From: Anaerolineae bacterium
GTDB lineage: Bacteria > Chloroflexota > Anaerolineae > Anaerolineales > E44-bin32
Assembly: GCA_011192015.1 (NCBI GenBank)
Contig: DUET01000011.1
Coordinates: 1 to 64,000 of the forward strand
Direction of reading: 5' to 3'
Length of the DNA stretch: 64,000 nt
Made by a program: the position numbers and the translations under genes. The notes under the pieces were generated by a model, which was not told the origin of the DNA, did no database searches, and saw nothing but the letters and a program-made list of their open reading frames with translations. Every line of letters begins with the position of its first letter. Within the stretch, counting starts at the first letter, position 1. Shown here piece after piece: positions 1-64,000 of this stretch.

Positions 1-702
1 AACCTCACTTTCACAGAGATCTGCTTTATCACCGAAGCCAATCGCATATATAGGAATGGATACACGAATCGCTTCAAGAGCGGCTATCTCTGGATCCCGA
101 ATCAATCCCGTCGTGTTGCACCCATCTGTGAGTAGTACCACTGCTCGTCGTCCGGCGGATAACTCACTAAGCATACTTATTGATTCTGCAACGCCATCAT
201 AAAGGGCTGTATCCCCATCTGCGGTCAATTGTGAAATTGCGTTAAGGACCGAATCCTTATCCGATGTTGGTGACGCGATCGATGTGGCTTGGTCTGAAAA
301 TGCCACGAGTCCTATTTGGTCAAGAGCGGTCAGGCTGCTGGAAAAAGCTCTGGCTGCAATCTCAGCTTGGCTAAGGGCATGGTCTCGTGCCATGCTTGCG
401 CTGGTGTCAATAGCTAACGCGAAGGATATGGGTTCCTCAGTATTTGAGAACCCTTCGATCGAAAACTCGTCTACTGGCGCTTCATCTTCCATGATAGAGA
501 AGGCGCTTGCATCCAAACCTAAGATCGGGAAACCTTGGGCATCAGAAACGCTGACATATGTAGAAATGAGAGGGAATTGAGTGTCGTCGATTTTGGTGAT
601 CGATGCATTGATATTGCCCTGCGCAGAGACTGCATGTGTGGTTGCGAGAATACATGATGCTATCGCTATGATAAGCAAACGGAAGATCTGAGATAATTTC
701 AT
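1..702 (-). CDS. secreted von Willebrand factor type A (vWA) domain protein, C-terminus cut by window edge
   Basis: Not in the ORF track because it is open at the left edge. Minus-strand translation from ATG at 702: MKLSQIFRLLIIAIASCILATTHAVSAQGN...FALAIDTSASMARDHALSQ...GDTALYDGVAESI...RAVVLLTDGCNTTG. Signal peptide, MIDAS DTSxS and LLTDG motifs; GGAGGTGAT Shine-Dalgarno upstream. Confidence 0.85.
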   Translation of the reverse strand, partial: MKLSQIFRLLIIAIASCILATTHAVSAQGNINASITKIDDTQFPLISTYVSVSDAQGFPILGLDASAFSIMEDEAPVDEFSIEGFSNTEEPISFALAIDTSASMARDHALSQAEIAARAFSSSLTALDQIGLVAFSDQATSIASPTSDKDSVLNAISQLTADGDTALYDGVAESISMLSELSAGRRAVVLLTDGCNTTGLIRDPEIAALEAIRVSIPIYAIGFGDKADLCESEV

Positions 703-1202
703 CGAATCACCTCCATGGAAAAAACTCCCCATCGAATGACATGTTCAGCAAAAGCAGTATGTAAATTTAGTTCTTGAAAACGGAATGAAGGATATCCCAT
801 CCGAATGATAAATGTTTCTCAAAGCCCCATGTACATGATATCAATACCCCTATTGGATGATATGTGAAGAGATTGCATATACCGGTAAGGAAAATAACTA
901 CAACCGTTGGAATCCAGCAGCATATAATTAATACAACTGGGTTTCGGTTGTGTCAACCAGTGCTATCTCAACCGAGCATATATTCATCCCCCTTTTGCGA
1001 ATACTCTAAGTTAGTTAATACATATTTGAGAGGAAATCCATTATATATCCTCAAAATCTATACTGCAACACCAAGTTAATGCAGAGAGTTTCTTCATGCG
1101 GATGGACCGTCTATGACAAGTCGGCAACGTCTCCGATGTTTCCTTCCTTCTGAAGAAAATCTCAGATGCTGTATTAAATAGTCTGGAGTTATTCATAAGC
1201 GA

Positions 1203-1288
1203 AGGCGCCCTCTCGGGCGCCTTTAGGTAGCGGGGTTTGGATTCCCTGGCCTGACCGGTCAGGGCAGGCGAACCAAGGACCTTCAGGT
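1203..1288 (-). pseudogene. tRNA-Met 3'-half remnant plus terminator hairpin, interrupted in the T-loop by a 25-nt insert (attachment-site-like)
   Basis: 1203-1244 and 1270-1288 align to 4031-4072 and 4073-4091 (terminator hairpin plus 3' half of the intact tRNA) with about 4 mismatches over 61 nt. 1245-1269 (cctggcctgaccggtcagggcaggc) is an extra near-perfect palindrome. Confidence 0.75.
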
Positions 1289-1480
1289 ACTGAGCTTCGT
1301 CCCTGAAAAAGTTAGCTCGGAACGTCAGCCGAGGCATTTGAGCCTACCTTGCAGTTTGAGGTTCCTTTGGATCCGACGAGATGGGATCCTAGGGAGTATA
1401 GGATCACTTCAGAAATGACGCAAATGCTAGGGACAGTATCTGTCCAGCAGCCTACTGATTAAGAATTATCAGCAGAAGTG

Positions 1481-1548
1481 TCTATTGTGTCCATCGTGTC
1501 TACTTTGGGGGCGCAAAACCGTCTATTGTGTTTGTTGAGTCTATTGTT
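1481..1548. repeat. degenerate 9-bp tandem repeat block, 3 + 3 units with a 14-bp interruption
   Basis: TCTATTGTG/TCCATCGTG/TCTACTTTG (1481-1507), then GGGGCGCAAAACCG, then TCTATTGTG/TTTGTTGAG/TCTATTGTT (1522-1548). Confidence 0.65.
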
Positions 1549-1740
1549 TGAACTCCAATTGCACCGAAACTGCACTAAAAACCGATTGAGGAAAGGCGGC
1601 TCGACCTGGCGTGATCATGCCTGATATCAAGATAAGGGGAATGAGATGGGTGATCGAGGTGCCTTCCTGTGGGTAGATAGCGTTCTAGAGGTTTTCTTAT
1701 TCGCGGCAGAAGCCGATCAAGTTATCCGCCAATAGAATGC

Positions 1741-1770
1741 GGAACTCCCGGATATTGCGCCGGGAGTTCC
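1741..1770. terminator. hairpin downstream of the I42-like gene
   Basis: GGAACTCCCGG-atattgcg-CCGGGAGTTCC, perfect 11-bp inverted repeat; no strong T-tract. Confidence 0.5.
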
Positions 1771-1798
1771 GTCCCGCAGGCTTAATGCCCTCCAGCAG

Positions 1799-2236
1799 TC
1801 ATCGCACAACCACTGTCAAGGTGAATGTCCAGCTGTTCTTTTCGCCACCATCCCATGGCTGACTGTATCCCAGTGTTATGATGCTTTCTCCTGCTTTGAG
1901 CGTACTGAAGGTCCAGGTGTGGATGCCCGGTGAGCCAGGAGGGGGAGGGTCATCGACCGATCCCGGAGCTGTGAATTCCTGACGATCTTGCACTATCACC
2001 TCGGGGTTGCTTAGTTCAGCATCCTCTTTCCAGTTGTAGCCTGTGGTCGGATTGGAGCAGAGGCTGATGGTGATTTCGGCGCCTTCACGGACTTCAATGC
2101 GATGAACCTGGTTCGGCGAGTTTGCGAAGGCATCGCAGTCAATATCGATCGATCCAGGCGCGGTGCAGGACGACAGCAGCACCATCAGGACCAGCGCAAG
2201 AATCTTCAGTATACGGGGGGAGGTGGCTTTCATCAT
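1799..2236 (-). CDS. secreted chagasin-like (MEROPS I42) cysteine protease inhibitor, lipoprotein
   Basis: Lipobox LSSC; NPTTGYNW motif and SPGIHTWTFSTLKAGES segment typical of I42/chagasin; AGGAGA Shine-Dalgarno. Confidence 0.75.
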   Translation of the reverse strand: MMKATSPRILKILALVLMVLLSSCTAPGSIDIDCDAFANSPNQVHRIEVREGAEITISLCSNPTTGYNWKEDAELSNPEVIVQDRQEFTAPGSVDDPPPPGSPGIHTWTFSTLKAGESIITLGYSQPWDGGEKNSWTFTLTVVVR

Positions 2237-2274
2237 TATTTCTCCTTTAACTACTGCTCGATGCGGCTGTTGTA

Positions 2275-3588
2275 CTAATTGCCAACGAATTCAATGCGTG
2301 TGATCACGATCTGCGTGAGGTTCCAATCCGGGATGCCTGCCATCAAGCTTCCCCAGATGCGAACCCGTGTTCCCGTGTCCCGCAGAGACACGATCTGGGG
2401 CTCAAGCTCGGGATTTCCACTCGGTCCGAAGGCTGTGATTCCGTACTGGATGGGGTAATCACCTTCGAGAAGGAAGTAGTCATCGCCACCCGATCCGGGT
2501 TCGGTTCTGCCGGTGACGATGGTGCCTTCCCAGCCCTCGACTGGATCCGGGTCGAAGAAGGGACCGGGGCCGCTCACACGCATGCGTGTGACTCGAAGCT
2601 CACAGCCTCCGTAATCCAGCGCCGGGCAGATCAGCTTGCCCCAGAAATTGGCGTAGCTGTTAGCCTCTAACCCATCGCGTAGAGCAACGATCTGCTGCTC
2701 GATGGTTTCCGTTTCACCTTCGATGCCGATTTCGACGATGCCATCCGGATTGACGGAGAGGTAATCATCATGCTGGCTTCCAACGGGGAGCTTGATGACT
2801 TGCCCATACCAGGCAAATGCAGTCTCATCCGTCTCCACTGCCGGAGGTTCATCAATCAATTCGATGCGCGTGACCTCGATCTGCGTGCCGTTCCAATCCG
2901 GGATGCCTGCGACCAAACTGCCCCAAATGCGGACCTTGGTTCCCGTATCCCGCAGGGATTCGATCTGAGGTTGAAGCTCGCGCTCGCCGCTCGTGCCAAT
3001 GGCAGCCACGTTGCCGTACTGAATGGGGAATTCCCCATCGAGCTGGAAGTAATCATCGCCGCCCGATCCCGGTTCGGTTCTTCCTGTGAAGAAGGTGCCT
3101 TCCCAGCCCTCGACGGCTTCAGGTGCAGAGAGAGCACCAAGTTCATGGCGCTGAACACGGGTGACGCGAAGCTGGCACTCACCATAATCAAGCACCGGGC
3201 AGGTAACGGTGCCCCAGAAGTGAGCATTGCGGCTTGATTCCGGTTGATCCCGTAAAGCGACGATCTGATCCTCAATGGCCGCCGTTTCTCCCTCGATCCC
3301 GATCTGAACCATGCCGTCAGGATGGACAAAGAGCAGATCATCGTATTGGTTACCGGGAAGACCGATCACATACCCGTACCATGCGTAGGCCATCTCTACA
3401 ATGCCACCCCCAGCAGCTGGAGGTTCTGTCTCCACCGGTTCAACCTCATCGGTGGGAGGCATTTCGGTTTCGGTAGGAACTTCAGGGGCTAGCGTTGGTG
3501 TGTCGGTTGCACCGCATCCTGCGAGTGCAACGGTGCTCAAGACGAGAATAAACACGCCCAACAATGCTAGTGTTTTATCTAACATCAT
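2275..3588 (-). CDS. repeat-containing lipoprotein of unknown function
   Basis: Start trimmed to MMLDKTLALLGVFILVLSTVALAGCG (lipobox) after an AAGGAG site. Tandem units share ..G.DDYF..DG...I.G....I..QI..LRD......WG.L......L.VTR. Confidence 0.75.
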   Translation of the reverse strand: MMLDKTLALLGVFILVLSTVALAGCGATDTPTLAPEVPTETEMPPTDEVEPVETEPPAAGGGIVEMAYAWYGYVIGLPGNQYDDLLFVHPDGMVQIGIEGETAAIEDQIVALRDQPESSRNAHFWGTVTCPVLDYGECQLRVTRVQRHELGALSAPEAVEGWEGTFFTGRTEPGSGGDDYFQLDGEFPIQYGNVAAIGTSGERELQPQIESLRDTGTKVRIWGSLVAGIPDWNGTQIEVTRIELIDEPPAVETDETAFAWYGQVIKLPVGSQHDDYLSVNPDGIVEIGIEGETETIEQQIVALRDGLEANSYANFWGKLICPALDYGGCELRVTRMRVSGPGPFFDPDPVEGWEGTIVTGRTEPGSGGDDYFLLEGDYPIQYGITAFGPSGNPELEPQIVSLRDTGTRVRIWGSLMAGIPDWNLTQIVITRIEFVGN

Positions 3589-3807
3589 CCTCTCCTTCAA
3601 GATTAGAGTGCCTCCTTCACACCTCTTCAAACTCATTACCCCCAAATGCAGCAGACTGAACTCCTTCAATCCCCAAGGTATCAGACGAAGAATATTCTGC
3701 TGCGGTTCCCCTCGAAATGCAAATGACCTGCTCCCCAAGAATTGATCCATATACAGAGCTAGGATCAGATACCTGAAATGGGAAGCCACCTAGCGGGGGC
3801 TTTTTTG

Positions 3808-3892
3808 TGGGCGGAACAGGACTCGCCTGTCCCGATGCTCTATCGGGGAACCTCCGACCTCTTCTGTGTAAGAGAAGCGTTCCGCTACCAGC
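3808..3892 (-). pseudogene. tRNA-Val(UAC) 3' remnant with a 23-nt hairpin insert in the T-loop
   Basis: Minus strand: ..GGTAGCGGAACGCTTCTCTTACACAGAAGAGGTCGGAGGTTC[CCCGATAGAGCATCGGGACAGGC]GAGTCCTGTTCCGCCCA. TAC anticodon arm kept, 5' portion (acceptor and part of D-arm) missing, insert at 3825-3847. Confidence 0.65.
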
Positions 3893-4030
3893 AGTCGATA
3901 TCATTTGCATAATGATTCTTCTAGAGTCCAGGCTAATATCCAAGCGGTCCTAGGTTTCCTTCCTATATAAGGGGGGCTCAATAAGGAAGAACGCCGTTAA
4001 AACCACTCTCAGAGGGCATTTTAAGGGCTA

Positions 4031-4050
4031 AGGCGCCCTCTCGGGCGCCT
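4031..4050 (-). terminator. hairpin immediately 3' of tRNA-Met
   Basis: AGGCGCCC-GAGA-GGGCGCCT on the minus strand; identical hairpin at 1203-1222. Confidence 0.55.
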
Positions 4051-4055
4051 TCAGG

Positions 4056-4127
4056 TAGCGGGGCTAGGATTCGAACCTAGGACCTTCAGGTTATGAGCCT
4101 GACGAGCTGCCACTGCTCCACCCCGCA
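4056..4127 (-). tRNA. tRNA-Met(CAU), initiator-like
   Basis: TGCGGGGTGGAGCAGTGGCAGCTCGTCAGGCTCATAACCTGAAGGTCCTAGGTTCGAATCCTAGCCCCGCTA; full cloverleaf, CAT anticodon, unpaired 1:72 (T:T) as in initiators. Only two of the three usual G:C anticodon-stem pairs are present. Confidence 0.9.
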
Positions 4128-4182
4128 ACGTTTGCGGTCTTGCTTGAGCGCTGGGGATTATATCACGCCGCTCGCGCGAGGG

Positions 4183-4590
4183 TCAAGGCCGGTCCCCGAA
4201 GATGAGCGCCCACCACACTTCCCACTTGTTCACCACCGGTTCTGAAAACTGCACGAAGGGTGTTGGCGTGGGGACGAAGCCCTCCGCGGGAATGGGAATG
4301 ATCAATGTTTCCCCATTGCGCACCATCTTCCCCTCGCTGTGCGCCCAGGCTTCGATGAAGGCTTCGCTCGTGGCGTTGGCGATCTGTGTTTCCAATCGGG
4401 TGTTTTCGGCTTCCAGCCAACCCACCTCGGTCTGCAGCAGGTGGGCATCCTGCTCCAGGCGGCGGGCATCCGTCATGCGCTGGTTCAGGTCGCCCAGGAC
4501 GATGATGCCCAGCACAGCCGCGATCAGCAGCCACATGCGTGCGCTCTTACGGGAGGACGAATCGCCTTCTGCCATTTCAGTCGAGATCAT
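4183..4590 (-). CDS. FtsB/DivIC-like septum formation initiator family protein
   Basis: Start trimmed to MISTEMAEGD..; one TM helix followed by coiled coil (RRLEQDAHLLQTEVGWLEAENTRLETQI). Confidence 0.65.
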   Translation of the reverse strand: MISTEMAEGDSSSRKSARMWLLIAAVLGIIVLGDLNQRMTDARRLEQDAHLLQTEVGWLEAENTRLETQIANATSEAFIEAWAHSEGKMVRNGETLIIPIPAEGFVPTPTPFVQFSEPVVNKWEVWWALIFGDRP

Positions 4591-4640
4591 ACCTGAGGCG
4601 CGTGGCGGCTGCAAGTATTCCGCTCCTCGGAGAAACAGAC

Positions 4641-4664
4641 ACAGCCCCTCTGTCTGAGGGGCTG
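4641..4664 (-). terminator. hairpin 3' of tRNA-Leu
   Basis: AGCCCCTC-AGACA-GAGGGGCT on the minus strand, followed by GTGTCTGTTTCT. Confidence 0.55.
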
Positions 4665-4671
4665 CTGTTGG

Positions 4672-4755
4672 TGCCGAAGGTGGGATTTGAACCCACATGA
4701 GCCGAAGCTCACTGCGCCCTGAACGCAGCGCGTCTGCCTGTTCCGCCACTTCGGC
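4672..4755 (-). tRNA. tRNA-Leu(CAG)
   Basis: GCCGAAGTGGCGGAACAGGCAGACGCGCTGCGTTCAGGGCGCAGTGAGCTTCGGCTCATGTGGGTTCAAATCCCACCTTCGGCA; class II tRNA with variable arm; anticodon loop TTCAGGG. Confidence 0.95.
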
Positions 4756-4844
4756 ACGCCCCGCTATTCTACCCCATGTGGCGAAGGTGTCAACGCATGC
4801 CAGGAAAATTCAATCGTGGGGAAGAATGAAACGTTGTGTAAACG

Positions 4845-7800
4845 CTAGCCCGAGACCTGCTTGATGGCCTCGTCTAATCGCAGGCTGATGACCCTGCTCG
4901 CCGAATCCGCCCCCATGCTGACCCCGTAGATCACCTCCGCGGCCTGTACGGTCTGGCGGTTGTGGGTGATCAAGATGAACTGCGTCTCCCGGCTCAGCTC
5001 GCGCAGCATGTCGATGAAGCGCACCACGTTGGCTTCGTCCAGCATGGCGTCCACCTCATCCAGGACGCAGAACGGCGTGGGGGAGATCTTCAGCAGGGAG
5101 AAGATGAGTGAGGTCGCCGTCAGGCTACGCTCCCCGCCCGAGAGGGCGGCCAAGCCCTGCGATCGACGTCCCGGAAGCCTGGCTTCGATGTCGATACCGC
5201 TGTTGCTGAAATCATCCATATCCGTGAGTATGAGGCGCGCCGAGCCTCCTCCGAAGAGCCGCGTGAAGGTCTCCCGAAATTCCTTGGCGACGGCCTCGAA
5301 CGTCTTGCGAAACTCGCGTTCCATGAGCACGTCCAACTCGGCGATCACCTCGCGAATCTGGGTGGCTGCCTTCTGGCTGTCCTCCAACTGCTGGGTCAGG
5401 AAATCAACGCGCGCCCGCACTTCCTCATACTCGCTCTGGGCCTCCGGGTTGATGGCGCCCATGCGTCGAAGCTGGGCCTTCAAGCGACCCATCTGAGTCT
5501 GCAGATCGAGGGGGAGATCCTCCACGCGTGGCAGCCGTTCCACGAGTCCCTGCAACGGAAGAGGTTCCTGGCTGGCTATGGCATTCTGATCTTCGAAGGC
5601 AACGAGGCCGAAATCATCCTCGATCCGGCGACGCAGGCTCGATAGTTCCTCTTCACGGCGGGCAAGCTCGATCTGCAATTGCGAATGCCCGCGCTCGGCC
5701 TCCTGCAGCAGGCTGCGGGTGAGGCTCTCTTCGGCCTCCAACTGCGCGCGTTTGTCCTCCGCTTCGGTCAATGCCTGCTCAGCGGGTCGGACTTGAGCTG
5801 TGAGCTCCTGGAGCTGCTGCTCCACCTCCTCCGCATCCCTGCGCGCGTCTTCGATTTCCGCCCGCAGCTCCTCTTGTTCCTTCTGATTGGAGGCAAGGCG
5901 ATGCTTCCAGTTCTGCAGTTCATGCTCGAGGGCATTGCGCTCATGTTCGACTTCACTCAAACGGCTGCGTGCCTGCTGTTCGGCCTGTGCAGCCACGTCG
6001 AGCGGGGAACCGAACTCCACCCACTCATCACCCTCCGGTCGCAATTGACTCTGGATGATACCCAATTCAGCGTCGATGCTCTCACGCTCGAGATCGTAGG
6101 TCGCCCCCTTGCCTTCCATCTCCCTACGCTGCTGCTCGAGCCCATCGATCTCGGTTTCCAGCAACTCCAATTGCCCCTTGAGAAAAGCCAGCGTCCGGTT
6201 GGCATCCTGCTTTGCGAGCTGCATCTTCTCCGCATGCAGCTGCGCTTCGCCCTCGGCCCGCCGGGTGTCCTCCAGATTCTGCTGCGCTTCCCCGAAGCGA
6301 TCCTCCGCCTGCTTCGTCTCTTCTGCGGCACGCTGTGCTTCTTGGGCTGAATCCAGGCTTTTTCCCTTCAACGCAGCCAGCTTGGTCTCCAACTCTGCAA
6401 GCCGCTTTCCCGCCGCCGAAGCAGGATGGTCCGCGCCGATCATCACGGCGCCCGATGCGTAAAACACCTCGCCTGCCAGCGTGACCAGCCTGCCATCCGG
6501 TGGCAGTTCGATCCTCAGGCGCTGGGCCGTCTCGTGGTCCTCCACTACCCAGGCGCGCCCCAACAGCATATTGGCAAGCTCCCGGTAGTCTTTCGAAGTC
6601 TCGACCAGTTCGGCTGCGTTTCCCAGGCATCCGGAAGCGCGAGGCGCTTCGATCAATGACGGCTCGTGAAACAGGGATAGCGGCAGCAGCGCGGCAGGAT
6701 CCCCGTCGTTCCGTTGGGCCAACCAGCGCAGCGCCTCGCCGACATCATCGCCGGTCTCGAAGGCAACTCCAGGCGCGAAGCTGCCCAAGAGGGCTGCGAT
6801 AGCGACCTGATACGCAGGTTCAATCTTCAAGGCATCGCCCAGCTTGCCGGCCAGGCCACCCAACTCCCCGCTGGCGGAGGCCTGGATCATGCTCTTCGCT
6901 ACGCGTTCCGAATCTTCCAGCGATCGCTGGAGCGCATCCAATCTGGCCTCGACGGAATCCTGTTCGGTTTTGATCTTGGCGGCGTCTCTCTCCAGCCGCT
7001 CCTGATCCACCCGCTTCTCCTCGACCTTTGATCGAGCCGAAGCTAGTGCGGTCTCTTGCTTCTCGAGTTCTTCACGCGCCGTTTGTAATCGCTTCTCCGC
7101 ATCCAAAGCCTGCCGCTCTGCATCACGCGCCAATGTCTCCGCAGCAGATACATCTCCATGCAAAGCTGTGCGTCTCTCGCCCAGGGCGTCCGCACGCGCA
7201 TTCAGCTGTGTCGATTGAGCCTCCCAGGCGGCACGATCAGCGATCAGCCTCTCCTGGGAGGTCTGAAGCTCCCGCATGCGAGAGGCCAGCATGGTGCGCT
7301 GTTCGTCCTGGTCTTCGCTAACCGGCTGCTCGAGAGAGTACTTTGCGGTTGTGACCGCTTCCTGCCGGCGTTGGGCTTCCCGCTGCGCGTGCTGCAGACG
7401 TTCCCGGATCACCTGCCGGCGATCCTCCAGCGTTGTGATCTCCGCCTGCAGGAATTTCTCCTGATCGCCCAACCAGCGCTCGCGTTCTTGGGCAACCGCC
7501 AGACGGCGACCTCGAATCTCACGCTGACCGTACAGGCCTGAAACCTCCCGCGCATTGCGGTGCAGGTCGCTGCGCAGCCCATCGATGCGCCGGCGCGCCT
7601 CGACCAGCTCGCGATCCGCACGTTCATGACGCGAGCGAAGATCGTCCCGCTTGGTTTCCTGATTGCGGGCTGCGGTCCTGCGGGTCACGACATCGGATTG
7701 CATCTTATGCCAGTGGTAGCCATACCAGATGCGCAAGGCTTCCTTCAGATCCGTGCGCACCTGCTCATGGTTGCGCGCTCTGCGTGCCTGACGCTCCAGG

Positions 7801-8435
7801 CTTCTCAAGCGCGGGCGCAACTCCGACAGGATATCCTGGGCACGTTCGAGATTGCGCTGCGTGGCATCCAATCGGCGTTCGGCTTCCTGTCGCCGGATGC
7901 GGTATAAACCGATGCCGGCGGCCTCTTCGAACAAGCGACGACGTTCCTCCGCGCGAAGCGAGAGCGCCGCATCCACCAAACCCTGGCCGATGATGGTGTA
8001 GGTTCTTTCGGCCAACCCGCACTCGGCCAACAACTCGACTACGTCGCGCAGGCGTACACGCTGCCCGTTGAGCAGATACTCATTGTTGCCATCGCGGTAG
8101 GCGCGCCGGCTGATGCTGACTTCGTTGAAATCGATCGGCAGCCAGCCATCGCTGTTGTCGAAGATGATCGTAGCCGCGGCCATCCCCGCCCGGGAGCGTT
8201 TTTCGGAACCGGTGAAGATGACGTCCTCGGTGCGTTTGGCTCGCAGCAGGCGGTAGGATTGTTCGCCCAAAACCCAGCGGATGGCGTCGGCGATGTTGGA
8301 CTTGCCCACACCGTTGGGGCCCACGATGGCCGTGATCGTGGGCGCGAAGGCGAACTCCGTCTTGCTGGCGAACGTTTTATATCCTTGAAGCTCGATAGAT
8401 TTCAAACGCGCCGGAGCGTCGAAAATAGATGGCAC
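4845..8435 (-). CDS. smc: chromosome segregation protein SMC
   Basis: Walker [10 protein letters not shown], coiled coils, hinge, C-terminal [36 protein letters not shown] start at 8433-8435 chosen (..[25 protein letters not shown]), 4 nt after the rnc stop. Confidence 0.95.
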
Positions 8436-8439
8436 GACG

Positions 8440-9213
8440 TCACTTGCCTCCCAGGTCCGAGACCTTGTAGCCAATACGCCTGAGCGCATTTTCAGCAGCT
8501 TGCTGCGCGGCTTCTTGCTTGCTCCGCCCGCGGCCTCGGCCCTGTACCCGGTTTCTGACCGAAACCTGCACGACAAATTCACGGGCATGATCGGGGCCAT
8601 GCTCTTCCAATGTCCTGTATTCAGGCGTAACTCCCATCTCGGCCTGAGCCCACATTTGGAGCATGCTGCGTGAATCGATCAGAGATCGTTCCTCGAACGT
8701 GTGCTTCATCGTCTCCTGCAAACGCGGTTCGATGAACTCACGCACACGCTCGATGCCTCCATCCAGGAAGAGCGCGCCGATAAGCGCCTCAAAAGCATCA
8801 CAGAGCAATGTCGGCCGTTGCCTCCCCCCCGCCATGCTTTCTCCCTGCCCCAGGAGCAGCGCCTCGCCAAGATTCATCTCAGTTGCGAATTTGCTCAACT
8901 GCTCGGTGCAGACCAAGGAAGACCTCAGTCGTGTGAGTTGGCCTTCATCCATCTCGGGGAAGTGGTTGTAGAGCCAGGCTGCGCTGAGGAAATCCAGGGC
9001 AGCGTCTCCAAGAAACTCGAGGCGCTCGTTGTCCTCCAGGGCATCTGGATGCTCATTGACATACGAACGATGCGTAAGTGCCCGCAAGAGCAGACTGGGG
9101 TCGCTAAACTCCAAGCCTGCCTGACGCGCAAACTCGTCTGGTGTCATTTGTTTATCCAAAGACTTAGGGGACGCCACGAATCCAGGGGCGCCTGACTTCG
9201 CCGCGTCCCCCAA
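8440..9213 (-). CDS. rnc: ribonuclease III
   Basis: NERLEFLGDAALDFL signature, C-terminal dsRBD. True start may be the Met at about 9147. Confidence 0.95.
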   Translation of the reverse strand: MGDAAKSGAPGFVASPKSLDKQMTPDEFARQAGLEFSDPSLLLRALTHRSYVNEHPDALEDNERLEFLGDAALDFLSAAWLYNHFPEMDEGQLTRLRSSLVCTEQLSKFATEMNLGEALLLGQGESMAGGRQRPTLLCDAFEALIGALFLDGGIERVREFIEPRLQETMKHTFEERSLIDSRSMLQMWAQAEMGVTPEYRTLEEHGPDHAREFVVQVSVRNRVQGRGRGRSKQEAAQQAAENALRRIGYKVSDLGGK

Positions 9214-9243
9214 TTCCTAGTGAATTGCGGCCTATCTTCGATT

Positions 9244-10485
9244 CTAACCCGAGAACTCTCGGAACGCCAGTACAGCGTTATGTCCACCAAAGCCAAAAGC
9301 GTTGCTCACAGCCACGTGGACATTGTGTTCTCGGGCCTCAAGGGGAACGTAATCCAGATCGCATTCGGGATCGGGATCATGAAGGTGGATCGTCGGTGGG
9401 ATGATGTTCTCACGAATCGCCTGCACGCAGAAGATCCCTTCCAGCGCGCCCGTTGCTCCCATCATGTGTCCGGTCACGGATTTCGTCGAAGAGATGGGGA
9501 CACGATGAGCATGCTCACCCAAGGCCTTCTTGATGGCATGCGTCTCTGCCGTATCATTGAGCAGGGTTCCTGTTCCATGGGCATTGATGTAATCGATCTC
9601 CTCGGGATTCAATCCGGCAGAAGCCATCGCGCCTCGGATGGCGGCTGCGCCGCCCTCACCTTCCACGGAAGGCGCGGTGATGTGGTAAGCGTCGGTTGTT
9701 GCAGCGTAGCCGATGAGTTCGGCAAGCACATCGGCGCCGCGCTGCTCGACATGCTCCAGGGTCTCCAGCACGATAATCCCCGACCCCTCGCCCATCACCA
9801 AGCCATCCCGGTTGGCATCGAAGGGAGAGGGTGTGAAAAAGGGTGGGTCATTGCGGCGTGAAAGCGCGCCCACACGATCGAAGGTGCCGATGCCTATCTT
9901 ACAAACCGTGGCTTCCGATCCTCCAGCGATGACTGCATCAGCAATGCCTGCTTTCAACAACAACCAGGCATGCCCGATGGAATCTGCGCCCGAGGCGCAT
10001 GCCGAAGCAAGGGAGTAGCAGGGACCTTTAGCCCCCGTCTCGATGGCAACCATCCCCGACGCTCCGTTGGGCATGAACTTCGGAATCACGAACGGACTGA
10101 GACGGCGCGCCCCAGAATGGGCGAGAATATCAAAGGCATCTTCCAATGAGATGAGGCCTCCCACCGCGGTGGAAATCACCACCGCCACCCGCTCCGCATT
10201 TCCCTCATCAACCTCCAGCCCCGATTGTTGCAGGGCTTCATGAGTCGCAGCAAGCGCATACTGCTCGAAGAGGTCCGTACGCCTTGCCAGGCGAGTGGAG
10301 ATCGTCTGCGACGGATCAAAATCCTTGATCTCGCATGCGATATGCACGTTTAAATCGGAGGAATCGAAGTACGTGATGGGTCCGATACCAGAGACGCCGT
10401 GGATGGCGTTGTTCCATGTTGTAGCTACATCGAGGCCGATCGAATTGACCGTCCCCATGCCGGTGACCACCACTCGCTTCGTCAT
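9244..10485 (-). CDS. fabF: 3-oxoacyl-ACP synthase II
   Basis: 413 aa; SACASGADSIG active Cys, NAHGTGT and STKSVTGHMMGATGA His motifs. Confidence 0.93.
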   Translation of the reverse strand: MTKRVVVTGMGTVNSIGLDVATTWNNAIHGVSGIGPITYFDSSDLNVHIACEIKDFDPSQTISTRLARRTDLFEQYALAATHEALQQSGLEVDEGNAERVAVVISTAVGGLISLEDAFDILAHSGARRLSPFVIPKFMPNGASGMVAIETGAKGPCYSLASACASGADSIGHAWLLLKAGIADAVIAGGSEATVCKIGIGTFDRVGALSRRNDPPFFTPSPFDANRDGLVMGEGSGIIVLETLEHVEQRGADVLAELIGYAATTDAYHITAPSVEGEGGAAAIRGAMASAGLNPEEIDYINAHGTGTLLNDTAETHAIKKALGEHAHRVPISSTKSVTGHMMGATGALEGIFCVQAIRENIIPPTIHLHDPDPECDLDYVPLEAREHNVHVAVSNAFGFGGHNAVLAFREFSG

Positions 10486-10547
10486 GGCTCCCTCACCTCA
10501 ATCGATTCCCACCCGAACCCAAGGAAATGGTTCAGCTCGGAGAATTC

Positions 10548-11675
10548 CTAGTTGATGCGTTTGTCCTTGAACCCCGATCCCGTCAGCACCACAACGACAG
10601 GATCCGGAAGCTCCGGAAGGACTTGCAGCAATGCCGGCCAAACCACAGCGGAGGTCGGCTCTACATAGAACCCTACCGCAGCCAGCGCGTTGCGCCCGGC
10701 TAGGATCTGCGCCTCTTCGACGGCCAGCATCCGACCCCCCGTTTGATGTACCGCAGCCAGGACGGCCTCCTTGCGCAACGGCTCGGCAATGCGAATCCCT
10801 TTGGCGAGTGTTTCCCCTTCCGCCAACGAAGCGGCAGTTTGCGATCCGGAGGCATGAGCAGCCCATATTGGCGCGCATGCACGCGCTTGTACGCCCACCA
10901 TCTGCGGCAGGGTGTCGATCCTCCCGGCGGCAATGAGAGCATGGAAGCCATAGTAGATCCCCAGAAGCAGCGTACCCTGCCCCACCGGTGTCACGATCGC
11001 GCCCGGCGCGCGTCCCAATTGCTCCACCAACTCCACAGCCATGGTCGCCATGCCTGCATGCACGTGAGGGAGATGAGCATGGCTGGCGTAAGCCGCTCCG
11101 GCCTCGGCGCGTCGGTGAGCCGCGATCGAGGCCGCGGAGCGAGGTCCTGGAACGGTATAGACTTCGGCGCCCATGCGTTCGATCTGAGATCGCTTGGGTC
11201 CGGCTGCGTATTCCGGTATGTAGATGCATGCCCGGATCCCGGCGCGAGAGCAATAGGCGGCGAAGGAAGCCCCCGCATTCCCCGACGAATCTTCCACGGC
11301 CTCGCTTATGCCTTCCGCCGCCAAGGCGCTGACGATGACCGCCGTGCCCCGATCCTTGAACGATCCGGTTGGGTTGAGATGTTCACACTTGATATAGATC
11401 TCGCGATCATCCAGATGGTGAGCGAGCAATGGAGTTCCCCCCTCTCCCAGGCTCACCAACGGTACTTCCGGTGGCAGGGGGAGCATGCTTCGATGGTGAC
11501 TCAATCCCCGGCGGGGCGAAAGGGACTCTTGAATTTCGACCACCAGAGGAAGATGAAGCTCGAACAATCCACCACAGGCGGGACAGCAAAAGGGAAATGC
11601 CTCAGATTCGTAGGCTTTTCCGCAATCACTGCACGAGAAAGGCCAACGCCAAGCATCACCGCCTGCTTGCCTCAT
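10548..11675 (-). CDS. threonine synthase-like PLP-dependent lyase with N-terminal zinc ribbon
   Basis: CSDCGKAYESEAFPFCCPACGG; NPTGSFKDRGTAV PLP-lysine motif; SSGNAGAS. Confidence 0.85.
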   Translation of the reverse strand: MRQAGGDAWRWPFSCSDCGKAYESEAFPFCCPACGGLFELHLPLVVEIQESLSPRRGLSHHRSMLPLPPEVPLVSLGEGGTPLLAHHLDDREIYIKCEHLNPTGSFKDRGTAVIVSALAAEGISEAVEDSSGNAGASFAAYCSRAGIRACIYIPEYAAGPKRSQIERMGAEVYTVPGPRSAASIAAHRRAEAGAAYASHAHLPHVHAGMATMAVELVEQLGRAPGAIVTPVGQGTLLLGIYYGFHALIAAGRIDTLPQMVGVQARACAPIWAAHASGSQTAASLAEGETLAKGIRIAEPLRKEAVLAAVHQTGGRMLAVEEAQILAGRNALAAVGFYVEPTSAVVWPALLQVLPELPDPVVVVLTGSGFKDKRIN

Positions 11676-12148
11676 CCTCTTTCTCCATCAGCAACATCCT
11701 GCTCGCTGCGGTCGGTTCCAACCGGACCACGATCCACACCCAAGCGCGAGCCCAATCGATCCATGCCGAATCGGGCAGCCTCCCACAACCCTTCATCAGG
11801 TTGCCTCGAGCTGCAGGCGATCATCAACACCGGCATGCCGGGTGCGGGGGTCCCGAGTCGTTGAACGATGCCAACACCTGCGACGGCAGGCCAGCGGGAG
11901 CGAATCTCATCCACGGCGTGTTGCATCTCCTCTTCAGAACAACCCGAAAATCCCGCTGCGCATTCATCATCATGCAAGCCGATGGTCCCCGTGATGACAC
12001 ACACAACGGCCGTCTCCGGAGTCACGAGGCTTTGCATCAGCGCATGGAGATCGAGTGGATCTTCGGTGGAGCGGAGAATGGTGGGACCGGGTTCAACCAT
12101 GCATGCTCGCAGGAAAGTAGATCGCATCTTCATCGATGCCGATTCCAA
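11672..12148 (-). CDS. MoaE-like (molybdopterin synthase large subunit-like) protein, degenerate
   Basis: EEEMQHAVDEIRSRWPAVAGVGIVQRLGTPAPGMPVLMIACSSRQPDEGLWEAARFGMDRL resembles the MoaE core; the PIWKKE lysine segment is not recognisable. Start/stop overlap with the lyase gene. Confidence 0.55.
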   Translation of the reverse strand: MESASMKMRSTFLRACMVEPGPTILRSTEDPLDLHALMQSLVTPETAVVCVITGTIGLHDDECAAGFSGCSEEEMQHAVDEIRSRWPAVAGVGIVQRLGTPAPGMPVLMIACSSRQPDEGLWEAARFGMDRLGSRLGVDRGPVGTDRSEQDVADGERG

Positions 12149-12248
12149 CGGATTATACAGGATGCCCCCCTGTAGTTCTTCGAACGCCTTGCGTTCCTGG
12201 AAAAATCTGCGTGCATCGGAGGTCGAAGCTCGAGCACATCAGCCAACC

Positions 12249-12276
12249 TTGACACGGTGATCAGGACTGCTATAAT
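12249..12276 (+). promoter_or_regulatory. sigma70-type promoter upstream of rpmF
   Basis: TTGACA - 16 nt - TATAAT. Confidence 0.7.
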
Positions 12277-12330
12277 GTTTGGACCTGCCTCTTGGCAGGC
12301 TGTATTTTGCGAAGCGGAAGAAGGAATGCC

Positions 12331-12516
12331 ATGCCACCTCTACCTAAACGTAAGACCTCACGAGGACGCCGCGACCGTCGCCGGGCACACCATGCCCTCT
12401 CCCCGCGCGCATTGATCACTTGCCCCAATTGTGGACAGAAAACTCTTCCCCACCACGTCTGCGGCAATTGCGGTCATTATGCCGGACGTGAGGTCATCGA
12501 GATCGAACGCTCCTAG
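12331..12516 (+). CDS. rpmF: 50S ribosomal protein L32
   Basis: [49 protein letters not shown]. Confidence 0.95.
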
Positions 12517-12557
12517 CCGTTCCATCCAACAACCCTAAGATTCACCCTACCTCTGAT

Positions 12558-13505
12558 ATGGGTATCGATCCGAAGACGACGGCCTTCATCTTCCCTGGCC
12601 AGGCATCTCAACGCCTGGGAATGGGGCGCGCATTGGCCCAGGCCGATCCCCATGCAGCGGAAGTTTTCACTCGCGCGGATCAAATCCTCGGCTACCCGAT
12701 CAGTAAAATCTGCTGGGAAGGTCCGCTTGATGCTCTGAACGACACAGAGAACACCCAACCGGCGCTTGTGACCCATTCAATCGCCGTCTTGCGAGCCCTT
12801 CAAGCGCGCCATCCATGGTTGCAGCCGGTTTATGCAGCTGGTCACTCGTTGGGAGAATACAGCGCTCTGGTTGCCGCAGAATCTCTCGCGTTCGATGACG
12901 CCCTGCGGTTGGTGCTGGAACGCGGTCGCGCCATGAAACAGGCCGGCGACCTCAATCCAGGAGGCATGGTCGCCGTCTTGGGAGTGGTGATCGGCGAAGT
13001 GGAGCGTGCCTGCGACGCGGCAGCGGAGGCAACCGGAAAACACGTGCGTGTGGCCAACGACAACTGCCCGGGCCAGATCGTGATCTCCGGTGAACAACCT
13101 GCCCTGGATACAGCCTCCAAACTGCTGCGTGCTGCGGGTGCACGCAAGCTGGTACCACTGGCGGTGAGCGTTGCCGGGCATTCGCCGCTCATGCAGCCGG
13201 CCCAATCCAGGCTCGAAGCTGTGCTCGCAGATACACCCATATCGGATCCATCCTTTCCCATCATCGGGAACGTGAACGCCCAACCCCTGCGCAGCGCCGC
13301 AGCGATCCAGCAAGAGTTGAGCGTTCAACTCACCGAACGCCTGCGCTGGAACGAGAGCATCGGCAACATGATCGCTGCCGGTGTGGATACTTTGATCGAA
13401 TTGGGCTCCGGAAACGTTCTCACTTCCATGATGAAGCGCATCGAGAGGAGTGTGCGCTCCATCGCAATCGACGAGCCAGATAGCTTTTCCTTGCTCGATC
13501 CATAA
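12558..13505 (+). CDS. fabD: malonyl-CoA-ACP transacylase
   Basis: FPGQASQ..., AAGHSLGEYSAL active site. Confidence 0.95.
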   Translation: MGIDPKTTAFIFPGQASQRLGMGRALAQADPHAAEVFTRADQILGYPISKICWEGPLDALNDTENTQPALVTHSIAVLRALQARHPWLQPVYAAGHSLGEYSALVAAESLAFDDALRLVLERGRAMKQAGDLNPGGMVAVLGVVIGEVERACDAAAEATGKHVRVANDNCPGQIVISGEQPALDTASKLLRAAGARKLVPLAVSVAGHSPLMQPAQSRLEAVLADTPISDPSFPIIGNVNAQPLRSAAAIQQELSVQLTERLRWNESIGNMIAAGVDTLIELGSGNVLTSMMKRIERSVRSIAIDEPDSFSLLDP

Positions 13506-13534
13506 GACGACAGATTCAAGGCTGATATTTCATC

Positions 13535-14581
13535 ATGCGAAAATTCATCATCGCGCTCATCTTCCTGTGTACCCTATTGTTCATCGTCACACGCCTCACC
13601 GAGGTGGAACAAATCCTGGACACCTTTCAGAAGGCGAATTGGATCGTCTTGCTTCTCGCCTTCGCCATTCAATTGCTATGGCTTGTCAACCTGGCCTGCT
13701 CCTTCAAATCGATCTACCGCCTGTTGGGGGTCGAGGAAGACCTGTTGCGAATGATACGCCTGGTCGCTGCAGCGGCTTTCGTCAACATTGTCACTCCCAG
13801 CATGGGAATGGGTGGCATGGCTTTCCTCATCGCCGATGGTCAGAAACGCAATCATCCCACCAGCCGCGTGACCACCGGAGCTGCGATGTACATCCTGTAC
13901 GAGTATTGGGCTGTGCTGGTGGTTCTTGCCGTGGGTTTGTCGGTGCTCATTCGCCGAAATCAACTCACAACTGGCGAGTTCATCACTTCCTGTGTCCTAT
14001 CCATCATGGCTGTTGGATTGGCCGGCATCCTCTACCTGGGCATGCGATCACCTTCCAGGCTGGGAACCAGCCTGGCCTGGCTTGCCGCCCTGGCTAATAA
14101 GCTTGCACGCCCCATCATACGTCACGATTGGTTGCAGGTCGAACGCGCGTACAATTTCGCCGAGGACATCGGCAACGGCCTGAAACAAGCACGGCGATCG
14201 CGCAAGGGTCTGCTGATTCCATTCGGCTTCGCTTTGAGCAGTAAGATCGTGATGATCGGCATTCTCATGCTGGTGTTCATCGCCTTTGGCGAACCCTACA
14301 GCCCCGAGGTCCTGATCGCAGGCTACAGCATCGGTTATTTGTTCACCATCGTCGCCATCACCCCCTCGGGGATCGGCTTCGCAGAAGGCGCCCTGATGCT
14401 GACCCTCACTTCTCTGCGGATCCCCCTGGCTACAGCAACCATCATCGCCTTGGCCTACCGAGGCGTAACCTACTGGTTGCCGCTCGTATACGGAATGATC
14501 GCCTTCCGATGGGTCAGCCGGGAGCCTGCACTACAAACCAGCACAACTGTGGTTGCAGAACGCTCCTCCTCCCACCAATAA
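13535..14581 (+). CDS. lysylphosphatidylglycerol synthase TM region/UPF0104 family flippase-like membrane protein
   Basis: 348 aa polytopic membrane protein; VNIVTPSMGMGGMAFLIA and TPSGIGFAEGALMLTL motifs. Confidence 0.75.
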   Translation: MRKFIIALIFLCTLLFIVTRLTEVEQILDTFQKANWIVLLLAFAIQLLWLVNLACSFKSIYRLLGVEEDLLRMIRLVAAAAFVNIVTPSMGMGGMAFLIADGQKRNHPTSRVTTGAAMYILYEYWAVLVVLAVGLSVLIRRNQLTTGEFITSCVLSIMAVGLAGILYLGMRSPSRLGTSLAWLAALANKLARPIIRHDWLQVERAYNFAEDIGNGLKQARRSRKGLLIPFGFALSSKIVMIGILMLVFIAFGEPYSPEVLIAGYSIGYLFTIVAITPSGIGFAEGALMLTLTSLRIPLATATIIALAYRGVTYWLPLVYGMIAFRWVSREPALQTSTTVVAERSSSHQ

Positions 14582-14687
14582 TCTCAGAATCAACGATAAT
14601 CCTTGATTCTGTCCTGAATCGACACGCATCTTGTTTGGCGCACTTCTTGCATCCTACGCATAAGCGATTAGTATATGGGGGAGTCAC

Positions 14688-15836
14688 ATGGGGAACTTGA
14701 AGAACCAGATACGCGTCAAACCGATGAGAAGCAGAGACGTGAAGCAAATTCGAAGCGCGGTTCCCAGACAGGCATGGCCTCTGGCCTTGATCATTTTGGC
14801 CATGCTCGCCTGCAATGCTCCCTCTGGGTTGAGCACAAATCCCGGTCTGGCAATGGAGATACCCCTCGTTACGGCCAATCCATTGTCCCCGGCAACAGCA
14901 ACGCCCTTCCTGCCGGCAGAACCCACGGCCACTCCCACGATCGTTTTCACGCCCACATCGACCTCAACCCCGACCATCACACCAACACCCACGGCCACGC
15001 CTCTGCCGCCCTGGTATGGTTGGGCAGGCCCTACGGAGCTCTCGGCGATCGCCATCCCACCGCCGATGCCGCGCATCAATTTCGCCTCCAACGTCTTGAA
15101 CATCCTCCTGGTTGGATCGGATGCCCGCCCCGGACTCACCGGAACGCGTACCGATGCGATCATGATCCTCTCGCTTGATCCCAACAAAGGCACGGCGACG
15201 CTGCTCTCGATTCCGCGCGACCTCTACGTCTACATTCCCGGTTGGCACGTGGATCGCATCAACGCTGCCTACTCTCGTGGGGGCATCACGCTGCTTGCCA
15301 CCACGATCCGTTACAACTTCGGCATCGCCACGGATCGCTATGTGATGGTCAATTTCAGAGGCTTCAAATCGGTCATCGACCACTTGGGCGGGATCGATGT
15401 TTACGTGAGCCGCAGCATAACCGACACCTGCGCCAGCCGACAATTCAGCTTCGCGCCGGGAACCCATCACATGAACGGCCTTACCGCACTTTGCTATGCG
15501 CGCATGCGCCACACGACCAGCGATATCGATCGCATGCGGCGCCAGCAGGAAATCATGGTGGCTTTCTTCAACAAGATCCTCAGCATCGACGGGCTTTCCC
15601 AATTACCCGATCTCTACAGCACCATGAACTCCTTTGTGCAGACCAATGTTGGGCTTTCGGATCTTGTGGCGAAATTGCCGCTTGCGGCTACAATTGCTGC
15701 AGATACATCCCGTATCCGGCGATTTGCTGTGGATAGCGGTAAATACACCAATTGGACGGTACCGTACAGCGGAGCAGCCGTGCTGCTCCCCATTCGGTCT
15801 GCGATACAGGCGATGCTTCGATCGGCATTCGGCTAA
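14688..15836 (+). CDS. LytR-CpsA-Psr (LCP) family protein
   Basis: LLVGSDARPGLTGTRTDAIMILSLDPNKGTATLLSIPRDLYVYIPG; YARMRHTTSDIDRMRRQQEIM. Confidence 0.9.
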   Translation: MGNLKNQIRVKPMRSRDVKQIRSAVPRQAWPLALIILAMLACNAPSGLSTNPGLAMEIPLVTANPLSPATATPFLPAEPTATPTIVFTPTSTSTPTITPTPTATPLPPWYGWAGPTELSAIAIPPPMPRINFASNVLNILLVGSDARPGLTGTRTDAIMILSLDPNKGTATLLSIPRDLYVYIPGWHVDRINAAYSRGGITLLATTIRYNFGIATDRYVMVNFRGFKSVIDHLGGIDVYVSRSITDTCASRQFSFAPGTHHMNGLTALCYARMRHTTSDIDRMRRQQEIMVAFFNKILSIDGLSQLPDLYSTMNSFVQTNVGLSDLVAKLPLAATIAADTSRIRRFAVDSGKYTNWTVPYSGAAVLLPIRSAIQAMLRSAFG

Positions 15837-17314
15837 TGCGGCGGCTGGTATTCGTTTGCACTTTGATCCTCTTCCTGCTCGTTGGCTGTCTTCCGCTCAC
15901 CAACAAAGCGCAGGTGGGTGTCTCCTATCCCGGGAAAGGTCCAACCGAAACACCGACAAGCATGCCTTTGCCGTTCTCGACATTGGATCCGGACTACCAA
16001 TCGTCCGACGACGGCACACCTGCGTCCGATAGCTATAGCCCCACTCCATCCGGCCCCACGAATACACCTCGTCCGACGCTTCCACCGCGTGATTGGCCGG
16101 AACCCGGCACGTTCGGATCGCCTCCACGCCCCAGCACGGCCGTTCCCGCGCCCATCGCTCCCTTTGCATTTGAGGACGATGTAATCAACATCCTGCTCCT
16201 GGGTTCCGATCGCCGCACGGGAAGATACTTCCGAACCGACATCATTATCGTGCTCTCCATTCACCCCAGTGCGCGTGCGGCTGTGATGATCTCGATCCCG
16301 CGCGACCTCTATGTCTACATCCCCGGCTACACCATGCAGCGTGTCAACACTGCGTACTTATTCGGGGATTACCTGAGTTATCCCGGTGGCGGCATAGCTC
16401 TGCTCAAGGACACGATCCTCTACAATTTCGGGATCACGATCCATCACTATGCACTCATAGAGATGAAAGGGTTCGAGAACCTGGTCGACACGCTGGGCGG
16501 CGTCGACATCCATGTGGCCTGCCCCTACACGGATTGGCGCCTCAAGAGCCCCGCGTTGGATCCCAACAACGAGAACAACTGGGCGCTCTATACGGTTTCA
16601 CCAGGCATCGTGCACGCGAACGGTGAATTTGCCCTCTGGTATGCACGTTCAAGGAAACGTTCCTCGGATTTCGACCGCTCCCGCCGGCAGCAGGAAGTGC
16701 TGCGTGCGATCTTCCGCCAGATTCTCAACCTCGATCTCATTCCTCGCATCCCTGCCCTGTATTCAGATTTGACCAGCATGGTGGAGACTGATCTCGGTGT
16801 TGGGGATTTGATATCCCTGGCCCCGCTTGCCTTCCGTATCGACCTCTCGCGGGTTCGAAGCCGATTCATAGGCACGGATCAGGTGCGCGCGTGGAGAACT
16901 CCCACCGGCGGCGCTGTCCAACTTCCCGAACCCGGCGCCATCGAAGCGCTGCTACAGGACGCGCTCTACTTCGAGACCGAGGATTTCCTGACACAGGACT
17001 ACGAAGTCACTGTGGAGGTGATCAACGCCTCCTCGTATACCGATTGGGCGACCCTGGCAGCCGAGCGTCTGATCTACGCCGGTTTCGATGTCGAAATCAA
17101 TCCTGTAGGTGCCACCCCCAGCAGCTCAACTCGGCTGATCGACTACGGCCTTGGAACCAACGAGGATCTCCAACGCCTCCAGATGATCATGAACCTGAGA
17201 TCTTCTTCAACCATCACACAACCCGATCTTTCTTCCGCCTACACCTACACCGTATACGTGGGCAATGATTTTTCTCCCTGTTTCAATCCGACCACCCATC
17301 AAGGCAACCCTTAG
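15836..17314 (+). CDS. LytR-CpsA-Psr (LCP) family protein with LytR_C-like C-terminal domain, lipoprotein
   Basis: TAATG overlap with the previous gene; LLLGSDRRTGRYFRTDIIIVLSIHP..SIPRDLYVYIPGY; VEVINASSYTDWATLAAERLIYAGF. Confidence 0.9.
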   Translation: MRRLVFVCTLILFLLVGCLPLTNKAQVGVSYPGKGPTETPTSMPLPFSTLDPDYQSSDDGTPASDSYSPTPSGPTNTPRPTLPPRDWPEPGTFGSPPRPSTAVPAPIAPFAFEDDVINILLLGSDRRTGRYFRTDIIIVLSIHPSARAAVMISIPRDLYVYIPGYTMQRVNTAYLFGDYLSYPGGGIALLKDTILYNFGITIHHYALIEMKGFENLVDTLGGVDIHVACPYTDWRLKSPALDPNNENNWALYTVSPGIVHANGEFALWYARSRKRSSDFDRSRRQQEVLRAIFRQILNLDLIPRIPALYSDLTSMVETDLGVGDLISLAPLAFRIDLSRVRSRFIGTDQVRAWRTPTGGAVQLPEPGAIEALLQDALYFETEDFLTQDYEVTVEVINASSYTDWATLAAERLIYAGFDVEINPVGATPSSSTRLIDYGLGTNEDLQRLQMIMNLRSSSTITQPDLSSAYTYTVYVGNDFSPCFNPTTHQGNP

Positions 17315-17394
17315 TATCCAAACACTGCGATCTTCATCCTATAGGTCCCCTGGTTCTGCACGATGTCAGGTGGTGCATGCGCATCTATGCTGAC

Positions 17395-17422
17395 TTGACA
17401 TACAGACTGCCTGTGCTAAGAT
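17395..17422 (+). promoter_or_regulatory. sigma70-type promoter upstream of the recombinase-like gene
   Basis: TTGACA - 16 nt - TAAGAT. Confidence 0.6.
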
Positions 17423-17441
17423 CAACGGCTGCATTTCGGCT

Positions 17442-18419
17442 ATGCGAAAAGGCGGTGATCCCACGATGACCGAGACCGAAGAGACCCTTCCCCTCTTTTC
17501 AGAGAGACGGGATCGAGCATCCGGCACAGCCGAGCAGACCGCTCGATTGCGTTCCGATTCCAGTTTAAATGCCGCCATTCGATCCTGGGGAGAAGCCCTC
17601 GAGGAGGATGGGAAATCGATCCACACGGTCAAAGCCTTCACGGGAGATATGCGCTTGCTGGCAAAATTCGTGGGCGCGGGTCAAGCCATCAACACAATCG
17701 GCACGCATGATCTGAAGAACTTCCTCGAGTGGATACTCCATGGCCGCGGCGTTCCATGCAGCCCCAAGACGTACGCACGCCGCATCACATCTCTCAAGGC
17801 CTTTTTCCGCTGGTTGATGCAGGAAGGGCTCCTGACCGAAAATCCCGCTCAACCCATCCCGCAGCAGTCGGTTCTCAGTCCGCTTCCCACAGTGCTCACA
17901 TCCGAAGAGATGGAGAGCGTGCTGGAGATATCTGATGCCATGCGGCGCGGGACGAATCCCGATCCGCGCCCATATACGCTCGTCAGCCTCCTGCTTCATA
18001 CAGGCATCAAGAAGGGGGAATGCCTGGCCATCCATCTGAATCACATCGATCTGCTGGATCCCGAAGGCCCGGTGTTGTTCGTGCGTTATGGCGATGTTCG
18101 CAAACGCTATAAGGAACGCAAGGTGGATCTTCCCCCTGAGTGGGTCGGTGTCTATCGGGAATACCTCAAACAATACGGACCGCGCGATCGTCTCTTCCCC
18201 TGGTCCCCACGACGTTTGGAATACATCCTGGAGGACATCGGGGCGTCAGCAGGATTGGTGAAGCACCTTTCGTTCGACATGTGCAGGTGGGCTTGTGCTT
18301 TGAGGGATTACAAACGCGGCATGCCGGACGAAAAGATCCGCCAGAAGTTGGGCATCTCCAAGATCCAATGGCGTGAAGTGGGGAATAAACTCGACCGTCT
18401 TGCGGTTCAAGCAGATTGA
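17442..18419 (+). CDS. tyrosine recombinase (Xer/integrase)-like protein, probably catalytically inactive
   Basis: N-terminal SAM-like core domain (HTVKAFTGDMRLLAKFV..KTYARRITSLKAFFRWLMQEGLLTENPA) and C-terminal catalytic-domain fold (LLLHTGIKKGECLAIHLNHID), but Arg I, HxxR, LGH and Tyr positions are substituted. Confidence 0.75.
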   Translation: MRKGGDPTMTETEETLPLFSERRDRASGTAEQTARLRSDSSLNAAIRSWGEALEEDGKSIHTVKAFTGDMRLLAKFVGAGQAINTIGTHDLKNFLEWILHGRGVPCSPKTYARRITSLKAFFRWLMQEGLLTENPAQPIPQQSVLSPLPTVLTSEEMESVLEISDAMRRGTNPDPRPYTLVSLLLHTGIKKGECLAIHLNHIDLLDPEGPVLFVRYGDVRKRYKERKVDLPPEWVGVYREYLKQYGPRDRLFPWSPRRLEYILEDIGASAGLVKHLSFDMCRWACALRDYKRGMPDEKIRQKLGISKIQWREVGNKLDRLAVQAD

Positions 18420-18498
18420 GCGCCGAGACGACGGCGCTCAACACAATTCCGTGGGAAACGATGTCTGAATCCTGGATGGAGCTCTCGTGTCTGAGCGA

Positions 18499-19119
18499 TC
18501 ACATCCGCTTCATCACAATGTCACCGATGACATTGGCGGCCTCATCCCCGCGATCGGCGGCGTTGGAAAGATGTCGATACACTTCCCGCAGCTTGAGCAT
18601 CTCTACCACATGCTCCACATCACGCGGCAGGGTGAAGAGGTTCGCTATGGCCTCCCGATAGACCGACTCCGTGCGGTTCTCGAGCGCCTTGGCCCGTACC
18701 GCATGATCGACGGCGACGTTGGGATGATCCTCCAATCGCTGCACCCCCAACAAGATCTCGCGCGCGGCATCCGCCAACAACGAACCCATGCGTACAAGGT
18801 AGGGGGTGGGCTTGATCTTGAGCAAGACCATCTCCTCGATCGTGGTGTTTGCATAATCGAGAACATCGTCGATGGCGCGTGAAAGCGAGAAGATGTCCTC
18901 GCGATCGATCGGTGTCACAAAAGTCCGATTGAGTTCATCGATGAGGATGCGTCGCTCCTCATCGGCCCATTTCTCGATCTGCGACACTTTCTGCGCCAGT
19001 TCATCATCCGGTTGCTTCATGTACTGATGCAGGGTTTGCAGTCCATCGACGGTGTGCTCAGCCTGCTTGATAAGCAAGGTGATGAAACGATCAGCCCGTT
19101 TGCGTTTAAACAGTGACAT
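18499..19119 (-). CDS. DUF47/PhoU-like protein
   Basis: 206 aa all-helical; RTFVTPIDREDIFSLSRAIDDVLDYANTTIEEM motif. Confidence 0.85.
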   Translation of the reverse strand: MSLFKRKRADRFITLLIKQAEHTVDGLQTLHQYMKQPDDELAQKVSQIEKWADEERRILIDELNRTFVTPIDREDIFSLSRAIDDVLDYANTTIEEMVLLKIKPTPYLVRMGSLLADAAREILLGVQRLEDHPNVAVDHAVRAKALENRTESVYREAIANLFTLPRDVEHVVEMLKLREVYRHLSNAADRGDEAANVIGDIVMKRM

Positions 19120-19369
19120 ATCCCATGTTCCCCATGATTACTCAGCAGATAGAACCGGACTTGATTTTGCACCTGGGGGGATGATTATGCAGACGATGTT
19201 GTTCCCATTCCCAATCTCGATCTCCCCGCTCAGGTGATTCCCCCTGCGGTCGCTCTATAGGGATCCCGAACTACGTATTACGAACACGAACGCCCTCTGG
19301 GGTGCGAAGGATTCTATCATAGGCGGATGCATAACCGGGGAGATTCCTGATGTTCGCTTGAAAAAGGTT

Positions 19370-20284
19370 TCAGGACTCCGGTCCTTCGTTTGGTATATCC
19401 CACCCAAGAAAGACCTGCAGCACCTCCCAATTGATGTCCCAATCGATGTCCACGTGGTTGGTCAGCTCGATGTCGATGGACGGGATCCCGTTTGTGGTCA
19501 ACCAATCGGTCGCATTCCCCGTTGGTGGTTGCCAATCAATGTCGGTTGGTGCGTATAGGTAGCCGGTATGCTCGACCACCAGCAGAGCCAAAGCCTCTGC
19601 CTGCGAGGCGCTTTGCCCCGATCCAGGAAAAACCGCTCCCCACGCGCTATGGTAGAAGATCGCCGCTTCGATCTCTCGTTCGAGGATGAAATCTCTCAGA
19701 GCCGCGGTCTCAGGTTCGGAGAAAGGTGCGCTGCCTCCGGAAACCGTCCATGGACCATGATTGGAAATGGGCTGCCAGCGGTAGTCCCAATTGCGATTGA
19801 GATCCACGAGATTCCCATTCATTCTCCCATGGATACGATCCGTACCCGCTGCTGCGCCATCCGGATTCGCACAGGGGATCAGATAGAGCGTCAACTGCGA
19901 AGGCACGGATTCCGGATTCTCGATCAGGACATCCACGAACTTCTGCACCAACTCGATGGTGTTCCCTTCGTACCCACCATGAATGCCCCCTACGATAAGA
20001 CGTGCTCTCGGACCACTGCCGATTCGGTAGGCATGGATGGGGACTTCGAGAGATGAATACCCGATAACCCATGGACCTTCAACGGCGGGGATTGGAGTGG
20101 ATGCGGAATCGGGAGAAGGCGAGATCATCGCAGCTGGAGTGGCTCCTAAATCATGGAGCGGCGTCGATGCTGCACCCTTCAGGTTGGCGAGCAGCGTCAT
20201 CGAACCACCACAACCCATTACTGCATGAATGGCGCCAAACAGCACAACGATGATCAGCGATGTTTTCAGTCGATTGGCGATCAT
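19370..20284 (-). CDS. M14-family zinc carboxypeptidase-like secreted protein
   Basis: N-terminal hydrophobic/lipobox segment; GGIHGGYEGNTIELVQ (HxxE), NPDGAA, LVDLNRNWDYRW. Confidence 0.85.
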   Translation of the reverse strand: MIANRLKTSLIIVVLFGAIHAVMGCGGSMTLLANLKGAASTPLHDLGATPAAMISPSPDSASTPIPAVEGPWVIGYSSLEVPIHAYRIGSGPRARLIVGGIHGGYEGNTIELVQKFVDVLIENPESVPSQLTLYLIPCANPDGAAAGTDRIHGRMNGNLVDLNRNWDYRWQPISNHGPWTVSGGSAPFSEPETAALRDFILEREIEAAIFYHSAWGAVFPGSGQSASQAEALALLVVEHTGYLYAPTDIDWQPPTGNATDWLTTNGIPSIDIELTNHVDIDWDINWEVLQVFLGWDIPNEGPES

Positions 20285-20445
20285 AAGATTAAACCTGCCC
20301 GAAGCAACCAATCGTCATTCGAATCCAGATGCATTCTACCCGCATCAAGCTATCGATATCGGATTAAGCATACACATGAGGTTGCCACTTCCACAATCCA
20401 TCCCTGGGATCATGTGGATCAAAGCCCTTCATGCAGGCATGAGGC

Positions 20446-20474
20446 TTGACAGCGCGCGCGCTTGCCAAGACAAT
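20446..20474 (+). promoter_or_regulatory. sigma70-type promoter upstream of era
   Basis: TTGACA - 17 nt (gcgcgcgcgcttgccaa) - GACAAT. Confidence 0.55.
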
Positions 20475-20483
20475 AGACGGACC

Positions 20484-21404
20484 ATGGAAAACAGCATCCC
20501 CGAAGATCACCGCTCCGGCTTCGTGGCTGTGATCGGGAAACCCAACGTGGGAAAATCCACGCTCATCAACAACTACCTGGGCCAGAGCGTGGTTCCGGTC
20601 TCGCCGCGCGCGCAGACCACCATCCGGCGACAGCTTGGGATTCTCACGCTGCCCCATGCCCAGGTGATCTTCGTGGATACACCCGGCATCCACAAGCCCC
20701 AACATAAGTTGGGGGAACGCATGAACCTCGCGGCACAGATGGCAATGGATGACGCCGAAGTCCTGCTCGTGATCTTCGACATGAGCCAGCCTCCCGCTGA
20801 GGAAGATGCCCGCGTTGCCGAGGATGTCCTGGCGCTCTCGAATCAAATACCCACCCTATGTGCGCTGAACAAGATGGATACACTTTCATCCGCAGATGTA
20901 GATACAAGAACCCATTCCTATCGGGAGATGCTGCCAGAAGTTGAGATTTTCCCCATTTCCGCCACGCGCGGCGATAACTGCGAGGTTTTGTTGCAGCAGA
21001 TGATCGAATATCTGCCCCAGGGACCGCGCTACTATCCCGAAGATGCGCTTACAGAATTATTTGAGCGCGACATCGCCGCAGACATGATACGCGCCTCCTG
21101 CTTGCAGCTCCTGCGTGATGAAGTCCCCTACTGCATCGCCGTACGCATCGATGCTTACAAGGAACGTAACCAGCATGGTGCCTACGTCAAGGCCACACTC
21201 TTCGTCGAACGCGAGTCCCAGAAGGGCATCGTGATCGGGAAAAAAGGGCGCATGCTGCGCGAGATCGGCACCCTTGCCCGCAAGGAAATCGAAGCCATGT
21301 CGGGTCGGAAGACCTACCTGGATCTCAAGGTCAGCGTGCTTCCACGCTGGCGTAACGACGAAAGCGCCATCCAGCGTTTTGGCTACTCCAAACCGAAATA
21401 CTGA
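20484..21404 (+). CDS. era: GTPase Era
   Basis: GKPNVGKSTLINNYLG, DTPGIHKP, NKMD, C-terminal KH domain VIGKKGRMLREIGTLARKEIE. Start trimmed to MENSIPEDHRSG. Confidence 0.95.
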   Translation: MENSIPEDHRSGFVAVIGKPNVGKSTLINNYLGQSVVPVSPRAQTTIRRQLGILTLPHAQVIFVDTPGIHKPQHKLGERMNLAAQMAMDDAEVLLVIFDMSQPPAEEDARVAEDVLALSNQIPTLCALNKMDTLSSADVDTRTHSYREMLPEVEIFPISATRGDNCEVLLQQMIEYLPQGPRYYPEDALTELFERDIAADMIRASCLQLLRDEVPYCIAVRIDAYKERNQHGAYVKATLFVERESQKGIVIGKKGRMLREIGTLARKEIEAMSGRKTYLDLKVSVLPRWRNDESAIQRFGYSKPKY

Positions 21405-21425
21405 TCGGAAACGAAGCGGAGAGAA

Positions 21426-22325
21426 TTGCTCTTGACCAAACGCAAGCATTCCGGAACCTCGACGAGCTCGTTCGGCTCTTCTGGAAGAGCCAGCCACGAC
21501 TCGTCTTCATTCTACAAAGGCCGTCTGTACGATGGGAACAGACGTGAAGACAGCAGGGAGCACATCGAAAACTCCATCCCGTCTGAGAACCTAGACCGCA
21601 TCTTCCTCCGATCCTCCGAAACCATGACCGAGATTCCGGATCACAGCGTGCATCTGATGGTGACCTCCCCGCCCTACAACGTGGGAAAGGAATACGATGA
21701 GGATCTCAGCTTGGAGGAATATCTCGGGCTGCTGCGACGTGTTTTGGGGGAGACTTATCGCGTGCTCGTGACCGGCGGTCGCGCCTGTGTCAACGTCGCC
21801 AATCTTGGTCGCAAACCCTACATCCCTCTGCACGCGTACATCATCGAAGCCATGCTCGATATCGGCTTTCTGATGCGAGGGGAAATCATCTGGAACAAAG
21901 CCAGCAGCGCCAGCATTTCGACGGCGTGGGGTTCCTGGCTCTCGGCGTCCAATCCGGTCCTGCGTGATGTGCACGAGTACATTCTCGTCTTCTCCAAGGA
22001 GAGTTTTTCCAGACCCTCCAAGAAGCAGCAGAGCACGATCGAGAGGGATGATTTTCTGGCCTGGACAAAGAGTGTGTGGACGTTCCCCGCAACATCCGCA
22101 CAGCAGATCGGCCACCCTGCGCCGTTTCCGGTCGAGCTGCCGCGACGCTGTATCGAGATGTACACCTATCAGGGGGAAGTTGTGCTGGATCCGTTCTGTG
22201 GATCGGGGACGACATGCATCGCGGCTTTGATTTCCGGTCGTCGCTATGTGGGCTACGAAATCAACCCGGATTATGTGAATTTATCGGAAGAACGACTGCG
22301 CCTGGCCACGGAAGAGGTCGGTTAA
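21426..22325 (+). CDS. site-specific DNA methyltransferase (beta-class, N4-cytosine/N6-adenine type)
   Basis: TSPPYNVGKEY catalytic motif N-terminal to DPFCGSGTT SAM motif. Confidence 0.88.
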   Translation: MLLTKRKHSGTSTSSFGSSGRASHDSSSFYKGRLYDGNRREDSREHIENSIPSENLDRIFLRSSETMTEIPDHSVHLMVTSPPYNVGKEYDEDLSLEEYLGLLRRVLGETYRVLVTGGRACVNVANLGRKPYIPLHAYIIEAMLDIGFLMRGEIIWNKASSASISTAWGSWLSASNPVLRDVHEYILVFSKESFSRPSKKQQSTIERDDFLAWTKSVWTFPATSAQQIGHPAPFPVELPRRCIEMYTYQGEVVLDPFCGSGTTCIAALISGRRYVGYEINPDYVNLSEERLRLATEEVG

Positions 22326-22326
22326 T

Positions 22327-23751
22327 TCACACTTGGCAGAAGTGTTCAGCCTCCACCGAACGCCAATCCGCTGCTTCGGGGAGGCGCATGAAACTCCCCA
22401 GCATCGGATGCACCTCTCGGATCATTTCCGCCATCTTCAAAGCAATGCGGCGAATGGAAAAATGCGCGTTGGGCTGCGATCGCAACTCGCAGAAGTGAAA
22501 GGCTTGGCGGAGATTGAGCGTCATTAGAACCTGGCGGTTGAAGGCGTTGGGGATCACGTATGCCGCCACATGGGGATTCCACGAAGCCAGATCCTGATAT
22601 GCATGCGAAGCTGTTTTCATGGCCTGCCGGTATTCGTCTTCGATTTGCGCCTCGGCGATCAGTCGCGGCACGGCATAACCCGATCCGTCTGTGAGTTGCT
22701 GAGGGGTTTGCGTCATCATGCGATGACGTTTGAGCTCGAAGTATGCACCTTGATCCATCCGCGCAGCGAACGTGTAATTCGTATGCTCGAGCGAGCGTGC
22801 AGGAGCATCGAAACGATCCATCTTGCCCAACAACGCCTCCGCCAATCGGCGCCTACCCTCCTGATCCAATTTCTGCACCCGGGAGAACGCATCGTCATAA
22901 AGGCAGGATGCATGCTCGAACAGAGCTGCAGCGAGCACATGATGTTCGCCTTCAGGATCATGGGAAAACAGGCTCAACGCATGCTCTTGGGGTTGGGCTT
23001 CCAGGTTTCCCACTTGTTCTCGAAGATCTGAATCCATATGCTGCCAATAGGAAACTGGTTGGAGGTACTTCAGGAGCGTCGGTACCTCATGCTGCGCAAC
23101 GTCCTTCACCATCCGGCCGATCTGGCGCACTTCCTCCAGCCTATGCGAGAGCATCTTCCGGATGGCGTTGGCCAACGACCGGGCATTGACCGTCATCCCG
23201 ACGTTGGACAGCGCGGCCGCGGGAAGCAAATACCTGCAGACATCGATGTAGCGGGATCGAATGCGCGAATCCCAAGCTTGCTCACTCTCATCCGAAGCGC
23301 GCGGGAAACGCTCACGGACAAGGCTGGCGACAGGGTCTAACGAGCGGCGGTAGCATACAATGAGATGATCGCAAGTCGATCGATAGACATCCTCATAGCG
23401 CATTCCGATGACTTCGTCGGGGACATGGTAGGCATCGAGATCCCAGGTTTGATAGCGCGTGGACTTTTCGGTGTAGGAAGCCAGCCGATTGGATTCGATG
23501 CACTCGACCGCCAATCGAGAGATGTTCTCAAAGGCGACATGCAGCACGGCATGCTCAGCAACGGAGCGATGACCGTATCCGACGACCCATTTCTCGTGGA
23601 AACGCGCGGATTCTTCGGCGCTCAATTCCGCAGCGATCTGTTTGAATGAAAGCGGTGACCTTGATGTTTTCGCAAAGGTCACCGCGATGATTTCAGGGCT
23701 CAGCTCACGAGCCGGGAGAATGTAGATGCGCCGTCGATGATCCTCAACCAT
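22327..23751 (-). CDS. ThyX (flavin-dependent thymidylate synthase)-like protein with two ThyX-like halves
   Basis: N half ECIESNRLASYTEKSTRYQ, C half FELKRHRMMTQTPQQLTDGSGYAVPR; both preceded by GHRSVAEHAVL / DRFDAPARSLEHTNYTF-type segments. Confidence 0.75.
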   Translation of the reverse strand: MVEDHRRRIYILPARELSPEIIAVTFAKTSRSPLSFKQIAAELSAEESARFHEKWVVGYGHRSVAEHAVLHVAFENISRLAVECIESNRLASYTEKSTRYQTWDLDAYHVPDEVIGMRYEDVYRSTCDHLIVCYRRSLDPVASLVRERFPRASDESEQAWDSRIRSRYIDVCRYLLPAAALSNVGMTVNARSLANAIRKMLSHRLEEVRQIGRMVKDVAQHEVPTLLKYLQPVSYWQHMDSDLREQVGNLEAQPQEHALSLFSHDPEGEHHVLAAALFEHASCLYDDAFSRVQKLDQEGRRRLAEALLGKMDRFDAPARSLEHTNYTFAARMDQGAYFELKRHRMMTQTPQQLTDGSGYAVPRLIAEAQIEDEYRQAMKTASHAYQDLASWNPHVAAYVIPNAFNRQVLMTLNLRQAFHFCELRSQPNAHFSIRRIALKMAEMIREVHPMLGSFMRLPEAADWRSVEAEHFCQV

Positions 23752-24691
23752 GCTGGTTCCCGATAGGCACCTGGCCCATCAATCGACGGGCGTGCCGGAT
23801 GTCTCTCGTGATCTGTCGAATCAATTCCTCGGGTCCCGAAAAACGCTGCTCGTCGCGCAACCGATCCACGAACGTCAAGCGCATGACTTCGCCGTACAAA
23901 TCCCCCTCGAAATCGAGCAGATGCGTCTCGACCAACACCTTCCCATCCTCATCCCCAAACGTGGGGCGAACGCCGACATTCGTAACGGCTGCATAACGCT
24001 TGTCACCGATGGCGGCATTGCACGCATACACGCCGGGCCCCGGACACGCACGTTCCTTCCAGATGGAGAGATTGGCGGTGGGGAAACCCAGAGTCTTGCC
24101 GCGATCCGAACCGGTGACCACCACACCCGGAAGCGTAAACAACCTGCCGAGGTAACGCGCCACACGGGCAACATCGCCCGACCGCAGAGCTTCACGAACG
24201 CGTGTCGAACTCACGACCTCTCCGTCGACGAGCAATGGAGGCACGACATGCAGTTCGAATCCCATGCGCTCTCCGGCTTTCTCCAAATACAGAGGCGATC
24301 CTTCCCTCCGATGGCCCAGAGCAAAGTTCTCTCCAACCCATAAACCGCGGAAGGATAATCGATCGTAAATGGTTTTCAGGAAAGTTTCTGCGTTGTACTG
24401 CGCAAGATTCTCATTGAAACGGAGGGTAAGCACGTAGGATACATTCAGCTGCTCGAGCAGAACCGCCCTCTCCTCCGGCAAAGTGATGTAGAAGGCCGGC
24501 TGACGGCCTCTCAACACCACAGAGGGATGCGGGTAGAAGCTGAGAACCACGATCGGGTGATTTGTCTGCTTTGCCTTTGCAGACATCGCCGCGATCAAGG
24601 CTTGATGACCACGATGCACACCATCGAAGGAACCGATGGTGAGTTCACAACCATCCAAACGCAGCGAGTTGATGTCTCGCAAATGCTCCAT
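23744..24691 (-). CDS. ribF: bifunctional riboflavin kinase/FAD synthetase
   Basis: LTIGSFDGVHRGHQALI; TVTGSDRGKTLGFPTANL-type RFK motif; start trimmed to MEHLRDINSL. Confidence 0.93.
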   Translation of the reverse strand: MEHLRDINSLRLDGCELTIGSFDGVHRGHQALIAAMSAKAKQTNHPIVVLSFYPHPSVVLRGRQPAFYITLPEERAVLLEQLNVSYVLTLRFNENLAQYNAETFLKTIYDRLSFRGLWVGENFALGHRREGSPLYLEKAGERMGFELHVVPPLLVDGEVVSSTRVREALRSGDVARVARYLGRLFTLPGVVVTGSDRGKTLGFPTANLSIWKERACPGPGVYACNAAIGDKRYAAVTNVGVRPTFGDEDGKVLVETHLLDFEGDLYGEVMRLTFVDRLRDEQRFSGPEELIRQITRDIRHARRLMGQVPIGNQHG

Positions 24692-24699
24692 AAACCCGA

Positions 24700-25581
24700 C
24701 TATCTGATGAAAACTTTGCGAGGATGCCACATGGTGCCATCCTCAACGCCCTCGAGCACCGCCGCTAATTCTCCATCCGGCCCGATCGCTCGAGCCAGGC
24801 CATTCGCTCCCTCGTCCGAGGGAACGCGATGCCCATTCCGGATCAACTGCATCTGCTCGTCATCGATTTCAACGATGGGAAAATCTGGAATTGCGTCCTT
24901 GGCAGGAATCACGTACTGCTTCCAGGTTCCGGTGACGAAGCTCGCTTCCAGTTTGGCCAACGGCAATGTGTCCTCAAGCGAAAACGGACCGGCCTTTGTC
25001 CTGCGAAGAGCTGCGAGATGCGCCCCTGTGGACAACGCCTCCCCGATGTCGTGGGCAAGCGATCGAATGTAGGTTCCTGCTGAACTCATAACTCCAAGGG
25101 TCAGATCTGGAGGATCGTAACTCACCGCTTCAAGCTTGTGGATGGTTACTTCCCGAGGATCGAGATAGACCTCCCGACCTTCTCGCGCCATCTCGTAGGC
25201 CTTACGCCCCTTGACTTTGATGGCGCTGAAAGGGGGCGGGACCTGCTGGATCTCACCCATGAATCTGGGCAGCACTTCCTCGATCTCTTCCAAAGACGGT
25301 GCTATGCCGGTATGGCGCACAATCTCGCCTTCGGTGTCATAGGTTTTCGTCGAAGCGCCGAAACGGATCACGGCCTCATAACGTTTCACCGAAGTGGACA
25401 GGTACTCACTCAAACGTGTCGCCGCACCAAGGCATAAAACAAGCACGCCCGACGCTCGGGGATCGAGCGTTCCCGCATGTCCCACCTTACGAACACGCGT
25501 ACCGCGCCGGACAACTTGAACCACGAAATGTGATGTAGAACCGACGGGTTTATCAACCACCAATAAACCAAAATCCTTCAT
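24700..25581 (-). CDS. truB: tRNA pseudouridine(55) synthase
   Basis: LLVVDKPVGSTSH, KVGHAGTLDPRASGVL. Confidence 0.95.
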   Translation of the reverse strand: MKDFGLLVVDKPVGSTSHFVVQVVRRGTRVRKVGHAGTLDPRASGVLVLCLGAATRLSEYLSTSVKRYEAVIRFGASTKTYDTEGEIVRHTGIAPSLEEIEEVLPRFMGEIQQVPPPFSAIKVKGRKAYEMAREGREVYLDPREVTIHKLEAVSYDPPDLTLGVMSSAGTYIRSLAHDIGEALSTGAHLAALRRTKAGPFSLEDTLPLAKLEASFVTGTWKQYVIPAKDAIPDFPIVEIDDEQMQLIRNGHRVPSDEGANGLARAIGPDGELAAVLEGVEDGTMWHPRKVFIR

Positions 25582-26549
25582 TTCATCTCCATTGTGGGGA
25601 TGGTTTCTAGAAGTTCGTGTGTCGCGGAAAGCACACGATCTTGCACTTCTTCAAGATCCCCTTCAACCATTGCTCCCGCCGCAGGTTCGTGTCCTCCACC
25701 CCCAAACTTCTCAGCCAAACGGGACACATCTGTGCCTTTGCGGGAGCGCCAACTCACCTTGACCTTTCCCCGGGGTTGCTCCACGAAAATGATGGCGACC
25801 TGCACACCCGTGATCGTTGAAAGCAGATCGATCAAGTCTGCATCTCCCCTTCCCCCATAGCCTATGCTTCGACCGTCTTCGAGTGTAAGGCTTGTAAATA
25901 GAACCCCGTCATCCAACTGCAACTTGGATAATCCCTGCCCCCAATAGCGCGCTTCCAGGTAGGATCGATCGACCAGACCACGATGATAGGCATCGTGCAA
26001 ATCGGCGCCAATATCCATGAGATCAGCCGCCACGCGCAATACCCTGGAGGTCACATTTTCCGTGCGGAAACCAAGGGTATCGGTAAGGAGGCCTGTGATC
26101 AAATTTGTGGCTACGTCCGGAGAGATGGGAAGCGAAAGCGGTTCGGAGAGATCATACAGAATCTGCGTGGTTGCTGAAGCCGATGGATCTACCAGATTGA
26201 ACTTCGCGAATCGACTGTTCGTAGGATGATGGTCGATGTTGATGTCGACCTGCCTTGGGTGTTCTTCCGAAAGACCTGCACGCTCCAGATCGGCGCAATC
26301 CAGGGTGATGAGGAGGTCCGTTTCGCTGGGGATGTTTTTTTGGACTTGATCAGCACCGGGGAGGAAAAGAAATCGCGCGGGTACGCCGTCTGCCAGTACA
26401 GGTACGACATGCTTTCCGTTCGCTTCCAGGCTCAAGGTAAGGGCAAGCAGCGAACCTACGGCGTCGCCATCGGGGCGTACGTGCGCGATGATAGTTACAG
26501 TTTTCGCCCTATCCAGTAAGGCGCGAACTTCTTTGATCTTTTCTCTCAC
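25578..26549 (-). CDS. nrnA: DHH/DHHA1 bifunctional oligoribonuclease/PAP phosphatase
   Basis: IIAHVRPDGDAVGS, DHHPTN, GGGGHEPAAGA; GTG start overlaps the rbfA stop. Confidence 0.9.
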   Translation of the reverse strand: MREKIKEVRALLDRAKTVTIIAHVRPDGDAVGSLLALTLSLEANGKHVVPVLADGVPARFLFLPGADQVQKNIPSETDLLITLDCADLERAGLSEEHPRQVDINIDHHPTNSRFAKFNLVDPSASATTQILYDLSEPLSLPISPDVATNLITGLLTDTLGFRTENVTSRVLRVAADLMDIGADLHDAYHRGLVDRSYLEARYWGQGLSKLQLDDGVLFTSLTLEDGRSIGYGGRGDADLIDLLSTITGVQVAIIFVEQPRGKVKVSWRSRKGTDVSRLAEKFGGGGHEPAAGAMVEGDLEEVQDRVLSATHELLETIPTMEMK

Positions 26550-26917
26550 CCATCTTCCTCGGAAGTCCCCCCTTCGTCGCGCAGGTATCGCAACAGTTCG
26601 TCGACCCTTGCTCCGCGATCCGGTGTCAGATCCCAACGAAAACGCAATTGGGGAAAACTCCGGATCTCGATCCTGGCTGCCAATTGGCTTCTTAGGAAAC
26701 CGCGCGAGCCTTCCAGCGCGTGCAGAATTTCATCTCTTTGTACTTCAGCCCCCATCACCGAGACGTAGATTGTGGCGTAGGCCAGCTCGCGATCGACTTC
26801 CACGTCAGTTACGATCACGCCCTTTAATCGTGGATCATCCACCTCGCGCTGCAGTAATTCCGCCAATTCCTCACGGATGCGATTCGCCAACCTTCGAGCT
26901 CGGGTCTCGCTGGGCAT
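26546..26917 (-). CDS. rbfA: 30S ribosome-binding factor A
   Basis: RVANRIREELAELLQREVDDPRL-type N-terminus; operon position. Confidence 0.92.
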   Translation of the reverse strand: MPSETRARRLANRIREELAELLQREVDDPRLKGVIVTDVEVDRELAYATIYVSVMGAEVQRDEILHALEGSRGFLRSQLAARIEIRSFPQLRFRWDLTPDRGARVDELLRYLRDEGGTSEEDG

Positions 26918-26926
26918 GATTGAGCC

Positions 26927-28717
26927 TCACTCCACCTCAACGGTCTCTTCCGTGAAGCATTCAAGGATATCACCGGCCTCGAATTCGGTGTACCCCTTCA
27001 CGCCGATGCCACACTCGAATCCCTCACGAATCTCGCGGACATCATCTTTCTCATGCTTTAATGATGTGATCGTTCCTTCGAAGATGACCTCATTCTCACG
27101 AACGACATGCACCCTGCTGTTCCTGCGCATCAATCCCTCAAGCACGCGGCAACCGGCAATATTGCCGATCCTGGGCACACGAAACACGGCTCTCACTTCT
27201 GCACGTCCAAGACGCACAGAGCGAATTTCAGGCTTGAGCATCCCCTTGAGGGCTTTCTCGATGTCTTCTGTGAGATGGTAGATCACATCATACAAGCGGA
27301 TGTCGACGCGTTCCTTCTCCGCTGCTTTCTGGGCTGCCTGGTCGACGCCCACGTTGAAACCGAGAACGATCGCCTGGGAAGCCGTCGCCAAGGTGATGTC
27401 GTTCTCAGTGATCGTGCCTGTTGTTGCGTGGAGAACATTGATCTTGATTTCTTCGGTGCTCAATTCATCGAGCGAGGTCATGATCGGCTCGAGCGCCCCC
27501 TGCACATCCGCCTTGATCACAAGCCTCAACTCCTGAGCCTCACCTGCTTTGAAAGCCTCGAAGATCTCCTCGAGACCCAAGGGCTTCGTCGCTGCGGATT
27601 TCTCGGATTTATCGACTTTCCTCTTCTGGGCAATGGCGCGGGCTTCGCGCTCCGAATCCACATGGATGAAAAGCTCACCAGCTTCAGGAACATCCGATAA
27701 ACCCAGAACAGAAACCGGTGTCGAGGGCGGCGCCTCCTCGATGGCGTTCCCCAGGAAATCGAACATCGCTCGTACTCGACCGCTGGATACGCCTGCCAGA
27801 ACCACATCCCCCACGTGCAGGGTGCCGTTCTGTACGAGGAGAGTAGCCATGACACCCCGTGATTTATCGACTTCCCCTTCGATGACGGTCCCGAAGATTC
27901 GACCCTCCGGATTGGCTTTGATTTCCAAGGAGTCGGATATCAACAGAATGGCCTCCAAGAGGTCCTCAAGCCCCTCCTGATTCTTGGCCGAAACAGGCAC
28001 GACCATCGTATCACCTTCCCAATCGTCAGGCACCAGGCCGATATCGGCCAGCTGCTGTTTGACACGATCGGGATTGGCATTGGGTCGATCAACCTTGTTC
28101 AGGGCAACGACAATGGGAACACCGGCGGCGCGCGCATGGGCGAAGGCTTCGTGGGTCTGCGGCATCACTCCATCATCCGCAGCAACCACCAACACGGCTA
28201 CATCGGCTCCCTGGGCGCCCCTGGCCCGCATGGCCGTAAATGCCGCATGGCCGGGAGTGTCCAGAAAGGTGATCAGCCGCTTGTTGTGACGCGCCTGGTA
28301 GGCGCCGATGTGCTGGGTGATGCCCCCGGCCTCACCCTCGGCAACGTTCGTCTTGCGGACAGCGTCCAGCAGGGTCGTCTTGCCATGATCAACATGACCT
28401 AAAATGGTGACAACAGGAGGGCGGTCGATCAGTGCTTTGGGATCCTCATCATCGATGAGACGACGCCATGTGGGTTGCTTCTTCCCATCTTCAGCCGCTT
28501 CAAGCTCCGGCGGCGCCAAGGGACGAGCCTCAAATCCCAACTCCCCCACAACAATCGCAGCTGTATCGAAATCGATCTGCTGATTGATGTTGGCCATCAC
28601 ACCATTGGCCATCAATTGCTTGATGACATCGATGGGACTGATTTCGATGCGTTCCGCTAGATCGCGGACGGTTACAATTTCAGGGATCTCGATCAACTTG
28701 TGATCGTCTTCGCTCAT
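26927..28717 (-). CDS. infB: translation initiation factor IF-2 (short form)
   Basis: [33 protein letters not shown]; start trimmed to [15 protein letters not shown] with GGAGGTGG Shine-Dalgarno. Confidence 0.96.
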
Positions 28718-28833
28718 AACCCACCTCCAGCCAGATGCACGCCGCAACTACCGCGCAGTTGGTCCGTTTGGGTTGGTTGGGCTCCGCACCCGGCCGATAC
28801 AATCAGGAGGTGACGATGGCGAACCAGCCCTTT

Positions 28834-29130
28834 CTACATATCTCTGTCGGCTGGTAATGCAGCCATGTGGCCCGTCAAGTACTCTCGATCTGCCATGGTT
28901 AGCTCAGTACGCAGTGCCTTCGCCAACGCCCCGTGTAAGCCCACCTCCCAGCATGACCGCTGATTATGGAGGTAAGCTCCGCGGCCGGGAGTCTTCCCAG
29001 TAGGATCAACCCGCACGCCCTCAGGAGTGCGCACAATCCGTGTCATCGATCGTTTTGGCAACACTTGCCGACAGCCCACGCAGGTTCTTTGGGGGACATG
29101 TCGGCGTCGACCTTTCTTCCTTGCAGTCAT
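28834..29130 (-). CDS. ylxR: YlxR-family RNA-binding protein
   Basis: RTCVGCRQVLPKRSMTRIVRTPEGVRVDPTGKTPGRGAYLH. Confidence 0.9.
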   Translation of the reverse strand: MTARKKGRRRHVPQRTCVGCRQVLPKRSMTRIVRTPEGVRVDPTGKTPGRGAYLHNQRSCWEVGLHGALAKALRTELTMADREYLTGHMAALPADRDM

Positions 29131-29163
29131 TCTTCCGACCCACCGATGGCCGCAAGCCCGATC

Positions 29164-31122
29164 CTATGGCTTGAATTTCTCCCAATCGTCCTCGTCATCA
29201 CGCTTGCGCCGTCGTTTGACCACCATCTCACCAAGCTCCGGATCGAATTCCACGATCCTGCCGCGCGCCTTGCGCTTCTTGGTCTCCCTCTCGAGTTCTT
29301 CAAGCCGTTCATCATCCATTTCATCGATTTCGGATTCGGCAAAGATCTCCGGAACCTCTTCGATGGTCTCGGGCTCCTCCCGCTCTTCGATGGCAGCCTC
29401 ATCCACTGCCTCAGCTTCGACTTCACCCTCGGCTTCATCCGCAATCTCTTCAACTGCAGCTTCCGCTAGGGGTTCAGCCTCAGGTTCAACGGCCTCCATG
29501 GCTTCGGCTTCCTCGGCGATTGCTTCAATCTCAACCGCTTCAGGCACCTCTTCGCCCACCGGTTCTTCAACCAGGGCTTCTTCGGGCGCTTCCTCCACCA
29601 CGGGCTCGCTCGGTTCGGGGTATTCGTAAGCTTCCAGGACCTCTCGCACCTCACTCAGCGATTTGGGGCCAAAACCCTGCAAGGCGAGAATCTTGTCCTC
29701 ATCCACGCCTAGTTGCTCGAGCACATGGCCCGCGGTTTCGAAATTCGCCTCGGTCAGCAAATTCAAGATGCGTGTTTTCAGTCCTACTTCTTCAAGCGGG
29801 GTCTCGTAGGCTGTGCTGGGAATCTGCTCCCGGATTTCCTCGAGCTTAGCCTGAATCTCAAGCCGCTCGGCTTGTCGGCGGCTATGGGTTTCAAGTTGCA
29901 CACGGCTGACAAAGCCCCCCAGCAATTGATACTCTTCCGGCATCACAGGGCGGCCTTCAGCCTTCTTGGCCAAGATGGCCTCCACCTGCGGCATGACTTC
30001 AGCCTCTTGTACGGCTTGATCCGCGAATTCCTCGCTTGTCTGCAACCGTTGCAGCGATTCGCTTGCTGATTCGGTCAGGCTTTTAATGTCAATCCGCCAA
30101 CCGGTAAGTCGTGCACCCAGGCGGGCATTGACGCCCGCTCTGCCGATGGCCAAACTGAGCTGATCTTCGGGTACTACGACCATCGCCGTTTTCCCGCGCT
30201 CTGGATCCTCATCCAAGAAGACCCCCGAAACGCGCGCCGGGCTCAGTGCTTTGGCGATGAACGTCGCAGAGTCGCTGTTCCATTCGATGACATCGATCTT
30301 CTCATCGTTCAGATCACGCACGATGGATTGGATGCGAACGCCTCTCATCCCCACACAGGCGCCCACGGGATCGATCCCTTCGCGAGTGGCGGCAACGGCC
30401 ACCTTGGAACGCTTGCCGGCCTCCCGAGCGATGGCCTTGATCTCAACCAGGCCTTGATTGATCTCCGGGACTTCCATCTCCAACAACCGGCGCAGCATGT
30501 TGGGATGCGTGCGCGAAACGACAATCACAGGGCCTCGCGAGGATTTACGTACTTCGAGAACATAGACTCGGATGCGATCCCGGACGTGAAATTGCTCACG
30601 AGGGATCTGTTGGTTCCGGGGCAAAATCGCTTCCGCGCGTCCCAGGCCAACAGTTACAGCCTGAGGGGTGATCGAGTGCACGGTACCGTGCACCATGTCG
30701 CCTTCGCGTTCCACGAATTCGTCATACTGGGCGTCGCGTTCAGCCTCACGCAGTCGCTGCAGGATCACCTGTTTGGCTGTTTGTGCAGCCACACGACCAA
30801 AATCTGGGGGCGTGGACTCCACGATCGCCATGTCCCCCAATTCCACTTCGGGATCGTACGTGCGAGCCTCTTCCAGCAACGTTTCGGTCTGCGGATTCTG
30901 AACGCTCTCGACGACTTCCTTCTCTGCAGAGATGCGCACTGCGCCGGTTTCGAGATCGATTTTGGCTTCCACCAATTGGGATCCAGGCGCGCTGACAGAA
31001 CGACGATAAGCAGAGACCATCGCCGCTTCCAGCGCCTCCATGACCGTCTCGCGCGATAATCCAAATCGCTCCGTGATCTCATTGAACGCAAGGGTAAGTG
31101 CTGTTTTCATCTCGTCGTTCAT
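29164..31122 (-). CDS. nusA: transcription termination/antitermination factor NusA with long acidic C-terminal tail
   Basis: S1/KH region (VGACVGMRGVRIQSIVRDLNDEKIDVIEW), HhH region, then a roughly 110-aa Glu-rich tail. Start trimmed to MNDEMKTALTLAFNEI. Confidence 0.95.
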   Translation of the reverse strand: MNDEMKTALTLAFNEITERFGLSRETVMEALEAAMVSAYRRSVSAPGSQLVEAKIDLETGAVRISAEKEVVESVQNPQTETLLEEARTYDPEVELGDMAIVESTPPDFGRVAAQTAKQVILQRLREAERDAQYDEFVEREGDMVHGTVHSITPQAVTVGLGRAEAILPRNQQIPREQFHVRDRIRVYVLEVRKSSRGPVIVVSRTHPNMLRRLLEMEVPEINQGLVEIKAIAREAGKRSKVAVAATREGIDPVGACVGMRGVRIQSIVRDLNDEKIDVIEWNSDSATFIAKALSPARVSGVFLDEDPERGKTAMVVVPEDQLSLAIGRAGVNARLGARLTGWRIDIKSLTESASESLQRLQTSEEFADQAVQEAEVMPQVEAILAKKAEGRPVMPEEYQLLGGFVSRVQLETHSRRQAERLEIQAKLEEIREQIPSTAYETPLEEVGLKTRILNLLTEANFETAGHVLEQLGVDEDKILALQGFGPKSLSEVREVLEAYEYPEPSEPVVEEAPEEALVEEPVGEEVPEAVEIEAIAEEAEAMEAVEPEAEPLAEAAVEEIADEAEGEVEAEAVDEAAIEEREEPETIEEVPEIFAESEIDEMDDERLEELERETKKRKARGRIVEFDPELGEMVVKRRRKRDDEDDWEKFKP

Positions 31123-31365
31123 TCCTTGCCAGGAGTATATTTCCTCGGTCGGATTGTGCCATGAAATGGTGGTATATACACAGAAAAAGTGGGAGAAGCC
31201 CACTTTTCCGAACTTGCACTTGCGATCGGAACCCTGGCTTGCGTATTGTAGCACATCGCCAAGAGGGGTGCAAGGTTCGACCCGATCACTCCCCTGCATC
31301 CTCCTTAAGACACGATCTCGAAGACTTTAGAGTATGTGTACGATGCATCGATTTGCATCACTCGA

Positions 31366-31394
31366 TTGACGATCCTTGGCAGAGCCCTTATGAT
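31366..31394 (+). promoter_or_regulatory. sigma70-type promoter upstream of gyrA/parC-like gene
   Basis: TTGACG - 17 nt - TATGAT. Confidence 0.55.
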
Positions 31395-31431
31395 AACGCC
31401 GGTTGCACCATCAAGCTTGAGGTGAAGAAGC

Positions 31432-33924
31432 ATGGAAGTGGGTATCGTACGTCGCATTGATATCGACGACGAGATGCAGCAGTCGTATCTCGATTATGCC
31501 ATGAGCGTGATTGTCTCTCGCGCCCTGCCCGATGCGCGTGACGGCCTCAAACCCGTGCACCGGCGAATCCTGCATGCCATGCACGCCATGGGTATCCGTC
31601 CTGGAGCGGACTTCAAGAAATCAGCGCGCATCGTCGGAGAGGTGTTGGGCAAGTACCATCCTCATGGCGATATGGCTGTTTACGATGCCATGGTGCGCAT
31701 GGCCCAAGATTTCTCCATGCGTTACCCGCTTGTAGAAGGACAGGGGAACTTTGGGTCTATCGATGGAGATCCACCAGCAGCCATGCGCTACACCGAAGCT
31801 CGCTTGGAATTGTTGGCCATGGATCTGCTGATCGATCTCGACAAAGACACCGTCGATTTCAGCGCGAATTTCGACGGCTCGCTTCAGGAGCCGAACGTGC
31901 TTCCGGCTGCTGCTCCCAACCTATTGATCAATGGCGCAACGGGAATCGCTGTCGGCATGGCCACTTCCATCCCGCCCCACAATCTGGGCGAGGTCTGCGA
32001 CGCTCTGATCTTCACCTTGGAGAACTGGTCCAAGCTGGAGAAGATCAGCCTGGACGACCTGATGAAGTTCATCCAGGGGCCGGATTTCCCCACAGGAGGC
32101 ATCATCCTTCGACGCAAGGATGAAAGCCACGGCTTGATCAACGCCTACGCCTCCGGACGAGGCAAGATCACCGTGCAAGCCCGTTCGCATATCGAGGAAA
32201 TGGGACGCGGGCGCTCACGCATCATCGTCACGCAATTGCCCTACCAGACAAACAAATCCAACCTCATCGAACGCATCGCTGAATTGGCACGCGAGGGCCA
32301 TTTGGAAGGCATTGCGGACCTGCGCGATGAATCCGATCGTCAGGGGATGCGCATCGTGATCGAACTGGCAAAGACGGCCGAACCCGAGAAGGTGCTCGCC
32401 GATCTCTATCGCCGTACGCCAATGCAATCCACCTTCAGCATCATCTTGCTGGCCCTGGTGGAAGGTGAACCCCGGCTGCTCAACCTTCGCAGCGCTTTGC
32501 GAGTGTATCTGGAACATCGCCTGGAGGTCAGCCGCAGGCGCAGCCAGTATGATTTGGATCGCGCTCGCGAACGAGCGCACGTGCTCGAAGGTTTGCTCGT
32601 TGCACTGGAGAATCTGGATCAGGTGATCGAGATGATTCGCACCGCGAAGGACGTTGCCCAAGCGCAACAGCGGCTTCAGACCAGGCTCAAACTCAGCGAA
32701 CAACAAGCCATCGCCATCCTCGATATGCGCCTCCGACGTCTCTCCAGCCTCGAACGCAAGAAGATCAACAGGGAATATCGCGAGGCCCAAGCCTCCATCA
32801 AGAAGCTCGAATCCCTTCTTGCCTCACCCAAGAAGATGCGCTCGCTGATCGCGACTGAATTGCTCGAGCTTAAAAACCGCTTTGCGGATCGAAGGCGGAC
32901 GCAGGTCGTGGAGCCGGGCCGCGGCGTGCAAGCTGCTCAACTCCTGACAGCCCAGGACGTGGTCCCCATCAAGGACACCTGGATAGTTCTCACCGACGCG
33001 AACCTGATCTCGCGCACACCCACCGCACGCCTTCCGAGACTATCAGGACGCAAACCTCCAAACTGGGTCGCCGGCGCGGGTACGCGCGACACGCTCTACA
33101 TCTTCAGTGCTCAGGGACAGGGTGCAGCCGTGGCCGTTCACACCCTGCCGGAGTGCGATGATCCCAGGCAGGGAAAGGCGCTCGCTTCCGTTGCACCGCT
33201 TCCTGCGGATGCTGATGTCATGGCCGCAATCTCTCTGCCCATCGATGCAACCAGCGACCAGCACAAAGCCGGCTTCCTGATCTTCGGCACCCGCTCTGGG
33301 ATGGTGAAGAAGACCTCCATATCGGCCTTGCCGGGACCTTCGGCCAAATCCTTCCTGGCGATCAAGCTCGGTGATGGCGACGCGCTGCAGTGGGTACGCT
33401 TCAGCGACGGGAGCGATGATCTGCTGATGATCAGCAGCGCCTGTCAGGCGATTCGTTTCTCGGAAGATGATGTGCGCCCGATGGGATTGGCCGCCGCAGG
33501 TGTCCAAGGCATGCGTATCGACGATCCACATGCCCAGGTGATCTGTGTTGACATAGCACACTCCGGACATGATCTCTTCCTGTTGACGCAAGACGGACAG
33601 GCAAAACGCAGCGCAATTACCCAATTTCCAAAGCAGGGCCGCAACGGCAAAGGAGTTCTGGCCTGGAAATCCGGTGAAGGGATCAACCTCATCGGCGCAG
33701 CCGTGGGCAAACCGGATTACCGCGCCAGCGCAATCCTGTCCAAAGCCGCTGCTCGATCGCTTCGATTCGACGACGCTCCCCGTCGTGCGAGAACGGGGAG
33801 CGGGAAAGTGATATTCGAGGTCAAAGAAGGAGATCGGGTCACAGCCCTCAAAGCGGTGATTTCACGCCCTGAGATAAAAATCAAAACCAAGAAGCCCAGA
33901 AAACCAACCAAGACTTCGAAGTAG
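31432..33924 (+). CDS. DNA gyrase/topoisomerase IV subunit A
   Basis: [40 protein letters not shown] (catalytic Tyr); C-terminal beta-pinwheel with variant box KQGRNGKG. Confidence 0.93.
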
Positions 33925-33972
33925 TAGGGCGACCATCATTCCCATACGCAAGCCCATCCGCTGGAAACTCGG

Positions 33973-33999
33973 AACGGGTCGGAGTTCATCCGACCCGTT
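33973..33999 (+). terminator. hairpin downstream of the gyrA/parC-like gene
   Basis: AACGGGTCGGA-gttca-TCCGACCCGTT, perfect 11-bp stem; no T-tract. Confidence 0.5.
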
Positions 34000-34085
34000 G
34001 AAGCATGGGGGAAGCCATCGCATTACCGACGATAATCCAATGCAGCAATCGATCGCTCCGATAACTGCTGTTTTCGTCCCATACC

Positions 34086-34859
34086 CTAGCCGGATAGCAC
34101 CAGGGGCGTGCCGTGAATCGGATGCGGCATCACATGAATGGCGATCCCATACACAGCCGCCAATTCCTCCGGTGTGAGAACCTCCGCGGGCAAGCCCAGC
34201 TTGCGCAAGCCTCCATCGGAGAACAACGCGACCCTGTCACAATAACGTGCCACCAGGTTGAGATCATGGAGCGTCAGCAGTACGGCGAGATTCTCTTCAT
34301 CCGCAAGTTTCCGCACGAGTTTGAGAACCGCATCCTGATGGCGCAGATCCAAATGCGCTGTCGGCTCATCCAGCAAGATCACCGGCGCTTCCTGAACCAG
34401 CGCGCGAGCGATCAATGCCAGTTGTTGCTCCCCACCGGAGATTTCTCCCACCTCACGCCCCGCCACGTCCAGAAGCCCCACGCGTTGAAGCGAATCTCGA
34501 GTGATGGCCCGATCCTTCTCGCTCTCGCGTTCGAACCAACCTAAGTAGGACGTGCGGCCCATCAAAGCGACCGAGAAAACCGTGAAGCTGCTCGGAAGTC
34601 GCACGGCTTGAGGGACGACGGCCACAAGCTGTGCCTTCTCTCCCGGTGAAAAACTCGCAAGCGGTTGATCCCCGATCAGGATCTGCCCGTCCTGAAGGGG
34701 AATCACGCCGGAAGCCGCCCTCACCAGGGTTGATTTCCCCACGCCGTTGGGCCCCACAACCGCCACGACCTCTCCCGGAGAAACGGTGAAAGAGATTCCT
34801 CGCAACACGGTGCGAGGTCCATAGCCGATGCTCGCCTCCCGGAAACTCAGTTTCTCCAT
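34086..34859 (-). CDS. btuD: ABC transporter ATP-binding protein, cobalamin/Fe-siderophore type
   Basis: [37 protein letters not shown]; downstream of btuC/btuF and the cobalamin riboswitch. Confidence 0.88.
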   Translation of the reverse strand: MEKLSFREASIGYGPRTVLRGISFTVSPGEVVAVVGPNGVGKSTLVRAASGVIPLQDGQILIGDQPLASFSPGEKAQLVAVVPQAVRLPSSFTVFSVALMGRTSYLGWFERESEKDRAITRDSLQRVGLLDVAGREVGEISGGEQQLALIARALVQEAPVILLDEPTAHLDLRHQDAVLKLVRKLADEENLAVLLTLHDLNLVARYCDRVALFSDGGLRKLGLPAEVLTPEELAAVYGIAIHVMPHPIHGTPLVLSG

Positions 34860-35944
34860 CACCAAGCCTCCTCGACTCTCGCCTTGCGCAGCAACCACAG
34901 GAAGAACGGCGCTCCCAGGAGGGAGGTGATGATTCCCACAGGAAGCTCACGCGGCGCAAGCAGCGTGCGTGCCAGCGTGTCGGAAGCCAGCAATACAGCC
35001 CCACCCCCGAGCGTTGCCAGGGGAATGAGACGCCGGTAGTCTGTTCCCCAAAGCAGCCGTATGAGATGCGGAACGATCAAGCCCACGAAACCGATGATCC
35101 CCGAGAAGGAGACCGCCACCGCAGCCACCAGGGAGGCGGCTGCAACCAGCAGAAGCTTGACTCTCTCGACGTTGAGCCCCAATTGCAGCGCCTGCTCGTC
35201 CCCAAATTGGAGCACGTTGAGCGGGCGACCGAGCAGCATCAAGAAGATCAGGCCGATGATTAAATAGGGCAAAGAGGCAATTACGGGCTCCCACCCTCCC
35301 AGGGAAAATCCTCCTAACAACCACACGACCGCTCGCTGGATCTGATCCGTGGAAACGAGCAGGATCAGGCTCGTCAGCGCGGAGGTGAACGTGCCCACAG
35401 CCACTCCAGCCAGGATCAAGGTCGTCACCGGTGTGGATTTGCCCACCCTGGCGAGAGCATACACGATCATCACCGTGAGCAAACCTCCGACAAAGGCGGC
35501 TGCCGGCACGATGGCCATGCCCATCCATGTAACGGGCCAATCGATGGCGATGGCCACAACAGCCCCAAGCCCCGCTCCGGATGCAACGCCGATGATGTAG
35601 GGATCGGCTAGGGGATTGCGGAACAATCCCTGGAAGGCCGCTCCACTGCCCCCCAAGGCCATCCCCGTCAGGACCATCAGCAGCGTATGCGGTAGACGGA
35701 TCTGGAACAGGATCGTCTCGAAGGTTTGCGGCCAATCCGCTTGCAGATCCAGAAAGGGCAGGCGTGACAGCAGAATCCTGATCACCTCACCCGGCCGGAT
35801 GGCTACCGGCCCGATGCCAGTGTTGAGAACGAGCATCAGCAAGACAGCCCCGCATACCCACAACCATGGGGACAACCGTCCCCGCTGACGCGGTTGAACT
35901 TCAGATAATCCTTGGTCTCCCTCGGTGGGGGGCGTGGTTGTCAT
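34859..35944 (-). CDS. btuC: FecCD/BtuC-family ABC transporter permease
   Basis: GMALGGSGAAFQGLFRNPLADPYIIGVASGAGLGA; GIIGFVGLIVPHLIRLLWGTDYR. Confidence 0.9.
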   Translation of the reverse strand: MTTTPPTEGDQGLSEVQPRQRGRLSPWLWVCGAVLLMLVLNTGIGPVAIRPGEVIRILLSRLPFLDLQADWPQTFETILFQIRLPHTLLMVLTGMALGGSGAAFQGLFRNPLADPYIIGVASGAGLGAVVAIAIDWPVTWMGMAIVPAAAFVGGLLTVMIVYALARVGKSTPVTTLILAGVAVGTFTSALTSLILLVSTDQIQRAVVWLLGGFSLGGWEPVIASLPYLIIGLIFLMLLGRPLNVLQFGDEQALQLGLNVERVKLLLVAAASLVAAVAVSFSGIIGFVGLIVPHLIRLLWGTDYRRLIPLATLGGGAVLLASDTLARTLLAPRELPVGIITSLLGAPFFLWLLRKARVEEAW

Positions 35945-36882
35945 TCAAACAACTCCGGATGAATGTACTCGGCAAAGATCTCGAGTGCCAATACCTGTCG
36001 TGGGCCCGGCCGGTCGATGATGTTGGTATCCACGGCATAGATGGCGCCGTCCATAACGGCCGTGATCTCCCCCCAACCTGCCCTGCTGGCGATGGATTCG
36101 ACCGTTGAACTCACAAAAGGTCCTGAAGCGAATAGGATCACTTCCGGATCCGCAGCCAGAATCGCCTCCGGGCTGATCTGCCCCCAACCCTGGATTTCCG
36201 AAGCGATGTTGACGCCGCCCGCCATGGTGATGAGCACATCCTGGAAGGTCTCGCTGCCGGTCGTCCATGGAGCGTTGGGGTCGGATCCATCGACCTCGTA
36301 ATAGGTCGCTACAGGTTCAACATCTGCCATAAGAGCTTCCACCGCCTCGACTCGCTCCCTGAGCATAGCGATGCGATCCTGCGCTATGGCTTCCCGTCCC
36401 GTGAGCTTGCCCAGATTCTCCAGGTTGGTGTAGAGCCCATCGAAGGAAAGGAAATTGGGGAACCAGAAAACTGTCAAACCTAAGTCCTCCAATGCCTGGA
36501 CTTGCTCAGGCGTGTGGATCTGTGCGGCCAAGACCAGATCGGGCTCGAGTGTTAGGATGAGTTCGTTGTTGAGATCGCCCCACCCTCCGCCGACATCGGG
36601 CAGATCAAGTACCGAGGGCGGTTCGTCGGAGAATTCATCACGACCGATGAGCCATTCTAGAGCATCGATTTCGTTCAGCATCTCCGTCGTGCTGGCAGCC
36701 AGGGATACGATCCGCCGGGCGGGAGATTCCAGAGTGATCTCGCGTCCGAGTCCATCGATGACCTGGATCGACGCCGAACCGGACGATGGCTGTTCACCAT
36801 CCATCGATCCACATGCTCCCAGCATGGTGATGCACACGAGACCAAGTGAAATCAGGATCAGCATACTGCGTTTCATGATCAT
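35941..36882 (-). CDS. btuF: cobalamin-type ABC transporter substrate-binding lipoprotein
   Basis: Lipobox MLGACG; DGLGREITLESPARRIVSLAASTTEMLNEIDA; adjacent riboswitch. Start trimmed. Confidence 0.88.
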   Translation of the reverse strand: MIMKRSMLILISLGLVCITMLGACGSMDGEQPSSGSASIQVIDGLGREITLESPARRIVSLAASTTEMLNEIDALEWLIGRDEFSDEPPSVLDLPDVGGGWGDLNNELILTLEPDLVLAAQIHTPEQVQALEDLGLTVFWFPNFLSFDGLYTNLENLGKLTGREAIAQDRIAMLRERVEAVEALMADVEPVATYYEVDGSDPNAPWTTGSETFQDVLITMAGGVNIASEIQGWGQISPEAILAADPEVILFASGPFVSSTVESIASRAGWGEITAVMDGAIYAVDTNIIDRPGPRQVLALEIFAEYIHPELFE

Positions 36883-37024
36883 CAAACCTCCTGGTATACG
36901 ATCGTTGCAGCCATGCCCGACAATTCCCGCCCTCCGAAAGAAAACGCCCCTTTCGTGTCGACAAGGGTCGTAGGAGTCCTTTGAGGCCGCTCCCACCCCC
37001 CTTCCTCGAGGTTGGTGGTAGCGC

Positions 37025-37150
37025 AATTCGGGCGGGCGACCTGGCTCTTCGCGTGAGCGAATTACAGTTGCGGGACAGCGCCGGACTTCAACCGGCTTCG
37101 CCGTTCGGCCCTCCCTTCCGAGGGATAGGGCACCCGAGCTGCACGATATG
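37025..37150 (-). promoter_or_regulatory. cobalamin riboswitch
   Basis: Minus strand: CTCGGGTGCCCTATCCCTCGGAAGGGAGGGCCGAACGGCGAAGCCGGTTGAAGTCCGGCGCTGTCCCGCAACTGTAATTCGC..GAGCCAGGTCGCCCGCC; matches the AGGGAA-type / GGTtgAAgTCCGGcGCtGtCCCGCaACTGTaA / GAGCCAGG..CGCC consensus. Confidence 0.92.
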
Positions 37151-37211
37151 CTTTTGTCGAAATGATTGTACTACAAGACCCTATCGACGCAACAAGACCG
37201 GCCCCACACGA

Positions 37212-38684
37212 TTAGGGGAATCGGTAGATGATGAGGCTGTCCTGCGTGCCGCTGTCCGATGCTGTGATCACTTGCGAACCCTTCGTGAGGGTGCCCAGAT
37301 AGGGCGCATCACCATAATCCGCCATCCATCCATCCAACACGAAGGGGATCGGCTGGCCGGCGGTAATCCACTCGCCGTTGTACCGCCTCGCGATGTGCAC
37401 ATGCGTTCCCGTGGAGCGACCGCCGTCGCAGGACGGCCTTCCCAACAGATCTCCCGGCTCCACCCGGGTTCCTGCACGGATCAAGGAATCGTTGGCCAGA
37501 TGGAAGAAGAAGAGTACCCATCCCGTATGCTCGTCACCATCCCCGTCTAAATCGAGAATGACGACCGCATCGCCACTGCGGGCGATCACGCCGGCTGCAG
37601 GCGCTGTAACCCACTCTGCCGAGTAGGCACAACCATGCATCACAGTTGGAGGCGCGAAATCGAGGGCGCCATAGGGATAGGCGGTGCCCCAGGAGAAATG
37701 TGGACCTCCCGTGTAGGTCCAGATGTGGTTCGGAAGAAACGGCAGGGCCAACTCAGGCTGTTGAAGGTTGGTGGGGATGAAATGATCCTCGAGAGAGAAG
37801 GGATCTCCCCATAGATCCGTGTAGGTCTGATAGAAGCCCTCCGGGCTGATGTGATGGTTGAAATCCTCCATCCCATTCGCCCCCGCGAAGAAATACTGCA
37901 TCGCAACCGTTCCTGCATTCAGCCAGGAATCGGGGCGTACGAGCAGCCCATCCGCCAGATCGAATTCGGTCAAGACCCCCATCCGCCAGCCGTAATAACC
38001 ATCGCTGATGCGTTCCGCAGCCCAGAGCAGTTGGTAATAAATACCTTCATAGTCTTCATTCTGATAGTTCAATGGATAGGCGATTTCGATAGCCTCAGCG
38101 AAGGGCTTGCTCAGTGCCTGCGTGTGATACTCCAGCAGCGCCAGCAGCAAACGTGGATTCAGCGAGTAGTTTTCCGCCACAACTTGGACAAGCTCCCAAC
38201 CCGTGCGCTGCCTCTCGAAGGCCCATGCTGTAAGATCGGTGATGAAACCCGGACGTCTAAGGACCTCACTGCGCGTGTCGAAATCCGATGCCGAGGGGCC
38301 ATAGACCACCTCACTATCCGGCAGCATCCGGAATGGAGATCCAGTCAGCGAGACATAGTATGCGGGGACCTGTAGCGGATAACCCGGCGGAAGAGTCGTA
38401 ATCCAGTCCGGTAAATCTGGATTGGCATCCAGAATCTCCTCGACGGTTGAGCCAAAATGCGAGGCTATGGCGATGAGCGTATCGCCGTTCTGCGCTTCAT
38501 AGGAGACAATTTCGCCAGGCGGGTGAGGATTTCGTGTCGGCAGAGGCGTTGGACCAGCGTCCGATAATGCCTGTGATGCAGGCGTGCTTTCCGCTCCCAT
38601 CGCAGATGGAGTGGTGCCGCACCCAGTCAGAAGGACCATGGTGGATAGGAGAAAGAGTAAGATCGACAAACGCTGTGTTTTCAT
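37212..38684 (-). CDS. LysM + M23/LasA-like peptidase lipoprotein (paralog 1)
   Basis: LysM YEAQNGDTLIAIASHFGSTVEEILDANPDL; C-terminal GGPHFSWGTAYPYGALDFAP...DLDGDGDEHTGW...GTHVHIARRYNGEWI. Confidence 0.8.
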   Translation of the reverse strand: MKTQRLSILLFLLSTMVLLTGCGTTPSAMGAESTPASQALSDAGPTPLPTRNPHPPGEIVSYEAQNGDTLIAIASHFGSTVEEILDANPDLPDWITTLPPGYPLQVPAYYVSLTGSPFRMLPDSEVVYGPSASDFDTRSEVLRRPGFITDLTAWAFERQRTGWELVQVVAENYSLNPRLLLALLEYHTQALSKPFAEAIEIAYPLNYQNEDYEGIYYQLLWAAERISDGYYGWRMGVLTEFDLADGLLVRPDSWLNAGTVAMQYFFAGANGMEDFNHHISPEGFYQTYTDLWGDPFSLEDHFIPTNLQQPELALPFLPNHIWTYTGGPHFSWGTAYPYGALDFAPPTVMHGCAYSAEWVTAPAAGVIARSGDAVVILDLDGDGDEHTGWVLFFFHLANDSLIRAGTRVEPGDLLGRPSCDGGRSTGTHVHIARRYNGEWITAGQPIPFVLDGWMADYGDAPYLGTLTKGSQVITASDSGTQDSLIIYRFP

Positions 38685-40282
38685 CGCCAGATGAGAGTCT
38701 CGTCAGTAACGCAATAGCAAGCCAGTACGATTTGATCCCCCTTGGTCAGGGCACCCTGGTAAGCCTGGGTTCCTGCATGCGCCTCCCAGCCACTCAGAAC
38801 GAACGGTAGTGGCCCATCAGCAAGGATCCACTCACCATTATACTTCCGGGTGATGTGGATATGGGAACCTGTAGCTCTACCGCCCTCACATGATGGATGT
38901 CCGATGAGATCTCCCTCTTCAACGAAAACACCCTCAGCCACGCGTCCATCATCCGCAACGTGCAAGTAGGTAATAACCCAACCGGTTTGCTCGAGCCCAT
39001 CCCCATCGAGATCGAGCACAACCACACCGTTTCCGGTGCGTACGATAAATCCCGGCGCTACGGCCGTGGCCCAATCTCCTGACACCTGGCATCCACCAGG
39101 TGTGGACGTGGGCGCAAAGTCAAGCGCCGCCCAGGCTGCTTCTCGATCCCATGCACCGTGGGGTCCGCCCGTGAAGGCCCAGATTCTCCCAGGAAGAAAG
39201 GGCAGTTCCAACGGCGGTTGAACCAATCCCGGTTCGTATAGTGGATGCATGTAGAGCCAAGGATCGCCGAAAAAATTCCGATAGGTCGTGATGACACCGT
39301 TCACGTCGACTGCATCCGCCCACGACTCCGGGTTCATGCGTTGTGCCAGGAAATACTGCAGGGCTACCGTGCCGGCGTTCAAATCCGGAGCCATGCGCAT
39401 CTCCGATCCATCCGGAAACGTGAGGGCGGTGAGGGTGCCTCCCCTCCAACCATAGTAGCCAACGCCCATCTCATCCGATAAGACGCTTAGCTGGCGGTAC
39501 AGACCAGAATTGTTGGGGTCGATGTATCCCAGAGGATAGATGAGGGCATCCCCGCTGGGCGTCCTTGGATTGGTAACCCAAGACGAGAGATATTCCAACA
39601 TTGCCAGCAGAATACGGGGATTGACGGAGTTATCACGCGCCGCCTTTGTAACAACCTGAGCCCCGGTATGCCAGCCAGTTGCAAGGAACTCACGATAGCG
39701 CGAGAGGTAACCTCCCTGTTGAGCAACGAAAGCATTGACATCGAAATTCACGGTATGTGGCGAGTAAACGAATTCACTATCCGGGATCAGGTGGTCCGAG
39801 GGACCGGTTTCGCCGAGACGACTGGGAATGATCAAGAGGGTTTCGGGATCGATCAAGCTTTCCACATCAGGTATGGAACCTTCCACCACCGTGATATCTT
39901 CAGGAAGAACACCAAATCGCATGGCCACGAAGGTGAGTGTGTCTCCCGGTTGAGCTTCATACAAAATGGTCCGCACCGTCTCCGTTATGGCCAGTGTAGC
40001 CGTGGGTGGATAGGTTGCTGTGATCAGCGGTTCAGGTTGAACCGGAGTGGCATCATTCGTTACGGCAATCGTTGGAGATGCATTCGGTGACCCTGCATCG
40101 GACGTACTTGTGGAAGAAGGATTGGACCCCGTGGTCGTGGATGAATCTGTTTCCGCTGGATGGGTTGCCGGCAAGGTCGGAGGGATCTGAATATCTCCCT
40201 GCGCGCAGGCAAGCACTCCTAGAAGCAGTGCCGTGAGCGTTAGCATGATGCGGGTGGGATAAGTAGACGCGGTAAATCTCAA
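38681..40282 (-). CDS. LysM + M23/LasA-like peptidase lipoprotein (paralog 2)
   Basis: Same architecture: GGPHGAWDREAAWAALDFAP...DLDGDGLEQTGW...GSHIHITRKYNGEWI. Confidence 0.8.
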   Translation of the reverse strand: MRFTASTYPTRIMLTLTALLLGVLACAQGDIQIPPTLPATHPAETDSSTTTGSNPSSTSTSDAGSPNASPTIAVTNDATPVQPEPLITATYPPTATLAITETVRTILYEAQPGDTLTFVAMRFGVLPEDITVVEGSIPDVESLIDPETLLIIPSRLGETGPSDHLIPDSEFVYSPHTVNFDVNAFVAQQGGYLSRYREFLATGWHTGAQVVTKAARDNSVNPRILLAMLEYLSSWVTNPRTPSGDALIYPLGYIDPNNSGLYRQLSVLSDEMGVGYYGWRGGTLTALTFPDGSEMRMAPDLNAGTVALQYFLAQRMNPESWADAVDVNGVITTYRNFFGDPWLYMHPLYEPGLVQPPLELPFLPGRIWAFTGGPHGAWDREAAWAALDFAPTSTPGGCQVSGDWATAVAPGFIVRTGNGVVVLDLDGDGLEQTGWVITYLHVADDGRVAEGVFVEEGDLIGHPSCEGGRATGSHIHITRKYNGEWILADGPLPFVLSGWEAHAGTQAYQGALTKGDQIVLACYCVTDETLIWR

Positions 40283-40289
40283 ATGATCA

Positions 40290-41843
40290 TCACCTAGAAA
40301 TCTGGTTATTGGAAGCCCTGCAAGCGCAGGCTACAAGTCTCACATTCCCCCGGGTTAGGGTTCCATCATACGCCTGCCCCCAACCACCTGAAATCCAACC
40401 ATCAAGGTTGAACGGCATAGGCCCGTCGGCTGCAATCCACTCTCCATTATACCTACGTGCAATGTGGACATGCGTTCCGCTGGCGACACCTCCCTCGCAG
40501 GAGGGATGCCCGACGCGATCGCCCGCGCGCAGGTAGGTGTTCAATGCGACACGATCCCGAGTCTCGACATGCATGTAGAGCATAACCCACCCCGTACCCA
40601 ATAAACCGTCACCATCGAGGTCTTGCAGAACAGAGCCATCCCCGACGTGCATAACCAACCCATCCGCTACAGCGACGATCCATTCGTTGGAAAGCACGCA
40701 TCCAAGCGCGTTCCCGGGTGGTGCGAAATCAAGTGCTCCCCACGCGGAACCATCACCCCATGCCTTATGCGGACCTCCGGTGTAGGACCAGACACGGTTG
40801 GGTTCGAACGGCAGTTGAAACGTGGGCTGGCTCAGGTCCGGCGGTAGAAGGGGTTCGATGGCTCTGGAGAAGGGATTCTCGAACCATGTGCTGAACGTCT
40901 GATAGAAGCCGTATTCCGAGACCACATTTCGCCATTCATCGGGAAGATAGAGCTGCGAGAAGAGATATTGGACGCCAACCGTACCCGCGTTCACACCGGC
41001 TCCGGGATTGATGGCCACACCGTTCGAAAATAAGAACGGGCCCTCCCAACCTGCCTTCCACAAGTAATAGCCCCTATTGAGTTGATTGGCGGCCCAGGCG
41101 AGCTGCTCGAAAAGACCTTCATAACCCGCGACCACGTATTTCAATGGATAGGATTGGATGCTCGCGTTGACCGTTACGTTCGTGAGCCAACCGGCTTGGT
41201 GTTCCAACAGGGCCAGTAAAAGCCTGGGATTGACCGAATAGCTTACGGCGACTAGCTCCACGATCTCGGCGCCCGTCATGACTTGCCCATGGATCTCTTC
41301 TGTGTATGCCGACAGGGCATTGCTTGAGATCATCACCCCTTCATGTAGATCGTAAAGGTGGGCTGCCGGACCATACACCATCTCGGAATCGGGCAGGATC
41401 TTGAAATTTGGACCAGGGCCCATCAGATTGGGAGCGGGGATCAAGAGCGTGATGCCCACCTGAAGCAGGTTCGGGGTTGCCAGATCATTGACGGCAACGA
41501 TGGCATCCACAGTGGTTTCGTACATAGCTGCGATTTTATAGAGAGCATCACCCGGCTGTACGACGTGATAAATGGGTTCGGTTCGAAGTTCGGGTGTCTC
41601 GCGGACCGGGTCAGGGGTAGGCGTTGCAGGCATCGGTTCAGCGCCCTGCCCAGAGGGGAGAAGGGTGATCATCGGATGTTCCGCCTCTGTTTCCGATGGT
41701 GAAGAAGCAGCCTCGCGCGGAGATTTAAGGGGACGCCAGGGGTCTATCGGCGGTTTGGAATAGCCGCATGCCTGCAAGGCCAGCAGCACCCCGAGAGCTG
41801 CAATTCTGGCGAGAAAGATCAGACGGGATCGGCTAGAAGCCAT
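40290..41843 (-). CDS. LysM + M23/LasA-like peptidase lipoprotein (paralog 3)
   Basis: Same architecture: GGPHKAWGDGSAWGALDFAPP...DLDGDGLLGTGW...GTHVHIARRYNGEWI. Confidence 0.8.
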   Translation of the reverse strand: MASSRSRLIFLARIAALGVLLALQACGYSKPPIDPWRPLKSPREAASSPSETEAEHPMITLLPSGQGAEPMPATPTPDPVRETPELRTEPIYHVVQPGDALYKIAAMYETTVDAIVAVNDLATPNLLQVGITLLIPAPNLMGPGPNFKILPDSEMVYGPAAHLYDLHEGVMISSNALSAYTEEIHGQVMTGAEIVELVAVSYSVNPRLLLALLEHQAGWLTNVTVNASIQSYPLKYVVAGYEGLFEQLAWAANQLNRGYYLWKAGWEGPFLFSNGVAINPGAGVNAGTVGVQYLFSQLYLPDEWRNVVSEYGFYQTFSTWFENPFSRAIEPLLPPDLSQPTFQLPFEPNRVWSYTGGPHKAWGDGSAWGALDFAPPGNALGCVLSNEWIVAVADGLVMHVGDGSVLQDLDGDGLLGTGWVMLYMHVETRDRVALNTYLRAGDRVGHPSCEGGVASGTHVHIARRYNGEWIAADGPMPFNLDGWISGGWGQAYDGTLTRGNVRLVACACRASNNQISR

Positions 41844-41844
41844 C

Positions 41845-42186
41845 TTAGAAGAGAGCCTTACCTCGTCGAACGAGCAATCCTCGCAACAGGATGGCGAGTC
41901 CGAACGATATCAGCAGGACAGGCAGGAATAGGTCTTCATGAATCCAATTGAACCCCTCCGCCAACCAGAACACTCCCACAGTGAAGACAAGGAAACCGAT
42001 CGTAAATCCCCTCCCCATGTACCTGCGCAGCGAAGCTACGATCAACCAGATTCCCAAAATCAACACGATCACCGGCCATAAATTGGCAATATCTGCCGGC
42101 AGCCAATCCAGGGTGATCATCAGCAGGATGATCCCCGCACCGATGAGGGCGAAACCCCAGAACAATCGTTGCCTGACCCATCGCAT
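41845..42186 (-). CDS. small membrane protein, LiaI/DUF5668-like
   Basis: 113 aa with repeated TM hairpins; FWGFALIGAGIILLMITLDWLPADIANLWPVIVLILGIWL. Confidence 0.65.
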   Translation of the reverse strand: MRWVRQRLFWGFALIGAGIILLMITLDWLPADIANLWPVIVLILGIWLIVASLRRYMGRGFTIGFLVFTVGVFWLAEGFNWIHEDLFLPVLLISFGLAILLRGLLVRRGKALF

Positions 42187-42495
42187 CGTACAACTCCTTG
42201 TGTTCCACGATCAGTTCCGATTGAATGATCATGGGCAATGATACTCGATAAGCGTATAGGACGCCTCTCGGGTGGAATCCCGGATTTTTCCCCAATCGAA
42301 AACTGCCCACACCATGCGGTGCAATATCCATGCCAGCTCGAACACCACAGGCAGCGCTTCGAGGGTTGTTGAGCCTTGACTTCTCGGTCAAGAATCAATC
42401 ACTTCAGGGAAAGTTGATGTCATAACAAAAGGGAAATTTGGTCTCTCGAAAGAAACGCGGATCCGTAGTTCCGACACTCTTCCCCCCTTCCCATC

Positions 42496-45171
42496 CTATC
42501 CACGATCATCGCTTGAGTGTTTGCGGATGAGACGCGTCATCAATTCCCGCTCTTCACCTTCACTTCCCACCTCTCCATCAAGCCACGCTGCACGCAATTC
42601 CCAGAGAATCTGTCGATAGGCAGGTCCCGGAGCAAGCCCATGGCTTCGCAATTGATTGCCATCCATCTCAGGTTCTACGAAACGCCATTCTCTCAGGTAG
42701 CGATCCAAAGCTCCCTGCGTCTGGGAATCATCCCCGAATGCCACCCATGCGGCGGCAAGCGCCTGCTCCGGCAGTTCATCGAGCAGCAAGACGATGTCGC
42801 TCGGTCTTCCCTCCCGCACCACCATGGGTAGGGCATTGGCAAGTCGGTTTGCACCCAGAAGCGCAGTTTGAATCGAAACCGAGAATCTCAAACGCTCACA
42901 CACCGAGCGTACCTCTTCCTTGGACAAGCGGAAGAGCCAGGAGGTGTAGTTCATGAGGCCAATCGAAGGCGCGGTCGATAACCGCCACTCCACGGGCACC
43001 TCGAACGCCTGCACCATTTGGAAGCGTCTCTCGATCCATGCATCCCATGCCAACTTGGGATGGATGGCAGCAAGCAATCCCAAATCACCCAAACGTTGCA
43101 TGATCTGAGGCAAGTTGGGTTCCCTGAAGATCTGCATCAATTCGTTACGTATGCGGTCGCCGCTCACACGATCCAGCAGCGGAAGCGCTTGTTCCAGCAA
43201 CTCCAACGTTCGTGCTTCGATGCGGAAGCCGAGACGTTGCTCGAGCCGTACGGCCCGCAGCGCACGCGTGGGATCGTCCACGAAGCTGATCGAATGCAGG
43301 ACCCGGATCCATCCGTTTTGCAGATCCTGACCACCGCCCCAATGGTCCAGGAGATGCCCAAAATAGCGGCCATCGAGACGCAAAGCGAGTGTGTTGATCG
43401 TGAAATCACGTCGATGCAGGTCGAGTTTGATGCTGCCCGTCTGCACGGACGGGAGCGCTGTGGGATGCGCATAGAATTCGGCTCGGGCAGTGACGAAATC
43501 AAGACTGGCAGGCAGATCGAGCACATCGGCCTCGCCTTGCCCGAGCGCGGCGAGAAGATTGGTGTGCTTCCCATCGAGCTGCCACTTTGCTGTGCCAAAG
43601 CGCCGGTGGCTGCTCACACGCCCGCCATACTGCTTTGCAAGTTGGCGCGCGAGATGAATGGCATCGCCCTCAACCACCAGATCGAAATCCGCGCTGGGCT
43701 CCCCCAAGATCAAATCACGCACGAAACCACCCACGATGTAGAGAGCATCCTTGTCCTCTTCCGCCTGGTGTGCAACGATCTTGAGAAGTTGCAGGCGTGC
43801 GGCCGGCAGCGCCTTTTCCAGCTTCTCCGCCAAACTGGATGAGGGCGTCGGGTCATGATTGGGCGCTAAGGTCTTGAGAAGGTCGGTGCGCGTTACGATG
43901 CCGATGATCTTGCCACTCTCCTGGTCAGCCACAGGTACCTGCCCCCAATTGTGCTCCATCATCACCTGCTGCAGATGCTGAACCGAATCCGTGGGATTCA
44001 CCAGCACTTCGCCAGCGTTCATCACACTCGTAACAGGGCGATCTCCCATGCCATGGGACATAGCCTTGTCGACCGCTCGGCGTGTGAGCAGCCCCAGCGT
44101 TCGATCGCCATCCACAACGGGATACCCCTCATGCCCAAAGCGATGCATGCGTTCGGAGGCTTCAGCCACGGTTGCCTGGGGCGCCAACATCTGCGGCCCC
44201 CTAGACATGATCTCCCCCACCGTCTTCGGAGGCTTGATCACCGTGGGCAGAAAGCGCTCCAACTCCTGACGGACTTCCTCGATAGATCGATCGCGGATCA
44301 AAGCCGCGGCAGCGCGATCATGTCCCCCACCTCCGAAATGCTCCGCGATCTGTCCGACATCAAGAGCATCCGAACTCGAACGGGCGACCAATTGCACGTT
44401 CCCGTTCAGTGCCACGAGCACAAACAACGCCGCGGGATCGAACACATCGCGAAGCTTGTGGGCCAAGGTGGAGATCTCATCGACCAATCCGGGGGCTGAA
44501 GCGTCGGCAATGACCACGGAAAGCCCATGCAGCTCGACCGTTTCCGCAGCTTCAAGCAGCCGCTCATAGAGCTGGCGTTGTTCTGTTGAAAGGGGGTGAT
44601 CGAGAAAGTTGGCCGCCACGGAAAGGCTTGCCCCACAGCGCAGCAACCATGCGCAGGCTGAGATATCTCGAGGCGTTGTGCTGGTGTACGATAGCGATCC
44701 TGTATCCTCGTAGATTCCCAGGAGGAGCAAGGTAGCCTCGATCATCTCCGGCTCCACTCCCGCCTCCTGCAATCCTTCCACAAGCAGCGTCGTAGTAGCG
44801 CCAAGCTCCTCGAGATGCACGCTCCATGAAGAATCAAGCTCCCGATCTTGCGGATGGTGGTCGATGACATGCACCCGGGTCTTGGCAGTCATGCCCTTCA
44901 AGGAGGGAGAGGATTGCGTGTCCACGAGTGTCAGACGATCGAGCTTGCCCTTTGGGATGTCCTCGATCTCCAGGAAGCCCAGCTGATCTCCGTAAAGCGT
45001 CAGAAAGGCGCGCACATTGCGGTTCAAGCGCCTGGGAAGTATGGCCAAGGCTTGCGAATCCAAAAGCCTGGCAGCAAACAGAGCCGCCACTCCATCGAAA
45101 TCCGCTTGCTCGTGGGTATGGATCAGATGTAAGCTCAAACCAACTTCCTCTGCACTTTCATTTTCCCCCAT
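42496..45171 (-). CDS. DHH/DHHA1-CBS-CBS-poly(A) polymerase/CCA tRNA nucleotidyltransferase fusion
   Basis: DHHPQ, GGGGHDRAAAALI, two CBS repeats, YIVGGFVRDLILGEPSADFDLVVEGDAI head motif, RDFTINTLALR. Start trimmed to MGENESAEEV. Confidence 0.92.
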   Translation of the reverse strand: MGENESAEEVGLSLHLIHTHEQADFDGVAALFAARLLDSQALAILPRRLNRNVRAFLTLYGDQLGFLEIEDIPKGKLDRLTLVDTQSSPSLKGMTAKTRVHVIDHHPQDRELDSSWSVHLEELGATTTLLVEGLQEAGVEPEMIEATLLLLGIYEDTGSLSYTSTTPRDISACAWLLRCGASLSVAANFLDHPLSTEQRQLYERLLEAAETVELHGLSVVIADASAPGLVDEISTLAHKLRDVFDPAALFVLVALNGNVQLVARSSSDALDVGQIAEHFGGGGHDRAAAALIRDRSIEEVRQELERFLPTVIKPPKTVGEIMSRGPQMLAPQATVAEASERMHRFGHEGYPVVDGDRTLGLLTRRAVDKAMSHGMGDRPVTSVMNAGEVLVNPTDSVQHLQQVMMEHNWGQVPVADQESGKIIGIVTRTDLLKTLAPNHDPTPSSSLAEKLEKALPAARLQLLKIVAHQAEEDKDALYIVGGFVRDLILGEPSADFDLVVEGDAIHLARQLAKQYGGRVSSHRRFGTAKWQLDGKHTNLLAALGQGEADVLDLPASLDFVTARAEFYAHPTALPSVQTGSIKLDLHRRDFTINTLALRLDGRYFGHLLDHWGGGQDLQNGWIRVLHSISFVDDPTRALRAVRLEQRLGFRIEARTLELLEQALPLLDRVSGDRIRNELMQIFREPNLPQIMQRLGDLGLLAAIHPKLAWDAWIERRFQMVQAFEVPVEWRLSTAPSIGLMNYTSWLFRLSKEEVRSVCERLRFSVSIQTALLGANRLANALPMVVREGRPSDIVLLLDELPEQALAAAWVAFGDDSQTQGALDRYLREWRFVEPEMDGNQLRSHGLAPGPAYRQILWELRAAWLDGEVGSEGEERELMTRLIRKHSSDDRG

Positions 45172-45436
45172 GGCCCGATTCCAGAAACGAAAGTCATCAT
45201 GCTTGGTTGTGCCTTGCTCGATGCATCCAGGCTGGTTATCCATCGGGCAACCGGAAGGGCAAGGGAATTATACAACGGCCATGGACCGCAGGCCTCCTTT
45301 CTGATTCAGCAAACACGGCGGAATCCAACGCGCTCCAGCATGGCGTCTCGAGGTTACGCATGATGGCGGCATATCTGGAATGAAAACGTAGGGAGGATCA
45401 AAAACGCGAATGGGATGGGCTGTGGAAAAGCAGTTC

Positions 45437-46780
45437 TTAACCTTCCGGAGTGGGGGTTGTAGAAGGAAACACCGACTCCAGATCCGCCACAACGACGTAC
45501 AATCCCAAGATCGGGTCGGCGCCCTGCTGCGCAACCAGACGCACGGCATTTTCCAATCCGACGATGCATTGACCGAGCGTTGATTTCATCGGCAGCGGGA
45601 TTCCCTGCAGCAAGGATTCGGCTACCTGGATCTGCAGGCCGCTTTCCAGTTCAAGGTCATCCAGAACCGGAATATGCCAAGCGCCGCTTGGTTCCGCGAG
45701 GATCAACTGCACCTGGGGTGTGAGCATGAAGGAGATAAAACTCCAAGCTGTGGCCGTTTCGGTCGGCGTGATGCCGGTGGGAATGTATGCATTCTCCGTC
45801 CACACGAACCCCCCCATCGATTCCTGAGTGACCTCATAGATCGGCCAATTATCGATGGCAAGATTGTCCTCTCCAATAGCACCGATCAATGCGGGAGCAT
45901 TTTCCGCCACATCGATCAACCAAGCAGATTCCCCCGCTGCAAAGAGCGTAAGATCGTCATCGGTATTGAGGGTGACACGACCTGCCTCACTCAATCTCTT
46001 CACCAACTGCAACCAGCACCTGCCCGTGCTTCCCCCAAAGCCCATGAAATCATCCGCGGTGTAGATCGAACCACCGCAGGCTTGAAGCTGGGAGACCGAA
46101 TAGTTGAAACCGAAATCCAATGCTGATCCGATGCCCAAACCTTGATTGGCCAGGCTGATGGATGTCGATACGAGTTCATTGACATCTGCTGCTGGAGTAA
46201 GCACAAGATCTCGGTTTCGATAGAGAAGAACGCCCTCCAGGGCCAGAGGCATGCCGACCGTTTGACCATCATAAACTGCCTGCGTCCAAGCCACAGGCAG
46301 GATATTGGTGTGAAGATCGGTTGAAATCAGGTCCCCGATGTCTTGAATTCGTCCGGCTTCCCACAGTCTCGGTCCCAATTGCGAGGGACCAAGCAGGACG
46401 GTGGGTCCCTCACCGGGAGGTACATCCCTCAACGCAGAATACAACTCATCTTCATGGACATAGGTGATGCGAAGTGTAACGTTCGGATACTCGCCCATGA
46501 AAAGCTGGATCACCCGATCCAGAGCTTGGAGATCATGCGTGTCCCAGGAGAGCCACAGCCGCAATTCCCCCGCGGAATCCAGCGTGGCGATGGGCGTGAG
46601 CAATGCGGGGGGTTGAACGGTGCCCTGCGGGGCCAGTGTCATCGCTGCTTCCGTCTGCGCAATCGTTTGTGGATCGATTGCATCACCCGGACCACTGCAG
46701 GAGGTCAGCAGTAAGACCAGGATCATCATGAACCATAGGCTGAATCTCAAATCAGGTTTAAACACAGGCCTTTTCGCCAC
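45437..46780 (-). CDS. ABC-type sugar-like extracellular solute-binding lipoprotein
   Basis: Lipobox LTSC; LRLWLSWDTHDLQALDRVIQLFMGEYPNVTLRITYVHEDEL. Confidence 0.8.
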   Translation of the reverse strand: MAKRPVFKPDLRFSLWFMMILVLLLTSCSGPGDAIDPQTIAQTEAAMTLAPQGTVQPPALLTPIATLDSAGELRLWLSWDTHDLQALDRVIQLFMGEYPNVTLRITYVHEDELYSALRDVPPGEGPTVLLGPSQLGPRLWEAGRIQDIGDLISTDLHTNILPVAWTQAVYDGQTVGMPLALEGVLLYRNRDLVLTPAADVNELVSTSISLANQGLGIGSALDFGFNYSVSQLQACGGSIYTADDFMGFGGSTGRCWLQLVKRLSEAGRVTLNTDDDLTLFAAGESAWLIDVAENAPALIGAIGEDNLAIDNWPIYEVTQESMGGFVWTENAYIPTGITPTETATAWSFISFMLTPQVQLILAEPSGAWHIPVLDDLELESGLQIQVAESLLQGIPLPMKSTLGQCIVGLENAVRLVAQQGADPILGLYVVVADLESVFPSTTPTPEG

Positions 46781-47074
46781 CGGACGGCTTTACAGCGATT
46801 GCTTACAGGATCCGAACGATATGGTGATTGGTTGGACTGGCCATGCGAGAGGATATCGAAATAACCGAACCCCTGTCTCTCACATGCTCCTACCGGAGGG
46901 CAGTTTACCACATTCGCACAGCAGGGAAACCTGTTCGTTTTTCCTGGATGACCCTCGCATGCCAAGGATCAGATCTCATGCTCACGAATGTGCTGCGAGG
47001 GGGGAACCTAGTGCGATGCTATCGAGCAGGACATCATGGGTATCCCCCCGATCTACCCTGACAACGAAGTTATA

Positions 47075-47911
47075 ATGGCAGCCATGGACCGGATAGAAAA
47101 CCGTTGGCGGTTGATCCTCTCAGAAACGAATTCGGGTGCCTGGAACATGGCTCTCGATGAAGCCATCCTGGAATCCGCCTCGGCCGGAGAATCCCCACCC
47201 ACACTGCGCCTCTACGCGTGGGAACCCCCCTGCTTATCCCTGGGCTATGCCCAACCCTTCACGGATATCGATCAAGGAAGCCTGCGTCAAAAGGGATGGG
47301 ATCTTGTACGCAGACCGTCGGGAGGTCGCGCGATCCTGCACACGGATGAACTCACCTACGCCTTGATCGCTCCTGATAACCATCCGGATTTCATGGGAGG
47401 CGTTCTGGAAAGCTACCGCCACTTCAGCCGGGGATTGGCTAGGACGTTGGTTTTCCTGGGCCTGGAACCCGAGATGCAGAACACAAGCCTGATCCAAGAT
47501 GATTTCCAACACAGCCCGGTCTGCTTCCAAATCCCCAGCATCTACGAGATCACCGTCCAAGGGAAAAAACTGATCGGCAGCGCTCAAGTGCGTCGACGAC
47601 ATGGAGCCCTTCAGCACGGCACGCTGCCTCTAACGGGAGATATCACACGCATCTGTCAAGTGTTGAATTATGCCAACCCGGATGAGCGCAGGAACGCAGC
47701 TACCAAACTCGAGGCAACAGCATCCACAGTGGAAGATCTCCTCGGAAAGGCACCCTCTTGGCAGCGGGCAGCAGAAGCCATGACGCATGCCTTCTCCGAG
47801 AGCCTCGGAATGCAATTCGATCGCGATGAGATCTCTGCCGATGAACGGCAACGCGCCGAAGAACTCATTGCCGCGCGATATCACCACCGCGAGTGGATAA
47901 CCCGCATCTGA
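47075..47911 (+). CDS. lipoate-protein ligase A family (octanoyl/lipoyl transferase) protein
   Basis: GAWNMALDEAILES..TLRLYAWEPPCLSLGYAQP..LVRRPSGGRAILHTDELTYALI..VQGKKLIGSAQVRRRHGALQHGTL. Confidence 0.88.
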   Translation: MAAMDRIENRWRLILSETNSGAWNMALDEAILESASAGESPPTLRLYAWEPPCLSLGYAQPFTDIDQGSLRQKGWDLVRRPSGGRAILHTDELTYALIAPDNHPDFMGGVLESYRHFSRGLARTLVFLGLEPEMQNTSLIQDDFQHSPVCFQIPSIYEITVQGKKLIGSAQVRRRHGALQHGTLPLTGDITRICQVLNYANPDERRNAATKLEATASTVEDLLGKAPSWQRAAEAMTHAFSESLGMQFDRDEISADERQRAEELIAARYHHREWITRI

Positions 47912-47991
47912 AGATCATCCCCTGGGGATCCATTCAATACTTCGAGGCTTCAATCCTGGAGTATCCGGGGAATGGCTGAAATCAAGAAAAT

Positions 47992-48012
47992 CGCCAGGGC
48001 ATAGCCCTGGCG
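47992..48012 (-). terminator. terminator for the DUF4230 gene
   Basis: CGCCAGGGC-TAT-GCCCTGGCG followed on the minus strand by ATTTTCTT. Confidence 0.65.
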
Positions 48013-48035
48013 GTTGCTATGTCCTGCTGAATAGC

Positions 48036-48755
48036 TTATTCACTGGGCGTTGGGGTCATCGATGGAAGGGGCGTCACAGTGGGCGTTGGTGGAGGTTCGG
48101 CACTGGCATCGACGAAAATCACATCCTCGAATCCCAGAGATCGCAACAATCGGTAGAGGTAATTCTCCGCATTCGCCCGCGCATGCTCCAGAATTCCATC
48201 TTCGAGAGCCGCGTTTGTGATCTCATCCACAGCCGCTTGACGAACGAGCGACTCAAGATTCATATCCCCATGGGTCAGGAGTCCGGTATCCCGATCGTAT
48301 ACATAGGATTTATCGTTGTCCAGGGTGGCAATGAAGATTTCAGCCTCCGGAAGGCGCACCGTCAACACACCCAGATCGTCATACCAGATATCGGTGGCTG
48401 TGAGCTGACCCAGATCCACACCGGCGATCACAACGCCATGGGCTACGAAAAGAAGCTTGTCCCCAAAAAGGAAGCCGAACGCTCCTTGATTGGTTTCCCC
48501 TGTGAGCACCTTCTCGACCGTATATTGGATGGTTTCCAATCGAGCGATGGCGCGCACCTCACGCACAATCGTGATCGGATCCGGGATGATTGTAGGTGTG
48601 GGATTCAAGATCTGCGAAACCTGCGTTCCCAGTTGATGACCCAGTTCGGTCATGGGTTGCGTCACGCCGCGCAGCGTGGACACCAACCAGTAACCGATGA
48701 TCACCAGGATCATCACAACCAAAACAATCGAAACCCAACGCAGGAAGACACGCAT
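48036..48755 (-). CDS. DUF4230-family membrane-anchored protein
   Basis: N-terminal TM; IVREVRAIARLETIQYTVEKVLTGE...LFVAHGVVIAGVDL. Confidence 0.75.
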   Translation of the reverse strand: MRVFLRWVSIVLVVMILVIIGYWLVSTLRGVTQPMTELGHQLGTQVSQILNPTPTIIPDPITIVREVRAIARLETIQYTVEKVLTGETNQGAFGFLFGDKLLFVAHGVVIAGVDLGQLTATDIWYDDLGVLTVRLPEAEIFIATLDNDKSYVYDRDTGLLTHGDMNLESLVRQAAVDEITNAALEDGILEHARANAENYLYRLLRSLGFEDVIFVDASAEPPPTPTVTPLPSMTPTPSE

Positions 48756-48815
48756 AGTTGGGGTATTATAACTCCAATGGGTAATTCCCGAACAACCGTA
48801 CTAAGGTAAGCCTGC

Positions 48816-49100
48816 ATGCATGTTTATGCCATCCTGCTGGAAATCCGTTTTCCGGGGTGTACATCCCTGAAGCAGAAGCGGAGCCGCTTGAAACCCCTGC
48901 TTCACGGATTGCATCGGGAATTCAATATCTCCGCCGCCGAGATCGATCAGCACGACGATCACAGGCTGTCCTCGATCGCCTGCGTGGTCGTCAGCAACGA
49001 GAGCTCCCATGCGCAACGCGTGTTATCCAAGATCCCGGATTGGATCGAATCCCGGCGGCCTGACGTGCAGATCATCGATTCGAGCATCATGGTTCGTTGA
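48816..49100 (+). CDS. DUF503 (YlxP-like) protein
   Basis: EIRFPGCTSLKQKRSRLKPLLHGLHREFNISAAEIDQHDDHRLSSIACVVVSNE. Confidence 0.88.
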   Translation: MHVYAILLEIRFPGCTSLKQKRSRLKPLLHGLHREFNISAAEIDQHDDHRLSSIACVVVSNESSHAQRVLSKIPDWIESRRPDVQIIDSSIMVR

Positions 49101-49207
49101 TGGCCACGCCCCCTGCCGCCAGCGCGCCCGACATTCAGGACACGCTCCGGGCGATCTGGTTGGATCCGCATTTGGCGATCTACACCATCGGGCATGAAAT
49201 GACCTGA
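49100..49207 (+). CDS. putative 35-aa small ORF coupled to the DUF503 gene
   Basis: TGATG stop/start overlap; MATPPAASAPDIQDTLRAIWLDPHLAIYTIGHEMT. Below the ORF-track length cutoff; position only. Confidence 0.25.
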   Translation: MATPPAASAPDIQDTLRAIWLDPHLAIYTIGHEMT

Positions 49208-49293
49208 TCACGATCCATTTCTATAGATCAAACCCGATCCTCTGGGTGCATCTTGCGGGAGCCGGGGCGTTCTAAACGAAAATCGGAGGCAAC

Positions 49294-50082
49294 ATGGATT
49301 TAGGCTTGAAGGACAAGGTTGCACTCGTAACTGCAGCCTCACGTGGTTTGGGGAAGGCGGCGGCTTGGTCCCTGGCGCAGGAAGGTGCGCGCGTGGCCAT
49401 CTGCTCCCGCAGTTCACAAATCGAAGAAACTGCCAAGAAGATCGGCGAGGAAACGGCCCGTTCCATTCTGGCCGTTCAAGCAGATCTATCCCAGAGCGCA
49501 GATATCCAATCCCTGATTTCGAAAACGTTCAGCGAATTCGAACACATCGATATCTTGATCATCAACGCCGGCGGTCCCCAACCGGGGGATTTTCTGAGCC
49601 TGACTGCAGAGGATTGGGAGAAGGCCATAAACCTGACTCTGATGAGCGCCGTGCACCTGTGCTATGGTGTGGTTCCTCACATGATCGCGCGTGGAACCGG
49701 AAGCATCGTCGCCACGCAATCCTACTCCGTGAAGCAGCCCATCGACAACCTGATCCTCTCCAACTCCATACGGTTGGCAGTCGTAGGACTGATGAAATCG
49801 CTGGCAAACGAGTTGGGGCCGAAAGGTATTCGCGTTAACTCGATCCATCCGGCATGGACATGGACTGAACGGGTCGAGCAGTTGATTGCGGATCGAGCCG
49901 AGCGTAGGGGAACGAGCACAGAAGACGAACAGGCGCGCGTGACGATTGACGTTCCTCTAGGGCGCATGGGAACTGTGGAGGAGTATGGCCGGGCGATTGC
50001 CTGGTTGGCATCTCCAGCGGCATCCTTCATCCATGGGCACGCGCTCATGTTCGACGGGGGCGCGACAAAGACCCCGTTGTGA
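49294..50082 (+). CDS. atypical short-chain dehydrogenase/reductase (SDR) lacking YxxxK
   Basis: VTAASRGLGKAAA Rossmann motif, INAGGPQPG; the usual YxxxK segment reads SNSIR. Confidence 0.85.
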   Translation: MDLGLKDKVALVTAASRGLGKAAAWSLAQEGARVAICSRSSQIEETAKKIGEETARSILAVQADLSQSADIQSLISKTFSEFEHIDILIINAGGPQPGDFLSLTAEDWEKAINLTLMSAVHLCYGVVPHMIARGTGSIVATQSYSVKQPIDNLILSNSIRLAVVGLMKSLANELGPKGIRVNSIHPAWTWTERVEQLIADRAERRGTSTEDEQARVTIDVPLGRMGTVEEYGRAIAWLASPAASFIHGHALMFDGGATKTPL

Positions 50083-50128
50083 GGAAGCAGGATTACGATG
50101 GAACAGCGAGAGCGTTCGTGGAGCGGGG

Positions 50129-50518
50129 CTAGGCTATCTGCCTGCTGTTATTCAGGGCATGCTTCTGAACAAGAGCACGCAAACGAGAGGCAAGCGACTC
50201 CGAATGCACGGGCTTGACCATGTACTCATCCGCTCCCGCCTGCAGCGCGCTGATCACATTCTGAGGCATTCCCAACGCAGAGAGGATCAAAATAGGAGTA
50301 TCCGAAAATTCGCGGATACGCTTGCATACTTGCCAGCCATTCATCTCCGGCATCATCAGATCTAGGATGATGACATCCGGCGATTGGTTCCGACAAGCGT
50401 CGATCCCCTCTTCGCCGTTGGGGGCCGCCCTCAACTGATAATCCTCCCCACACAGCATTGTGCGCAAGATCATGGCAACTTCTGGATCGTCATCAATAAG
50501 TAGGACCGATATGGCCAT
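50129..50518 (-). CDS. stand-alone response regulator receiver domain
   Basis: LLIDDDPEVAMIL, VIILDLMMPEMNGW, LILSA, VKPV. Confidence 0.92.
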   Translation of the reverse strand: MAISVLLIDDDPEVAMILRTMLCGEDYQLRAAPNGEEGIDACRNQSPDVIILDLMMPEMNGWQVCKRIREFSDTPILILSALGMPQNVISALQAGADEYMVKPVHSESLASRLRALVQKHALNNSRQIA

Positions 50519-50606
50519 GTGAATCCACCATCTGCAGATTCCATTATCGGCGATTCTTACTTCATAAAACCTTACAGACCCCTTGCACTTGGGTCCTTAA
50601 GTTCTG

Positions 50607-50635
50607 TTGAAACCGTTTGAAAGACCGGATATGAT
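50607..50635 (+). promoter_or_regulatory. sigma70-type promoter upstream of the histidine kinase gene
   Basis: TTGAAA - 17 nt - TATGAT. Confidence 0.5.
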
Positions 50636-50643
50636 AACCTTAT

Positions 50644-51852
50644 GTGCACTCAAATCGTGTACAATCGGGTCCATCAAGGAGAATAGCCACGATTGCTAAG
50701 AGTTCGGAATTAACCTGCCCAAAATGTAAGGGCTCCCTGCCAGGTGATGCCATGACTTGTCCCCACTGCGGCGTCGATCTGGCCTTGGTGACGTTGCTTG
50801 CTGAACGCGCCTACCTGGAAGGATTTCCTGGCGCTGCCCCGATCCCAGCCTCACCAGAAGCGTTGGTACCACGAATTGGTGAACTCCTCATCGAGCAGAA
50901 CTTGCTCACTCCCGAACAACTCGATCTTGCCTTGAAACACCAGCGGGAATTGGGAGAGGGAAAGAAACGTCGCCTGCTGGGTGAAATCTTGGTCGAGATG
51001 AGGTTGATCGATCGGGAGGTCCTGGACGGCATCATCAATCAGCAAATCATCGCCCTGCACAGTGCTTTGCAGGATTCCAATCGCAACCTCGAGAAACGCG
51101 TGGCTGAACGCACGATGGAGCTCGAAAATGCGTTAGCCCACTTGACCGAATTGAATCAGATCAAAGCCAACATGATCTCAAACGTGTCGCATGAGCTACG
51201 CACCCCACTGGCCCACATCAAGGGATATATCGAACTCCTAATCGGAGCGCAGCTCGGGCCATTGAATCCCGATCAGATCAAAGCATTGGAGGTCGTACAG
51301 CGATCGTCTACCCGTCTGGAGACATTGATCGAGGATCTGATCGAATTCTCGACTTCTTCTCGCGAGGGTATCGGGCTCAAGATCCAACCCTTCCGGGTCG
51401 AGCAATTGTTGAACATGGTAATTGAACGCTCGAGAGAAAAAGCCGAGAAATCAAAGATCGAACTCACAGCCGAAATCGAAGAACCTCTCTCCCTGGTTCG
51501 GGGTGATGAGAAAAGATTAGGCTGGGTGCTCATTCAGCTAGTGGATAACGGGATCAAGTTTACGCCTGAGGGAGGACAAGTCACTTTGAAATCCTCTCTG
51601 AATGGGGATCGGGTCACCATATCCGTAACAGACACCGGCATCGGTATCCCAGGTGATCGCATGGACGAGGTCTTCATTCCCTTCCATCAACTGGATGGAT
51701 CCGCAGAACGGCGTTACGGAGGCACAGGCCTGGGTTTGGCGCTGGTAAAACTCATCCTGGATGCCCATGATTGTGAAATCCGGATCCAAAGCGAAATCGG
51801 CAAAGGAAGTACCTTCAGCTTTGATCTGCCAAAGATTGAGAAGGCTGATTGA
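50644..51852 (+). CDS. histidine kinase with N-terminal zinc ribbon and MshEN/T2SSE_N-like domain
   Basis: CPKCKGSLPGDAMTCPHCG; RIGELLIEQNLLTPEQLDLALKHQ..LLGEILVEMRLIDREVLDGIINQQ; NVSHELRTPLAHIKGYIE H-box; GTGLGLALVKLI. Confidence 0.88.
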   Translation: MHSNRVQSGPSRRIATIAKSSELTCPKCKGSLPGDAMTCPHCGVDLALVTLLAERAYLEGFPGAAPIPASPEALVPRIGELLIEQNLLTPEQLDLALKHQRELGEGKKRRLLGEILVEMRLIDREVLDGIINQQIIALHSALQDSNRNLEKRVAERTMELENALAHLTELNQIKANMISNVSHELRTPLAHIKGYIELLIGAQLGPLNPDQIKALEVVQRSSTRLETLIEDLIEFSTSSREGIGLKIQPFRVEQLLNMVIERSREKAEKSKIELTAEIEEPLSLVRGDEKRLGWVLIQLVDNGIKFTPEGGQVTLKSSLNGDRVTISVTDTGIGIPGDRMDEVFIPFHQLDGSAERRYGGTGLGLALVKLILDAHDCEIRIQSEIGKGSTFSFDLPKIEKAD

Positions 51853-52129
51853 AACGGAGTGTGGATCGCAATCGAAACGGAGACAACATCAGAAAATTCG
51901 AACATCCAACATTCAGTCCCGTTCCGCGGATATCACCACGCCCATTCCAGCATCATTAGAAACTCTCATCCGCAGTTGCTGGTCATCCATCTCGAGGTGC
52001 ACCCGAACGGGCTTTAATACAAGGCGCATTCTTCACCCTTGGAAACATGGGATCGACACGATGTGTAAAAAAATGAAAGATGGTAGGATAATTGCAACGA
52101 TGTAGGAACAGATTGTCCGGGGATAGATC

Positions 52130-52837
52130 ATGGATCGTAAATCGACCATCTTAGTTGTAGACGACGAACCTCGATACCTGCGTTTGGTGGAACTCAACCT
52201 CACCTCGAACGGCTATCTTGTTCAAACCGCATCCGATGGAAAACAAAGCATCGAAATGGTCGCTACTGGCGAACCGGACCTTGTCCTTCTGGATGTCATG
52301 ATGCCGGTGATGGATGGCTTCGAAGCCTGCGAACGTATCCGGGATTTTTCTGACATCCCCATCATCATGGTGACAGCAAAAACGGAAGAGGCGGATCGGG
52401 TGCGCGGTCTGGACATCGGAGCGGATGACTATATCCTGAAGCCTTTTTCCTCCCAGGAACTGCTAGCGCGCGTGCGTGCGGTCCTGCGCCGCGCCAAACG
52501 CGAAGGCCCCTTCGGATTCGAGAACGTGGTTCTGCGTCATCACGAGCTGGAAATCGACATCCCCAAAGCAGAAGTACGAGTCAATGGCCAAAGTGTCCGT
52601 TTGACCGCTACGGAATATCGCCTGCTGGTGACGCTTGCAGAATCCAAGGGGAAATTAGTAACGTCCGAAGAACTGCTCACCAAAGTATGGGGGGTTGAGT
52701 ATCGGGATGAGAAGGATGTGCTTTGGGTGGGGCTCAGCAGGCTGCGCCAGAAGATAGAGCCGGATCCGAAGAATCCGATCCACATCATCACCCGTCAAGG
52801 CATGGGTTACATCTTCCCGCTCGAGGAGGATGTTTAG
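52130..52837 (+). CDS. OmpR/PhoB-family response regulator
   Basis: ILVVDDEPRYLRL, LLDVMMPVMDGFEAC, KPFSSQELLARV, C-terminal winged helix (RLTATEYRLLVTLAESKGKLVTSEELL). Confidence 0.94.
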   Translation: MDRKSTILVVDDEPRYLRLVELNLTSNGYLVQTASDGKQSIEMVATGEPDLVLLDVMMPVMDGFEACERIRDFSDIPIIMVTAKTEEADRVRGLDIGADDYILKPFSSQELLARVRAVLRRAKREGPFGFENVVLRHHELEIDIPKAEVRVNGQSVRLTATEYRLLVTLAESKGKLVTSEELLTKVWGVEYRDEKDVLWVGLSRLRQKIEPDPKNPIHIITRQGMGYIFPLEEDV

Positions 52838-53036
52838 GCACAGATCTCTTGCAAGGGGAACCCATCTCTCACTGCATAGAGTTGAAATAGTGAAGGCTTT
52901 TCCGACTCGAACCCCGACCATCTCTGGTCGCTCTACTCACACACTCCAATAGGAGCATCCAAGCCTTCCTCAGCCTGCCGCTAGCTTCTTGCAATCATGC
53001 ATAAAATGAGGCCTCTGCTATAATCTCTTCAAATCG

Positions 53037-53726
53037 TTGCTGCGGGAGAGCATTATGTCGGAAGAGCAAGCTTTCACGCTACATGCCGAGATGCTGGGAG
53101 AAAGGATGCGCCAAGCCCGTTTGGCAAACGGGAAGAGCCTGCGGGAAACCGCCAGAGCTCTCGGTATAAGCAGCAACACCCTCTCTTCCTTCGAACGCGG
53201 TCGCAGAGCCATATCCCTGCCCGAGCTGGAACTGTTCGCCTACCACATCGAAACACCCCTGCCCTTCTTATTGAGTGGGAAGCCCCACACATCAACCGAG
53301 AAGCAGAAATTCAATCAAAACATGATGCGTACTCTGCGCAATCGTGTCATCGGGGCATCCTTGCGTGCCCACCGCAAGGATGCTGGTAAAACCATCCGCC
53401 AGTTGGCGGATGAAGTCAACATGCCTACCAGCCGGATCTCGGCATACGAGCGAGGAGAACGTCCCATCCCCATCCCCCATCTGACCGTCATCGCCGCAGT
53501 GCTTGGCCATCAAATCGAGGATTATTTCGACAGAGACGGTCCTGTGGGTGAATGGGAAATCAACAGGCAGGTCTATGATAGGATCATGGAAATGCCCGTC
53601 GAGACTCGCCAATTCCTCGCTCAATCTGCAAACCTACCTTTTGTGGAACTCGCCAAACGCTTCAGCGAACTCCCCGCAGATCGGCTTCGCTCTGTGGCAG
53701 AGGGGCTGCTGGATATCACGATATGA
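53037..53726 (+). CDS. regulator with two XRE-type helix-turn-helix domains
   Basis: GERMRQARLANGKSLRETARALGISSNTLSSFERGRRAISLPEL and GASLRAHRKDAGKTIRQLADEVNMPTSRISAYERGERPIPIPHL. Confidence 0.88.
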   Translation: MLRESIMSEEQAFTLHAEMLGERMRQARLANGKSLRETARALGISSNTLSSFERGRRAISLPELELFAYHIETPLPFLLSGKPHTSTEKQKFNQNMMRTLRNRVIGASLRAHRKDAGKTIRQLADEVNMPTSRISAYERGERPIPIPHLTVIAAVLGHQIEDYFDRDGPVGEWEINRQVYDRIMEMPVETRQFLAQSANLPFVELAKRFSELPADRLRSVAEGLLDITI

Positions 53727-54268
53727 ACGCATCGACGGAATCCGCGCAGGATCTTGAACACCAGGCGATGGCCGCCTACGAAGCCGGTCAGTGGAAGCAG
53801 GCCGAAACCGGCTTCCATGAGGCCCATCTTGCCTTCCAGCGCGAGGGCAACCTGCTGAAATCCGCAGAGATGAGGAACAACCTGTGCGTTGTCCTGCTGC
53901 AGGATGATCGTCCCCAGGAAGCGCTGGAGGCCGTGGAAGGTACCTGGGACATTTTTGCCTCTCAGGGTGATGATCTCCGCACAGCACAGAGCTACGGGAA
54001 CCTCGCATCCGCGCGTGAAGCCTGCGGTGACCTTTCTGGAGCCGAGGAAGCCTATCGTCAGGCAGCCCAGCTTCTCGAGAAAACCGGCGCAACCGACGAT
54101 CGGGAGCGAACATTAAGCGCGCTCTCACGCATACAGCTCAAGCGTGGAAAAGCCCTTCAGGCCGTTGCCTCGATGCAGTCCGGGTTGGATAGCAGCCCGC
54201 GGCTAAGTTTCGGGAAGCGCTTGCTGCGCAAGATCCTTCGCCTACCCCTCCGCCTGCTAGGGCGCTGA
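53723..54268 (+). CDS. TPR-repeat protein with basic amphipathic C-terminal tail
   Basis: ATGA overlap with the XRE gene; helical repeats AAYEAGQWKQAETGFHEAHLAFQREGNLLKSAEMRNNLCVVL..; tail GKRLLRKILRLPLRLLGR. Confidence 0.75.
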   Translation: MNASTESAQDLEHQAMAAYEAGQWKQAETGFHEAHLAFQREGNLLKSAEMRNNLCVVLLQDDRPQEALEAVEGTWDIFASQGDDLRTAQSYGNLASAREACGDLSGAEEAYRQAAQLLEKTGATDDRERTLSALSRIQLKRGKALQAVASMQSGLDSSPRLSFGKRLLRKILRLPLRLLGR

Positions 54269-54306
54269 AATCCCAATCCCATGAACGGCGATCCATTTCA
54301 CCGGCA

Positions 54307-55161
54307 ATGATTTCCAACTGGACCACTTTATCCTGTAAACCGCAGTATCGTCACCTTCTGATCGATCTGCTGGCGCGGGCGAGCATTCGCCATCAACACT
54401 CGGATTGGACCGATGCATTTTCACTGATCGGCAAACAACCCTTCCTGCTGGCTCTGCAGGATATGCAGCCGATCGCTTGCCTGGCTTGTCCACCGGATCC
54501 ACCGGGAGTTGCCTGGCTGCGCCTGTTCTCCGTCGCCTCCGACGCACCGGCCGACGAACTCTGGAAATTCCTCTGGAATCAAGCCGAAGCACAGCTCATC
54601 CGGACTGACATCGGGCGAACAGCTGTTCTCGTAACGGGGAAATGGATGATTCCCTTCCTGAAACAAAGCGAATTCGAGAAGACAAACTCGGTAGACTTCC
54701 TCGCGTGGCAGGTGGAGAACCTCCCTGCATTGCCGCGCTCCTCCGGGAACATACGCAGCATGCAATCCAGCGATCTCGCCCGAGTGACCGAAATCGATCA
54801 TACAGCCTTCGAGGAGATCTGGCGCTACACTCACGAGTATCTTGAGAGCGCCATCGCGCACGCACATCTGGCAACGGTTATCGAAATGGATGGACAGGTG
54901 GTTGCATATCTGATGGCCTCTGCAACGGCCATAGGCGCACATATCGCTCGCCTGGCAGTGGATCCCGATTGGCAAGGTCGAGGCTTGGGGAAGAGACTGG
55001 TCCATCATGCTCTCAGGCATCTCTCGGAGCACGGCTACGCCAGACCGACTGTAAACACACAATCCGACAACCACGCCGCGTTGCACCTCTATTACAGTTT
55101 GGGTTTTCGGAAGTCCGGGCAGACGTTCCCTGTGTTCGAAAAAACCCTCATCCCCGGCTAG
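54307..55161 (+). CDS. GNAT-family N-acetyltransferase
   Basis: IARLAVDPDWQGRGLGKRLVHHALRHLSEHGYARPTVNTQSDNHAALHLYYSLGFR. Confidence 0.88.
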   Translation: MISNWTTLSCKPQYRHLLIDLLARASIRHQHSDWTDAFSLIGKQPFLLALQDMQPIACLACPPDPPGVAWLRLFSVASDAPADELWKFLWNQAEAQLIRTDIGRTAVLVTGKWMIPFLKQSEFEKTNSVDFLAWQVENLPALPRSSGNIRSMQSSDLARVTEIDHTAFEEIWRYTHEYLESAIAHAHLATVIEMDGQVVAYLMASATAIGAHIARLAVDPDWQGRGLGKRLVHHALRHLSEHGYARPTVNTQSDNHAALHLYYSLGFRKSGQTFPVFEKTLIPG

Positions 55162-55234
55162 CCCTTCATCGCTGCAAATTCCCGATCACGACCAGCCTCT
55201 ACCGAAGCGCATCCTTATCCCGAGAAACACAGAA

Positions 55235-55264
55235 GCCCCTGATGGAAATCCGCATCAGGGGCTT
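55235..55264. terminator. hairpin between convergent GNAT and slipin genes
   Basis: AGCCCCTGATG-gaaatcc-GCATCAGGGGCT followed by TTTCC on the plus strand. Confidence 0.6.
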
Positions 55265-55287
55265 TCCAGATAGATTCGGACGTTCCA

Positions 55288-56088
55288 CTATGCTTTCACG
55301 GGCAGTGTCTTGCCGGGGTTTCCAACCAAACCCGACAATCCCTCCATGATGTCCATGGGAACCGGGAAGATGATCGTCGAGTTCTTCTCCACGGATATTT
55401 CGGTCAGGGTTTGAAGATAGCGCAGCTGAATAGAAACCGGATGTTCGGTCATCAACTCTGCTGCCTGGACAAGTTTTTCAGCAGCCGAGAATTCCCCTTC
55501 AGCATGCACGATCTTGGCCCGCTTTTCCCGCTCGGCCTCGGCCTGCTTGGCCATCGCTCGCTGCATCGCCTGCGGAAGCTCGACGTCCTTGACCTCCACA
55601 ATGCTCACCTTGACACCCCAAGGTTCGGTGGCTTCGTCGATGATCTGCTGGAGCTTATGGTTGATCTCCTCGCGGTTGGCAAGCAGATCATCCAGTTCGG
55701 ATTGCCCCACGACGTTGCGCAAGGTGGTCTGTGAGATGTTCCATGTGGCGCGACGGAAATCCTCCACTTGCACGATGGCGTCACTTGGATCGATCACCCG
55801 GAAGAAGACCACGGCGTTCACCTTGACGGTTACGTTGTCCTTCGTGATCACCTCCTGGGATGGCACATCCAGTGTGACGACACGAAGGTCGACCTTGACC
55901 ATGCGGTCGATGATTGGAATGATGAAGAACAAACCCGGGCCCTTCGCTCCCATCAAGCGGCCCAATCGGAAGATCACGCCTCGCTCGTATTCCTGTACGA
56001 TTTTGATGGCTGCTGCGATGAAGGAGATGAGCAGGAGCAAGACGACGAGCAAGGGCAGACCGAGTTGTGAGAAAAGAAAGTCCATCAC
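55288..56088 (-). CDS. slipin/stomatin-family SPFH (band 7) protein
   Basis: [66 protein letters not shown]. Confidence 0.93.
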
Positions 56089-56247
56089 TTCGAAACTCCT
56101 TCCCTGATTGCCTCAATCGCGATCCATGAATGGATTATATCAGTTCAAGTTCCAATCGGTTCCGAGATCCATCTGCAACTAACATGAATAGACAAAGCTC
56201 ATAGAATGTGGCAGAATTCGGCGCGCAATGGATTGGGAGGTTGTATG

Positions 56248-56970
56248 GGCAGACGTACAAGAATGCGCGAGAACCAAAGGCGCACCAGCATCCGCAACCG
56301 GATGGTTACGATCTTCGTCATCGTCACCAGCACTCTTCTGCTGGGATACATTTTCATCTATCCCAGCATCAAACCCATCGGCGAGATCGAGATTCCTGAA
56401 TTCCATGATTATCCGCTGGTGGAGGGACGAGCCATGGGGGATCCGAATGCGCCGGTGACGATCGAAGTCTTTGAGGATTTCCAATGCCCGGGCTGCGTTG
56501 GCTATACCTTCGGTGCTGAGCTTCAGATCGCGGATACGTACGTCGCCTCAGGGGATGTGTATTACATCTTCCAGCACTATCCCTTTCTCGACGACAACGC
56601 TCCAGGAGATGAATCCGATCAATCCGCCATCGCCAGCATGTGCGCCGCGGATCAGGGACGCTTCTGGGAATATCACAGCATCCTGTATGCCAACTGGAAT
56701 GGGCAGAACGAAGGCGCCTTGAACAATCGCCGTCTGGTGGCCTTCGCTGAGACGCTCGGCCTCGACATGACGGAATTCAATTCCTGTTTCAACAGCCGCA
56801 TGCATTACGACGAGATCATGCAGGATTTCCAGCGCGGAAAAATCATGGGAGTCCGCGGAACCCCTTCGGTGTTCATCAACGGTGAGATCATCATGCCGGG
56901 ATACGTGCCCACCTTCGAAGCGATCCGGGAGATCGTGGATCCGCTGCTGGCTGAAGGTGATTCGCCATAG
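56248..56970 (+). CDS. DsbA/thioredoxin-like oxidoreductase, membrane anchored
   Basis: N-terminal TM; GDPNAPVTIEVFEDFQCPGCVGYT (CPGC), GVRGTPSVFINGE (cis-Pro). Start trimmed to MGRRTRMREN. Confidence 0.9.
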   Translation, partial: GRRTRMRENQRRTSIRNRMVTIFVIVTSTLLLGYIFIYPSIKPIGEIEIPEFHDYPLVEGRAMGDPNAPVTIEVFEDFQCPGCVGYTFGAELQIADTYVASGDVYYIFQHYPFLDDNAPGDESDQSAIASMCAADQGRFWEYHSILYANWNGQNEGALNNRRLVAFAETLGLDMTEFNSCFNSRMHYDEIMQDFQRGKIMGVRGTPSVFINGEIIMPGYVPTFEAIREIVDPLLAEGDSP

Positions 56971-56989
56971 CTAGAGGCGAAAACCTTCG

Positions 56990-57024
56990 GAGCAGCCACT
57001 TCGTTGGGCTGCTCTTTTCTTTTT
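56990..57024 (+). terminator. rho-independent terminator of the DsbA-like gene
   Basis: GAGCAGCC-acttcgtt-GGGCTGCTC then TTTTCTTTTT. Confidence 0.85.
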
Positions 57025-57312
57025 AACCTCTTGAAGCTCGGCTTGCCTTTGCTGCATCACCGTCCTGAAGAAGACATGCCTGACGGGAAAGGGGCCTTCA
57101 CCGATCCGGTTCCCGCGTTGAGTGCGTCTAGTTTTCGACGCTGCGACCCGGGGTGTCGAGAGGAAATCCCTGCAGCCGACAGACCACCATCCGCCGGGAC
57201 GTGGACGAAGACGCATGACGAAACGGGAGCGAGTGCGCCCCGGGGGAACCAGAAAGAAGAGACCTGCATGGAGCAGGCACGATGGAAAACTTCAGGATGC
57301 GTTTTGGAAAAG

Positions 57313-58017
57313 TCAGTTGAGGCCCAGGCCTGCGAGCACGGCCACGATCAGCGGAGCGATCACGAGGGCGGGAAGTAGGTTGCCGGTGCGGATCGGTCGC
57401 AGTTCCAACAGGCTTCCGATGGCCAATCCCACGAGCAACACGCCGCCGACGGCGGTCATCTCGGCCACCATGGCTTCGCTGAGCAGGGCTTCAGCCTGGG
57501 CTGCCATGAGCGAGATGCCGCCCTGATAGACAAGCACGACCAGGACTGAGAAGAGCACACCCACACCCAGCGTGGAGGCAAATGCCAGAGCGGCGAAACC
57601 ATCCAGCACTGATTTGATGGCCAGCAGATGAAAATCCCCCAATAAGCCGTCCTGGATCGAACCCAGGATGGTCATCGGTCCGACGCAGAAGAGAAGGCTG
57701 GAGGTGAGGAAGCCGCGCACGAAGAGGTCCTTCTGCCCTTCGCCGGAAACGAAACGGGCTTCAAGACGTTTCCCGATGGCGCTCAAACCGTCTTCGATCC
57801 GCCACCACTCGCCCAGCAGGGCCCCGATCAACAAACTGACGACGACGATCAGGGCATTCTGGGTATCCAGGAACATACGAATACCCATGGCAAGCGTGAA
57901 GAGGCCCAAGCCTGACACGACCGTCTGCCGCACGCGTTCGGGGAGACGCGAGCCGAAGAGCATGCCCATCCCGCCTCCGACCAGAATCGTGGCAATGTTG
58001 ATCAGGGTGCCCGTCAT
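57313..58017 (-). CDS. DUF554-family membrane protein
   Basis: MTGTLINIATILVGGGMGMLFGSRLPERVRQTVVSGLGLFTLAMGIRM; GDFHLLAIKSVLDGFAALAFASTLGVGV. Confidence 0.85.
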   Translation of the reverse strand: MTGTLINIATILVGGGMGMLFGSRLPERVRQTVVSGLGLFTLAMGIRMFLDTQNALIVVVSLLIGALLGEWWRIEDGLSAIGKRLEARFVSGEGQKDLFVRGFLTSSLLFCVGPMTILGSIQDGLLGDFHLLAIKSVLDGFAALAFASTLGVGVLFSVLVVLVYQGGISLMAAQAEALLSEAMVAEMTAVGGVLLVGLAIGSLLELRPIRTGNLLPALVIAPLIVAVLAGLGLN

Positions 58018-58568
58018 TCCGAATCCGATTTCGCGCGTGTGGGTCGATCGACATCCGCCAACTGGCATTCCTTCATCGAGAGCAGAAAACAGAGCGAAGA
58101 AAGACGGTTCAGATAGCGAAGCAATTCGATGTTGCGAACCTCCTTTTCATGATACAGCTTGGCCACCAGGCGTTCCGCCCGACGCACCACCGTCCTTGCC
58201 AGGTCGAATGCGGCACTCGCAGGCGCATCCCCGCCGAGTACAAATTCGTCGGGGAGGGTCACTTCCTCCTCCAGCACTTCGATCTGCTCCTCGAGCCACC
58301 CCACACGTCCTGCATCCAGCGGTTTGAAGCGATTGGAGGTCTCGTCAGAAGCCGCAAGTTCGGTCATCACAACATACAGATCGCGCTGGATGGTCCTGGC
58401 AATGCCAGCGATCTGAGCGTTCTTGGTCAGGGAACGCGCCAAACCCAAGGCAGCCGAGGCCTCATCGACCGTACCGTAGGCATCGGGTCGAGGATGGTAT
58501 TTGGGCACGCGTCCCTTTCCCAGCAAACCGGTGTATCCGTCGTCTCCACTTCCCTTCGATGTGCTCAT
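58014..58568 (-). CDS. ATP:cob(I)alamin adenosyltransferase (PduO/CobO type)
   Basis: GDDGYTGLLGKGRVPKYHPRPDAYGTVDEASAALGLAR; FVLGGDAPASAAFDLARTVVRRAER. Confidence 0.93.
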   Translation of the reverse strand: MSTSKGSGDDGYTGLLGKGRVPKYHPRPDAYGTVDEASAALGLARSLTKNAQIAGIARTIQRDLYVVMTELAASDETSNRFKPLDAGRVGWLEEQIEVLEEEVTLPDEFVLGGDAPASAAFDLARTVVRRAERLVAKLYHEKEVRNIELLRYLNRLSSLCFLLSMKECQLADVDRPTRAKSDSE

Positions 58569-58655
58569 GGGAACGATTATAGCTTGATTGGCCTTTGGCT
58601 CCCAATGCCGTATAATCCAAACAGTAACCGTTCATCGCATAAAGGGGGTGACCAG

Positions 58656-59219
58656 ATGTTCAGACGGGCGGCTTTGATGCTGGCAGGCATCCTCATGGGA
58701 CTGCTCTCTGCCGGCATCTTCTCCTTGGTGAGTTCCAAACCACGCGGCCATGCCGTGGCTCTCCTCCATCCCCCCACCCCCGGCCCCGTACAAGTCCATG
58801 TCTGCGGCGCAGTCAACCAGCCTGGTGTTTACGCCTTACCTCGGGGTTCGATCGTGGAGCATGCCATCGAAGCCGCCGGTGGTTTCACGCCCGAAGCTGT
58901 TCCCTCAGCACTGAATCTGGCCGCCGTCCTGGAGGATGGACAGAAGGTGCACGTACCCGAGCAGGAGAACCACGCTGTATCCATCGCCAGCAGTGCGTAT
59001 ACCACGGTCGATCCCGCTCCTGGCGAGCTGATCAACATCAACACTGCTACGGCTTCCGAGTTGGATCTGCTTCCCGGCATCGGTCCGTCTCTGGCGAACA
59101 ACATCATCGAACATCGCCAGAACTACGGTCCGTTCACATCCATCGAGGACATCATCAACGTTTCCGGAATCGGTCCCGCCAAATTTGCAGAGCTTCGCGA
59201 TCTGATCACGGTGCATTGA
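58656..59219 (+). CDS. comEA: ComEA-like DNA-binding protein (SLBB + helix-hairpin-helix)
   Basis: VQVHVCGAVNQPGVYALPRGSIVEHAIEAAGGFT; LININTATASELDLLPGIGPSLANNIIEHR..FTSIEDIINVSGIGPAKFAEL. Confidence 0.9.
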   Translation: MFRRAALMLAGILMGLLSAGIFSLVSSKPRGHAVALLHPPTPGPVQVHVCGAVNQPGVYALPRGSIVEHAIEAAGGFTPEAVPSALNLAAVLEDGQKVHVPEQENHAVSIASSAYTTVDPAPGELININTATASELDLLPGIGPSLANNIIEHRQNYGPFTSIEDIINVSGIGPAKFAELRDLITVH

Positions 59220-59382
59220 CCGCGCACGAACCGGTATTCATCTTCCCACTCCATGAGAGCGGTCGCGATCGCGCCGCCTGGACAGCAGCGCGCGCGAACC
59301 CCCACTGGAATTCTGGATTGGTCCCTGGCCAATCCCTATCTCCATGCTGCAGGCAAATACAGCCACGAGTATAATGCCGTAA

Positions 59383-60210
59383 ATGCCGGAACTACCTGAA
59401 GTCGAGTGCATCGCTCGAGGATTGCGTGAAGGCACGCAGGCGCTCCCCCCCCTCCCCGGTCAGCGCATTGTTCGTGCGTCCCTGCGGTGGCAGAGGCACA
59501 TCGCTCAACCCCCTCCCAATACCTTCCGACGACGCATCCGCGGCCGCACGATACTCGATGTGCGCAGACGGGGGAAATTCCTTGTCTTCCCGTTGGATGA
59601 AGGGACGATGCTCATCCACCTGCGCATGAGCGGTGACCTGGAGATGGCGCCCCGCGGTTCCCCTCCGGGGCTCTATGATCGAACGGTCTTCTTCTTCGAA
59701 GCTCCCTGGGAACTGCGCTTCAGCGACGCTCGCAAGTTCGGAAAGGTCCATCTCCTTTCGGATCCACAGGATGTGCTCGGTGCTCTCGGCCCAGAGCCGC
59801 TCGACGATGGTTTCACAGCGAAGAAATTCGCTGCGCGGTTGGCCCAGTATCGCCGCATGCTGAAACCTTTGTTGCTGGACCAGCACTTCATAGCTGGTTT
59901 GGGGAACATCTACGTCGATGAGAGTCTTCATCGAGCGGGCATCCATCCCCTTCGCAGGAGCGACAGCCTGCAAGTTGATGAGGTTCATGCATTATGGCGG
60001 AGTATTCGTGCGTCGTTGCGCACGGGGTTGCGCCACAACGGCGCCAGCATCGACTGGGTCTATCGAGGGGGTAGTTTTCAGAACCGTTTTCGGGTATACC
60101 AACGTGCAGGGAAGCCCTGTTCCAGGTGTATAACCCCTATCGAGCGGATCGTGGTAGCTCAACGGGGGACTTATCTCTGCCCGAGGTGCCAACCGGAGAA
60201 GGCACGATGA
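59383..60210 (+). CDS. mutM: formamidopyrimidine-DNA glycosylase
   Basis: MPELPEVECIARGL; LLLDQHFIAGLGNIYVDESLHRAGIHP; C-terminal zinc finger CSRCITPIERIVVAQRGTYLCPRCQ. Confidence 0.95.
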   Translation: MPELPEVECIARGLREGTQALPPLPGQRIVRASLRWQRHIAQPPPNTFRRRIRGRTILDVRRRGKFLVFPLDEGTMLIHLRMSGDLEMAPRGSPPGLYDRTVFFFEAPWELRFSDARKFGKVHLLSDPQDVLGALGPEPLDDGFTAKKFAARLAQYRRMLKPLLLDQHFIAGLGNIYVDESLHRAGIHPLRRSDSLQVDEVHALWRSIRASLRTGLRHNGASIDWVYRGGSFQNRFRVYQRAGKPCSRCITPIERIVVAQRGTYLCPRCQPEKAR

Positions 60211-60379
60211 CACCCGAGCACGCAACGAGATTGACTTTCCATAAATTCCGAGTCATGATCACCATGGCGAATATCAATCATTCACTGCAATACATCTTCA
60301 GCGATACATCCTCCGCATATTGCTGGGACGATCGGTTCGCATCGTACGAACCCAGCGTTCCAATGGACAGCCAGAGGGT

Positions 60380-60883
60380 ATGAACATGGACGAAACCAAG
60401 GCGTCTCAGGCGGAAGCGAAACCCACTCCGAATGAACTTAGGGACGATGCCACCTTGATCGCCAAGTTGCTCAGGGATGCGCAAACCGGGAAACTACTTG
60501 TAGAGATCGGTGATAATCGCTTTGCTGCATCCTCAGAACTCGGCGATCCCGCCCTTCACACCAACCTGACCACAGCCGCTTTCGATTTCATGCAATGGCT
60601 GAAACCTCCCGAAAAGTCCGAAAGGGAAGACCAGCCAAAGCCTTCAGACGAAACCCCGAAGCCTGCTTCCCAGGCGAAAAGCATGATCGAAGAGATCAAT
60701 GAGATCCTGGAGAGAAAGAGCGATGCGGGAGAGGCTCCGCTTGGCTTGCGTTTGCTGGAGGGGGTTGATGGAACGTTGCGCATCTTCATCGGCGTAACGA
60801 GTTATTCCATCGAAGACTTACCGGATCCACAGGTCCGTCGTGTGATCAAGGAAGCGGTGGCAGAGTGGGAAGCTCGTCAATGA
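60380..60883 (+). CDS. conserved-looking hypothetical protein
   Basis: MNMDETKASQAEAKPTPNELRDDATLIAKLLRDAQTGKLLVEIGDNRF...; clean ORF between annotated genes. Confidence 0.6.
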   Translation: MNMDETKASQAEAKPTPNELRDDATLIAKLLRDAQTGKLLVEIGDNRFAASSELGDPALHTNLTTAAFDFMQWLKPPEKSEREDQPKPSDETPKPASQAKSMIEEINEILERKSDAGEAPLGLRLLEGVDGTLRIFIGVTSYSIEDLPDPQVRRVIKEAVAEWEARQ

Positions 60884-61733
60884 GTTCCTGGGCTTCTGTG
60901 ACAGGTTGAGCCTTCAACCGCTTGCCATCCTTGACAAGGCGGATGACGGGTTGCGAAGGATCGTGCTCCACAAATAGCCATGCATCCTTCTCCAAGGCCC
61001 ACTTCTGCCAGCGCAGCTTCGTATTCAGGTTCTCCAAGGGTTGCTCATCATAGGCCGTCAACCAGGCGGCGCGCATCATGTGTACCGCGTATGAAGCCAT
61101 ATCCCCCATGAAAAGACCCCGCCAATCACCGGATTCCAGCATCACAGATTGATGGCCGCGTGTGTGCCCCGGAGTGACCACGCAAGAGATCTGATCCGTT
61201 AGTGATGTGTCGCCGTGCAGCAGATGCAATCGTCCCTGCTTCATCAGGGGGGCGAAGTTCTCCGGTGCGTATGTCCGCTCGGTGCGTATGTCGGGATTGC
61301 TGGCGTTGGCCCACTCCATGCGCTGCACAAAGTAGCGGGCGTTGGGGAACACGGCCTCGGCTTGATCGCCATCCCAGCGAGTATTGCCTCCGCAGTGATC
61401 GCCATGGAAGTGGGTATTCACGACGATGTCCACGTCCTGCGGTGAAACGCCCACCTTGGCCAGATTGTCTACCAAACCACCGCCCAAACGCTGGAGATTC
61501 CAGAACTGCCGATCCTTTTCGCTGAGCTTATCGCCAATACCCGTATCGATGAGAATCGTCTTTTCAGGGGAGCGAACCAGCAGGCAGGTCAAACGCATCT
61601 GGACGCTGTTGTTGGAGCCAACCGGAAAAACTCGTTCATACAACGTTCGCGGCACGAGACCGAACGGACCACCGGCATCGACGTGAACCACGCCATCGCT
61701 GATCAAATGAAGCTCCAGATCCCCAATTCGCAT
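60846..61733 (-). CDS. MBL-fold metallo-hydrolase
   Basis: NTHFHGDHCGGN; VVTPGHTRGHQSVML; LFMGDMA. Confidence 0.9.
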   Translation of the reverse strand: MRIGDLELHLISDGVVHVDAGGPFGLVPRTLYERVFPVGSNNSVQMRLTCLLVRSPEKTILIDTGIGDKLSEKDRQFWNLQRLGGGLVDNLAKVGVSPQDVDIVVNTHFHGDHCGGNTRWDGDQAEAVFPNARYFVQRMEWANASNPDIRTERTYAPENFAPLMKQGRLHLLHGDTSLTDQISCVVTPGHTRGHQSVMLESGDWRGLFMGDMASYAVHMMRAAWLTAYDEQPLENLNTKLRWQKWALEKDAWLFVEHDPSQPVIRLVKDGKRLKAQPVTEAQELIDELPTLPPLP

Positions 61734-61735
61734 CG

Positions 61736-62791
61736 CTAACCTCGTGAATTCCTCTGGAATAGACGGTGGATGAAATCGGTTTCCAAGGCTTCTTTCTCGC
61801 GCGCAGGCAGAAAAGCAGCTTGGATGGCGGTCAGGATCGTGCCCTTGATTGTCTCCATGGATATGTCGAGATCCCGAACCACCCGCAGATACTCATCCGT
61901 CAGCCGTATGTCCAGCACGCTGGGATCGTCGCTGTTGATCGTCACGAGCAGCCCGGAGGCGATCATCTGTGCCAGGGGATGTTCATGCATGCTCGCAACC
62001 ACGCCGGTGTGGATATTGCTGGTGGGACAAACCTCGAACACCACCCTCCGCTCCCGCGCCATGGCGACCAGGTCCGGATCATCGAGAACGTGAATGCCGT
62101 GTCCGATACGATCGGCTTCGATGGCCTCTAGAGCATAACGTACGGATTGTGAATCCATCCACTCTCCGGCATGGACGGTGATCCCCAATCCCGCTTGCCT
62201 GGCAATTTTGAAAAGCGGAAGGAAGGAATCTGCCGGATATGCCCGTTCATCGCCGGATAATCCCAACCCGACAATGCCCTTCTCCAAGTGGTCGCAGGCA
62301 AGCTGCACCACGGCTTCGGCATCTTCCACACTCTCACGACGATTGATGCTGGCGATCAGGGAAACACGGATGTCATTCGCCATGGCTGTTTCAGCCACAC
62401 TCTCGGTGACCCATTCGAAAACGTCCCGCAATCGGAAGCCGTAGGGCTGTGCGAAGGAGAAGGGCGTGAAGTGCAGCTCCAGGTAGCGCACGTTTTCCGC
62501 TGCTGCATCTTCGACGACCTCACGCGTGAGTCTGCGTATGAGTTCCGGCGAATGCATGAAGGCTCGCAGCACCACGAATTTTTTCAGAAAGGTTTCCGGT
62601 GTTTTCGGGTCATCTGCGCAAACCTGGATTCTTTCCAGCAAGCCCTCGCCCCCTCCCTCCAAAACCACTTCACCGCCATCAACGAGTTCGAGCAGGCTCG
62701 ATATCCGCAGCGAACCCCCCAGATGACGATGCAGCTCTACTTTGGGCATCCGCGCGAGATCTTGAATGGGGGCGTCATGCATGTGTGGCAT
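61736..62791 (-). CDS. adenosine deaminase-family protein
   Basis: MPKVELHRHLGGSLRISSLLEL; GITVHAGEW; RIGHGIHVLDDP; CPTSNIHTG; INSDDPSVL. Confidence 0.92.
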   Translation of the reverse strand: MPHMHDAPIQDLARMPKVELHRHLGGSLRISSLLELVDGGEVVLEGGGEGLLERIQVCADDPKTPETFLKKFVVLRAFMHSPELIRRLTREVVEDAAAENVRYLELHFTPFSFAQPYGFRLRDVFEWVTESVAETAMANDIRVSLIASINRRESVEDAEAVVQLACDHLEKGIVGLGLSGDERAYPADSFLPLFKIARQAGLGITVHAGEWMDSQSVRYALEAIEADRIGHGIHVLDDPDLVAMARERRVVFEVCPTSNIHTGVVASMHEHPLAQMIASGLLVTINSDDPSVLDIRLTDEYLRVVRDLDISMETIKGTILTAIQAAFLPAREKEALETDFIHRLFQRNSRG

Positions 62792-62812
62792 TCGAGTTGC
62801 CGCCTCGCGCGA

Positions 62813-64000
62813 TCAGCGCCGACGCTTTCGCTTTCGTTTGGTCGTCTTCTTGGGTTCTTCCGCTGAGGGACCTGCATCTGCACGGATCTGTCGCGCCGCA
62901 GGGGCTGCACTCGGCTGCGCCTCCGAGGGCGGTCGCACACGGAACTGGCGGGAGACAAGACCAGCGCGGATATCCCCCAGAAGCTGTTGGAACATGTCGA
63001 ATGCCCTGCTCTTGTACTGCACGAGCGGATCGCGCTGACCATAGGCCTCTAGGCCGATCGAGGTGCGCAAGGCTTCCATCTGCGTCAGGTACTCGACCCA
63101 AAGACGATCCGCCACAGAAAGGAAGAGCGCCCGATGCGCTTCAGTCAGCATGACATGCCCCAAGCCGGCGGCAAGGGTTTCCTTCGCATCTGCGGGAAGA
63201 TCCACCAGGCTGGTTTCCGATGCAATCTGTTCGTAGATCTGGCTTCCGATTTGATCGCGCAGCGCTTGCTGCCAGCGATCCTCCCATTGATCGATCCGAT
63301 TGATGCTGAGTCTGGTGATTTCGGATCGTCCCAAACTCAGCTTGATGGATTGCATGGCGCTGTTCAAGTGCTCGAGCACTCGCTCCACCAAAGCTTCCGG
63401 ATGACCGGTGTCGATCAAGTCGGCCGCCATGAACGGGTAGCTGAGGCGCGCCACACGCACGGCACGGCGTTGATGCGTTTTGCGATCGAAGAACTCCCGC
63501 CTGCCGAAGCTCATCTGAACGAGCATCTGCAATTTGAGTGCCTCGTTCACTGAGTCCTGACTGCTCAGTGCAGCTTCCAATTCTCGCTCCGCCTCATCCA
63601 AGGACCTTTCCGAACGTGCCGTCCAAATGCTCGACAGTGCATCGTGGATTCGATCACCAGCCTCATCCCAATCGATCGGCACCTGCAATTTGGGCTCCAG
63701 TCCCAGGCTTTCTCCCACACGCCGCTCGATGGTCTGGATCAATCCCGCATAAATCCTCAAACCCAGACTGGCTTCGACCATCTGGGGAACCGTCTGCCGG
63801 AAGCGGTCCGGGTCCTCCCGTATGGCGTTGATCCCCCCGGAATCCATCTGAATGCGCATGCCTGCCGCACTCTCCACAGCCTGCAGCAAGGCGCTTGCGT
63901 CGATGGGTATGCCGGTTTCCTCGGCCTCCAACAACGCTCCTTCGATGGCCATCTCTGCCATCTCCGAACGCTGTCGCACCTGGTCCTGCATGCGCGAAAC
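62813..64000 (-). CDS. secA: SecA C-terminal region (gene continues past right edge)
   Basis: HRALFLSVADRLWVEYLTQMEALRTSIGLEAYGQRDPLVQYKSRAFDMFQQLL matches the SecA helical scaffold/wing; open at the right edge. Confidence 0.75.
   Translation of the reverse strand, partial: VSRMQDQVRQRSEMAEMAIEGALLEAEETGIPIDASALLQAVESAAGMRIQMDSGGINAIREDPDRFRQTVPQMVEASLGLRIYAGLIQTIERRVGESLGLEPKLQVPIDWDEAGDRIHDALSSIWTARSERSLDEAERELEAALSSQDSVNEALKLQMLVQMSFGRREFFDRKTHQRRAVRVARLSYPFMAADLIDTGHPEALVERVLEHLNSAMQSIKLSLGRSEITRLSINRIDQWEDRWQQALRDQIGSQIYEQIASETSLVDLPADAKETLAAGLGHVMLTEAHRALFLSVADRLWVEYLTQMEALRTSIGLEAYGQRDPLVQYKSRAFDMFQQLLGDIRAGLVSRQFRVRPPSEAQPSAAPAARQIRADAGPSAEEPKKTTKRKRKRRR

Follow-up and report, generated by a model that had tools for sequence, protein, structure and literature searches.

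A two-gene block of ∼2.8 kb was identified between the intact tRNA-Met gene of an Anaerolineales-type MAG and a decayed copy of the 3′ half of that tRNA gene, and this islet is probably a decayed, integrase-less gene cassette that a tyrosine recombinase mobilized in trans. A reading of the sequence alone had proposed an integrative islet at this place; it is not a lone islet but is best read as one unit of a multi-copy, family-wide cassette population. The DNA analysed, here called the window, comprised bases 1 to 64000 of contig C12 (77 kb), which begins at window base 1. The features of the islet and its surroundings are collected in Table 1.

Table 1. Features of the tRNA-Met islet and adjoining DNA (window coordinates)
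Feature	Position	Strand	Evidence or remark
Gene for a vWA-domain protein, truncated at the contig edge	1..732	-	PF13519, 1.7e-16
attL-like relic: terminator and tRNA-Met 3′ half, reaching to the anticodon loop	1199..1294	-	Self-comparison, family alignment, shuffles
Near-perfect palindrome of 24 nt, CCTGGCCTGACCGGTCAGGGCAGG, inside the T-loop of the left Met relic	1245..1268	.	Separates the two matching blocks
D-type arm, element end beside the Met relic	1295..1408	+	Similarity to arms on C29 of the source genome; D-arm position of relatives
Cargo gene 1: secreted inhibitor of cysteine peptidases, chagasin type (I42), 145 aa	1799..2236	-	PF09394, 1.4e-20
Cargo gene 2: lipoprotein composed of internal repeats, 436 aa	2275..3585	-	Internal repeat in self-comparison
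Second relic, from tRNA-Val(TAC): 3′ part with the terminator tail	3795..3882	-	Aligns to tRNA-Val of the source genome at C106:31584
A-type arm, element end beside the intact tRNA-Met	3856..4030	+	69% to C29:2950-2744 over 213 nt
attR-like end: terminator and intact tRNA-Met(CAT)	4027..4127	-	ARAGORN, Rfam, family comparison

A direct repeat of the tRNA-Met 3′ half flanks two genes

ARAGORN and Rfam detected an intact tRNA-Met(CAT) gene on the minus strand at 4054/4056-4127, followed towards lower coordinates by a terminator, and a tRNA-Leu gene at 4669-4755; the left copy of tRNA-Met was not scored as a tRNA by either, only these two genes being detected. A cobalamin riboswitch was located further along the window at 37014-37152 on the minus strand (Rfam RF00174, E 6.7e-12). 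Self-comparison of 4.7 kb showed that the left copy repeats, in the same orientation, the terminator and the half of tRNA-Met that runs from the anticodon loop to the 3′ end, with 1199-1244 matching 4027-4072 (91% over 46 nt, E 2.6e-13) and 1269-1295 matching 4072-4098 (89% over 27 nt, E 4e-4). The gapless match score of the repeat was 36, compared with 8-12 for ten dinucleotide-model shuffles, and the direct repeat is far above chance.

This repeat had been proposed in the sequence-only reading and was borne out, but its count of ∼4 mismatches over 61 nt was not; when the palindrome in the relic was skipped, about 7 mismatches were found over about 72 nt, and two of these lie in the anticodon loop, which reads TACTGAG in the left relic (1288-1294) and TTATGAG in the intact tRNA-Met. 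The compensatory A:T to T:A change described for the T-stem is present, but the basal pair has changed too (C:G to T:G). The intact tRNA-Met is retained at the proximal end of the islet. The islet is now probably fixed, since the distal core has decayed by the two loop substitutions and the palindrome in its T-loop. Beyond the relic, the truncated vWA-domain gene is possibly the cargo of the next unit outward, and a stretch at ∼1100-1200 near this gene resembles arm A (described below) by eye only.

Palindromes interrupt the tRNA relics

Neither the palindrome in the left Met relic nor the tRNA-Val relic had been recognized in the sequence-only reading. The T-loop of the tRNA-Val relic holds a 23-nt palindrome of its own, at about 3825-3847, and a Met relic fused to the terminator and 3′ part of tRNA-Val was also found in genome G023 (contig C264). 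Among relics recovered with intact ends, palindromic inserts were located in the T-loop in 12 of 23 and in the anticodon loop in 4 of 23, a distribution from which inserts at some other positions would be missed by the anchors of the relic search. These data suggest that the palindromes prefer loop tips. REP-like palindromes in relic loops were also observed at loci L028, L061, L144, L151, L251, L258, L138 and others; several unrelated palindromes share identical loop positions among relics, and nested ones occur in G003 C83.

The cargo is varied

The I42 inhibitor encoded by the first cargo gene has distant homologues in three other genomes of the family and one in the source genome. The lipoprotein encoded by the second matched no Pfam family over the cut-off and has homologues in 12 of the 27 family genomes, the source genome included. 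This second gene need not be foreign, because a paralogue 81% identical to it lies in an ordinary gene neighbourhood of the source genome (C93:134204-135502), the likeness being confined to the coding region. Other cassettes of the family carry genes for PIN, GH10, AbiEi/AbiEii, Fic, MFS and WD40/PD40 proteins.

Conserved arms accompany tRNA-Met halves in the family

The comparison set consisted of 27 genomes of an Anaerolineales family, all fragmented MAGs whose contigs often end in the repeats described here. Many copies were found in which the 3′ half of tRNA-Met gives way, beyond the anticodon loop, to a conserved arm that is not part of a tRNA (arm D) and is bordered on its other side by a second arm (arm A). 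Copies of this A-C-D form, where C denotes the tRNA-half core, recur on a single contig, with one to three genes between them, on G018 C58, G018 C52, G023 C136, G041 C15, G041 C164, G042 C162 and G003 C83. Genes adjacent to arm D follow the direction of the tRNA in 22 of 29 cases (manual count) and often stop 18-60 bp before it.

The source genome harbours two more divergent copies on C29, at about 1061 and 2749, and it is by their similarity to these that the two inner ends of the islet are recognizable as arms A and D. The D arm was matched in two parts (1280-1330 with C29:1070-1020, 84%; 1343-1408 with C29:2580-2515, 79%) and shows a short similarity to the arm on G041 C53, while the similarity of the A arm to C29:2950-2744 runs on to window position 4062. 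Among 400 genomes of the order, arm D was matched in 11, nine of them within the family, and is nearly confined to this Anaerolineales family. Most of the relatives in which the same arms occur are Anaerolineales MAGs; short contigs with these arms also occur in MAGs labelled Sumerlaeota and Syntrophobacterales (L108, L110, L112), through misbinning or transfer.

The arms gave no match to Rfam as structured RNAs; in RNAalifold their folding energy was better than that of column shuffles, with covariation near zero. Arm A was also considered as a relic of tRNA-fMet, as it appears T-arm-like by eye, and this identification was rejected without covariance-model support. Two dispersed intergenic repeats, E1 (L069, 7881-8035) and E2 (L069, 8029-8153), are present in dozens of copies in genomes of genus g13; E2 likewise terminates at the anticodon loop of tRNA-Met and is apparently a further type of arm.

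Divergence begins at the anticodon loop

With one mismatch allowed, the 3′-half core GGACCTTCAGGTTATGAG gave 33 matches in the 27 family genomes, and the adjoining 5′-half core TTATGAGCCTGACGAGCT gave 19, about one per genome. Every surplus copy of the core is a 3′ half only, and divergence starts in each right after TTATGAG, the 7-nt anticodon loop. Elements that tyrosine recombinases integrate at tRNA genes are known with a 7-nt overlap at an anticodon loop, and we infer that the crossover region of the attR-like end lies at 4091-4097 (TTATGAG).

A local tandem duplication of tRNA-Met, with one copy decayed and the genes trapped between, would also place one relic near one intact tRNA in the same orientation. 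This origin is very unlikely, as it is the 3′ halves alone that are duplicated, in many genomes and at many loci, and these share one boundary and have conserved arms.

The layout seen in the window was found again with different cargo in G024 (C71), where a relic and arm D lie 2 kb beyond an intact tRNA-Met, and the genes between encode a regulator of the arsR family and a transporter of the SBF family. Arm A directly adjoins an intact tRNA-Met in G023 (C115).

A filled and an empty site were identified in two sister genomes. Two genes that we take to be rsmG and recF, the names being a reading of the translated genes without a family search, are separated by 2.16 kb in G023 C19 and by 47 bp in G041 C86. 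The segment in G023 comprises the repeat E1, a tRNA-Met half with the arm type E2 attached to it, a gene for a DUF4143 ATPase and arm D. It ends with CCAACTCATAA followed by TATTAACTAG, G041 reads CTAAAGGT followed by the same TATTAACTAG, and the boundary falls between CTCATAA and TATTAAC; this places the edge precisely behind the anticodon loop. The segment with the ATPase gene (1.5 kb, 92%) sits elsewhere in G018. An insertion in G023 is favoured over a deletion in G041, because the edge is at the core and the gene has this other location in G018. An empty site at the window's own locus was not found; the only congener, G001, is an incomplete assembly and gave no match to tRNA-Met.

These junctions also bear on whether any cassette moved at all. 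The copies could instead belong to a dispersed, self-copying intergenic repeat of MITE- or REP-like kind, partly derived from tRNA, with the intervening genes incidental. Copies with D only, A only or A and D lie at many loci, the outer end of D is sharp, E1 and E2 adjoin in many copies, and contigs end in repeats, all as such an element would have it. The D-only and A-only copies also speak against the simple cassette model, which some orders of A, cargo and D do not fit. However, the hybrid of arm A and intact tRNA in G023 C115 and the distant relic with arm D in G024 and in the window require recombination with the tRNA, and a gene lies within the inserted segment of the filled and empty pair. 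We therefore consider a self-copying repeat unlikely, if the least so of the alternatives, and a cassette that integrates at the tRNA remains the preferred reading. The sequence-only proposal of an integrative islet without integrase at a tRNA 3′ half is supported by the surplus 3′ halves, their common boundary in the loop, the arrangement in G024 and the filled and empty pair.

Recombinases, mobile elements and integrons

No integrase is encoded inside the islet, as the sequence-only reading had stated, and in eight genomes in which PF00589 matches and their 1.5-kb flanks were inspected, no recombinase gene was found within 1.5 kb of an A-C-D copy where checked. Tyrosine recombinase genes are present elsewhere in the family genomes. 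One tyrosine-recombinase-like gene in the window (17442-18419, 325 aa) gave a weak match to PF00589 and was rejected as the recombinase of the cassettes; by eye it is without the usual catalytic residues, and it recurs at similar length in relatives. In G016 (L171, C123, 11710-13192) a probable integrase gene lies directly downstream of an initiator-type tRNA (CAT), an ordinary tRNA-targeted element within this bacterial family.

A tRNA 3′ site with two att-like ends and no integrase corresponds to the definition of a CIME (PMC5704250), and the islet might accordingly descend from a large element at tRNA-Met, an ICE, IME or prophage, from which the genes for integration and transfer were lost and which suffered later deletions, the similarity of the arms reflecting one old family; the tyrosine recombinase genes elsewhere in the genomes would suit such a history. 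It is nevertheless improbable for cassettes that are uniformly small (about 1-6 kb), varied in cargo and spread over several genera. No phage or conjugation gene was seen in the cassettes by Pfam analysis of the cargo, and exact searches of IMG/VR with three arm patterns returned no matches.

The single-gene units, and the outer end of D often lying 18-60 bp past the stop codon of a gene in the same orientation, at the place expected for attC, also resemble a chromosomal integron cassette array. True IntI genes are present in G018, G023 and G024, and a cassette protein on C29 of the source genome is 67% identical to that of the cassette closest to intI in G024; the arrays thus have cargo families in common with a true integron. 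However, the best match to IntI in the source genome reached 38 bits against a cut-off of 265 (TIGR02249), a simple R-box/L-box scan detected no attC in window 1-9000, C29 or four other array contigs, and the core is half a tRNA. The same scan found three attC in the G024 integron, which served as positive control. That the islet is an integron array is hardly credible, and movement by a tyrosine recombinase at tRNA-Met is again preferred. The G024 integron (L299, C44, 133-13067) is chromosomal, with intI at 12069-13067, a minus-strand cassette array and recognizable attC; the IntI genes of G018 (C144, C248) and G023 (C38) had no attC nearby by the simple scan.

T-stem alleles

The intact tRNA-Met genes of the family carry seven different, fully compensated T-stem sequences (L160-L169, L235, L237, L252 and others), and relics often carry a T-stem allele unlike that of the host's intact gene (G000, G021, G041 C53). 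The suggestion that the relic in the window came from the tRNA of another lineage agrees with both observations, and the alleles fit an exchange of 3′ halves between lineages. In G003 (L068, C150, 5882-6069) a contig ends with two inverted tRNA-Met genes, which may be an artefact of assembly.

Discussion

The mobile form of the cassettes would be a small circle carrying one or more cargo genes and an attachment site composed of arm A, the core C (terminator and tRNA-Met 3′ half) and arm D. Strands would be exchanged by a tyrosine recombinase provided in trans, within TTATGAG, either in the chromosomal tRNA-Met or in the core that an earlier cassette brought. The incoming 3′ half may then rebuild the tRNA, replacing the resident allele, while the displaced 3′ half would stay on the distal side of the cargo. 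Tandem arrays would arise as the process is repeated, and occasional use of other sites would scatter cassettes elsewhere. The model predicts circular A-C-D junctions and a trans-acting recombinase.

The kind of structure is already known from CIME accretion, additive genomic islands and the tRNA cassettes of Actinomarinales; new relative to it are arms that recur in many copies, secondary sites to which cassettes have dispersed, and palindromes within the tRNA loops. CIMEs, described together with the tandem accretion of ICE/IME (PMC5704250), likewise have attL and attR and no integration genes, but are presented as decay products of larger elements, whereas the units here are small and many. 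The additive-island cassettes of 'Ca. Actinomarinales' (PMC7771536) are, like the islet, small gene cassettes at tRNA genes; the available portion of that account makes no mention of conserved multi-copy arms, cassettes away from tRNA genes or palindromes in relic loops, all of which are features here. In fGI-2 of 'Ca. Methylopumilus' (PMC10872708) a growing variable island is also marked by the 3′ end of a tRNA, repeated directly and in series, but there the last 20 nt of tRNA-Lys are repeated and here the tRNA-Met half with its terminator. Tycheposons (PMC10872708) similarly bring cargo to tRNA genes including tRNA-Met, but are 4-200 kb and carry a tyrosine recombinase, while the units here are about 1-6 kb without one. 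Integron cassette arrays resemble the present arrays as series of mobile single-gene units, with one cargo family common to the G024 integron; they differ in that no attC was found here and no IntI over the cut-off in the source genome.

A wider reading can be offered only tentatively, as we hold it to be a good deal less probable than the account of the islet itself. The Anaerolineales might possess an integron-like system that uses half a tRNA as recombination site, in which cassettes of one to a few genes, bearing sites of the form arm, tRNA half and arm, are inserted at the tRNA-Met anticodon loop by a shared recombinase encoded elsewhere. Such cassettes would form arrays, reach secondary sites and trade cargo with true integrons, and the replacement of 3′ halves would drive the variety of T-stem alleles. 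The cassette model itself would give uncultured sediment Chloroflexota an added route of gene capture, by small serial cassettes at an essential tRNA without a linked integrase, and would link the evolution of the tRNA to mobile elements, as each integration would swap the tRNA 3′ half and with it the T-stem.

Follow-up and report, generated by a model that had tools for sequence, protein, structure and literature searches.

What brought a short, almost perfect palindrome into the T-loop of a broken tRNA gene, and does its position there reflect a preference or chance? The question arises from a 64,000-nucleotide stretch of DNA from an Anaerolineae bacterium (hereafter the window; positions 1 to 64,000 of contig DUET01000011.1, GenBank assembly GCA_011192015.1). 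We conclude that the palindrome is very probably a mobile repeat that was precisely inserted. The locus as a whole is probably best explained by a REP-like mobile unit of 25 nt that was moved in trans and for which the T-arms of tRNA-Met remnants serve as targets.

The tRNA-Met remnant and its insert

The remnant is located on the minus strand at 1226-1308 (inner end approximate) and runs from the 3' end of a tRNA-Met gene to the anticodon loop, with 1269-1295 corresponding to tRNA positions 30-56. A terminator-like hairpin (about 1203-1223, minus strand; present in the predicted fold) accompanied the 3' half of the tRNA when it was copied and is the same as that at about 4030-4050, where 4027-4072 is similar at 91%. 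An intact tRNA-Met(CAT) gene at 4054-4127, also on the minus strand, provides an uninterrupted homologue. Between the remnant and the intact gene the window carries a gene for a Chagasin-family (I42) peptidase inhibitor (1799-2236); other features of the window are one ORF without a Pfam match that has an internal duplication (2288-2814 versus 2858-3384, 72% identity), and a Cobalamin riboswitch on the minus strand at 37014-37152. Both in the window and on contig 29 of the same genome (G000), parts of the 3' region of tRNA-Met and the terminator recur with single ORFs in between, an arrangement that might be a cassette array.

The remnant is split by CCTGGCCTGACCGGTCAGGGCAGG at 1245-1268, a 24-nt palindrome that is perfect except for a single G/G pair (positions 5 and 20), which bears out the near-perfect 24-bp palindrome of the original prediction. 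Relative to the intact copy the insert is 25 nt, i.e., the palindrome plus one C (1245-1269, plus strand), and is positioned between ATTC and GAACC, which in the tRNA sense is the T-loop site C56^G57; since a C is present at both flanks the boundary is ambiguous by 1 nt. When the insert is removed, 66 nt match the intact tRNA-Met of the window without gaps at 90.9% identity, and the insertion in the T-loop is clean, as had been proposed. The accompanying claim that both flanks align to the intact tRNA holds for the alignment itself, but the remnant comprises the 3' half only and the 5' half is missing.

Remnants of the 3' half of tRNA-Met (here 1226-1308) are also found in several other genomes of the family (L016, L020, L025, L026 and L027). 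Five tRNA-Met remnants have a clean start at tRNA position 31 in the anticodon loop, the pattern expected, judged from sequence, of an integration event there. No integrase was recognised beside the remnants among the ORFs listed at ten loci, with five translations inspected by eye. The displaced tRNA fragments described for Islander (PMC4383910) and for the Dehalococcoides ssrA islands (PMC3146451) account for the 3'-half remnant; such tRNA-integrated islands leave the 25-nt insert unexplained. A hairpin of another kind, 29 nt long (CACCGCACCGTAGCCGGTGCGGCACGGTG and variants), interrupts some tRNA-Met remnants in their anticodon loop, at CA^T of the anticodon (L011, L249 and L014).

A dispersed family and its target sites

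The palindrome is a member of a family, CCTGGCCTNNCCNGNCAGGNCAGGC, that is dispersed through genomes of Anaerolineales and some other Chloroflexota, with one full copy in its own genome. A search of this genome (2.95 Mb) with the palindrome pattern and up to three mismatches returned one place, matched on both strands, and a looser pattern gave a second, longer variant at position 981 of contig 29. The 14-nt core with up to three mismatches matches the window 8 times versus 3.84 expected, a number reached in 5 of 100 shuffles; such degenerate matches come close to what chance yields, and we count the exact copy alone. The longer unit-like palindrome on contig 29 (981-1021) adjoins sequence related to window positions 1280-1408.

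Similar palindromes are present in genomes of the same family. Copies were counted in 11 chosen genomes, where some matches represent one near-palindromic copy counted on both strands. With up to two mismatches, an Anaerolineales MAG (G480) has 59 matches, at least three of which are the same copy on the other strand, leaving about 56 copies; the numbers for G485, G484 and G451 are 18, 18 and 17, respectively. The reversed pattern used as control gave no match in ten of the 11 genomes and one in G004. An exact scan of genome contigs identified 19 stretches, all in records named Anaerolineales, Anaerolineae, Anaerolineaceae, Chloroflexus or Chloroflexi, and 4 of 396 genomes in a sample of the class match with at most one mismatch. 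The pattern TCCCTN{8,38}GGNCAGGCG was too loose, being near the control level in many genomes, but did reveal related units (on contig C142 of G005, and in G013). Window positions 1195-1420 had no match in the phage collection, and the exact unit after YY was not found in IMG/VR. In the literature searched, which covered few subscription papers, we found no report of the unit itself or of REPs in tRNA T-loops.

The site analyses rest on 113 distinct sites with flanking DNA, not on every match. At 111 of these the base at -1 is a C, and the three bases preceding the unit are CTC (54), TTC (33) or CAC (18) in 105 cases, to be compared with a background use of 1.65%, 1.88% and 1.35%, respectively. 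Because the unit itself ends in C, the cut may fall on either side of the shared C, and the dinucleotide preceding this C is CT, TT or CA. Removal of the 25 nt mends the reading frames of two transposase genes, one IS110-type and one IstB-like (gene names from translations). An automatic rule found an uninterrupted homologue among the loci examined for 41 of the 113 empty sites; five of these are spurious (L195-L198 and L205, which pair with another unit copy or a similar repeat), leaving at most 36. Neither loss of target sequence nor a duplication beyond possibly one C was apparent from the frames and empty sites. The unit has fixed ends and inserts precisely after CTC, TTC or CAC.

Several observations concern small repeats at the target. 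Ten of the 19 exact units reside within other small repeats, at GATTGCTTC^G or a variant thereof, in a common inverted-repeat element GTCATTGCGAG..GAAGCAATC..CTCGCAATGACA (L079, L080, L083, L085, L087, L089-L091, L094 and L095). The longest uninterrupted stem at the junction averages 3.03 pairs versus 2.46 (sd 0.11) in 200 draws matched for the flanking bases, and stems of at least five pairs occur at 12.4% of the sites versus 4.2% in the matched draws; after similar sites were collapsed to 68 the mean stem is 3.31 and 19.1% have at least five pairs. Testing for hairpin targets by folding revealed no difference in spanning pairs (6.31 versus 6.44, p 0.57). We regard a preference for short inverted repeats as targets as likely, though not certain. 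In G004 and G015 seven units (L044-L048, L216 and L217) are located in a recurrent sequence ending GCCGTTAGGC, which resembles one end of an integron attC. An R'' box is present upstream in just one of the six examinable sites, the seventh being too close to a contig end, and we do not claim attC as a target.

Target preference or coincidence in the T-loop

To the original prediction, wide occurrence of the palindrome at random sites meant that its T-loop position was coincidental. Most of the 113 sites are indeed non-tRNA, and they follow the target rule rather than being random. The T-loop motif TTC^GA satisfies this rule, and the position in the window therefore fits the preference. The suggestion that copies might be found in the T-loops of tRNAs or tRNA fragments proved fruitful in part: a fuzzy pattern run over the loci examined identified 13 distinct tRNA-Met remnants, seven of which have an insert exactly at C56^G57 (the window, L010, L011, L249, L013, L250 and L015), while most unit sites are elsewhere. 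Five of the remaining remnants are uninterrupted and one (L295) has a disrupted T-arm in which the point of interruption is not clear; none of the four distinct intact genes identified has an insert. The share of seven in 13 is biased, because similarity to the window, itself the carrier of one insert, led to these loci; moreover, a single event may underlie the two or three copies in G018, and likewise those in G025/G026. A stronger point for repeated use of the T-loop is that the seven inserts represent four different sequences, in both orientations. Clear members of the family are the window's insert and that of G078 (L015), which nearly equals the G005 unit on C142; those of G018 and of G025/G026 share only the end GGACAGGC or GGGACTGGC.

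It is rather unlikely that the T-loop position is plain coincidence, with a mobile repeat inserting at any CTC, TTC or CAC. A tRNA match spanning the junction (E≤0.05) exists for just six of the 113 empty sites, compared to 93 of 6000 background sites. Three of these six lie elsewhere in tRNAs than the T-loop and are weak, at 12 to 15 bases; the T-arm matches are the window (8.8e-16, the starting case) and the second and first copies at L014 (6.3e-5 and 0.033). Taken alone, these sites suggest a modest excess. Against coincidence, the same tRNA-Met position holds four different inserts, and the T-loop position may accordingly be more than coincidence.

Selection for an extended T-arm in a transcribed tRNA-like RNA, or for a terminator or processing hairpin, appears improbable. 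The remnant strand together with the terminator is predicted to form a stable fold (-68 kcal/mol, z -2.69), and the inserts in seven remnants share one site. However, the four insert sequences differ and occur in both orientations, five remnants lack an insert, the unit is common outside tRNA, and loss of the tRNA 5' half removed the gene start as well. Still less probable is a scar of tyrosine-integrase recombination, in which the T-loop would have served an element as attB and the 25 nt would be what it left behind. T-loops do serve integrases, e.g. that of mycobacteriophage Ms6 (PMC1762012), and the remnant is itself of the island-integration kind, given that five remnants have clean starts, but transposase genes and other non-tRNA sites hold the unit with identical ends, so that it is not restricted to a tRNA or att site. 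An assembly or binning artefact can practically be dismissed, because the unit and its ends recur in many independent assemblies, even if the source is a draft genome (108 contigs, 90% complete). Target preference, and not a tRNA-specific function, best explains the T-loop position; the insert implies no tRNA function and is not a tRNA innovation.

Relation to REPs and a possible route of movement

The unit is a variant of the REP-like mobile palindromes and differs from known REPs in its tags. T. roseum, in which some REPs have been described, belongs to the Chloroflexota. In Di Nocera et al. 2013 (PMC3733652), the GTAG and CGTC super-families are presented as dispersed palindromes of 20-40 nt, some intragenic and some inside small palindromes (T. 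roseum); the CGTC class is described there as having no dedicated transposase, which raises the question how REPs without a linked transposase move. As in that account, the unit is a short dispersed palindrome, partly intragenic and partly within small repeats, and with 25 nt and tens of copies in relatives (one copy and one variant in its own genome) it agrees with the general description of a REP as a repeated palindrome of 20-40 nt. In contrast to the two super-families as outlined there, its ends have neither tag, its target is CTC, TTC or CAC, and no copy was found near a Y1 gene in the 30 loci examined. No listed unit begins or ends with GTAG on either strand, one variant (the second copy at L014) having an internal GTAG. 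Compared by eye with the description in PMC3733652, i.e., a CGTC, TGTC or CCTC tag, an 8-9 bp stem starting from A/T pairs and a CCA tail, the units differ from CGTC REPs in that their stems start with G/C pairs. Nor does the unit resemble the usual inverted-repeat MITEs with a target-site duplication of at least two bases, since at most one C is duplicated. The Rickettsia palindromic elements (RPE) are small palindromes, many of them longer than the unit, that insert in genes and elsewhere. RPE and the unit are thus both small inserting palindromes, with RPE having a different tag. RPE-6 and RPE-4 are given as equivalent to CGTC-1 and CGTC-4 in PMC3733652.

With its 25 nt the unit has no coding capacity and must therefore move in trans. 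We propose that it would be non-autonomous and that a strand-transferase, most likely an HUH/Y1 enzyme (IS200/TnpA-REP type), would move it in single-stranded form; an HUH/Y1 step is quite possible, and we put it forward tentatively. Such a mover would cut after a dinucleotide (CT, TT or CA ahead of the shared C) and prefer small inverted repeats, and the tRNA T-arm (CTAGGATTCGAACCTAG) would offer both a TTC^G site and a short hairpin. Non-functional tRNA-Met T-arms, unprotected by selection, would consequently collect inserts. Most copies can fold into a hairpin with a free CCTG on the 5' side; by unit type, several show the free 5' tetranucleotide, with other folds for the window copy and the CCTGGACTG type. 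TnpA-REP enzymes are reported, in PMC8266576, to cleave at CT or CA and to use a single-stranded hairpin with a tetranucleotide on its 5' side. Precise joining behind a short motif, with no duplication, is likewise reminiscent of REPs and their TnpA enzymes. The hairpin and the CT and CA dinucleotides of the unit are consistent with TnpA cleavage of the kind described there, but the unit has CCTG instead of GTAG, TT is also used, and a linked gene is lacking. Unlike RAYT-mobilised REPs, which flank a Y1 transposase gene, no unit with up to four mismatches was found near Y1_Tnp genes in the 30 loci examined of 48 Y1_Tnp matches, and G000, G004 and G015, which hold the unit (drafts about 90% complete), gave no Y1_Tnp match. 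The mover is inferred, and it may have been lost from the genome of the window. More speculatively, and with some doubt on our part, the unit could stand for a separate class of minimal mobile DNA, hairpins of 25 nt that carry CCTG as a 5' tag, enter short inverted repeats behind YT^C or CA^C, are moved by a single-strand transferase as yet linked to no REP family, and have T-arms as natural hot spots.

The sequence of this family is very short, its boundaries are as sharp as those of a mobile element, and its target rule is clear; some MAGs carry near-identical copies by the dozen, and empty sites are known. With such copies and empty sites, the movement of REPs without a linked transposase becomes testable, and our data suggest that remnants of tRNA genes, free of selection, record the landing preferences of such units.

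Follow-up and report, generated by a model that had tools for sequence, protein, structure and literature searches.

Short palindromic inserts at a recurrent T-loop site in displaced tRNA halves of Anaerolineales

The window, the whole 64,000-nucleotide stretch of DNA analysed here, lies on contig C12 of a 2.95 Mb genome (G000), and the relatives of this genome in an exact-pattern scan were Anaerolineales MAGs (L216, L242). Two 3' remnants of different tRNA genes in the window are each interrupted within the T-loop by a short palindrome, and the question is how two different tRNAs came to be split at one point. An earlier reading of the letters of the window (the sequence-only reading) had suggested a recurrent process, either a palindromic element targeting T-loops or a tRNA-fragment/hairpin module. 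The features concerned are as follows.

1204-1296, minus strand: tRNA-Met(CAU) 3' half, displaced and split in the T-loop, with the terminator that follows it (blastn and alignment)
1244-1268, plus strand: 25-nt Met insert, CCCTGGCCTGACCGGTCAGGGCAGG, at ATT^CGAACC (equivalent register 1245-1269 on the minus strand)
1799-2236, minus strand: islet cargo, lipoprotein with a chagasin-like Inhibitor_I42 domain (PF09394, E 1.4e-20)
2275-3588, minus strand: islet cargo, lipoprotein with internal repeats and no Pfam match
3807-3879, minus strand: displaced 3' part of tRNA-Val(UAC), split in the T-loop (blastn against the intact tRNA-Val of the same genome, and alignment)
3826-3848, minus strand: 23-nt Val insert, CCCCGATAGAGCATCGGGACAGG, at GTT^CGA, a hairpin with the tail ACAGG
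3929-3965, plus strand: inverted, degenerate copy resembling the tRNA-Met 3' half, located downstream of the intact gene (73% complementarity to 4065-4101)
4032-4127, minus strand: intact tRNA-Met(CAU) (4054-4127) with terminator, its 3' half being a direct repeat of 1204-1296

Two split remnants in one islet

The splitting of a tRNA-Val(UAC) 3' remnant by a 23-nt insert was confirmed by blastn to the intact gene and by alignment. The remnant covers tRNA positions 26-75, ending in the discriminator region, with nothing kept before position 26, and consists of two blocks, positions 26-57 at 3879-3848 (97%) and positions 57-75 at 3825-3807 (100%). The intact tRNA-Val(UAC) lies on another contig (G000:C106:31567-31640, equal to L004:1067-1141). 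The hairpin CCCGAT-GCTCT-ATCGGG, with arms at 3831-3836 and 3842-3847, is exactly as it had been read; CCCGATNNNNNATCGGG occurs nowhere else in the genome of 2.95 Mb (control 0), and the fold of the insert was beaten by just 2 of 200 shuffles (z -4.15). The remnant as a whole folds into stacked hairpins. The pairing of CCTGT in the insert with the flanking ACAGG, which had been taken to replace the T-stem, is present but looks incidental, because ACAGG is a conserved element tail that is kept in copies lacking a CCTGT neighbour and lying away from tRNAs. An Rfam scan of 3300-4900 returned no family besides two intact tRNAs, and blastn of 3600-4055 against phage and plasmid sequences gave no match.

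In the Met remnant, 25 nt separate tRNA-Met positions 37-56 from positions 56-74. The remnant closes an islet (1204-4101) that has the tRNA-Met 3' half and terminator as a direct repeat on either side (1204-1296 and 4032-4101), and the islet thus carries at its far end the tRNA 3'-end direct repeat by which tRNA-targeting integrative elements are recognised. No integrase was found among the islet cargo ORFs examined. Degenerate inverted tRNA-like 3' halves, comprising the T-arm and anticodon arm on the opposite strand, also lie downstream of intact tRNA-Met in L204 and L206, and are perhaps part of the attachment region of the islets. Elsewhere in the host genome (L191, G000:C29:1-12000), three more degraded fragments of the tRNA-Met 3' end and terminator were seen near 1061, 2744 and 3329, their spacing of 0.6-1.7 kb suggesting a second islet array.

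By alignment, both window inserts fall at GTT^CGA / GTTC^GA in the T-loop with a one-base ambiguity of register, in agreement with the same split point named for the two remnants by the sequence-only reading. TTCGAA reads the same on both strands, so the Met copy can be placed, and its insert read, on the other one. In one orientation, both inserts then have the form 5'-CCC...GGRCAGG-3', a hairpin followed by a tail, directly 5' of CGA. The two palindromes, one in Met and one in Val, had been described as different; the CCC...GGRCAGG before CGA that they have in common indicates that they are related, and not unrelated palindromes. The combination of terminal inverted repeats and a target-site duplication that characterises MITEs of DDE transposons was not seen, there being no duplication at GTT^CGA in the 23-nt cases.

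Recurrence and site of the inserts in other genomes

Searches of other genomes were made with tRNA-Met and tRNA-Val queries, the compared genomes being mostly or all incomplete drafts. Displaced Met or Val halves split in the T-loop numbered at least 12, namely the two of the window and 10 elsewhere, and a wide scan added L216. A recurrent process would have been contradicted had there been no further instances, but such instances exist: in other genomes, too, displaced halves have inserts at these T-loop nucleotides. Eight split Met halves lie outside the window (L192 twice, L193, L194, L195, L200 twice and L198, in G018, G023, G024, G025 and G026). Seven are clear, with inserts of 23, 29 or approximately 55 bases (two in G018, one in G025, two in G026, one of 23 nt in G023 and one in G024), and the eighth, in G023, holds approximately 53 bases, readable as two inserts, of 23 and 29 nt, stacked at TT^C and C^GA. 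Less clear inserts were present in L196 (twice) and L197 (G003). The Val remnant gave split matches in G003 and partial ones elsewhere, its relatives in 60 genomes being mostly intact tRNAs; one Val half (L171, G003) has approximately 94 extra bases at the junction of T-stem and T-loop, and another (L173, G011) a palindrome of approximately 50 bases ahead of CGAGTCC. The longer inserts (L171, L173, L198) have the site in common, but not the sequence. An assembly artefact was rejected, the same site being filled in several separate genomes.

Displaced Met halves were common in the family in the tRNA-Met search and mostly began near position 31. Six of them (L201, L202, L203 twice, L205, L209), together with the Val half L172 (G014), have no insert, and since insert-free displaced halves exist, the inserts were gained later. 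In L198:1937-4290 (G024:C71), which has the same direct-repeat arrangement as the window islet, an intact tRNA-Met is followed by an ArsR-family regulator, an SBF-family (ACR3-like) transporter and then a displaced Met half that has an insert in its T-loop, forming a cassette-like islet of 2.2 kb without an integrase. In L203:1306-2585 and 9048-10075 (G021:C35), a near-identical pair of units each place a displaced Met half beside an IS110-family transposase gene (PF02371, E 3.9e-15).

When 843 kb were searched with the 3' halves of 32 tRNA sequences, the split halves recovered, seven in all, were every one split at the T-arm/T-loop, and for no tRNA type was there a 3' half with a split elsewhere. 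The chance that about 6 random insertions over about 45 positions would all fall in 8 T-loop positions is near 3e-5, a rough figure in which the number of independent events is a matter of judgement. In three halves of genus g13, the anticodon loop also holds a hairpin of 29 nt; the target is therefore not T-loops alone, the T-loop and the anticodon loop both being loops of tRNA hairpins. The 29-nt hairpin CACCGCACCGTAGCCGGTGCGGCACGGTG, or a close variant or remnant of it, occupies the anticodon loop (AACTCA^TAACC) of displaced Met halves, as noted upstream of the Met halves in L193, L195 and L175. A scan of 85k genomes for one tRNA-Met type with inserts of 12-42 nt found true T-loop inserts in Anaerolineales MAGs only, and the extension to other phyla that had been envisaged is unsupported for this type. 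The remainder of that scan, 32 of 34 matches, comprised intact tRNAs or 3' ends with an unsplit T-loop and a chance downstream motif. Scans of viral contigs for four split-T-loop patterns found none.

The 23-nt g13 insert has nine copies genome-wide in four genomes, each of the nine preceded by GTT or ATT in a T-arm-like flank (control 0) and two being followed by a second insert. Its T-stem backgrounds are CTTGG/CCAAG, CTCAG/CTGAG and CTAGG. They may be read as separate acquisitions of one insert, because complementary alternative stems are expected from different once-functional tRNAs and not from drift of one dead copy; gene conversion is the rival reading. The 29-nt insert was found at only two T-loops in G018, in two halves with an identical copy, and at one in G024, along with one similar, intergenic-looking copy in G026; its other matches were apparently unrelated. 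The G018 pair, and the halves L193 and L194, which are alike in their flanks as well as in the insert, would fit a spread within the lineage by whole-half duplication or gene conversion after one or few original insertions. Some g13 copies may have spread in this way, but as a general account it is improbable, as one 23-nt insert sits in all three T-stem backgrounds, and the inserts found at this site in tRNA-Val and in other genera are different ones. Folding is poor for the g13 inserts (z 0.67 and -0.18), and the label of hairpin is not equally clear for all inserts.

Dispersed relatives of the window inserts

The Val insert is identical at 22 of 23 positions to dispersed repeats of G005 and at 20-21 of 23 to repeats of the congeneric genome G001, where a second hairpin type matches the Met insert at 20 of 25; each p value was the lowest that 2000 shuffles and 2000 random hairpins allow. 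The Met-type hairpin of G001 is nested in the loop of another hairpin, as seen from the filled L122 versus the unfilled L061 (CCCGCACGTTCTTAGCGGGG). Relatives of both inserts are thus dispersed in other genomes and, with the further Met and Val halves, support the recurrent process and the element targeting T-loops that the sequence-only reading had proposed; its alternative, a functional tRNA-fragment/hairpin module, gained no support of its own. Among the matches of a family-wide scan with the Met-orientation pattern (GGTTCGCCTG..GANTCC), the window copy alone is a tRNA fragment.

The copies in G000, G001 and G005 have a hairpin and an ACAGG tail and measure 22-25 nt, in keeping with the imperfect palindromes of 20-40 nt and conserved short foot tag by which REPs are known, but the tag is ACAGG followed by C (GCCTGT on the other strand) and not GTAG or CGTC. 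A REP is expected to have many dispersed intergenic copies in its host. Enrichment of GCCTGTCCCGA over a reversed control showed the family to be dispersed in G001 (11 versus 0), G003 (18 versus 0) and G005 (12 versus 3). No dispersed insert copies were found in 450 kb of G000 and no genome-wide motif enrichment over the reversed control, and a dispersed REP family in the host genome was rejected. No Y1/RAYT-type transposase (PF01797) was found in the incomplete MAGs G000, G001 and G003; the domain is present in G005, G011, G024 and g13 genomes, assigned by domain match without subtype; the completeness of these MAGs is 75-92%. Tandem hairpin repeats separated by TTCG were observed in L056-L060 (G005), for example CCCGATGCTCTTGTCGGGG-CCGTTCG-CCCCGCATGCATTTAGCGGGG-TTCG-CCCCGGTTGTTCTTACCGGGG.

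Origin of the inserts and comparison with known systems

The explanation considered probable is that hairpin loops receive REP-like micro-palindromes at TT^C, and that such insertions survive where tRNA-targeting islets have left a displaced tRNA half without function. Small gene islets of this Anaerolineales family would integrate at tRNA-Met(CAU) and tRNA-Val(UAC), with the islet supplying a new 3' half and the old half, from anticodon arm to terminator, being displaced to the far end and so released from selection. Displaced halves, an exact recurrent T-loop site and a common insert family are directly observed. Micro-palindromes of approximately 23-25 nt (5'-CCC...GGRCAGG-3') would then enter directly 5' of the C in the loop of hairpin-forming DNA, for which a tRNA T-arm, with its GC-rich stem and TTCGA loop, would be a ready target. 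Nesting in hairpin loops occurs in the same-genus genome, and one insert occurs in several T-stem backgrounds; the arrival itself would be transposition-like, into a hairpin and possibly single-stranded target. Insertions into working tRNAs would be lethal and be removed by purifying selection, which would leave inserts visible only in displaced halves, at TT^CGA. A more specific version is put forward tentatively and is itself rather doubtful: a 23-25 nt element mobilised in trans, with TT^C(GA) in a DNA hairpin loop as its target, which in g13 would have tRNA T-loops as its sole niche and displaced halves as its refuge, since working tRNAs cannot tolerate it.

It is unlikely that the inserts are instead selected, in the sense that a half with a broken T-loop cannot rebuild a tRNA, that excision of the islet is lethal and that the islet is locked, because excision by recombination between the tRNA repeats leaves no working tRNA; as a variant, the hairpins might function in the recombination site. 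This tRNA-Met type and tRNA-Val(UAC) occur once each as intact genes in G000, the anticodon arm, which is the likely crossover region, is left intact in most insert-bearing halves, and the 23-nt g13 insert is confined to T-arm contexts, all as such selection would have it. Any damaging mutation would serve, however, so that the exact same nucleotide is unexplained, many displaced halves have no insert, a hairpin is also found in the anticodon loop of three halves, and the related hairpins in G001 and G005 occur away from tRNAs. Local formation of the palindromes by replication template switching at the T-arm hairpin, without a mobile element, is very unlikely; T-arms are natural hairpins and the ACAGG end of the Val insert is complementary to the adjoining CCTGT, but the inserts match repeats of other genomes (Val 22/23, Met 20/25), the ACAGG tail is kept where there is no CCTGT neighbour, and identical inserts recur in different halves. 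A working role for the split halves, as small RNA genes or tRNA-like genes that have acquired an extra stem, is hardly credible despite the stacked-hairpin fold of the window Val remnant, given no Rfam match besides the two intact tRNAs, the missing acceptor 5' strand and D-arm, and inserts that differ in sequence, length and fold among copies.

If insertion of REP-like palindromes into hairpin loops is correct, the displaced halves offer a naturally marked target for such insertion, at one nucleotide position in many halves, with empty and filled versions in one family. Comparative genomics could then address how gene-less REP-like palindromes move and choose targets, a long-open question, and tRNA-targeting islets would be seen to leave sites that are colonised by other small elements.

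Archaeal T-arm tRNA introns are likewise short structured inserts in the T-loop region of a tRNA gene; here, the host gene is a non-functional bacterial fragment and there is no evidence of splicing. REPs, including the GTAG-23 REPs of Thermomicrobium roseum, also of the Chloroflexota, sit within small palindromes (PMC3733652). The T. roseum REPs resemble the present inserts in being palindromes of 20-40 nt with a short tag at one end and in inserting inside palindromes (PMC3733652), but differ in the tag noted above, in targets that here include tRNA T-loops, and in the Y1 transposase that was not found in G000, G001 and G003. The short palindromic repeats of Volvox organelles, often one inside another and thought to be selfish (PMC2670323), and the hairpin elements of sponge mitochondrial DNA are similarly small hairpins, but are organellar, unrelated in sequence and not described in displaced tRNA halves (PMC2670323, PMC2800124). 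Palindrome-in-palindrome insertion is thus already known; no description of the T-loop niche, in which hairpins enter the T-loops of tRNA halves that have been displaced, was found in the limited literature searched. The ssrA islands of Dehalococcoides form arrays of displaced 3' ends, have their insertion point in the tmRNA T-loop and involve serine recombinases (PMC3146451). They are alike in being Chloroflexota islands in a tRNA-like gene that leave displaced 3' ends (PMC3146451), but there the island itself enters the T-loop, whereas here the start of the halves is close to the anticodon loop, and nothing but an insert of 23-94 nt lies in the T-loop.
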